Assembly (NCBI GenBank): GCA_947372355.1
Contig: CANBTI010000020.1
Span: forward strand, 1-34,987
Length of the DNA stretch: 34,987 bases
Origin: Bdellovibrionales bacterium
GTDB taxonomy: Bacteria; Bdellovibrionota; UBA1018; CAIMNF01
Direction of reading: 5' to 3'
Position numbers and translations under genes: made by a program. Positions within the stretch are counted from its first letter, which is position 1. Each line of letters begins with the position of its first letter. Shown here one piece after another: positions 1 through 34,987 of the stretch. The notes under the pieces are model-generated. The model did not search any database. It was not told the origin of the DNA and saw only the letters and a list, made by a program, of their open reading frames with translations.

Positions 1-1067
1 CCAAACTTCACTTCTCCTGGCTTAATGCCAGCCACTTTGAATCGTTCAGGATTTGCGATCGCGCAAGCACCCGCCAATGACAATCTTGCATTAACCGTAA
101 ATTCAGAGGGATAATTGCCGATATCGATAACTTCAGCGCCTCTTCTTCCTGCTACCGTATAATCCAAAATTGCAGGGATTGATTCACTATAATTGGAATC
201 AGCCATTGGAATTAATCCGGCTGATAACTTGATTCCATATACATCCGCTTTTTTAAAGTTTTGATCAGGATTCAATTGTTGAGTTTCAGCAATCTTCTTC
301 TCCCAACCACTGGAGTAAGAAATGGTAACCGTTCCACCTTCTAGTTTTGCGTAACGAGAATAGATCGATGCAACTTTCTGTGAAATTTCATCTAAACTAT
401 CTTGAAAACGATTGAGATAGTTTTGTCTGGCAAGAAGTTGCTGATTCTTCACCTCAGCAATTCCCTTGAGTCGCTCATATTGTTTTACTTCTTGTTCATG
501 CTGAGCCACTAAATTACGGCGTTGAACATTCAAGTTTTTAACATCATTTTGAAGTGTTTTGATTTCATTGAAAATATCTTTGCATTGAGTGGTGCAGGTC
601 TCTTTTAGTTTATAAAGAGAATCTAGACGATCTTGATCGCTATGAATTTTATCATCGATTTGAGCAATACTGCTCGAAACCGTACTGTTAGCAAGATATG
701 CATTCGCTGTTTCAAGTGCTTTTTGATAATCTTCAAGCGCCTGATCCGTTGCAGGCTGGGCTACATCCATCTGTTTTCGAATGTCATCCATTTTTAATGC
801 GTAACCGTGAATGGTATCTTGCGCGATGGCCATCGTATCGCAAAATCCAAGGTTCGAACTTGCAGTATTCAAATCCGTTGAATAGGCATATGCATTTGCC
901 GGTGGTAAAACATAAAACACATGATCATCTGAATTATCAGCAATCACATGCACATCTTCAGGAAGCTTCAATCCTTTCATCAATTCTGGTTTTTTAGGAT
1001 AAACGGTAGGATACGCTTGAGCAATCCCACCAGCCAACAACAAGGAAATAAATGCTATTTTTTTCAT
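1..1067 (-). CDS. Secreted coiled-coil protein of unknown function (3' end outside window)
   Basis: The reading frame is open from an ATG at 1065-1067 to the window edge, giving 355 codons without a stop; the C-terminus is missing. The N-terminus MKKIAFISLLLAGGIAQA is a clear Sec signal peptide with a likely AQA/Y cleavage site, so the product should be periplasmic or surface exposed. Roughly residues 95-215 are rich in E, K, Q, N and L with heptad-like spacing (for example QNDVKNLNVQRRNLVAQHE), suggesting a long coiled coil. A CTTQC pair lies inside it and could form a disulfide. The part after about residue 235 looks globular. The Shine-Dalgarno is weak. I do not recognise the family. Existence of the gene is well supported; its function is unknown. 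Confidence 0.8.
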   Translation of the reverse strand, partial: MKKIAFISLLLAGGIAQAYPTVYPKKPELMKGLKLPEDVHVIADNSDDHVFYVLPPANAYAYSTDLNTASSNLGFCDTMAIAQDTIHGYALKMDDIRKQMDVAQPATDQALEDYQKALETANAYLANSTVSSSIAQIDDKIHSDQDRLDSLYKLKETCTTQCKDIFNEIKTLQNDVKNLNVQRRNLVAQHEQEVKQYERLKGIAEVKNQQLLARQNYLNRFQDSLDEISQKVASIYSRYAKLEGGTVTISYSSGWEKKIAETQQLNPDQNFKKADVYGIKLSAGLIPMADSNYSESIPAILDYTVAGRRGAEVIDIGNYPSEFTVNARLSLAGACAIANPERFKVAGIKPGEVKF

Positions 1068-1081
1068 GTACTCACATGAGC

Positions 1082-1107
1082 AGGATTCAGACCAACTGTC
1101 TGATCCT
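1082..1107 (-). repeat. Inverted repeat in the leader of the coiled-coil gene
   Basis: On the minus strand AGGATCAGAC and GTCTGAATCCT pair over 10 bases with one bulged A and a 5-base loop. It lies 15-40 bases upstream of the ATG at 1067 and has no following T-tract, so it looks more like a leader hairpin or operator than a terminator for the upstream MFS-kinase gene. Confidence 0.4.
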
Positions 1108-1192
1108 CAAATTAGGACTTAAAATAGATTACATTTGAGATGAGTAAACATGAAGAATTGAACTGTAGTGAAAAACCAACATTAGAATGAGT

Positions 1193-4100
1193 TTAAATAA
1201 CTACTTCAATCGGCACGAACCCACTCATGCTCTTAGGGATTAGCTTTACCCCAAGGCCTTCGCAGCGGTCTCGAATGTTCTTTTCTTCGTATCTGCTGGT
1301 CACTAGGATGGATTGCTTATGAATGCCAAGATTTTCAATCAGATCCAATCCATTTTCACTGGATCCGGATATTTCATAATCCATTAAAAAGAGAGCCTCA
1401 TCTAGATCGGTAAAGTTTTTACCATAAAACTTACGAAGCTCCGTTGGATCACTGAAGTTTCTCACTTGAATTTGTGATCCATTCGGAACTGATTCCAATC
1501 TACCCTTCCAGATTTGGTGAATGGATTGATCATCATCAAATACAATGAGGGTTTGATTCGTTTTTAATTTAATCGCAGGCACAAACCAAGCGGGTTCATT
1601 TTCTCTGGGTAGAAAAATTGAAACTTTTGTTCCGTTTCCAAGTTTAGAATCGATTTCCAAAGAACCTTGAAAAGATTTGATGGTTTCCATTGCATGAAAA
1701 ATCCCAAGACCCGACCCGTTTTCTTTGCCGTAGGTTTCCCCTCTTTTGCCAAGCTTAGAGAGAATATCGGCGGGGATCCCCTTACCATTATCTTTAATCG
1801 TGAGTTCAATTTGGTTCTTATGGTTTGTACCCATAATGAGCTCAACAGATCCTTGGTTATCTTTAAACGCTTCTACGGCGTTATTAATGAGGTTAGATAA
1901 AACCCGCTGAAACTCTATGGGTTGAATTTTAGCAAATAAACCATACGAATCCTTTGATTGATTAAAATCAATTTGCACACCAATCTGATTTCGATACTGA
2001 ATTCGTTTCTCAGTAATAATGGAATCTACCAGTGGACCAAGCAATGTGTTTGAAAATGATTCTGTTTGAACCACTTCATTTTGAGTGGATAAGTCAGATT
2101 CAATTGAAGCATTTTTATTTAGTAATGAGTTTGCAATGTCTCGAATGCGATTAATTGAGTTTCTAATAATGAGGCGTTTGTCTTCAGGAAGTTCACCTAA
2201 AGAACCAGAAATCATTTCAAGTGCAGCGAGTGGTGAGCGAATGTCGTGGGAGACTTGTGATGCAACCCTAGAAGAGATCTCTTGAGCAAGTGCATGTTCT
2301 TTAAGCCTACTATAAGAACTAAGCTCTTGGGAAAGATCTCGAAATTCTGAAATAACAAATTGATCATTTGGCAGCACTTCTTTCCTTCTTAAGCTTTCCA
2401 CTTCCTTAATAATTTGCTTTGATGCTTGCAAAATTAGCATAAACAGAAAAAAACCAAGCAAACTATATCCAATTAAACTAGTCAGTACACGATGTAACAC
2501 AGCCGTATTAATTTCTGCGTAATCACAATACAATTCGACGTTTGCAGCTAGATTCCTACCTTCCTCATCATAATAGATTGGAGATACCATACGTCTAACA
2601 TATGCCCCCTTAGAGAAAGTCTCACATCTTCCCAAAGCCGCCGCATTGATTGTGACTACAACACAAATATCGGGAACCTGTTTTTGAATCGAACCCAATC
2701 TTGTAAGAATTTCGGTATAGCTACCCTGCCTCGCTGGTTCCTTTAACGCAGCAGTCAGCGCATTTAATACAATTGTATTACTATTTTCCTTAATTAAAGT
2801 TGAGGAACGCCTATAAGTTAGCAGATCAATACCTATCAAAAATACCAAACAAAGTGTTGTGGTTCCAATTATGGCCCTAGTTAAATAGCTCTTTAAAGAG
2901 GTGGCTAAAAGGTAAACAGGATTTTTATCGGAAATTATCAAGCCGTAACTGAAAAGCGTGAGTACCATAACACCAATAAAAAAAATTATTTCAGATGGGA
3001 ATGCGTACTTAAATATCAATCCAAAAAAAGCGATGACACCAAAAGAAAACAAACCAAACACTTGCCCAACGCTACTCCAAGTTGCTCTAACCGCTTCCGG
3101 TAATTGCTTTATTATGTTTGAGGAGATCCAGCTTTGTATCAGCTGACCAAAAGTTGCTGAAAATATACAAAATAGAAATAAAATAACTGCATTCGGAAAA
3201 GCCCGATCAACGAGGAACTTACAAAGCAAAGTCATAGAGCTAAGAACAAGTAAAACAACAGGTGCAATTTGAAATACTTGTTGAGCTCCAAGCTTGGCTA
3301 CCTTTGATGACAAACTCCTGGAAGTAAGCACGCTAATCAAATTAATCGCCAGCCCAACAACAGTACCTTTAATCCACAATCTTTGAATATCAGGACTATC
3401 AACTCTTAGATATTTATATATTTCGCCATATAGATAGAAACTTGTACCTAGAGTTAAAAGCACTGAAATTCCGTATAAAACTAAAGGTGTAGACTGAAGA
3501 GCAATAATGTCTTTAACTGAAAATCGATCTCGTTTGCTTTTATGAATTACTGAATTGCTTACAAACTTTAAATCACCAATTACCCTTGAATAGACTACAA
3601 ACCTAAGAAAGAAAACAAAACCTATTAGCATTAGAAAAACTACGTTTGCATTGAGGTGACCAAAGTAAAATCCTAGTGAACCAATCAATAACGAAAAAAT
3701 AGGTAAACCGAAACGAACTGGAATTGCATACTTAAAAGCAGAAACAAAAAGTGGCGGTATGCTTGAGCCACCAATAACTACACTCTTTAAGTTTTCTTCA
3801 TACCATTTTCCATATGCCGCTGCATATGCTCCGTTGATAAATGCACCTGCAAACGCGTCCACAACTGCTTCGCCTCCAATAAAACCCCAACTCAACGTTG
3901 TCATACCCGCGTGAACCGACATTACTGCTAAGGCGAATAAAAATGTGGTTATGAATTTCAGCCTTAATCCGATTTTAATCGATTGATACCATCCAAACTT
4001 ATCTGCGAATCTCCCAGTAGGGATTTCCAATAGACCGCTTATGCTTAGTTGTAAAAATGCATTTCCTAGAATGCCTTTCGCACCAAATGCAGGTGTAGTT

Positions 4101-4201
4101 GCTATAATTGAAAGCAGAATTAAATTGGAGGAAAGCGCCGTACCCCTAAAGAGAGCATCGCTTAGTGCGAAATGTTTTACGTAGTCTATTGGCTTTTTCA
4201 T
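1193..4201 (-). CDS. MFS transporter - histidine kinase - receiver fusion protein
   Basis: This 1002-residue protein has three parts. Residues about 1-425 are a 12-helix-like MFS domain carrying a motif A (GRFADKFG, 63-70). A further helix (about 441-461), an extracytoplasmic loop (about 465-573, with Cys513, 526 and 559) and another helix (about 574-592) follow, as in ordinary membrane sensor kinases. The cytoplasmic kinase has an H-box SHDIRSP (His652), N-box NLINNAVEAF (770-779), G1 DNGKGIP (804-810) and G2 GSGLGIF (829-835). A receiver at about 883-1002 has Asp889-891, phosphoacceptor Asp941, Thr968 and Lys990. All key residues are present, so it should be catalytically competent. The ATG overlaps the stop of the upstream binding protein (ATGA), implying translational coupling. 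The MFS part could export or sense a ligand captured by that binding protein. No DNA-binding output domain is attached. The domain calls are sure; the role is inferred. Confidence 0.9.
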   Translation of the reverse strand: MKKPIDYVKHFALSDALFRGTALSSNLILLSIIATTPAFGAKGILGNAFLQLSISGLLEIPTGRFADKFGWYQSIKIGLRLKFITTFLFALAVMSVHAGMTTLSWGFIGGEAVVDAFAGAFINGAYAAAYGKWYEENLKSVVIGGSSIPPLFVSAFKYAIPVRFGLPIFSLLIGSLGFYFGHLNANVVFLMLIGFVFFLRFVVYSRVIGDLKFVSNSVIHKSKRDRFSVKDIIALQSTPLVLYGISVLLTLGTSFYLYGEIYKYLRVDSPDIQRLWIKGTVVGLAINLISVLTSRSLSSKVAKLGAQQVFQIAPVVLLVLSSMTLLCKFLVDRAFPNAVILFLFCIFSATFGQLIQSWISSNIIKQLPEAVRATWSSVGQVFGLFSFGVIAFFGLIFKYAFPSEIIFFIGVMVLTLFSYGLIISDKNPVYLLATSLKSYLTRAIIGTTTLCLVFLIGIDLLTYRRSSTLIKENSNTIVLNALTAALKEPARQGSYTEILTRLGSIQKQVPDICVVVTINAAALGRCETFSKGAYVRRMVSPIYYDEEGRNLAANVELYCDYAEINTAVLHRVLTSLIGYSLLGFFLFMLILQASKQIIKEVESLRRKEVLPNDQFVISEFRDLSQELSSYSRLKEHALAQEISSRVASQVSHDIRSPLAALEMISGSLGELPEDKRLIIRNSINRIRDIANSLLNKNASIESDLSTQNEVVQTESFSNTLLGPLVDSIITEKRIQYRNQIGVQIDFNQSKDSYGLFAKIQPIEFQRVLSNLINNAVEAFKDNQGSVELIMGTNHKNQIELTIKDNGKGIPADILSKLGKRGETYGKENGSGLGIFHAMETIKSFQGSLEIDSKLGNGTKVSIFLPRENEPAWFVPAIKLKTNQTLIVFDDDQSIHQIWKGRLESVPNGSQIQVRNFSDPTELRKFYGKNFTDLDEALFLMDYEISGSSENGLDLIENLGIHKQSILVTSRYEEKNIRDRCEGLGVKLIPKSMSGFVPIEVVI

Positions 4202-5670
4202 TGATTCAACAAATCTGTAACCTTTGGCGTATACCTTAGGTTCGAATCAGGCTCTTCAAGTGGTTTGCTAGTAAAGGTAAAATCGGTCGTCTTCCATGCC
4301 GGTATAAGCCAACTCTCTTTTACTAATGTACTATCGAAATCTCTAAATAACTCCGACCTCTTTGACCAAGAAAGCTCTTTAGATGCTGAAACTAGTTTTG
4401 TGTTTAGTTCATTTGAATAACTACGGACAGAATTTTTTACAATTTTATTTAAAATTGGTAGAAAGCCTTCCGGATCATTAAACCCACCAGCCCATCTATT
4501 AATGATTATATCAACGTCATGTAAATCAATATTGGCAATATTATTCTCTTCAATTACTTTTAATTTTATACCATGTATCGACTCAATGCTTTTAATTAGG
4601 TCTACATCAACCACTTCTCCCATGAGCCTAGTAGGGAGAACGATTGTAATTTTAGACCAATCAGCATGTTTAGCGACAATTTCTTTGCTTTCGATGGATT
4701 TATTTTTTGGAAACACTATTTCATTTATTATATGTCCACTTACTCCTATAGGAATTAGGCCGTAAGCCGGCTGTAAGTGTAATGTGTTTCTTCGATTTTG
4801 AATTAGCTCTCTAAAAATAGACATTTTAAAATGTCTCGCCGGGGTACTACCAGCATTTGGACCGGTTGGATTCCACCATGCTAAAGTCTGTGTAAAACCT
4901 ATTCGAGGTTTAATTAGATACTTGCTCTCATCAAATTTTTTATTTTTTCGCAATAGATCGATCTGTGCCTGATTCAATGCTGGAGCAAAATTTGGAAGTT
5001 CGTCAATACTTTCCAAATCATTTAGATTCTTTGGTAAAAAAACAATACGCCATTCCTCATTGTTTATTTTTTTCTCATTGCGGAACTTACTGTTTTTTAT
5101 ATATATCCAATCTTTTTCCCTCTTCAAAAGCCTATAGGCTCCACTCCCAATATAGGGTTCTGATGAATGTTGGTCAAAGGACCACTCAGCAGGTACGATT
5201 CCTAAGTGATCTCGACTCAATATTTTCAGAATTGCGACTTGTGGCTCAGTTAACTCAATCGCCAACTCTGAGTTAGAAATTATTTTTATTTTTTTTATAT
5301 TCTTTAGTAACGGGTAGGATTGAGACTTGTTGTTTTTCCATTGTCTGCTCAATGAATATTCTACATCCTTGGTAGTAATTTTTTTTCCATTTGAAAAGGC
5401 AACATCGTCACGAATGTGAAAGGTCAACCGAAGTCCATCTTCGCTCACTATCCAAGAATCTGAAACTGATGGCGCTATATTTCCAAATTGATCTGAAATG
5501 ACCAAAGGCTCGAGCACATGCCCTATCGCCATTTGCTCTAGATAGGTATCGAACTCAATTGTATCTCTTGGAAAAGTTGTGGGAATTAGACCAATTGTTC
5601 TCATAATTGCGTTTGCCTCAATATTCAATAAGAAAGATAAAATAATAATTAAAGTTTTTAATTTAGACAC
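4198..5670 (-). CDS. Family-5 (oligopeptide-type) extracellular solute-binding protein
   Basis: The 490-residue product has a signal peptide (residues 1-21, ending NIEANA) and the family-5 pattern EPLVISDQFGNIAPSVSDSW at about 54-73, then LTFHIRDDVAFSNGKKITTKDVEYSL at about 82-107, seen in DppA/OppA-type proteins that bind oligopeptides or other small solutes in the periplasm. GSGAYRLLK and FNDPEGFLPIL are further family-like segments. The GTG start at 5668-5670 has a Shine-Dalgarno AGAAGGTG eight bases upstream and lies inside the end of the HExxH gene (13-base overlap). No ABC permease or ATPase accompanies it; instead its 3' end overlaps the MFS-kinase fusion. I infer that it captures a ligand, possibly the local peptide, for that sensor or transporter. 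The region is visibly more A+T rich than its neighbours. Confidence 0.85.
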   Translation of the reverse strand: MSKLKTLIIILSFLLNIEANAIMRTIGLIPTTFPRDTIEFDTYLEQMAIGHVLEPLVISDQFGNIAPSVSDSWIVSEDGLRLTFHIRDDVAFSNGKKITTKDVEYSLSRQWKNNKSQSYPLLKNIKKIKIISNSELAIELTEPQVAILKILSRDHLGIVPAEWSFDQHSSEPYIGSGAYRLLKREKDWIYIKNSKFRNEKKINNEEWRIVFLPKNLNDLESIDELPNFAPALNQAQIDLLRKNKKFDESKYLIKPRIGFTQTLAWWNPTGPNAGSTPARHFKMSIFRELIQNRRNTLHLQPAYGLIPIGVSGHIINEIVFPKNKSIESKEIVAKHADWSKITIVLPTRLMGEVVDVDLIKSIESIHGIKLKVIEENNIANIDLHDVDIIINRWAGGFNDPEGFLPILNKIVKNSVRSYSNELNTKLVSASKELSWSKRSELFRDFDSTLVKESWLIPAWKTTDFTFTSKPLEEPDSNLRYTPKVTDLLNQ

Positions 5671-6434
5671 TGCGAATACACCTTCTCGATCATCATATTT
5701 GCCAGTTGGGTGAGTTCATCGGATTTTAATGTTTGGCAAGTCTGCTCCAGCAATTGTTTGTTTTTATCGGCGTTAATTTCAATTGATTCTTGGAATTGAA
5801 TCATTCGATAGAGAACATGCGCTGAGTGTAATCTTCCAATAGTGGGTCTATTCTTTTTTTGCAGTGGAGCATATTTGAAATTTTGATCACCCTCTGCTGC
5901 AACTAACCTGTCAGTTGTATTAATAAGAAACAATTCATGGTGAGCTAATTCATGAACAAGGGAAAGCGCAAGCTCTTCTTTGCTTACCTTCATCAAAGCC
6001 TGTGATGCAATTAGGCATCCAAATATGAGTGGTGAAGATGCGGCCTTAAAGCTACAACCGCTTACAACTAGAGTATTTGTTATTGTTGAGTTGAAGATTT
6101 CACTTAAGCTTCGATCATACTCAACGAGGCAAGTCCAAATTCTATCAACTTCAATTTTAGAGACCTGCGTTTGCGGAAGCGGCTCGTAACCAGGCACCGA
6201 GGCTCTAGTAAACTTATTATTTACGTCAATACTAAGCCCATTAATCGATGTTTGAAATTCAACATTAAATTTTAATTCAAGATCATCTAAAATCCGGTAG
6301 TAGGCAGCTGTCTTTATAAAAAGCGGCCATTCAGAGGCAATAGAGGGGTCTAAGCGGGAAACTAGTGCCTGTTCAAAGACCCCAATGAGTCTTGGGATTA
6401 CCCAACGTCCTGCTTGTAATTCCCCAATAATCAT
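5658..6434 (-). CDS. HExxH protein resembling aKG-type RiPP peptide beta-hydroxylases
   Basis: The 258-residue product has no signal peptide and should be cytoplasmic. Its C-terminal half shows SLVHELAHHELFLI (HExxH at 161-165) followed by FKYAPLQKKNRPTIGRLHSA (186-205). I recognise this arrangement from the 'HEXXH motif' family tied to ribosomally made peptides, now described as alpha-ketoglutarate-dependent peptide beta-hydroxylases: a Ser-rich segment before the motif, a hydrophobic strand entering HExxH, then Y-A-P-(W/L)-...-R-P-...-G-x-(L)-H. His161, His165 and His203 or His206 are candidate iron ligands. It starts three bases after a 24-codon ORF, so precursor and enzyme would be co-translated. 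Its end overlaps the binding protein. The alternative is a zinc peptidase that cleaves the same peptide. Family assignment comes from memory of the motif, not from a search. Confidence 0.7.
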   Translation of the reverse strand: MIIGELQAGRWVIPRLIGVFEQALVSRLDPSIASEWPLFIKTAAYYRILDDLELKFNVEFQTSINGLSIDVNNKFTRASVPGYEPLPQTQVSKIEVDRIWTCLVEYDRSLSEIFNSTITNTLVVSGCSFKAASSPLIFGCLIASQALMKVSKEELALSLVHELAHHELFLINTTDRLVAAEGDQNFKYAPLQKKNRPTIGRLHSAHVLYRMIQFQESIEINADKNKQLLEQTCQTLKSDELTQLANMMIEKVYSQCLN

Positions 6435-6437
6435 TGA

Positions 6438-6512
6438 TTAATGTTCGTCGACTCTAGCTTCTGCAAAAATAGTCTCATTAAAAATATCTAGATTAATTGT
6501 TGTTGTTTCCAT
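6438..6512 (-). CDS. 24-residue small ORF, candidate RiPP precursor peptide
   Basis: This ORF has an ATG at 6510-6512, a TAA at 6438-6440 and a strong Shine-Dalgarno AGAGGAG (6522-6528) nine bases upstream. It is the first gene behind a good promoter, with a leader of only about 20 bases, and ends three bases before the HExxH gene. Residues 6-18 read INLDIFNETIFAE and contain a tandem five-residue near-repeat, DIFNE then TIFAE; the C-terminus is ARVDEH. Candidate sites for side-chain hydroxylation are Asp9, Asn12, Asp22 and His24, but nothing in the sequence selects among them. It has no signal peptide and no double-glycine leader, so export would need a dedicated route, perhaps the MFS domain downstream. 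It could instead be only a translational-coupling leader; the strong ribosome site argues for real translation. Confidence 0.65.
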   Translation of the reverse strand: METTTINLDIFNETIFAEARVDEH

Positions 6513-6537
6513 GTCAAGCTACTCCTCTACGTCGTTG

Positions 6538-6566
6538 ATTTTACAGCAGGTCACACATTGCGTCAA
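6538..6566 (-). promoter_or_regulatory. Sigma-70-type promoter of the peptide/HExxH/SBP/MFS-kinase operon
   Basis: On the minus strand TTGACG (-35, 6561-6566) and TAAAAT (-10, 6538-6543) are separated by exactly 17 bases. The predicted start near 6531 leaves a leader of about 20 bases carrying only the Shine-Dalgarno of the 24-codon ORF. This is among the best consensus matches in the window. Confidence 0.7.
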
Positions 6567-6708
6567 GTATTGATTGTTTTATTTACAAACATCAGTTCTC
6601 ACAATCAAATTTCAGCTAAAATGCTGCTGTATTTTTATGGAACCTGCAATCCTTCTGCCAAACCCAAGCTAAGTTATAGTCGTGCTTTAGCATTATCATT
6701 TGAATTTA

Positions 6709-6731
6709 CTGTTGGGTATAACCCACAACAG
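6709..6731 (-). terminator. Hairpin downstream of the TlpA-like gene, possible weak terminator
   Basis: An imperfect inverted repeat (TGTTG-GGT / ACC-CA-CAACA with a two-base bulge) sits about 27 bases past the stop of the TlpA-like gene and about 145 bases before the peptide operon promoter. The T-tract is poor on both strands, so a terminator or an operator is equally possible. Confidence 0.3.
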
Positions 6732-6757
6732 GTAGACTAGAAATGAAGGCTATAACC

Positions 6758-7279
6758 CTACCTCCCCACCAAAACCTTCCCCTTAAAATACTCCATCACT
6801 TCACCCGTATCCCACTTCTGTGCTCCCACCCACTTCTCCATCACTTTTCCTTTTGGATCGAAAAAATAAGTTTCAGGATATTGGTAAGAGCCCAACATCT
6901 CGGCAAGCGCATGTTCATGATCGAGTAAGAGCATAAAATTCGCGGGAAGTCCTACTCCCTGATTTGGCAAAATCGATTTTGAAATCTCCAGCGATTCATC
7001 CAAGCTCACGGCTACAAATTTTAGGTCTGGTAATTTTTCTTGAGCGATACTGGCAAAGTTCACTAAGTGAGGAATCTCCTCCGCGCATGGCGCACACCAC
7101 TTTGCCCAAAAATGGAGAATAAAATAATGTCCCTCTACTGCCTTTCGTTCAAAACCAGGAACGGTCTGCAATTGAGAGTAAATGTCATTATTTTGACCCT
7201 TATGCTTAAAAAACCCATAAACCTGGGCTAAAACGACAACGAATAAAATTGAAAAACCCACTATATACTTACGTTTCAT
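6758..7279 (-). CDS. TlpA/ResA-like membrane-anchored thiol-disulfide oxidoreductase
   Basis: The product (173 residues from the chosen start) has an N-terminal anchor helix (about 5-24) and a thioredoxin fold with the active site FWAKWCAPCAEEIP, where WCAPC lies near residues 61-65. A cis-proline-type segment (GSYQYPETYFFD) and WVGAQ near the C-terminus match the TlpA/ResA group. These proteins reduce disulfides in the periplasm, often for cytochrome c maturation or protein repair; the client here is unknown. The frame could begin at a GTG at 7300, but the ATG at 7277-7279 has AAGAGGGA just upstream and gives a normal signal-anchor, so I prefer it. It is divergent from the HNH gene across only 47 bases. 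Confidence 0.85.
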   Translation of the reverse strand: MKRKYIVGFSILFVVVLAQVYGFFKHKGQNNDIYSQLQTVPGFERKAVEGHYFILHFWAKWCAPCAEEIPHLVNFASIAQEKLPDLKFVAVSLDESLEISKSILPNQGVGLPANFMLLLDHEHALAEMLGSYQYPETYFFDPKGKVMEKWVGAQKWDTGEVMEYFKGKVLVGR

Positions 7280-7288
7280 GATTCCCTC

Positions 7289-7318
7289 TTGTTGGCTCAC
7301 CCCATTCTAAATTATCAT
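7289..7318 (+). promoter_or_regulatory. Possible promoter giving a near-leaderless HNH mRNA
   Basis: TTGTTG (7289-7294) and TATCAT (7313-7318) are 18 bases apart. Transcription would begin about two bases before the ATG at 7327, which has no Shine-Dalgarno, consistent with a leaderless or nearly leaderless mRNA. The match is only moderate. Confidence 0.3.
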
Positions 7319-7326
7319 TAAATAGT

Positions 7327-7863
7327 ATGGAAGGTCGGGCCCTTCTTTTAAATGCTTCTTTTCAGCCACTCCAAGTGATCCCTTGGCAAAAGGCTCTTCA
7401 GCTTTTTTTCTCGGGTAAGGTAGAAGTGGTTGAATCATCAGATCGCACAATTCGATCGGTTTCAATATCGATTCGGATGCCCGTGGTAATTCGTTTATTA
7501 AAATACGTTCCTCCCGGTAGAAAAAACATCGTTCGCTTCAGTCGTAACAATGTTTTCTTGCGAGATCATCATACTTGCCAATATTGCGGCAAAAAACCTC
7601 AGCAAAGCCAACTCACCATGGATCACGTGATCCCAGTAGTAAAAGGTGGCCCTAAAACTTGGGAGAACATCGTCACCGCTTGCCATTCCTGTAACGTAAA
7701 AAAGGGGGGACGCACCCCCGACGAAGCCCAGATGAAACTCCGCAAGCCCCCTAAACAACCCATTTGGCTTCCGTTCATGGGATTGAACATCGATTTCACC
7801 AGTAGTCCTGAATACATTCGTATTTTAGTAAAAAACTATGCAGGTGATGAGCCTGAGAGTTAG
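7327..7863 (+). CDS. HNH endonuclease family protein
   Basis: The 178-residue product has the conserved N-terminal segment ALLLNASFQPLQVIPWQKAL (residues 5-24) seen in a widespread family of small chromosomal HNH proteins, then an HNH core: CQYC (84-87), TMDHVIPVVKGG (97-108), WENIVTACHSCN (112-123). Asp99-His100, Asn114 and Cys119/Cys122 supply the metal-finger and catalytic pattern. The biological substrate of this family is not established to my knowledge; the domain predicts metal-dependent nucleic-acid cleavage. It stands next to a divergent TlpA-like gene and is followed after 12 bases by the next plus-strand gene. There is no restriction-modification partner nearby. Confidence 0.85.
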   Translation: MEGRALLLNASFQPLQVIPWQKALQLFFSGKVEVVESSDRTIRSVSISIRMPVVIRLLKYVPPGRKNIVRFSRNNVFLRDHHTCQYCGKKPQQSQLTMDHVIPVVKGGPKTWENIVTACHSCNVKKGGRTPDEAQMKLRKPPKQPIWLPFMGLNIDFTSSPEYIRILVKNYAGDEPES

Positions 7864-7875
7864 AATCATTGTAAC

Positions 7876-8910
7876 GTGAACTTACTTCATTCCCTTTCCG
7901 ATTTCATCGAGCTTTACCTATCCATTGATCTTCCTAAAAAAGAAATTGAGCTCATCAAGGTTCGTTCCTTTTGCCCGCTTAAAAACGACGACGTTTTAGA
8001 GCAAACCGTGAACAGTTTTAGAAAAGCGATTAGCAATGCTCACAAACATTTTATAAAGTTCAGATTAAAATCGCACTACGCACTCCCCGATAAGCTTGAA
8101 TCCCTTCTGCATTTATCGCCTGAGGAATTTTTGCTCTTAGTGGGCTCGATCCGTTATGCGCTCACTCCCGATGAATTATCCTTAATTTTAAAGTTACCTG
8201 TGGAAACCATTACCTTTAAGGTGGATCACCTCAGAAAACTGATTCAACTCAACGATTTTGAAATTAAAGACATTCACTTACGGCTAAAGCCATTAGAAAA
8301 AAGACGGTTTTCTCAGATTCAAAAACTAAAAAACAAGTTTCGTCCTCAACGGTATCTTTGGGAATCATTTATCATTATGTTTTCTGTGATTTTTGTTCTT
8401 TGGAGCATTCCAGAGTTCAAAAAACGTTATGAAAAATGGATCGAAAAAAAGACCAGTGAGTATTTTGTGAGTGGTTCGATTAAAGATGCGCCCATTCCCC
8501 CAGAATTAGATACTAAGCCTAGTATCATTGAACCTGAGGTGATTGCAGCGGTTGAAGAACAACCCGTAAGCGATGCAACTAAAGCAGAACGTAAGCAGCC
8601 AAAAGCGCTAGAGGGCGAAGTGTGGCGTTTCTCATTTACGGGTTCAGCAAAGATTGATTTAGAAAAAGAGCTAAAGACCTTTATTCAAAAGCACACCACT
8701 CAAACCATTCATTCATCCATTGCACCAGGCGGAATTCAGTACGATACCTTGATTAAGGTAAGCGAACTCATTCCACTGAAAATAGAATTTGAAAGCATCG
8801 CTGATTCTCAATCTCACACACTTAAAATGAGCTGGTACAAAAAGAAAATGGCCACTAAGAAAGTTCCTAGTGGCCAAGTCGAAGTTGTTATCTGGATATC
8901 TACTATCTAG
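7876..8910 (+). CDS. Single-pass membrane protein of unknown function with HTH-like cytoplasmic part
   Basis: This 344-residue protein starts at a GTG (7876) 12 bases after the HNH stop. Residues about 80-122 (LSPEEFLLLVGSIRYALTPDELSLILKLPVETITFKVDHL) resemble the helix-turn-helix spacing of sigma region 4 or a related winged helix. One transmembrane helix lies at about 163-180 (SFIIMFSVIFVLWSIP). A Pro/Glu-rich linker (about 203-245) then leads to a small alpha/beta-like domain (about 248-344). The layout resembles a membrane-tethered regulator, but I do not recognise the family. Its last codons contain the hairpin that serves as terminator for the convergent rplQ transcript, and its stop is only six bases from the rplQ stop. 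Confidence 0.75.
   Translation: MNLLHSLSDFIELYLSIDLPKKEIELIKVRSFCPLKNDDVLEQTVNSFRKAISNAHKHFIKFRLKSHYALPDKLESLLHLSPEEFLLLVGSIRYALTPDELSLILKLPVETITFKVDHLRKLIQLNDFEIKDIHLRLKPLEKRRFSQIQKLKNKFRPQRYLWESFIIMFSVIFVLWSIPEFKKRYEKWIEKKTSEYFVSGSIKDAPIPPELDTKPSIIEPEVIAAVEEQPVSDATKAERKQPKALEGEVWRFSFTGSAKIDLEKELKTFIQKHTTQTIHSSIAPGGIQYDTLIKVSELIPLKIEFESIADSQSHTLKMSWYKKKMATKKVPSGQVEVVIWISTI
8835..8876 (-). terminator. Intrinsic terminator of the alpha operon, embedded in the convergent gene
   Basis: The inverted repeat TGGCCACTA...TAGTGGCCA (nine perfect pairs, 10-base loop, 8849-8876) is followed on the minus strand by ATTTTCTTTTT. It lies about 40 bases past the rplQ stop, in the correct orientation, but entirely within the last codons of the plus-strand gene. 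Confidence 0.75.
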
Positions 8911-8916
8911 TCAGAA

Positions 8917-9495
8917 TTATTTTTCAGATTTAGCTGCTGCTTTTTTAGCAGGAGCTTTTTTCTCAGTAGCAGCTTTAGGAGCTTTTGCTACTTTAGCTGG
9001 TTTTTCAGCAGAAGCAGTTTTCTTGCTTGCACCGAAAAGTCTTCTAAATTTACTGAAAGGATCTACTGCTTCACCAGATGCTTTAGCAGCATCTTCAGCA
9101 CTAGCTTCTTTTACTTTTTTCTTTTTGTCTAAAACTGGATGATCAACCATCTCAATCATAGCCATTTTAGCAGCATCACCCCAACGTGTTTCAGAAATCT
9201 TCACGATGCGAGTGTAACCGCCGTTACGAGTTTTATAACGAGTAGTTAACTCATCAAAAAGTTTAGCCACTACTTCTTTGTCACGTGTACGAGCAAATGC
9301 AAGTCTGCGTGAATTCAAAGTATCTTTTTTAGCCAAAGTAATAAGCTTCTCAGTAACGCGACGAGCTTCTTTAGCTTTTTCGATTGTAGTGATCATTTGC
9401 TCATGTCTAATCAAGTTGTTAGCAAGATTTTTAAGCATCGCCACTCTGTGTGATGTATTTCTACCAAATTTTCTTCCGTCTACACCGTGATTCAT
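8917..9495 (-). CDS. rplQ: 50S ribosomal protein L17
   Basis: The N-terminal domain ([20 protein letters not shown], residues 7-26, and [20 protein letters not shown]) is typical L17, which binds 23S rRNA near the exit-tunnel face of the large subunit. The core ends near residue 125. Residues about 128-192 form an Ala/Lys-rich tail ([14 protein letters not shown] at the end), making the protein 192 residues against about 120-130 in most bacteria. It begins two bases after the rpoA stop and is the last gene of the alpha operon. Confidence 0.98.
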
Positions 9496-9497
9496 AA

Positions 9498-10586
9498 TTA
9501 CTCCTCAGTATCTTCTTCTGCGAAATCTTCGTCGTCACCTTCATCAAGAAGATCATCAGATTCAACATTAGCATTTGAAGATGCTTCAACTGCTGGCTTA
9601 GCACCGTGAGCTGGAGCTACGAAACCATCTAGTTTCATACCTAAACTCAAGCCCATTTCGCCAAGTATTTCTTTAATTTCGTTTAGAGATTTTCTTCCGA
9701 AATTTTTAGTTTTTAACATCTCAGCTTCTGTTTTTTGAACAAGCTCATAGATGTAACGAATGTTTGCATTTTGTAAACAGTTTGCAGAACGAACAGAAAG
9801 TTCAAGTTCTTCTACAGAACGGTACAAGTTAGGATTAAATTGTGATCCTTTTTCAGTTTGAATCTCAGCAACAACTTCTGCTTCTTCTTCAAAATTCAAA
9901 AATACAGATAACTGATCTTTAAGAATTTTAGAACCAAGAGCAACAGCATCATCTGGTTTTACTGAACCATCTGTCCAAAGCTCAAGAGTAAGTTTGTCGA
10001 AGTCTGTACGTTGACCTACACGTGATTGAGTCACGTTGTAGTTCACACGACGAACTGGAGAGAAAAAGCTATCTACTGGAATCCAGCCTACTGGAAGATC
10101 CGCAGATTTATTATTTTCTGCAGCTCTGTAGCCACGACCCATTTCAACTTTAATTTCAGCTTTGAAGTTGATTTTTCCTTCAACAGTTGCAATTTTTTGA
10201 TCTGGATTCATTACTTCTACTTGATCAGAACAAACTAAATCTTTTGCAAATACTTCACCTGGACCTTGAAAATTAATTGCAACAACTAGTTTTTCAGAGA
10301 AAAGTTTAAAGCGAACTTCTTTAAGATTAAGAATCACTTCAACGATATCTTCACGAACGCCTTCTAAAGTAGAAAACTCATGAACAATACCATCAACTTT
10401 GATCGCGGTAATAGCAGCACCTTGTAAAGATGAAAGCAAAACTCTGCGAAGAGAGTTACCCAAGGTAAGTCCAAAACCTCTTTCGAGAGGTCTTGCAACG
10501 AATTTACCATAAGCTGGTGTGAGCGTTTCTTTCTCAACATCTAGTGCCTTTGGCTTAATTAAGTCTCTCCAGTTTCTTTCGATCAT
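9498..10586 (-). CDS. rpoA: DNA-directed RNA polymerase alpha subunit
   Basis: The N-terminal assembly domain shows [20 protein letters not shown] (33-52), the conserved alpha-dimer and core-binding segment. The C-terminal domain (about 255-322, [20 protein letters not shown] and [14 protein letters not shown]) is the DNA- and activator-contacting helix-hairpin module. After about residue 340 the protein ends in an acidic run ([19 protein letters not shown]), an extension relative to the roughly 329-residue E. coli subunit. It follows rpsD by 75 bases in the alpha operon, the conventional order. Confidence 0.99.
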
Positions 10587-10661
10587 ATTTTCTCCACTTG
10601 CTAATTAAATATTTTAAATTTTTACTCGAATATTAGAAAACTCGCTTACGTTAAGACTTTA

Positions 10662-11288
10662 TTATTTAGAATAAAGTTCAACGATCAAGCGCTCTTCAAT
10701 CGGTGCAGTGATATCATCACGTGCTGGAAGATCGCGAACCTTAGCTTTAAGATCAGCTGGGCTCAATTCAATCCACTGTGGAATTTCTTTACGCTTAGAA
10801 GCTTCAACAGATGCCTTAATTTGAGTTAAATTTTGGCTCTTAGTTGTAACAGCAACTTCATCGCCTTTTGATAATTCAAGTGAAGGAATGTTCACTTTTT
10901 TACCATTAACTAAGAAGTGTCCGTGACGCACAAGTTGACGAGCTTCAGAACGGCTACCAGCAAAACCTGCACGGTAAACAACGTTATCAAGACGACGTTC
11001 AAGCATGTTCAAAAAGTTTTCGCCGGTAATACCGCGAAGACGATCTGCTTTAGCAAAAAGATTACGGAATTGTCTTTCTAACAATCCATACATTCTGCGA
11101 ACTTTTTGCTTCTCACGAAGTTGAAGTCCGTATTCAGAAAACTTAATGCGTCCTTGACCGTGTTGTCCCGGTGGGTATGCACGACGTTCAAATGAACACT
11201 TTTCTGTAAAACAACGATCGCCTTTTAAAAACAACTTTTGGTTTTCACGACGACAAAAACGACAAACTGCTCCAGTATATCTAGCCAT
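10662..11288 (-). CDS. rpsD: 30S ribosomal protein S4, zinc-binding form
   Basis: This 208-residue S4 initiates 30S assembly by binding the 16S 5' domain. The N-terminus has four cysteines (C9, C12, C26, C31), the zinc-containing C+ form. The S4 RNA-binding domain is at about 97-160 ([41 protein letters not shown]). In many bacteria S4 represses the alpha operon by binding its leader; whether it does so here cannot be seen. Confidence 0.99.
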
Positions 11289-11312
11289 AATTTTTTTCCT
11301 TAACCCTAATCC

Positions 11313-11750
11313 TTAAACTCTACGACGCTTCGGAGGACGACATCCGTTATGTGGGATTGGTGTTGTATCTTCGATGTAAGTTACACGCAAACCAGCCAAT
11401 GAAAGAGCTCTTAAACCAGACTCACGTCCAGATCCTGGGCCGCTCACGTAAACACTTACAGAGCGAAGACCTGAATCATAAGCTTTTCTTGCTGCTTCTT
11501 CCGCTGCAACCTGAGCTGCAAATGGAGTGTTTTTGCGTGAACCGCGAAAACCTTTGTGACCTGCACTTGACCAAGCAATTGCATTTCCCATTTGATCAGT
11601 CAAAGTGATGATCGTATTGTTGAATGTTGAAAGGATGTACGCTTTACCAGTTGATACACCTTTTTTAGACGAAGAAACTTTAACAACTTTTTTCTCAGTT
11701 GCTGCTTCTTCAACGCCTTCTACTTTTTTTGTTACATTTGTTTCTGTCAT
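11313..11750 (-). CDS. rpsK: 30S ribosomal protein S11
   Basis: The conserved S11 body starts at about residue 30 ([20 protein letters not shown]) and ends with the expected [13 protein letters not shown]11 lies on the 30S platform and helps bind the Shine-Dalgarno helix. The frame is open to a TTG at 11756, but the ATG at 11748-11750 has GGAG eight bases upstream, so I use it (145 residues). About 16-20 extra N-terminal residues, rich in E, K and V, are present relative to the 129-residue E. coli protein. Confidence 0.98.
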
Positions 11751-11766
11751 GATCAATACTCCAAAA

Positions 11767-12150
11767 TTACTTCATTGCCTTAACTGATTTTTTACCGGCA
11801 ATGGCCACTGCTGGACCTTTACGAGTACGTGCATTTGAATGGGTTCTTTGTCCGCGAACAGGTAGACCTTTTTTATGTCTAATTCCGCGATAACAACCAA
11901 GATCAACCAAACGTTTAATGTTCATAGTAACATCACGACGTAGATCGCCTTCTACTTTTAAATATTTATCGATGAACTCGCGAATTTTCGCAACTTCATC
12001 ATCGTTCAACTCATCAATCTTCTTATCGAGATTGATTTTTGCTGATTCGAGCATTTTTTTAGCTGTAGATCTACCTACTCCAAAGATGTAAGTTAAACCA
12101 ATTTCAGCTCGCTTGTTTTTTGGCAAGTCGACTCCTGCAATACGTGCCAC
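11767..12150 (-). CDS. rpsM: 30S ribosomal protein S13
   Basis: [20 protein letters not shown] opens a typical S13 of 127 residues, which sits in the 30S head and contacts the P-site tRNA and the 50S A-site finger. The basic C-terminal tail ([20 protein letters not shown]) is intact. The start codon is GTG (12148-12150), with AAGGGG seven bases upstream. It is the first gene of the alpha operon here, with its own promoter candidate in the 108-base gap before it. Confidence 0.98.
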
Positions 12151-12188
12151 AGTGATACCCCTTCTTAATTAATATATTCGAAAGAACT

Positions 12189-12217
12189 GAATTATTCAGA
12201 TCTGACAAAAATGTCAA
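12189..12217 (-). promoter_or_regulatory. Promoter candidate of the alpha operon (rpsM-rpsK-rpsD-rpoA-rplQ)
   Basis: A perfect TTGACA (-35, 12212-12217) is followed after 17 bases by TAATTC (-10, 12189-12194) on the minus strand. Each box lies in a short inverted repeat: TGACAAAAATGTCA (12203-12216, plus-strand reading) around the -35, and the palindrome CTGAATAATTCAG (12188-12200) around the -10. The -35 is excellent and the -10 only fair. Confidence 0.5.
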
Positions 12218-12258
12218 GCTCGATTAAAAAATAATACGATTTGACTGCTCTTTGTTAC

Positions 12259-12372
12259 TTATCCTTGACGCTGTTTATGACGTGCGTTTTCACAAATCAC
12301 ACGAACAACGCCTTTACGACGTACAACTTTACATTTCATACACATTTTTTTTACTGATGCTCTTACTTTCAT
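12259..12372 (-). CDS. rpmJ: 50S ribosomal protein L36, zinc-binding form
   Basis: This 37-codon gene has an ATG at 12370-12372 and a TAA at 12259-12261. The product begins [20 protein letters not shown] and ends RHKQRQG. It is the smallest 50S protein, a zinc ribbon with Cys11, Cys14, Cys27 and His32 all present. It sits between infA and rpsM, its usual place. Confidence 0.97.
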
Positions 12373-12424
12373 TACCCTACTCCTATTGAACCGTCTGGTT
12401 CATCAACCTTAAATTACTTAAAAA

Positions 12425-12646
12425 TTACTTCGCCCGGTACGTTATTCTGCCTCGAGTGAGATCATAAGGGGAAAGTTCAACTGTCACCTTATCACCTGGA
12501 AGAATTTTGATGTAAAACATTCTCATTTTACCCGAAATATGAGCTAAAACCTGGTGACCGTTCTCAAGCTTTACCTTAAACATAGCGTTCGGTAAAGGCT
12601 CTAAAACTACGCCTTCCATCTGAATTCCTTCTTCTTTTTCGCTCAT
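12425..12646 (-). CDS. infA: Translation initiation factor IF-1
   Basis: The product is a 73-residue OB-fold protein that binds the 30S A site during initiation. [20 protein letters not shown] and [20 protein letters not shown] are the family core. The frame is open to a TTG at 12667, but the ATG at 12644-12646 gives the normal length and has AAGGGA just upstream. It lies 22 bases after map. Confidence 0.97.
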
Positions 12647-12668
12647 TATTCCCTTTTTCTCCAACAAA

Positions 12669-13418
12669 CTAAGCTAATGTTAAAATCTCATAACCTTGCT
12701 CAGTTATCGCAATAGTATGTTCGAAATGTGCTGACCATTTACGATCCGCTGTCACTGCCGTCCATCCATCATTCAAAACTTTTACTTCTGGTTTCCCAGC
12801 ATTAATCATTGGCTCAATCGCAATCACCATTCCTGGCTTTAAAACCATTCCCTTGCCCTTAGAACCATAATTTGGAACTTGAGGATCCTCGTGAAGGCTA
12901 CGACCTATACCATGACCAACAAACTCTCGTACCACGCTGAACCCATGAGACTCAACAAAATTCTGAATCGCAAATCCAATATCAAATAAATGATTGCCTG
13001 GCTTTACTTGTTCGATTCCCAAATAGAGACTTTTTTCAGTAGTTTTTACCAACTTCTCTATATCAGCTGAAACCTTGCCTACGCAGAAAGTTTTAGCCGA
13101 ATCGCCGAACCAACCATCTAAAATCACTCCGAAATCGACACCAATGATGTCGCCTTCGTTTAAAAGTCTCTTCTTAGAAGGGATTCCATGAACCACCTCT
13201 TCATTAACTGAAACGCAAAGAGTTCCAGGAAAACCGTGATAACCCTTAAAAGCAGGCTTAGCACCCAATTCCTTAGTTCTAAGTTGAGCAAAAAGATCAA
13301 GATCTGCGGTTGATACCCCAGGCTTCACCATTTCGCCAAGCTCATTGAGAATCTGACCAACGATCTGGCCAGCTTTTCTCATTTGTTCCACTTCAGATTT
13401 AGACTTCAATAAAACCAA
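12669..13418 (-). CDS. map: Methionine aminopeptidase, type I
   Basis: This 249-residue enzyme removes the initiator methionine from nascent proteins. The dinuclear metal ligands are visible: Asp95, Asp106, His169, Glu202 and Glu233, with the catalytic His77 (VVHGIP). The spacing equals the E. coli enzyme minus two residues. There is no N-terminal zinc-finger extension, hence type Ia. The start is a TTG at 13416-13418, chosen because the family begins M-(V/I)-L-L-K-S immediately; no strong Shine-Dalgarno is seen. It lies between adk and infA, a common arrangement in spc-type clusters. Confidence 0.97.
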
Positions 13419-13432
13419 AATACACCCACTAC

Positions 13433-14068
13433 TTAATTTAATTTTTTAACGATGATTTGAAAAACTTGATCCGCTGGCAAAGTGCCATCAACGGTCAAAA
13501 AATTCGAATTCGTTTTGTAATAATCTATCACGGGCGTTGTTTGCTCCTGATAAACTTGAATACGTTTAGTGATCACTTCTGGCTTATCATCATTGCGTTG
13601 ATAAAAATCACAAGGACTACCAGTAACAGAACACGGATCAGCGCTCAATTGTTCTGCATTCATAATTCGATTGCAGCTTCTGCAAGTACGACGAGCAGAT
13701 AAACGATTCACTAAAATATCTTTCTCTACGTTGAAAAAGAAAATCCCCTTCAAGGCAAGACTCAACTCAATGAGAACTTTATCTAATGCTTGAGCCTGAG
13801 GAACAGTTCTTGGAAATCCATCTAAAATAAAGCCTTTTCCAGCCAAAGAACTCAGTCTCGCTTTAATCAAATCAATGACGACAGCATCTGGCACATACTC
13901 GCCTTTATCCATAAAAGATTTGGCGCGCATTCCAACTTCAGTTTTATTGGTAATCGCTTCTCTTAGAATATCTCCCGTTGAAAGATGTTCCATTCCAAAA
14001 CGCTCACATAACAATTTAGATTGAGTGCCCTTTCCTGAACCAGGAGGACCCATAAAAAGAACGTTCAT
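13433..14068 (-). CDS. adk: Adenylate kinase, zinc-lid form
   Basis: This 211-residue kinase converts ATP and AMP to two ADP. The P-loop GPPGSGKGT (7-15), the AMP-binding segment STGDILREA (30-38), LDGFPRT (82-88) and a long lid (about 123-160) are present. The lid carries four cysteines (129, 132, 146, 153), the zinc-stabilised form. Its ATG overlaps the secY stop by four bases (ATGA), implying coupled translation. Confidence 0.98.
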   Translation of the reverse strand: MNVLFMGPPGSGKGTQSKLLCERFGMEHLSTGDILREAITNKTEVGMRAKSFMDKGEYVPDAVVIDLIKARLSSLAGKGFILDGFPRTVPQAQALDKVLIELSLALKGIFFFNVEKDILVNRLSARRTCRSCNRIMNAEQLSADPCSVTGSPCDFYQRNDDKPEVITKRIQVYQEQTTPVIDYYKTNSNFLTVDGTLPADQVFQIIVKKLN

Positions 14069-15375
14069 GAATAAGCTGATCCTGTTCTTCCTTTAACTTT
14101 TGCATGCTTCATAAAGCCTTCGTAGTTACGAGACAACATGAATGTTTCAATTTGTGCAACTGTATCTAGAGCCACACCCACTAAAATCAGAACAGATGTT
14201 CCACCAAAATAAAATGGCACCTTCAATGTTTGAGACATGATCGTTGGTAAAACACAGATGATGGAAATATAAACCGCTCCACCCAATGTAATTCTAGTTA
14301 GAACATAATCAATATATCTAACTGTGTTTTCGCCCGGACGAATTCCTGGAACGAAGCCACCGTATTTTTTTAGATTTTCAGCTACATCTTCTGTTTTGAA
14401 AACAATTGCAGTGTAGAAGTAAGCGAAAAAGAAAATCAATCCTACGAACAATATTTCATACAACCAACCACCTGGAGATAACCAACTAGTGATTGTTTGA
14501 ATTGCTCCCGCAGCAACGAAAGTTCCAATAGTTGCAGGGAACATCAATAATGAAGAAGCAAAAATTGGAGGAATCACTCCAGCTGTATTTAACTTCAAAG
14601 GGATATGAGTATTTTGACCACCGTAAATTTTTCTACCCACTACTCGTTTTGCATAATTCACAGGAATACGACGTGAAGCGCGCTCAACAAAAATGATGAT
14701 GAAAAACACAGATAGAATTAACGCTGCAACGATTGCTAATTTTCCAATTCCCAATTCGCCTGAACGAACTAAAGAAATTGCACTAGAAATACCTTGAGGA
14801 ATGCGTGCTGCGATTCCGGCGAAGATAATCATTGAAGTTCCATTTCCGATACCACGTTCAGAAATTTGCTCTCCCAACCAAACTAGAAACATCGTTCCAC
14901 CAGTGAGAGTGATTGTGGTCATGATCTTAAAAGCCATTCCTGGCTCAAGAACGATTGGAGGATTACTGTAAGCCATCAAGGTACTGGAAATTGCAAAACC
15001 TTGAATGAAACATAAAAACACAGTTCCATATCTTGTGTATTGAGTGATTTTTTTACGACCTTGATCACCCTCTTTTTGAAGTTCACTTAGATAAGGAACC
15101 ATCACTGTGAGTAATTGGAAAATAATTGAACTAGAGATGTAAGGCATGATCCCTAGTGCGAAAATACTAAATCTTTCAAGAGCTCCACCACTAAACAAGT
15201 TGAACCATCCGAAGATTGTTCCTTGCATACTAGCAAATGCCTGTTGAAGAGCAGCTCCATCAACACCTGGAGTTGGGATATGTACACCGATTCGGTAAAC
15301 AGCCAACACAATCAATGTGAAGATGATTTTTTTTCTTAATTCCGGAATTTTTACTAAGCCCTGAGGTCCTGCCAT
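14065..15375 (-). CDS. secY: Protein translocase subunit SecY
   Basis: This 436-residue protein has ten predicted membrane helices and forms the SecYEG channel. It begins GLVKIPELRKKIIFTLIVLA and contains SecY hallmarks such as RIGVHIPTPGVD, ISERGIGNGTSMIIFAGI, FAYFYTAIVF and the C-terminal SRNYEGFM. It follows rplO after 135 bases that contain a strong terminator-like hairpin, so it may need its own promoter (TTGACC at 15426-15431 is a weak -35 candidate). Confidence 0.99.
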   Translation of the reverse strand: MAGPQGLVKIPELRKKIIFTLIVLAVYRIGVHIPTPGVDGAALQQAFASMQGTIFGWFNLFSGGALERFSIFALGIMPYISSSIIFQLLTVMVPYLSELQKEGDQGRKKITQYTRYGTVFLCFIQGFAISSTLMAYSNPPIVLEPGMAFKIMTTITLTGGTMFLVWLGEQISERGIGNGTSMIIFAGIAARIPQGISSAISLVRSGELGIGKLAIVAALILSVFFIIIFVERASRRIPVNYAKRVVGRKIYGGQNTHIPLKLNTAGVIPPIFASSLLMFPATIGTFVAAGAIQTITSWLSPGGWLYEILFVGLIFFFAYFYTAIVFKTEDVAENLKKYGGFVPGIRPGENTVRYIDYVLTRITLGGAVYISIICVLPTIMSQTLKVPFYFGGTSVLILVGVALDTVAQIETFMLSRNYEGFMKHAKVKGRTGSAYS

Positions 15376-15413
15376 GTTTTCCCCTTAAATTTGTGAATTT
15401 ATTAAAAAATATT

Positions 15414-15428
15414 ACCTGTAACTCAGGT
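15414..15428. repeat. Short perfect inverted repeat upstream of secY
   Basis: ACCTG-TAACT-CAGGT is a perfect five-base inverted repeat with a five-base spacer, about 40 bases before the secY ATG and overlapping the TTGACC -35-like box. It may be an operator or only a small hairpin in the leader. Confidence 0.25.
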
Positions 15429-15451
15429 CAAATGCCTAGAGCTTTTTGACT

Positions 15452-15487
15452 AAAAAAGGCGTAGTCCGCTTTTCGCTGAACTACGCC
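15452..15487 (-). terminator. Intrinsic terminator-like hairpin between rplO and secY
   Basis: On the minus strand GGCGTAGT and ACTACGCC pair perfectly over eight bases (15458-15487), with a 14-base loop that can itself form GC pairs, followed directly by TTTTTT. It lies 24 bases past the rplO stop, inside what is normally one continuous operon. It should reduce or end transcription before secY. Confidence 0.75.
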
Positions 15488-15510
15488 CCCTTCAAAATGA
15501 ATTGTTTGAA

Positions 15511-15969
15511 TTAATTAAAGTTCAAAATTTCGATTGAGCCGCCAGCAGCTGAAATTTTCTTAGTTGCAGACTCAGAAACGCGGTGAGCTTTAATTTTAAA
15601 GCTACGAGTTACTGAACCATTTCCAAGAATAACTAGACGCTCTGCGACTTTTTTAGCAAGTCCGATTTCTTTCATTACCTTAAGATCAATTTCTTTAATT
15701 TCTGCAGGTACCTTTGACTCTAGATCAGCAAGGTTAATAATTGCATGGTTACGAGCGTGAATGTTAGTGAAACCGCGTTTTGGTAAACGACGATAAAGAG
15801 GAGTTTGACCACCTTCAAAACCTGCGCGTACACTTCCGCCGCTTCTTGCCAACTGACCTTTATCACCCTTACCGGCAGTTTGTCCCAAACCAGAACCGGC
15901 ACCACGTCCTAGACGTTTTCTTTGTGAATGAGAGCCTGCTTGAGGCTTCAAAGTATTTAATTTCAACAT
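15511..15969 (-). CDS. rplO: 50S ribosomal protein L15
   Basis: LNTLKPQAGSHSQRKRLGRG (3-22), then a Gly-rich RNA-binding arm and FEGGQTPLYRRLPKRGF, identify L15 (152 residues), a late-assembly 23S rRNA binder. It follows rpmD by 33 bases and is followed by the terminator-like hairpin before secY. Confidence 0.98.
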   Translation of the reverse strand: MLKLNTLKPQAGSHSQRKRLGRGAGSGLGQTAGKGDKGQLARSGGSVRAGFEGGQTPLYRRLPKRGFTNIHARNHAIINLADLESKVPAEIKEIDLKVMKEIGLAKKVAERLVILGNGSVTRSFKIKAHRVSESATKKISAAGGSIEILNFN

Positions 15970-16002
15970 AAAATATCTCCAAATCGCTTCTATTATTTAA
16001 TA

Positions 16003-16203
16003 TTAATTGTCTGCAACGATATCAAGCATGTGAATAACCTTTTTGATCATTCCACGCACTGAAGGAGTGTTTTCTAAAGACACTTCTTGATGACGTTTCT
16101 TCAAACCTAGTCCTTGTAAACAAGCACGTTGATTTGGATTACATGCAATTCTTCCTTTTTTGAGGCGAATTACGATCGTTTTAGTTTTTGCGTCTTTTAC
16201 CAT
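16003..16203 (-). CDS. rpmD: 50S ribosomal protein L30
   Basis: This 66-residue protein has the L30 core TIVIRLKKGRIACNPNQRAC and a GLGLKKRHQEVSLENTPSVR loop, and ends MIKKVIHMLDIV as expected. It is a few residues longer than the 59-residue E. coli protein. It sits between rpsE and rplO in standard order. Confidence 0.96.
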   Translation of the reverse strand: MVKDAKTKTIVIRLKKGRIACNPNQRACLQGLGLKKRHQEVSLENTPSVRGMIKKVIHMLDIVADN

Positions 16204-16227
16204 AGCAACCTTCTTTATCTTTCAACC

Positions 16228-16737
16228 TTAACCTTGTAAATCACTCACTGTTTTGCCACGAGATTTAGCAATATCAGATAAACTTCTCAAAGCGTTTAAA
16301 GCTTCAAAAGTAGCTCTCACAACATTGTGTGGATTATCACGACGTAAAGATTTAGTAAGAATATTTTTAACACCAGCAGCTTCTAAAATTGCGCGAACTG
16401 TAGAGCTGGCAATTACTCCAGATCCTTCTGGTGCTGGTTTCATCAATACTGAACTAGCTCCAAATGTTCCTGTAATTTCGTGTGGAATAGTACTTCCGTG
16501 AAGAGGTACTGTGATTAGTGCTTTGCGAGCGCGTTTTCCAGCTTTTTTAATTGCTTCTGGAACTTCGTTTGCTTTTCCTAATCCAACGCCTACTTGGCCT
16601 TTTTTATTTCCAACAACAACAATTGCTGCAAAACTAAAACGACGACCACCCTTAACCACTTTTGCACAGCGATTAATATGAATAACTTTATCTTCGAATT
16701 CGTTTTCTTCTGCTTTATCGTTATATCCTATTGCCAT
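16228..16737 (-). CDS. rpsE: 30S ribosomal protein S5
   Basis: The double-stranded-RNA-binding-like N-domain ([20 protein letters not shown]) and the C-domain ([37 protein letters not shown]) give a 169-residue S5. S5 sits at the mRNA entrance and affects decoding accuracy. Its length matches the family. It is preceded by rplR (35-base gap). Confidence 0.98.
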
Positions 16738-16772
16738 TGAATGAGCCCCTTATCTTAAATTTCTATTTTTAA

Positions 16773-17147
16773 TTAAAATTGTAATCCAGCTTCACGAGCT
16801 GCATCTGCTAATGCTTTGATTTTTCCATGGTAGAGATATCCACCACGATCAAATACAACGCTTTTAATACCTTTAGCTTGAGCGCGTTTTGCAACCAATT
16901 GTCCAACTTGTTTTGCACCATCGATATTTGAAACTGATTTAATCAATTCCTTTTCAACAGTTGATGCTGCAACCAAAGTGTGAGCTTTATTGTCATCAAT
17001 TACTTGTGCATATAAATTCGAGTTTGAGCGAAAAACAACCAAACGTGGTCTTTCAGAACTTCCGAAAATTTTTGAACGAATTTTCTTTTTGTGCTTAAAG
17101 CGTACTTTTTGTTTTGTGCTTGTAGCATTTCTAATTTTTGTAGCCAT
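16773..17147 (-). CDS. rplR: 50S ribosomal protein L18
   Basis: The 124-residue product has [20 protein letters not shown] and the C-terminal [20 protein letters not shown], the 5S rRNA-binding L18 signature. The first 25 residues are strongly basic. It lies 12 bases after rplF. Confidence 0.98.
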
Positions 17148-17159
17148 AAAAAACCTCTA

Positions 17160-17705
17160 TTATTTACCGCCGGCAGCTGCTTTACCTGCTTTTTTGACGA
17201 TGTGTTCATTTGTGTAACGAATTCCTTTACCTTGATAAGGCTCAGGAGGTCTAATTCCACGAATTTTATCAGCAACCATACCAATCAACATCTTATCGTA
17301 ACCGGTAAGAACGATGTGAGTATTTGCATCAACTTTTGCCTGAATTCCTTCTGGCAATTGAAAATCAACTGGATGAGAAAAACCAACTGTTAAGGAAAGA
17401 ACGTTTCCTTTAGCAGCAGCACGATAACCTACACCAACGATATCAAGTTCTCTTGTAAAACCTGTTGATACACCAGTTACCATGTTTTGAATTTGTGTGC
17501 GAATTACGCCTTGAAGAGCATCAGCATTACCATAGGTTTCATCCTTGATAACGTTAATTTCTTGAGCGTCGATTTTCGGATTAACTCCGTTTGGAATTCT
17601 AAAAGACAATTTTCCTTTAGGTCCTTCAACCTTAAGAATTTGACCTTTAAAATCAATCTTAACACCGGAAGCTATTTTAATTGGGGCTTTTCCTACACGT
17701 GACAT
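17160..17705 (-). CDS. rplF: 50S ribosomal protein L6
   Basis: SRVGKAPIKIASGVKIDFKG opens a typical two-domain L6 of 181 residues. The C-terminal motif IRPPEPYQGKGIRYTNEHI contacts the sarcin-ricin loop region. A short KKAGKAAAGGK tail ends it. Its ATG directly abuts the rpsH stop with no spacer. Confidence 0.98.
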   Translation of the reverse strand: MSRVGKAPIKIASGVKIDFKGQILKVEGPKGKLSFRIPNGVNPKIDAQEINVIKDETYGNADALQGVIRTQIQNMVTGVSTGFTRELDIVGVGYRAAAKGNVLSLTVGFSHPVDFQLPEGIQAKVDANTHIVLTGYDKMLIGMVADKIRGIRPPEPYQGKGIRYTNEHIVKKAGKAAAGGK

Positions 17706-18107
17706 TTACCAAACCTCACAAAGAATTTCGCCGCCCACTTTATTTTGAGCAGCTTTTTGGCTAGCTAAAACACCCTTAGAAGTAGAAAGAATAGATGTAC
17801 CCACTCCTCCTAAAACTTTAGGAACTTCAGCAATACCTGTATATTTACGAACTCCTGGTTTACTCACTCTACGAATACCACGAATTACGCTTGCGCCTGT
17901 ATCATCATACTTAAGATAAATCTTAAGAGATACATGCCCATCTTCATCGCGTACTAGACGAAAGTTTTTAATAAAACCTTCTTCTTTAAGTACTTTTACG
18001 ATGTTTGCCTTTAAACGTGATGCTGGAACTTCCACTTTTTCGTGTTTTTCCATGCATGCGTTTCTAATGCGTGTAAGTAAATCTGCTACTGGATCTGTCA
18101 TACTCAT
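17706..18107 (-). CDS. rpsH: 30S ribosomal protein S8
   Basis: SMTDPVADLLTRIRNACMEK and the C-terminal GVGTSILSTSKGVLASQKAA (with VGGEILCEVW at the end) define S8 (133 residues), an early 16S-binding assembly protein. In E. coli S8 represses the spc operon; no matching leader site can be identified by eye here. It follows the S14 gene by 12 bases. Confidence 0.98.
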   Translation of the reverse strand: MSMTDPVADLLTRIRNACMEKHEKVEVPASRLKANIVKVLKEEGFIKNFRLVRDEDGHVSLKIYLKYDDTGASVIRGIRRVSKPGVRKYTGIAEVPKVLGGVGTSILSTSKGVLASQKAAQNKVGGEILCEVW

Positions 18108-18119
18108 AATTTAACCCTC

Positions 18120-18305
18120 TTACCAACTTGACTTCGTAACGCCTGGGAGTAATCCCTTTACCGCTAAATTACGGAAGCAAATACGACACATATTAAATTT
18201 TCTCATGTAAGCTTTTGAACGCCCACAGAGAGGACAACGATTTTTTTGTCTCGATTGGAACTTTGGTTTATCATTCATTCTTACGAGCTTAGTTTTTTTA
18301 GCCAA
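18120..18305 (-). CDS. rpsZ: 30S ribosomal protein S14, short zinc-binding type
   Basis: The 61-residue protein has CPLC (24-27) and CRIC (40-43), the zinc-binding C+ short form (also called rpsN type Z). It ends LPGVTKSSW as in the family. The start codon is TTG (18303-18305), supported by AAGGAG eight bases upstream and by the family-typical MAKK beginning. It lies between rplE and rpsH. Confidence 0.97.
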
Positions 18306-18336
18306 GGGAAGTCTCCTTCTTCATCCTACTCTTAAA

Positions 18337-19020
18337 TTATTTTTTAAACGGCATTCCCATTTCAGCGAGAAGTGCACGTGCATGTTCGTTATTGTTTGCA
18401 GTGGTAACGATTGTGATCGTTAAACCGCGAACTTTATCTACTAAATCATAATTCACTTCAGGAAAAATGATTTGTTCACGAACTCCTAAAGAATAGTTAC
18501 CGCGACCATCAAATGACTTCGCACTAACACCTTTAAAATCTCGAATACGTGGCATAGAAATATTTACTAAACGATCGAAAAACTCGAACATTCTAGCGCG
18601 ACGTAAAGTTACAGCTACTGCAACTGCATTTCCTTTACGTACTTTAAAAGCTGCAATCGCTTTTTTAGCTCTAGTCATGATCGGTTTTTGGCCTGTGATA
18701 GCCATAATATCGTTCATAGTACTATCAAGTACTTTTGGGTTTCCGATTGCTTCTTTAACAGCACAGTTCACAACGATTTTTTCAAAACGTGGAACTTGCA
18801 TAGAGCTCTTGAAACCAAATTGTTTCATCAAAGTTGGAACCACTACATTTTTGTAATGTTCTTCTAAGCGAATAGCATAATCAGGAGAAACTTTTAACTC
18901 ACCAGCAGCTGTAACTTTTACGCTGTTTGCTAGTGCAGCCTTTTCTCTTTTTCCAGAAGATTTTGTTGCTTCTGTTTTAGGCTTTGCTTCTTTTTTCTTT
19001 TCATCTTTTACTTCAGACAC
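18337..19020 (-). CDS. rplE: 50S ribosomal protein L5 with N-terminal extension
   Basis: The L5 body starts near residue 48 ([20 protein letters not shown]) and includes [20 protein letters not shown] and [21 protein letters not shown]5 binds 5S rRNA and the P-site tRNA. At 227 residues it is about 48 longer than E. coli L5, because of a Lys/Glu/Ala-rich N-terminal leader ([20 protein letters not shown]). The GTG start at 19018-19020 is supported by GGAGG eight bases upstream. Confidence 0.98.
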
Positions 19021-19050
19021 GAGTTAGTCCTCCAAATATATCAAAAATTA

Positions 19051-19368
19051 TTATTTTTTAGCAGCTGCTGATTTTTCAATCAACTCGCCTTTTTTACCAC
19101 GTGTAAACTTAGTTGCACGTGTAGGTTTTTTAGTTGTTGGACTAATCAACATTACGTTTGAGTAATGTATTCCTAATTCTTTCTGAATCACTCCGCCTTG
19201 TGGATTTTTTTGAGATGGTTTTACGTGCTTTTTAGCAACGCTAACACCTTCCACATGAAGCTTCATTTTTGCAGCATCAACTTTCATCACTTTGCCTTGT
19301 TTGCCTTTATCTTTTCCAGCAACCACTGCAACCATGTCATTTTTACGAATAAATAATTTCGTCGACAT
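19051..19368 (-). CDS. rplX: 50S ribosomal protein L24
   Basis: The KOW motif (DMVAVVAGKDKGKQGKVMKV, residues 11-30) and KKHVKPSQKNPQGGVIQKEL identify L24 (105 residues), an assembly initiator of the large subunit near the tunnel exit. It ends in a short Ala/Lys tail. It lies 11 bases after rplN. Confidence 0.98.
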   Translation of the reverse strand: MSTKLFIRKNDMVAVVAGKDKGKQGKVMKVDAAKMKLHVEGVSVAKKHVKPSQKNPQGGVIQKELGIHYSNVMLISPTTKKPTRATKFTRGKKGELIEKSAAAKK

Positions 19369-19379
19369 TCTATACGCTC

Positions 19380-19748
19380 CTAAATCACTTCCGGTGCTAA
19401 TGAAATAATTTTCATAAAGCTTTTCGCACGTAATTCGCGGGCAACTGGCCCAAAAATACGTGTTCCTACCGGTTCGTTTTGGTTATTAATTAAAACCGCT
19501 GAGTTATTATCAAAACGGATATAAGTTCCATCTTTACGGTTAACTTCTTTTTTAGTTCTTACGATTACTGCTTTCATAACGTCCCCTTTTTTCACTTTTG
19601 AATTAGGAACCGCTTCTTTAACACTAACCACAATGATGTCACCAATAGATGCATATCTACGGCGTGAACCACCTAGAACTTTGATACACATTACTTTACG
19701 TGCACCAGAATTATCTGCAACATCTAGACGACTTTCTGTTTGAATCAT
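19380..19748 (-). CDS. rplN: 50S ribosomal protein L14
   Basis: [20 protein letters not shown] opens a canonical 122-residue L14, at the subunit interface and forming bridges to 16S rRNA. The family segment [20 protein letters not shown] is intact. It follows rpsQ by 29 bases. Confidence 0.99.
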
Positions 19749-19777
19749 AGGACTCTCCTTTGCTGTTTATGAACAGC

Positions 19778-20128
19778 TTAACCTTTCACCAGTACTTCGC
19801 CTGAAGCTGTACGAATGATTTTTTGTAACGCCCAACGTTTTTCTCTGCTTAATGGGCGAGATTCAACAATTAAAACCAAATCGCCAACTTTGCAGCGATT
19901 ATCTTCGTCATGAATTTTAAATTTATTTGTTTCAACGATGTATTTACCATACATAGCGTTTTTAACCTGACGCTCAACACGCACTACACATGTTTTCATC
20001 ATTTTATCACTTACAACAACACCAGTCATTGTACGACGGTGAAGTTTAGTTTCTTTAGAAGCATCTTTTACTACGTCAGTTTTTTTAGATGCGATCTTGG
20101 TAGTTTTTTTAGTTTTTAACTCTGCCAT
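19778..20128 (-). CDS. rpsQ: 30S ribosomal protein S17 with N-terminal extension
   Basis: The S17 OB-fold starts near residue 32 ([20 protein letters not shown]) and ends with [20 protein letters not shown]; it binds the 16S 5' domain. The first 30 residues are Lys/Thr-rich, so the protein has 116 residues against 84 in E. coli. It lies 11 bases after rpmC. Confidence 0.97.
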
Positions 20129-20139
20129 AATTAATATCC

Positions 20140-20334
20140 TTAAGCCTTTTGAGTTAGAAAAGTTTTCACTCTTGCTATCTCTTTACGTATTTTCCAAATC
20201 GTTGCCGTATTTTCTAGTTGGCCAGTAGATAACTTAATTTTGCTTTCAAATAAAGCTTTTTGATTTTCAGTTAACTTTTGTTCAAGCTCTTTTACAGACA
20301 AGTTGATCATTGATTCTAATTTCTTTTTCGCCAT
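20140..20334 (-). CDS. rpmC: 50S ribosomal protein L29
   Basis: This 64-residue two-helix protein has the L29 pattern ([20 protein letters not shown], then [15 protein letters not shown]). L29 lies next to L23 at the exit tunnel and helps dock nascent-chain factors. It starts eight bases after the rplP stop. Confidence 0.96.
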
Positions 20335-20342
20335 AAAAACCT

Positions 20343-20855
20343 CTATTTTTTAGCCGCTTGCACTTCAGTTGGTTTTGAAGCTTTTTTAGCTGCTATTTTT
20401 GCAACGGAAACTGAAGTTTTCTTAGCAATTGCATCAGATTCCATCTTTTTATTAATCATTTTAAATTTTAATGGAAGCTTGTGACTAGCCAAACGAAGCG
20501 CTTCAAACGCCTCATTTTGGGGTACTCCAGCCATTTCAAAAACGATACGGCCTGGTTTAATCATCGCCGCCCATTCTTCAACGTTACCTTTACCAGAACC
20601 CATGCGAGTTTCAGCTGCCTTTTTAGTGATTGGTTTATGTGGGAAAATTCTTACCCAAATATTACCACCACGTTTCACGTGACGAGTCATCGCTACGCGG
20701 GCTGCTTCGATTTGTTTAGCTGTAATTCTTCCGCATTCAGAAGCTTGCAAACCAAATTCACCAAAGTGAAGAAGACCACCAGAACCTGCTTCCGCACGTC
20801 CTCTGTTCTTACCTTTTTGCTGTTTTCTCCATGCTACTCTTTTAGGAATTTGCAT
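20343..20855 (-). CDS. rplP: 50S ribosomal protein L16 with C-terminal extension
   Basis: The core ([60 protein letters not shown]) is L16, which binds near the A-site tRNA elbow and is needed for peptidyl-transfer centre maturation. The family normally ends near residue 137; here about 33 extra Ala/Lys-rich residues follow (170 total). The ORF begins [16 protein letters not shown], close to the usual start. Confidence 0.98.
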
Positions 20856-20874
20856 TTTTTAGTTCTCCAGAGTC

Positions 20875-21561
20875 CTATTTCGTTTTTCCGTCACTGTTAA
20901 GAAGCGCTTTTGCTTCGATAGCAGCCTGACGTTTTAATGTTTGAACTTCACCGTGGTAAACCCAAACTTTTACACCAATAATTCCATAAACTGTATGAGC
21001 TTCTGCTGTACCATAATCAATGTTAGCTCTCAAGGTATGAAGTGGAACGCTGTCTTCGCTGTACCATTCAGCACGAGCAATTTCAGAACCACCCAAACGA
21101 CCAGCTACACGGATTTTAATCCCTTTAACACCTTGCTTGAATGCAGCAGTCATACATTTTTTCATTGCACGACGGAAAGCTACACGTTTTTCAAGTTGAG
21201 CTGCAACGTTTTCAGAAATCAATTGTGAATTTGCTTCAGGATTTTTAACTTCAATAATATTGAGTAAAATTTCGCTTGAAGAAAACTTTTGAATTTCTGC
21301 ACGAAGAGAATCAACTCCAGCACCCTTTTTACCGATCACGATACCAGGGCGAGCTGTATGAACGTTAATTTTCACTTTATTTGCTGCGCGCTCAATCTCA
21401 ATTTTAGCGATACCTGCAGAGTAAAGTTTCTTCTTCAATTCTTTTCTTAATTTAAGATCTTCATGAAGTAATTTTGCGTAGTCTTTTTTAGCGTACCAAC
21501 GACTATCCCAAGTTTTTGTTACCCCTAAACGAAATCCAATTGGATGTACTTTTTGTCCCAT
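20875..21561 (-). CDS. rpsC: 30S ribosomal protein S3
   Basis: [20 protein letters not shown] is the S3 N-terminus. The KH domain GxxG-type loop ([16 protein letters not shown]) and the C-domain ([37 protein letters not shown]) follow. S3 lines the mRNA entrance. The length (228) is usual. Its ATG overlaps the rplV stop by one base (TAATG), implying coupling. Confidence 0.99.
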
Positions 21562-21944
21562 TACTCAGCCTTCGCTTTCTTGCTGGTTTTCTTAGTCGAT
21601 TTTGCTTTTGTATCTTCAGCCACAGCTACACTTAAGTGACAGCTGTATTTTAAAATACGACTAGCAGAACCTTTAGCGCGAGCTTTGAAACGTTTTAGCG
21701 TTGCGCCCTTACCAACCAAGATTTTACTGATTACTAATTTATCGATATCCATCGTGCCTTTTTGTTCAGCATTTGCTACTGCGCTCTTCAAACATGAAGA
21801 GATTAAAGCAGCAACACGACGGCGTGGTGATAAAGCGAGGTAATTCATTGCTTGAGCAACAGATTTACCGCGAACTTCATTCGCCAACATACCTAGTTTT
21901 CTAGGTGTAATTCTAATATTTTTAATTGAAGACATTGTTTCCAT
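21561..21944 (-). CDS. rplV: 50S ribosomal protein L22
   Basis: [20 protein letters not shown] and the long beta-hairpin that reaches into the exit tunnel ([20 protein letters not shown]) identify L22. It has 127 residues (110 in E. coli), the excess being a Lys-rich C-terminal tail ([15 protein letters not shown]). The start at 21942-21944 precedes the internal ATG at 21933-21935, which is an alternative. Confidence 0.98.
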
Positions 21945-21963
21945 AAATCACTCACCGCTCAGC

Positions 21964-22260
21964 TTATTTAGCTGCAGCGGATGCCCCCTCTGCTTTTTTA
22001 TCGGCAGCCGAGTGGCCACTGAATGTTCTAGTAGGTGCGAATTCGCCTAATTTGTGTCCAACCATGTTTTCAGTTACAAAAACAGGAACAAACTTCTTCC
22101 CGTTGTGAACTGCCAAAGTTAAACCAACAAACTCAGGTAGAACTGTAGATCTACGAGACCAAGTTTTAATCACTTTTTTGTCATTAGTGTCTTTAGCAAC
22201 ATTCACCTTTTTGAAAAGATGATCATCACAAAATGGACCTTTTTTTAATGATCTAGCCAT
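21964..22260 (-). CDS. rpsS: 30S ribosomal protein S19
   Basis: [20 protein letters not shown] and [20 protein letters not shown] define S19 (98 residues), which pairs with S13 in the 30S head. A short GASAAAK tail is added. It lies nine bases after rplB. Confidence 0.99.
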
Positions 22261-22269
22261 AATATCTCC

Positions 22270-23100
22270 TTATGCGCGCTTCACGATGAACGCATCGGTA
22301 CGTTTATTTTTACGAGTTTTATAACCTTTAGTTGGTTTACCCCATGGAGTAGTCGGATGACGTCCACCAGAAGATTTACCTTCACCACCACCCATAGGAT
22401 GATCGACAGGATTTTTCGCAACACCACGAACGTGCGGACGAATACCCATCCAGCGAGTACGGCCCGCTTTACCAATAGTAATATTTTCATGATCAAGATT
22501 TGAAACTTGACCAATAGAAGCTCTACAATTTGCATGAATCAAACGAATTTCTCCGCTTGGCATACGAACTTGGCAATATTCAGATTCTTTAGCCATCAAC
22601 TGAGCATAAGCACCAGCTGAACGACTTAATTTTCCGCCTTTACCAGGAGTCACTTCTAAATTGTGAATGAAAGTTCCTACAGGAATTAAAGACAACTTAA
22701 GATTGTTGCTTGGTTTAATATCTGCAGAATCACTAGCAATCACTTTATCGCCAACTTTTAAGCCTTCAGCAGCAATGATGAATTGTTTTTCACCATCAGC
22801 ATAAGAAAGAAGAGCAAGCCAAGCTGTGCGGTTTGGATCATATTCAATTGATAAAACGGTTGCAGGAATATTTTCCTTAGCGCGTTTGAAATCAACAACA
22901 CGGTACATTTGCTTATGTCCACCACCGATATAACGAACAGTGGTGCGGCCGTACATGTTACGTCCACCTGATTTAGATTTTGATTGGGTCAACTTTTTAG
23001 GACGTGAAGGCAATTCGGACTTTTTAGTAAGAACTGAAAAGTCAGCAACTGTCTTGTATCTTAATGTCGGCGTAGTAGGTTTAAAACTTTTAACTGCCAT
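22270..23100 (-). CDS. rplB: 50S ribosomal protein L2
   Basis: This 276-residue protein has the L2 hallmarks: [20 protein letters not shown] near residue 45, [13 protein letters not shown] and the C-terminal [20 protein letters not shown], which holds the conserved His implicated in peptidyl-transferase assembly. L2 bridges to 16S rRNA. Its length and position (between rplW and rpsS) are standard. Confidence 0.99.
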
Positions 23101-23123
23101 AACGTTATCCTCTCAATCCTTTC

Positions 23124-23420
23124 CTATTGCTTTACTTGAAAAAGCTCAATTTTCTGACCTTGAATCAGAGTAATGATCGCTTTTTTCCAGTTAGAACGTT
23201 TGAATTCAAAACGTCCAGCACGCTTATTTTTACCGTGCATAACGATAGTATTGACTGCTTTTACTTTCACTTTGAAAAGTTGCTCTACCGCTTCTTTGAT
23301 CTCAGTTTTTGTAGCAGCATTATCTACTCTAAAAACATAACGGTTAGCAACTTCAGCAAGAGCCGTGCTCTTTTCGCTGATTACTGGTTTTTTTATAATA
23401 CTAAAGATTTTTTCTTGCAT
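23124..23420 (-). CDS. rplW: 50S ribosomal protein L23
   Basis: IIKKPVISEKSTALAEVANR and FKVKVKAVNTIVMHGKNKRA identify L23 (98 residues), the main docking site for trigger factor and SRP at the exit tunnel. It is 20 bases after rplD. Confidence 0.98.
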   Translation of the reverse strand: MQEKIFSIIKKPVISEKSTALAEVANRYVFRVDNAATKTEIKEAVEQLFKVKVKAVNTIVMHGKNKRAGRFEFKRSNWKKAIITLIQGQKIELFQVKQ

Positions 23421-23440
23421 AAATTATAACCTTTTTGCGC

Positions 23441-24070
23441 TTATTTCTCTGTTCCCAAACGAGCTTCGATTACTTTTACCGCATCCTGAGTGATCATTAA
23501 CCACTCGTGTCTTACGATATCGTAAACATTCAAACCTTCAGTACGAAGAACTCTCATACCTTTTAAGTTACGAATTGAAAGCTCAATATTGTTATCCGCT
23601 ACAGAAACAATGAGAGTTTTTTCTAATTTGAAAGTTTCAAGCAACATTTTTTTAGCAGCTTGAGTACTTGGTTTCGCAAATGAAATTTTATCAACAATGA
23701 TCAAGCGAGAAGCCTTAGCACGATCCGAAAGAGCTGAACGAAGAGCTCCTTGAACCATTTGCTTAGGAGTTTTCTCAGCATATGAACGTGGTTGAGGACC
23801 AAAGTTCTGACCACCACCCACTAACAAAGGTGAACGAGTAGAACCCTGACGAGCATTACCAGTACCTTTTTGCTTGAATGGCTTACGGCCTCCGCCGCGA
23901 ACTTCGCCTTTAGTTTTAGTTTTAGCTGTTCCTTGGCGACGATCAGCCAATTGAGCTTTAATCACTTGATGAACAAGAGCGTGATTAACTTCTGTTCCGA
24001 AAACAGATTCGTTAAGGCTAATTGTTCCTACTTTTTCTTTTTTCTGATTTAACAGTTCTAATGATGGCAT
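23441..24070 (-). CDS. rplD: 50S ribosomal protein L4
   Basis: The extended loop GEVRGGGRKPFKQKGTGNAR QGSTRSP reaches into the exit tunnel. The globular part ends MITQDAVKVIEARLG (209 residues). In E. coli L4 represses its own S10 operon by acting on the leader; the structured gap upstream of rpsJ and the rpsJ-rplC spacer here are possible places for such control. It begins one base after the rplC stop. Confidence 0.98.
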   Translation of the reverse strand: MPSLELLNQKKEKVGTISLNESVFGTEVNHALVHQVIKAQLADRRQGTAKTKTKGEVRGGGRKPFKQKGTGNARQGSTRSPLLVGGGQNFGPQPRSYAEKTPKQMVQGALRSALSDRAKASRLIIVDKISFAKPSTQAAKKMLLETFKLEKTLIVSVADNNIELSIRNLKGMRVLRTEGLNVYDIVRHEWLMITQDAVKVIEARLGTEK

Positions 24071-24071
24071 A

Positions 24072-24764
24072 TTACACCCCAGCCTTTACTGCTTTACGAA
24101 TGGTAACGATACCACTTCTTGGACCAGGAACGCTTCCGTGAAGAAGAACAATACCTGCTTCAACATCAACTTTTACAACTTTAACATTTTGAATGGAAAC
24201 CTTAACGTGACCCATGTGGCCTGGCATTGGTTTACCTTTGAATACTTTTCCTGGTTCAGCACGCATACCAATTGATCCAATTGATCTGTGATTCACTGAA
24301 GCTCCGTGAGTTTTATAACTTCCAGAGTAGTTGTACTTTTTCATTGTACCTTGGAAGCCTTTACCTTTACTCACAGCACTCACATCTACTAAATCACCAG
24401 CTTTGATGAAATCAGCAGAGAGTACATTTCCTTCTGATAAAGATTCAATTGCTTGATCATTATCAAAACGGAATTCTTGAGAATGGTAGTAACCAGGTTG
24501 TCCTGATTTTTTGAAATGTCCGTTTTCAGCTTTGTTCACACGGCTTTCTTTTTTAGGAAGAAAACCAATTTGAACAGCAGAATATCCGTGTTTTTCTGAT
24601 TTTTTAACTTGAGTTACGTAGTTTGGTTTCACTTCCACCACAGTAACGGCTAGAGAACGACCGTCTTCAGCGTAAACCTGAGTCATTCCTGATTTAACAC
24701 CAAGAATTCCACCGAGACCGGCAGAAAGAGTTGGCTTAGTATTTTGTTTTTGTGCTTCTTCCAT
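24072..24764 (-). CDS. rplC: 50S ribosomal protein L3
   Basis: LGVKSGMTQVYAEDGRSLAV, SKGKGFQGTMKKYNYSG and KPMPGHMGHVKVSIQNVKVV identify L3, which reaches the peptidyl-transfer centre. At 230 residues it is about 20 longer than E. coli L3, mostly from an N-terminal leader before the conserved LGVKSGMTQ. Gln148, the residue methylated by PrmB-type enzymes in E. coli, has its counterpart in GFQGT. It is separated from rpsJ by 162 bases, unusually far. Confidence 0.98.
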   Translation of the reverse strand: MEEAQKQNTKPTLSAGLGGILGVKSGMTQVYAEDGRSLAVTVVEVKPNYVTQVKKSEKHGYSAVQIGFLPKKESRVNKAENGHFKKSGQPGYYHSQEFRFDNDQAIESLSEGNVLSADFIKAGDLVDVSAVSKGKGFQGTMKKYNYSGSYKTHGASVNHRSIGSIGMRAEPGKVFKGKPMPGHMGHVKVSIQNVKVVKVDVEAGIVLLHGSVPGPRSGIVTIRKAVKAGV

Positions 24765-24799
24765 ATCCTCACCTTATTCATCCACTAGGATGATATTTT

Positions 24800-24850
24800 C
24801 TACTTTTTAGGCAAGTGCGGTTTTAAAACTTTAAAACCACCCTGTCTCAT
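24800..24850 (-). CDS. 16-codon mini-ORF in the rpsJ-rplC spacer, candidate leader peptide
   Basis: ATG at 24848-24850 and TAG at 24800-24802 enclose MRQGGFKVLKPHLPKK. A GGAGG Shine-Dalgarno lies eight bases upstream, partly in the loop of a perfect six-pair hairpin (24854-24869). The ORF contains a second hairpin (24819-24838). The strong ribosome site and the flanking stems suggest a translated control element, but a chance ORF is possible. Confidence 0.4.
   Translation of the reverse strand: MRQGGFKVLKPHLPKK
24819..24838 (-). repeat. Perfect hairpin inside the rpsJ-rplC spacer
   Basis: GGTTTTAAA and TTTAAAACC are perfectly complementary with a two-base loop. It lies in the mini-ORF, between two strongly expressed ribosomal genes, with no T-tract directly after, so it looks like an mRNA structure rather than a terminator. 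Confidence 0.5.
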
Positions 24851-24853
24851 CGT

Positions 24854-24869
24854 CGTTCCCTCCGGAACG
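24854..24869 (-). promoter_or_regulatory. Hairpin presenting a Shine-Dalgarno in its loop
   Basis: CGTTCC-GGAG-GGAACG forms a perfect six-pair stem whose loop is GGAG, the core of the ribosome site for the 16-codon mini-ORF. Opening or closing the stem could set mini-ORF translation and so affect rplC downstream. Confidence 0.4.
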
Positions 24870-24926
24870 AATGCAGACCCTTCTACTGGATATCTCTACC
24901 CGTAGACGCTCTATCTATACTAAAAA

Positions 24927-25241
24927 TTATGATTTAATCTCCACATCCACACCAGCTGACAAATCGAGCTTCATTAAAGAATCGATTGTTTGTTGAGTTG
25001 GCTCAACAATGTCTAACAAACGCTTGTGCGTACGTACTTCAAATTGCTCACGAGATTTTTTATCTACGTGAGGAGAACGGAGAACCGTGTACTTGTTGAT
25101 TACTGTAGGAAGAGGAATTGGACCTCTCACAACAGCACCAGTGCGCTTAGCTGTATTCACGATTTCCCAAACTGACTTATCCAAAACGCGAGCATCAAAT
25201 GCTTTTAACTTGATTCGAATTTTATGTTCAGTAACTGCCAT
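24927..25241 (-). CDS. rpsJ: 30S ribosomal protein S10 (NusE)
   Basis: [20 protein letters not shown], then [20 protein letters not shown] and [20 protein letters not shown], give a canonical 104-residue S10, a 30S head protein and NusB partner in transcription antitermination. It is the first gene of the S10 section, after a 347-base gap from fusA. Confidence 0.99.
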
Positions 25242-25588
25242 ATCGATTCCTTCTATTAACTAAACTATGAGTAAAACTGAATAACTCTGCCGTACAACAC
25301 GACAAAGCCTCAGAAAAACCACGGTTAAATTTCGACCTAATGTTGCTCTCATCATTCGTTGGTATCAATTAATTGGCCTAAGCCTTTTAATCAATCCCCC
25401 CAGCTTGGCGTTCTTTGGAGAACTAGTGCTAACTTTTTCAACGGTTAAGTTGTGTTAGCGCTATCGGGTATTACCAAGCTAGACTACGAAATGTAGTAGC
25501 GGAGCTAAAATTTGGTGCGACAAGTTGGTATAAATAGCGAAAATATAAATACAAGACAAGTAAAAAGATTTATTTTTTAGATAAAAGT
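25242..25588 (-). other. 347-base fusA-rpsJ gap: S10 leader region, no tuf gene
   Basis: No convincing coding frame is present. tuf, which often follows fusA, is absent and I see no remnant of it. The segment holds several short inverted repeats, for example GTTCT-CCAA-AGAAC (25410-25423) and a CTAC/GTAG plus GCTA/TAGC stem near 25477-25502, and a promoter-like pair at 25531-25559. It most likely is the 5' leader of the S10 operon and could hold an autoregulatory structure. Confidence 0.45.
25531..25559 (-). promoter_or_regulatory. Weak promoter candidate for the S10 operon
   Basis: TTGTCT (-35, 25554-25559) and TATTTA (-10, 25531-25536) are 17 bases apart on the minus strand, in an A+T-rich stretch just past fusA. 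Both boxes match consensus only partly. If real, it leaves a leader of about 280 bases before rpsJ. Confidence 0.35.
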
Positions 25589-27751
25589 TTAACTTTCCTC
25601 ATCCGCTACACCCACAGGCGCCGTTGGACGCGGTGCCATCACTCCAGCCTTTTGCTTAATCTCTTCTAAAATAGCCCCAGTAACAGGAGAATAATGAGCA
25701 AATTGCATCGAAAAAGTGGCTCTTCCTTGAGATGAGGACCTCAGCACAGTGGAGTAACCAAACATTCGAGACAAAGGAACTTCGGCCGAAATTACCTGAA
25801 GATCAGATTTGGCCGTCATCCCCTGAATTTTACCTCCACGAGCATTAATATCTCCAATCACTGATCCCATGTACTCCTGAGGACAAACCACCTCGCAAGC
25901 CATGATGGGCTCTAATATGGTTGGTCCTGCCTTTGCGGCTGCATCCTTGAAGGCCATGAGCGCAGCCACTTTAAAAGCGATCTCAGAAGACTCAGTTTCA
26001 TGAAAAGAGGCATCTAACAGAGTTGCTTCAATATCCATTGCTGGATAGCCCGCTAAAACCCCACCCGACATCGCTTCTTTTAATCCGGTTTCAATTGCTG
26101 GAATATATTGCTTTGGAATCACGCCATCTTTGAGTTTGTTAAAGAACACAAACCCCTTACCACGCTCGCTTGGTGCCAATTTAATCACACAGTGACCATA
26201 CTGCCCCTTCACACCCATCCCCTGACGAATAAATTTTCCCTCTCCCTTACCTTCAGAGAGAATCGTTTCACGATAGGACACTTGTGGAGTTCCCACATTT
26301 GCATCCACTTTAAATTCTCGCTTCAATCGATCCACAATAATTTCAAGATGGAGCTCTCCCATTCCACTAATTAATGTTTGAGCGGTGTCTTCACTTTGAA
26401 TCACACGGAAAGATGGATCTTCAACGGTTAAACGCTGAAGAGCCTGCCCAAGTTTATCTTGATCTGCCTTTGTTTTAGGCTCAATTGCAATAGAAATCAC
26501 CGGTTCAGGTATTTCAATTTTCTCTAAAAATAGTTGGCGATTTTCTGTGCAAAAAGTATCCCCAGTAGTGGCAAGTTTTAATCCTGCAACCGCAACAATA
26601 TCTCCCGCAGAAACTGAAGCCACTTCTTCACTTTTATTTGCATGCATGCGGAGCAAACGATTTGCTCTTTCGCGTTTTCCTTTGTTTGTATTCCAAAAAA
26701 CTGCACCCGCCTCTAATGTGCCTGAATAAACACGAATGAACGTGAGCTGCCCCACAAATGGATCAGTCATGATTTTAAATGCAAGCGCTGCAAAGGGCTC
26801 GCTCGGATCGGGATAACAAGCGATTTCTTTATCATCATCAGAAGCCGCATGCGCTACCAATGGTGGAACATCAATGGGAGATGGTAAGTAATCAATCACT
26901 CCATCGAGCAAAGTTTGAACCCCTTTGTTCTTAAAACTTGCACCACAAAGGACTGGCAATATTTTTAGTTGATTTGTTCCCTTACGAATTGCTGCTTTTA
27001 CTTCGGCAACCGTTGGCTCTTCACCACCTAAATATTTTTCCATCACCACTTCATCAAAATCAGCGAGTGCTTCGATTAAACTTTGATGAAACAAATCTGC
27101 ATCTTCCTTCAACTCTTCAGGAATTTCTTCAATTTCGTATTTTGAACCCAAATCGCTAGATTTCCAGCGCAAACCCTTCATTTCAACAAGATCAATCACC
27201 CCTTGAAGCTGATCCTCAGTTCCCCATGGCAACTGAATTGGAACCGCTTTTGCGCCCAACCGATCCTTCACTTGATTTAAAACTTGATCAAAATTTGCAC
27301 CCACACGATCAAGTTTATTGATGAATGCAATACGAGGAACTTTATGCTTATCCGCTTGTCTCCAAACAGTTTCTGTTTGGGGCTCTACCCCACCTACTGC
27401 GCACAAAACAACAATCGCTCCATCTAATACTCGAAGGGATCTTTCTACTTCAATCGTGAAATCCACGTGGCCCGGAGTATCGATAATGTTAATTGTTTTT
27501 TCTTTCCAAAAACAAGTGGTGGCAGCAGCAGTAATTGTAATTCCGCGCTCTTGTTCTTGAGGCATCCAATCCATCGTTGCTGTACCTTCATGAACTTCAC
27601 CAATTTTATGGGTTTTACCCGTGTAATAAAGAATGCGTTCAGTAGTCGTCGTTTTACCGGCATCGATATGGGCCATGATTCCGATATTGCGAATCTTGGA
27701 TAACGCTTGAAATACTTTTTCATCTAACTTGTGTTCTATCGGCTTACTCAT
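25589..27751 (-). CDS. fusA: Translation elongation factor G
   Basis: This 720-residue GTPase drives ribosome translocation. The G motifs are [18 protein letters not shown] (G1), [11 protein letters not shown] (G2), DTPGHVDFT (G3) and NKLD (G4). Domains II-V follow, with the domain IV segment [16 protein letters not shown]. The frame is open to a GTG at 27772, but the ATG at 27749-27751 has AGAAAGG five bases upstream and gives the family's normal beginning. The gene is separated from rpsG by 165 bases with a terminator-like hairpin. There is no second fusA copy in the window. Confidence 0.99.
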
Positions 27752-27840
27752 TGATACCTTTCTAAAGCTCACTTTTGAGAGCTAGAAGATGCGAACTAAA
27801 CTCGCTACCTCCGGCACATTCGTGCCTTGGACCATAATGC

Positions 27841-27878
27841 AAAAAATCCCAACCACAGAGCTTGTGATCGGGATTTTT
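27841..27878 (-). terminator. Strong intrinsic terminator between rpsG and fusA
   Basis: On the minus strand AAAAATCCC and GGGATTTTT pair, and the stem continues inward through GATCACA/TGTGGTT using two G-U pairs, about 16 pairs in all with a five-base loop, ending in TTTTTT. It lies about 40 bases past the rpsG stop. The A-rich upstream side could also make it work for plus-strand transcripts, but no plus-strand gene needs it. Confidence 0.75.
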
Positions 27879-27903
27879 AAATTTTTTAAGTTTTGTCCGT
27901 TTT

Positions 27904-27921
27904 GGTAAGCAAAAGCTTACC
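27904..27921 (-). repeat. Hairpin spanning the rpsG stop codon
   Basis: GGTAAGC-AAAA-GCTTACC (plus-strand reading) is a perfect seven-pair hairpin that includes the rpsG TAA. It stands just before the stronger terminator hairpin and may protect the rpsL-rpsG mRNA 3' end or act with it. Confidence 0.45.
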
Positions 27922-28387
27922 AACGGAAGTGAGCGAATGCTTTGTTGGCTTCAGCCATACGGTGCATGTCTTCGCGTTTTTTCATTGCTGTTCCACGTAA
28001 GTTAGAAGCATCAATGATTTCCATCGCTAGACGTTCAGCCATAGTTTGCTCTCCGCGACCACGAGCAGAATCAATCAACCAACGAGTTGCTAGAGATTGA
28101 CGACGTGCTGGTTTCACTTCGATAGGTACTTGATAATTCGCTCCACCTACACGACGTGATTTCACTTCGAGCATTGGTTTTACGTTTTCAAGGCCTTTTT
28201 TGAAAGCTTTGATGCCTTCATCGCTTGTTTTTTCTTGAATCATTTCCATCGCATTGTAGAAAATTTTCTCTGCGATTCCACGCTTACCATCATAAAGAAG
28301 AGCGTTAATGAATTTAGCTACTACTAGATCGTTATAAATTGGATCTGGATTAATTTCACGTTTTGCAATTACCTGTTTACGAGCCAT
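27917..28387 (-). CDS. rpsG: 30S ribosomal protein S7
   Basis: The 156-residue protein contains VKPMLEVKSRRVGGANYQVP IEV and the C-terminal EANKAFAHFRW typical of S7, which nucleates the 30S head and contacts E-site tRNA. In E. coli S7 represses the str operon. It lies 27 bases after rpsL. Confidence 0.99.
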   Translation of the reverse strand: MARKQVIAKREINPDPIYNDLVVAKFINALLYDGKRGIAEKIFYNAMEMIQEKTSDEGIKAFKKGLENVKPMLEVKSRRVGGANYQVPIEVKPARRQSLATRWLIDSARGRGEQTMAERLAMEIIDASNLRGTAMKKREDMHRMAEANKAFAHFRW

Positions 28388-28414
28388 TGTATGTTCCCTT
28401 TAATACTTTCGTAA

Positions 28415-28816
28415 TTATTTTTTAGCAGGAGCAGCTGCTGCTCCGCCTTGAGGTTTCTTAGCGCCGTATTTAGAACGGCTCTGTTTACGGTTTGCAACAC
28501 CTTGAGTATCAAGGGTTCCGCGAACAGTGTGGTAACGAACACCTGGAAGATCTTTCACACGGCCACCGCGAATTAACACGATACTATGTTCTTGAAGATT
28601 GTGTCCTACGCCTGGAATATAAGAAGAAACTTCATATTGGTTCGTTAAACGAACACGACAAACTTTACGAAGAGCCGAATTTGGCTTCTTAGGGGTAGTG
28701 GTATAAACGCGGGTACAAACACCACGTTTTTGTGGACAAGACTGAAGCGCTGGAGAACCAGTTTTCCAAGTCGTTTTTTTACGTCCAGTACGGATCAATT
28801 GGTTAATAGTAGGCAT
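28415..28816 (-). CDS. rpsL: 30S ribosomal protein S12
   Basis: The decoding-site protein S12 (133 residues). [12 protein letters not shown] holds Lys43 and [10 protein letters not shown] holds Lys88; lysine at both is the streptomycin-sensitive wild-type state in well-studied bacteria. A short Ala-rich tail ([10 protein letters not shown]) extends it. It is the first gene of the whole cluster; its leader is next to the divergent ABC operon. Confidence 0.99.
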
Positions 28817-28835
28817 TCCTACAGTCCTTTCATTT

Positions 28836-28850
28836 CACCTTATTAAGGTG
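28836..28850 (-). promoter_or_regulatory. Perfect inverted repeat in the rpsL leader
   Basis: CACCTT-ATT-AAGGTG is a perfect six-base inverted repeat about 20 bases before the rpsL ATG. It could be a leader stem or operator for the str operon. A -35-like TTGACC (minus strand) lies about 60 bases upstream, but the -10 cannot be fixed by eye. Confidence 0.35.
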
Positions 28851-28958
28851 ACGCAACCTAATTCTAATTAATATAGGAAGTAGTACAGTTATTAGAAATA
28901 CCCCACTTTGGTCAAGTGCAATTTTGACTAATGAGGCCCATTTCTTCGATCTTCACAC

Positions 28959-29702
28959 ATGACCGACCGCATAAATCATTGTCTAGTACCCGAAACCATG
29001 GGATTAAGAGGCATGCTCCTTAAAATTGAGTCCTTAAAGAAGATCTATCAACGTGGCGATCAAGTTGTGGAAGCTCTGCGTGGCGTTTCGCTTGAAATCG
29101 AATCCGGACAGTTTGTTTCCATCATGGGCCCCAGTGGTTCTGGTAAATCCACACTCCTTCATCTCATGGGGGGCTTAGATCGCCCCAGCAGTGGAAAAGT
29201 AATTTTACAAGATCAAGCAATCGACTCTTTCAATGATGATGAACTTTCACTGTTTCGTAGGCAAAAACTAGGCTTTATTTTTCAATTTTTTAATTTATTG
29301 CCAACACTAAGTGCTCTTGAAAATGTTGCCTTACCTAGATTACTTAATGGTGAATCCATTAAAGACATTCGTCCAAAAGCAGAAGAATTATTAAAAATGA
29401 TGGGCTTAGAAAAAAGAATGGAACATAAGCCTGATCAACTCTCTGGAGGAGAAATGCAAAGAGTGGCGATCGCCAGAGCCCTTGTTGGTGATCCCATTAT
29501 GATTCTTGCCGATGAGCCCACAGGAAATTTGGATTCAAAAACCGGTGAAGCCGTTTTGAAGCTTTTACAAAACTTAGTAAATGAACATGGAAAAACGATC
29601 GTAATGGTGACTCATGACTCCAAAGCGGCCTCTTTTGCCAATCGCTTGATCTGTCTTAAAGATGGAACATTAGATACGGACGAAAAAATCTCCCATGCGT
29701 AA
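28959..29702 (+). CDS. LolD/MacB/YbbA-type ABC transporter ATP-binding protein
   Basis: The 247-residue ATPase has Walker A GPSGSGKST, Q-loop FIFQFFNLLPTLSALENVAL, signature LSGGEMQRVAIARAL, Walker B ILADEP followed by TGNLDSKTGE, and H-loop VMVTHD. The order and the TGNLD segment are those of the LolD/MacB/FtsE group, which power FtsX-type permeases that act on periplasmic substrates rather than import solutes. Family similarity starts at about residue 19 (MLLKIESLKKIYQRG); the ATG at 29013 is therefore a likely alternative start, and no start has a good Shine-Dalgarno. The stop overlaps the permease start by eight bases. Confidence 0.9.
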   Translation: MTDRINHCLVPETMGLRGMLLKIESLKKIYQRGDQVVEALRGVSLEIESGQFVSIMGPSGSGKSTLLHLMGGLDRPSSGKVILQDQAIDSFNDDELSLFRRQKLGFIFQFFNLLPTLSALENVALPRLLNGESIKDIRPKAEELLKMMGLEKRMEHKPDQLSGGEMQRVAIARALVGDPIMILADEPTGNLDSKTGEAVLKLLQNLVNEHGKTIVMVTHDSKAASFANRLICLKDGTLDTDEKISHA

Positions 29703-32304
29703 AGGACTTCAATTTAACTTATTTAAATACGTTGGATGGAGACACTTAAAACTTCATCCCGGAAGAGCGGCACTCACCACTCTAGGCGTTGCTCTAGGAA
29801 TTGCACTCTATGTAGCAATTGCAATCATTAATGAATCCACCAAAAATGCACTCCGAGAAAGTATCGAAGCCGTTGCAGGAAAAGCGAGTCTGACGATTTC
29901 TGCAGGCGTGGCGGGATTCAGTGAAGATAAATTAGAAATCATTAGAAACACTCCTGGAATCAAATCCGCGGTTCCCATGATTGAAGCTCGCGCATTTTTT
30001 GAAGGGGCAAAAGAATCGGCCGATGGACTTTATATTTTAGGTGTTGATCTTCTTCAAGAAACCTCGGTGAGAACCTATCAAGCCACTGATCAGCGCATTA
30101 TTGATGATCCACTCACTTTCCTCAATCAACCAGACAGCATTATTTTCACTGAAACATTGGCAAAAAAACGTGGCCTGAAAATTGATTCAAAAGTTAAACT
30201 TTCTACTACCCTTGGACTAAAAACATTCACCATTAGAGGCCTTCTAAAGCCCGAAGGAACAGCTAAAGCCTATGGGGGCTCACTTGCCATCATGGATATC
30301 GATGGCGCACGGATGATGTTTGGTAAAGAAAATAAACTCGATCGCGTCGATGTGATTCCACTGGAAGGGGTGACCAACCAAACTTTAAAAGAATCATTAC
30401 AAAAATCTTTAGGGGCAAATTTTTCAATTGAAAGTCCCGCAACTCAATCTGAACAAATGGAGAAGTTGCTGGCAGCATATCAATTGATTCTCACTTTTTT
30501 TAGTACCCTTGCACTGCTCGTAGGCTTGTTTTTAGTGATGAACTCCATCACCGTGGCAATTGCCGAAAGAAAAAAAGAAATTGGAACCCTAAGAGCGCTG
30601 GGCGCTACCCGCTTTTCAATGGTTTCGTTATTTGTAACAGAAATATTTGGGATCGGACTTGTTGGATCAACCTTAGGCTGTCTCATTGGAAGAGGACTTG
30701 CTGAAAAATTAGTAAAACAAGTGACCGCTTCAGTTGCCTCTCAATTTCAAACCCGCATTGAAGTGACCCATTTGGATTTTTCCTACCACCAAATAATCAC
30801 TGCCATTACTTTTGGAACTCTTGCTTCAGTCATTGCTGCATTTTTCCCGGCACTGAAGGCCGCGGCAATTCACCCTCTAGAATCCATGAAAAAGCATGCC
30901 GAATCTTCATCCGCTGAAGATGAAAACAGATCAAAATTAATGATTATTTTTGGCTTTTTATTGCTCGTTTTTACCACTTTCTCTATGACTCTGGGATGGG
31001 GAAAATATTGGTCTGGAATTGATCTTTTCACTAAAATCGCTTCCGTACTTGGATCAGCACTATTTGGACCCTACTTAGTTTTCATTTTAATTCATGCGGC
31101 TAGATCACTAGGTAAAAACACAAAACGACCAATGATCAAACTCTCACTCGAGAATTTGATTCGCAGTCGCAAAAGAACCACTTCAAACGTGATGGCGTTA
31201 ATGGTGGGATTATTTCTCGTGATGATGATCGCTACCGTGAGAGCAAGCTTTCACGACACCTTAACTAACTGGTTCAATGAAATCTTTATTGCTGATGTGA
31301 TGGTTGCTTCAACCGGAAGAATGATCGTTGCCGATGTCCAACCCATTCGCGAAGAAATTCAAAAAGAAATTTTAGAAATACCGGGTGTAAAACCTATTGG
31401 AGCAGATCGAGGATCAGCATCCAGAATTGTTCCTTATTATTACCATGGTAAAAAAATGGCTATCAAAGCCTATGATCATTACGCCGATTTTTATCAATAT
31501 CAAAATTTTGCAATTCAAAACGGGGATAGAAAAAAAATAGCGCCACTTCTTTATACAGGCGAACCAAATGTGATCCTCACTCAATCATTTTTAACTAAAC
31601 AACATAAAAATATTGGTGAATCTGTTGAATTAGACACCCCCAGCGGTACGATTGCATTTAAAATTGTTGGATCTATTACTGATTTTGCTTCAGCGGAAGG
31701 TGTGATTTATATCTCTCGTGAGAATTATAAAAAATACTGGAAAGATCCTTTAGTAACGGCATTTATAATTAACATTGAACCTGGGCATTCTTTAGAAGAG
31801 GTTCGCGCTGAGATCGATCGAAGAATTGGTAAAAAATGGAATGTGATCACCATTTCAAACGCAGAATTTAAAGAGCAGATGCAGCAAGCAATTGAGCGAA
31901 GTTTCGCCTACACAAGAGCGATTGAAGCGATTGCGCTGCTTGTTGGTTTACTGGGCTTGTTAAATACTCTTTTGATCAGCGTCATGGAAAGAACCAGAGA
32001 AATTGGAATGTTGAGAGCAGTGGGAGCCACCAAGAAACAAATCTCCAATATGATCCTTTTAGAATCTCTAATGCAAGGAGTTTTTGGTTCTATTGTTGCC
32101 ATCATCTTGGGCAGTTATGTGGGTAAATTGTTTGTAGAATATGCACTGACCACTACTTTAGGATGGATCATCGATTTTCACTTCCCTAAAGAATCCGTTC
32201 TGCAGACTCTACTAACTGGTATTATAGTTGCAATGATAGCTGGTATATTGCCAGCTCGTAGGGCGGCTAATTTAGAAATAACGGAATCACTTGATTATGA
32301 ATAA
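29695..32304 (+). CDS. FtsX-family ABC permease with two MacB/FtsX modules
   Basis: The 869-residue membrane protein has a helix near 20-42, a MacB-like periplasmic domain (about 45-260), three helices of a first FtsX domain (about 265-395, with VAIAERKKEIGTLRALGATR), a middle membrane part (about 415-470), a second periplasmic domain (about 500-735), and a second FtsX domain (about 745-865, with ISVMERTREIGMLRAVGATK). This duplicated layout matches YbbP/LolC-E-type permeases. Such transporters use ATP to extract or move lipids, lipoproteins or other amphiphiles at the outer face of the inner membrane. The downstream LolA-like gene overlaps its stop. Confidence 0.9.
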   Translation: MRKGLQFNLFKYVGWRHLKLHPGRAALTTLGVALGIALYVAIAIINESTKNALRESIEAVAGKASLTISAGVAGFSEDKLEIIRNTPGIKSAVPMIEARAFFEGAKESADGLYILGVDLLQETSVRTYQATDQRIIDDPLTFLNQPDSIIFTETLAKKRGLKIDSKVKLSTTLGLKTFTIRGLLKPEGTAKAYGGSLAIMDIDGARMMFGKENKLDRVDVIPLEGVTNQTLKESLQKSLGANFSIESPATQSEQMEKLLAAYQLILTFFSTLALLVGLFLVMNSITVAIAERKKEIGTLRALGATRFSMVSLFVTEIFGIGLVGSTLGCLIGRGLAEKLVKQVTASVASQFQTRIEVTHLDFSYHQIITAITFGTLASVIAAFFPALKAAAIHPLESMKKHAESSSAEDENRSKLMIIFGFLLLVFTTFSMTLGWGKYWSGIDLFTKIASVLGSALFGPYLVFILIHAARSLGKNTKRPMIKLSLENLIRSRKRTTSNVMALMVGLFLVMMIATVRASFHDTLTNWFNEIFIADVMVASTGRMIVADVQPIREEIQKEILEIPGVKPIGADRGSASRIVPYYYHGKKMAIKAYDHYADFYQYQNFAIQNGDRKKIAPLLYTGEPNVILTQSFLTKQHKNIGESVELDTPSGTIAFKIVGSITDFASAEGVIYISRENYKKYWKDPLVTAFIINIEPGHSLEEVRAEIDRRIGKKWNVITISNAEFKEQMQQAIERSFAYTRAIEAIALLVGLLGLLNTLLISVMERTREIGMLRAVGATKKQISNMILLESLMQGVFGSIVAIILGSYVGKLFVEYALTTTLGWIIDFHFPKESVLQTLLTGIIVAMIAGILPARRAANLEITESLDYE

Positions 32305-33085
32305 AATTGTTTTAACTTTAATATTTTTCTCCCTTCCCACTTTTGCAATGAGCGCCAAAGAAATCATGGTTAAAAATGAAGAGGCACGAAAAGTGAGCGT
32401 ATATGAAGCCAGAGCAGTGCTGACCACAGGAAATGCAGGAGAATCACCAAAAGTAAAAGATTTTACGATTTGGAGAAAAGTTCAACCTGATGGAATCCAT
32501 AACAGCACCCTCACTCGCTTTCACGCTCCAGCAGAAGTGAGAGATGAAGGCATTCTGATTATTGAAAATGCTTCCGGAAAAAATGATGTGCTACTTTACT
32601 TACCTAATTTTAAAAAAATTCGTCGCGTAGAAAGTCAGCAACAAAGTGGAAGCTTCATGGGGTCTGTGTTTAGTTACTCAGATATTGCCACTCCACACGT
32701 AGATGATTATCAGTACAAAACACTTGGAACCGAACCTTGCATGGGTGATCCGAAATTAACTTGCACTAAGATTGAAAACACACCGGCAAATGAAGAAGTT
32801 AAAAACCGTATTGGTTACAGTAAATCCATCATTTGGGTGCGTCCGGATAATTTTATGGTGGAGAGAGCCGATTACTACCAAACAGATGGAAAACTTTGGA
32901 AAAAACTTAAGGCCACTGAAATAAAAATCATTGATCAAAAAAATAAAAAGTGGCTAGCTCATTCACTTTCCATCACCAATCAAATCACGAATGATTTTAC
33001 AGAACTCCATTTTTCAAATGTGGATGTAACAAAAGACATTTCTGATGCACTCTTTACTCAACAAAATCTTCAGAAGGTAAAATAA
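32297..33085 (+). CDS. LolA-like outer-membrane lipoprotein-sorting family protein
   Basis: The product (262 residues) has a signal peptide (MNKIVLTLIFFSLPTFAMSA) and the periplasmic LolA-like pattern DGIHNSTLTRFHAPAEVRDE GILIIEN, then LYLPNFKKIRRVESQQQSGS FMGSVFSYSDI. That pattern belongs to the 'outer membrane lipoprotein-sorting protein' group often linked with exporters and distinct from classical LolA. It probably binds a lipid or lipid-modified ligand in a half-barrel. Two cysteines near the middle (EPCMGDPKLTC) could form a disulfide. The ATG at 32297 overlaps the permease stop; a TTG two codons earlier is unlikely. Confidence 0.8.
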   Translation: MNKIVLTLIFFSLPTFAMSAKEIMVKNEEARKVSVYEARAVLTTGNAGESPKVKDFTIWRKVQPDGIHNSTLTRFHAPAEVRDEGILIIENASGKNDVLLYLPNFKKIRRVESQQQSGSFMGSVFSYSDIATPHVDDYQYKTLGTEPCMGDPKLTCTKIENTPANEEVKNRIGYSKSIIWVRPDNFMVERADYYQTDGKLWKKLKATEIKIIDQKNKKWLAHSLSITNQITNDFTELHFSNVDVTKDISDALFTQQNLQKVK

Positions 33086-33091
33086 CTTTAA

Positions 33092-34426
33092 ATGTCGTTT
33101 CAGGCCTTAATATTAACGATATTTTTCATTATATTTAGTGGTCACTCCTTTGCCAAGGAACCCAAATCTGAATTTTCTTATATCTTAAGTGGTAGAATAT
33201 ACACGGATCAATACTTTCCAATTTATCCTTCGACCACTTATTCTAGCGGGATATTTCAGAGCTCAATTTCTACCTGGCTTGATTTTCAAGCTAAATTCTC
33301 TAAAACAACTTCCATGCATGCCGTGGGTGAGGGAGACGCCTTTTTAAGAAGTCTTTCTGAAACCAACCAATCCTCATTCCAGGGTAAATTACGTGAGGGA
33401 TACTTCAGCTATCAAGATGATTCATTTGAGCTAAGGGTTGGGCAACAAATTATTCCTTGGGGTAAATCTGATGGTGTGAATCCAACAGATTATTTTACTG
33501 CAAAAGATTACACCTTACTAAACCCGGATGAAGAAGTAAAAAGGACGGGCGCTCCTGCGATCATGCTTAATTTTACGCCAAACCAAGGAGCTTCTCCCTT
33601 TAACTTCGTAGGAATTTTTCAAGGAGTTTACCCTCAAACTAAACTCATTATTCCAGATCAAGCCATTCCCTCATTAGTTCAGTTTCAAAAATATCCAAAT
33701 TCACCCACTTACTTTCAATCTGACACTGTCGAATATGGCGCTAAACTTTCATATTTGAAAACTGATTACGATTTTTCTATCTCTGCCTTTAGAGGAGTGA
33801 ATCATTTTGCCCAATATGTTTACGACATTCAAAAAAATTTAATCGCGCCCCAAAACATTCAGCAAACAGCCATCGGTGGTGATGCTTCTTTTACCAGTGG
33901 GAGTGTTGTTTTTCGTGCAGAAACAGCCTACTTTGTTCCAGATTCTGGAAAAGAAAATTCTGATCTTTATGGTTTAGTTCAACCCACCCATTGGGATTCT
34001 GTGGTGGGAATTGAGCATACTTTTTTTGATGATATTCATACTCAAATCCAGCTTCTTTATCGATACTATGTCGCCTATTTAGATCCCGCCCTCTACACCA
34101 CCGCCAGTCCAGTACTCACTCAAATCCAACGAAGCGTTGCGAAATCTAATGGGCTATTACTCAATTTTCAAAGACAAGATAATCCTGGGGCTACATTTAG
34201 AATCGGGTTTTCAAATGAAACGAGCCCTTGGACTGCAGATTTATTTTTAGTGGGATATTTCTCACAGGGACAAGATTATTTAGTCAGGCCCCAAGTTAGT
34301 TACAAGTTAATTGAAGGATTAAAATTTCTCGCGGGCGGAGAATTTTACGGCGGGGACGAATCCAGACCCTTGGGAGCACTCAGAAAAAACAGTTCAATTT
34401 TCTTTGAAGGGCGCTATGTGTTCTGA
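33092..34426 (+). CDS. Outer-membrane beta-barrel protein, DUF1302-like
   Basis: The 444-residue product has a signal peptide (MSFQALILTIFFIIFSGHSFA) and then alternating amphipathic strands ending in FFEGRYVF, with the terminal Phe of outer-membrane barrels. The segment LRVGQQIIPWGKSDGVNPTD YF at about 125-146 is the hallmark I know from DUF1302-like barrels that are encoded with LolA-like or DUF1329 proteins and large exporters. It begins seven bases after the LolA-like stop, so it most likely forms the outer-membrane end of the same export path. Its last 33 bases overlap the convergent minus-strand gene. Confidence 0.8.
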   Translation: MSFQALILTIFFIIFSGHSFAKEPKSEFSYILSGRIYTDQYFPIYPSTTYSSGIFQSSISTWLDFQAKFSKTTSMHAVGEGDAFLRSLSETNQSSFQGKLREGYFSYQDDSFELRVGQQIIPWGKSDGVNPTDYFTAKDYTLLNPDEEVKRTGAPAIMLNFTPNQGASPFNFVGIFQGVYPQTKLIIPDQAIPSLVQFQKYPNSPTYFQSDTVEYGAKLSYLKTDYDFSISAFRGVNHFAQYVYDIQKNLIAPQNIQQTAIGGDASFTSGSVVFRAETAYFVPDSGKENSDLYGLVQPTHWDSVVGIEHTFFDDIHTQIQLLYRYYVAYLDPALYTTASPVLTQIQRSVAKSNGLLLNFQRQDNPGATFRIGFSNETSPWTADLFLVGYFSQGQDYLVRPQVSYKLIEGLKFLAGGEFYGGDESRPLGALRKNSSIFFEGRYVF

Positions 34427-34987
34427 AAGGTTGATTGGTTTTGGTTTTGCTAGAGACAAAACCTTTTCAACGTAGACATGAACCAGTTCAGCACCTTCAC
34501 TCACTAATTCAAACGCCTGAAAAGTTTCCTTAGCCATTTGATCCAGTGTTTGTCCGTTTAAATTATGCATTAAGTTTTGGTACCAAACATAAAAACACTT
34601 CAGCTCTACTTCAACGTTCACCACTCGACTAAACAAACCTTCAATCTCTAAAAGTTTTTTTCCGTGAGTTTCAATCGCATCACGATCTTCTACCGACATG
34701 ATTTTATGATTTTTAATCGTTGCTAAGGTAGAAATAAGAGCTTTTGCAGTTGTTTTACCTTCAACACACAATTGTTCAATCACTTCTAATGACTCTTTGA
34801 TTTCTCGTGATTTTTTAATGAGTAACGGATTTAAATGTAGTTTTGCCACTTCAGCTTCAATGGGTGGAACCCATCCACAAAACCAAGCTCTCGCAATTTG
34901 TCCACGAAGCTTGAACATCCAATGATCAAAGGTAGTTTCTTTATCCACTACTTGCTCATAGGAAACCCCACCTCCCTCTTGAGGACT
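34394..34987 (-). CDS. Conserved-looking helical protein of unknown function (5' end probably outside window)
   Basis: The frame is open from the window edge to the stop at 34394, giving 197 codons. Calling the GTG at 34948 the start gives 184 residues, but the 13 codons before it are also open and look protein-like, and that GTG has no usable Shine-Dalgarno, so I treat the gene as partial. The product is mostly helical with a WFCGWVPPIEAEVAKLHLNP segment and an amphipathic middle (ESLEVIEQLCVEG, IETHGKKLLEIEGLF). No signal peptide or known domain is recognisable. Its 3' end overlaps the barrel gene on the other strand by 33 bases. Confidence 0.7.
   Translation of the reverse strand, partial: SPQEGGGVSYEQVVDKETTFDHWMFKLRGQIARAWFCGWVPPIEAEVAKLHLNPLLIKKSREIKESLEVIEQLCVEGKTTAKALISTLATIKNHKIMSVEDRDAIETHGKKLLEIEGLFSRVVNVEVELKCFYVWYQNLMHNLNGQTLDQMAKETFQAFELVSEGAELVHVYVEKVLSLAKPKPINLSEHIAPFKEN

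Follow-up and report, generated by a model that had tools for sequence, protein, structure and literature searches.

A four-gene operon of a Bdellovibrionales bacterium as a likely self-contained RiPP pheromone circuit

Background

The closest described systems on the biosynthetic side are RiPP clusters with an aKG-HExxH enzyme. In the pfl/pos clusters of Pseudomonas the enzymes PosC and PflC cut the chain oxidatively at the Ala of ARMD, leaving a C-terminal amide, and the preceding Gln residues are hydroxylated. The substrates read IFDTQQQQ-ARMD or IFDQQQQIQ-ARMD, and PosC no longer cleaves once the Ala has been replaced by Ser or Gln (PMC12636437). In the pes cluster (nitrilobacillins) the HExxH enzyme PesO oxidises the residue before Arg as well, by beta-hydroxylation of the Pro of PR(V/T)DN at the end of a very short precursor (PMC13060819). 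Characterised HExxH enzymes of two kinds are therefore known to act directly before R-(M/V/T)-D. A third relative is ChlH (PDB 8s5f), the HExxH domain of ChlB; its substrate is a cyclophane peptide, and a radical SAM enzyme is fused to it.

On the sensing side, LuxP-LuxQ-type systems combine a periplasmic binding protein with a membrane kinase that has a small periplasmic loop; LuxP itself is a sugar-type substrate-binding protein (SBP) for AI-2. The agr and com systems of Gram-positives put precursor, modifying and exporting step, kinase and response regulator in one operon, without an SBP. PrgZ/OppA (PDB 4faj) are family-5 SBPs that bind peptide pheromones and feed an importer. Among Gram-positives, gene-encoded, enzyme-modified peptide pheromones are familiar; hardly any are known from Gram-negatives.

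The operon presented here shares its aKG-HExxH enzyme with pfl/pos, and the core of its peptide (...IFNETIFAE-ARVD) resembles the C-terminus of the Pseudomonas substrates (...IFD(Q)n-ARMD; PMC12636437). Ala directly before R-x-D, the mark of a PflC/PosC-type substrate, is present in this peptide, although the Ala is not conserved in its family. Pfl/pos clusters additionally encode a long NHLP leader, an MNIO-nitroreductase, an acetyltransferase and transporters, with no SBP or kinase described (PMC12636437), whereas the present operon has four genes only and a leaderless precursor of 24 aa. Very short precursors and an HExxH enzyme are also found in pes, together with MNIO, nitrile synthetase and peptidases, and no SBP or kinase is mentioned in the text searched (PMC13060819). 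Fold and catalytic pattern are shared with ChlH, the fusion to a radical SAM enzyme is not. Unlike LuxP, the SBP is OppA-type with a gene-encoded peptide as candidate ligand; unlike PrgZ/OppA, it is accompanied by no ABC permease gene. The operon logic is that of agr/com, with other chemistry and outside the Gram-positives. Overall, the logic is that of known peptide quorum sensing, with parts that are unusual and widespread in one phylum. We found no published system of HExxH enzyme, SBP and kinase, and no peptide signal described for Bdellovibrio-like bacteria, in the open-access literature searched.

Results

Layout of the operon

The operon lies in Bdellovibrionales bacterium GCA_947372355.1, contig CANBTI010000020.1, positions 1-34,987 (this whole stretch of 34,987 nucleotides is further called the window). 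Reading of its ORFs gives four genes at 1193-6566, all on the minus strand:

6538..6566, minus strand: promoter-like site TTGACG-17-TAAAAT (10/12 match, joint-best of the region)
6438..6512, minus strand: ORF of the 24-aa precursor peptide METTTINLDIFNETIFAEARVDEH (24 codons, leaderless)
5658..6434, minus strand: aKG-HExxH enzyme gene, 258 aa (TIGR04267 and ChlH fold match)
4198..5670, minus strand: family-5 SBP gene, 490 aa, GTG start (PF00496, signal peptide)
1193..4201, minus strand: MFS-HK-receiver fusion gene, 1002 aa (domain matches and homologous fusions)

The 24-codon ORF is preceded by AGAGGAG and separated by a 3-base gap from the HExxH gene, which overlaps the SBP gene by 13 bases; the SBP and fusion genes overlap by 4 bases. 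The full cassette (tiny peptide, HExxH enzyme, SBP, MFS-HK fusion) is also present in a congener (G008, locus L005) and in an Oligoflexales MAG (L096), the latter with a fusion that has no receiver. Since the congener has the same genes, identical 13- and 4-base overlaps and a peptide of equal length, the operon is not a chance arrangement.

A first-pass annotation, made from the sequence alone, had described one good promoter, a short ORF with a ribosome site and three coupled genes behind it. The latter two elements held, and the gap and both overlaps were confirmed. The promoter is less secure: promoter-like sites are not enriched over shuffled sequence (12 observed vs 18.6 in shuffles), so that only its position supports the site at 6566-6538. 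A TTGACT site is seen at a similar place in G008.

To the right of the operon (window 6758-7863) thioredoxin-like and HNH endonuclease genes are found, with synteny kept in congeners. The left-flank gene was not found in congeners and hence a clean empty site could not be shown.

The HExxH enzyme

The 258-aa protein scores 54.3 bits against TIGR04267 (aKG-HExxH-type peptide beta-hydroxylase), against a curated cut-off of 40. Alignment of 13 window-type enzymes shows H161-E162-x-x-H165, D175-R176, Q192, R196-P197, R201 and H203 to be invariant, and the profile of these enzymes finds ChlH (PDB 8s5f) at E=1.4e-11. The AlphaFold2 model (pLDDT 90) matches 8s5f by fold as well (E about 2e-8, TM up to 0.72), and in the fold search ChlH and SjiH rank ahead of any peptidase. 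Profile and fold thus place the protein in the aKG-HExxH family; that it performs an Fe/2-oxoglutarate-dependent peptide oxidation is inferred.

The precursor family

The core of the window precursor, INLDIFNETIFAE-ARVD, ends in Ala-Arg-Val-Asp and belongs to a gapless core common to the precursors, NLDIFxxxxF[SG]E-x-R-V (aligned cores: window INLDIFNETIFAEARVD; L005 INLDIFNDTVFSEARID; L096 INLDIFLEDSIAEPRVD; L069 INLDIFDDEIMSEARVS). Further leaderless precursors occur in L055, L068, L079 and L084; in L055, L068, L069 and L084 the peptide ORF sits between the SBP and HExxH genes. Other loci encode precursors of 92-102 aa with a Sec signal and a C-terminal core (L045, L050-L053, L083; variants in L056, L058, L063), and in L060 and L078 the Sec-signal precursor is a polyprotein, with six tandem cores in L060 and five in L078. 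The L006 precursor has two cores, whereas for G015, with SBP-HExxH-HK present, no precursor was found.

Between the window and G008 the peptide gene differs at 7/3/8 sites in codon positions 1/2/3, without indels. In a less circular test, a profile built from the three tiny peptides only was searched against 802 kb translated in six frames; the first matches after its own members were L069 (1.3e-6), L006 (3.5e-4), L078 and L060, and L084 (0.63). Throughout the 369 genomes all core matches better than E=0.01 sit at HExxH loci, and no stretch outside these loci matches the core better than E=0.012. As the phylum searches used profiles from known cores, these figures demonstrate specificity and not independent discovery. 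Summarizing, the 24-codon ORF encodes a member of a conserved precursor family.

A second candidate class of precursors consists of 144-163-aa Sec-signal proteins just before SBP-HExxH-HK, without an R-x-D core and in most cases with a terminal SF(I/A) motif (RHSFIR or DHSFA, for example):

L054:3672-4154
L066:3788-4270
L070:8170-8637
L073:3525-3992
L076:8205-8687
L077:3548-4015
L080:5574-6008
L081:3780-4271

Predicted chemistry

The residue before Arg varies among relatives (A, S, P, T, V, L, I): the window has Ala19-Arg-Val-Asp, L096 Pro-Arg-Val-Asp. Because PosC/PflC and PesO act directly before R-x-D, Ala19 is the predicted target, and a likely product is METTTINLDIFNETIFAE-amide. By this analogy Ala19 is the most likely oxidation site of the window peptide, the modification itself being inferred. 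The first-pass annotation expected a +16 Da product; by the PosC/PflC precedent, Ala19 may instead be the site of an oxidative backbone cleavage, with a C-terminal amide remaining. Such cleavage cannot be shared by the whole family, given the variable residue before Arg and the need of PosC for Ala, and a common Ala-directed cleavage in all members was rejected.

Linkage across the phylum

TIGR04267 matches were obtained in 132 of the 369 genomes of the phylum. A scan of genome contigs with a single protein found no loci, against 13 for an alignment-based scan. The compared set comprised 53 stand-alone HExxH loci including the window, with several of the loci that lack the full set cut by contig ends. 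In 33/53 loci the HExxH gene has an SBP and a HK gene as same-strand neighbours, joined in 21 of these by a sigma-54 (NtrC-type) response regulator. The genes recur in two orders, HExxH-SBP-HK (the window type) and SBP-HExxH-HK. With no more than about nine SBP_5 genes in the window genome, chance adjacency would be about 1 per cent, and the observed adjacency of HExxH and SBP genes lies far above it.

The operon is absent from 10/12 congeners and is consequently an accessory trait. In G008 (L005:7988-11915) it lies near genes resembling conjugation and type IV coupling proteins. Together with the absence from most congeners, these neighbours make horizontal transfer possible.

Binding protein, kinase and export route

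The SBP matches PF00496 (SBP_bac_5; E=2.3e-26), carries a signal peptide and is of the OppA/MppA/AapF/PrgZ type by relatives and fold. No permease or ATPase genes were found beside it in the window operon, and none were evident in the related operons inspected. The fusion protein is organised as follows (residue numbers):

~1-430: MFS transporter-like part
443-461: TM1, followed by a periplasmic sensor of ~110 aa
~572-598: TM2
H652: HisKA
761-867: HATPase
D941 and K990: receiver

HATPase_c is above its cut-off at 67.7 bits; HisKA reaches 22.1 bits (under the cut-off of 26.9), with an H-box SHDIRSPL present. The receiver motifs are DDD...MDYE...IPK. Related kinases likewise have two TM helices around a periplasmic segment. 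An SBP without ABC genes and a two-TM kinase with a ~110-aa loop would suit LuxPQ-like sensing, an inference by analogy. The window receiver has no output domain, and relatives supply a sigma-54 regulator; no response regulator adjoins the window operon, and a partner was not singled out among the 21 sigma-54-type matches in the window genome.

The MFS part has 12 hydrophobic stretches and no Pfam match in the window protein. Its homology to the stand-alone MFS proteins encoded in sister loci is distant (hhalign 94%, E=1.2e-7); of the latter, those of L055 and L069 pass MFS_1. Fusion to the kinase is seen in the window, L005 and L096, a separate gene in L055, L068, L069, L079 and L084. The precursor is leaderless in 8/8 MFS loci and has a signal peptide (called by a simple hydropathy rule) in 11/11 loci with related precursors but no MFS (Fisher p=1.3e-5, uncorrected for relatedness). 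It is thus likely that the MFS part carries the peptide across the inner membrane, although export remains an inference.

Discussion

The operon can best be read as a self-contained RiPP pheromone circuit, autocrine or quorum-type. We regard this as likely; chemistry, export, identity of the ligand and output are inferred and no experiment supports them, while the genes, their conservation and linkage, the precursor family and the enzyme fold have been demonstrated. Counting against it are the varied residue before Arg, the absence of a response regulator adjoining the window operon, the MFS part without Pfam match, the SBP-HExxH-HK set of G015 without a precursor and the absence of the operon from most congeners. 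In the proposed mechanism, the 24-aa leaderless precursor would be made in the cytoplasm, where the aKG-HExxH enzyme would bind the INLDIF...EARVD core and oxidise it, most likely at Ala19. Following the PosC/PflC precedent this could cut the chain to the amidated peptide METTTINLDIFNETIFAE; otherwise a beta-hydroxylation would result. The MFS part of the fusion would probably move the peptide through the inner membrane, a step for which the Sec signal peptide of the precursor may serve in relatives without MFS. In the periplasm the OppA-type SBP would capture the peptide, and the complex would be read by the loop between the kinase TM helices, as LuxP is by LuxQ. The signal is predicted to pass via His652 to receiver Asp941 or to a response regulator, which in relatives would be the NtrC/sigma-54 activator encoded next door.

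The first-pass annotation had likewise proposed that the cell makes, modifies, moves, captures and senses a short peptide, and had named three outcomes that would refute it: no match of the HExxH protein to the RiPP-linked family, no conserved short ORF upstream in related loci, and genes that never occur together. None of these was observed, as the family match is above cut-off, conserved short precursors exist and the genes recur together (33/53 loci, full cassette in L005 and L096). The proposal is supported for the parts and their linkage; modification, export, binding by the SBP and sensing of the peptide by the kinase stay inference. Its remark that no described system with this gene order was known also stands after our search of the open-access literature.

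Four alternatives deserve attention. Firstly, the peptide might be an exported effector (an antimicrobial or metal-binding RiPP), with SBP and kinase only reporting its level for feedback or self-protection. Many RiPP operons carry their own regulators, and the PflA/PosA relatives stem from a biocontrol context (PMC12636437, PMC7726476). Nevertheless, we consider this unlikely: most clusters are limited to a precursor, a single enzyme, an SBP and a HK, to which a response regulator is often added, with no immunity gene or dedicated ABC exporter; the cores have no Cys; and an SBP without permease fits sensing. Secondly, the MFS part might be a sensor or importer instead of an exporter. MFS-type sensors do exist (UhpC, with its partner UhpB), and the part is fused to a kinase in three genomes. 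This too is improbable, as MFS is a separate gene in five loci and its presence coincides exactly with precursors that lack a signal peptide. Thirdly, the HExxH protein might be a peptidase that releases the pheromone by a hydrolytic cut, without any oxidation. The HExxH fold is of zincin origin, and PflC without leader hydrolyses the same site (PMC12636437), the window precursor being leaderless. This explanation is very unlikely, given that the nearest solved folds are the aKG-dependent ChlH and SjiH and that the RP..GRLH pattern of the aKG family is conserved. Finally, the reading of the ORF as a translated leader (attenuator) and not a substrate, suggested by its tiny size and first place in the operon, 3 bases ahead of the enzyme gene, is all but ruled out and was rejected, since the core is conserved at the amino-acid level across families, recurs inside Sec-signal precursors of 92-295 aa and as tandem repeats, is found by the three-peptide profile, and in four loci is encoded between the SBP and HExxH genes.

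The pheromone circuit, our preferred explanation, has the practical merit that the sequence names each component, from precursor and tailoring enzyme to export route, binding protein and kinase, which opens it to direct tests with synthetic peptides. It would give aKG-HExxH enzymes a candidate biological role in signalling and a candidate substrate rule, the residue before R-x-D, open to checks in many natural substrates. A bolder reading, for which the balance tips slightly to the negative side when its parts are taken jointly, is that of a phylum-wide and undescribed class of Gram-negative peptide pheromones, used among predatory and related Bdellovibrionota. In that reading the precursors would be leaderless or Sec-exported, some of them polyproteins, and oxidised by a dedicated aKG-HExxH enzyme; some products would be C-terminally amidated, recalling animal neuropeptides; and capture by a periplasmic OppA-type protein would be followed by readout through a dedicated kinase.

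Other HExxH clusters

Several loci differ in content from the window type. The polyprotein cores of L060:7929-8816 and L078:7769-8557 end in (S/A)R(V/I)EIL, and the cluster also encodes a 334-339-aa protein resembling an NAD-dependent epimerase. In L006:6753-10088 (G057) the two-core precursor and the HExxH enzyme have no SBP or kinase nearby, and the HExxH gene adjoins a protein with JmjC-like sequence features. In L048:5806-9125, L057:5504-8892 and L067:3568-6901 the HExxH gene is part of a different cluster with two more genes (about 367 and 460-477 aa). Short ORFs (MSIKEMIKKVTAKD.. and MSIEEIIEAVTAEE..) ending in MIMIAFD precede the enzymes of L048 and L067; this is a different RiPP-like type.
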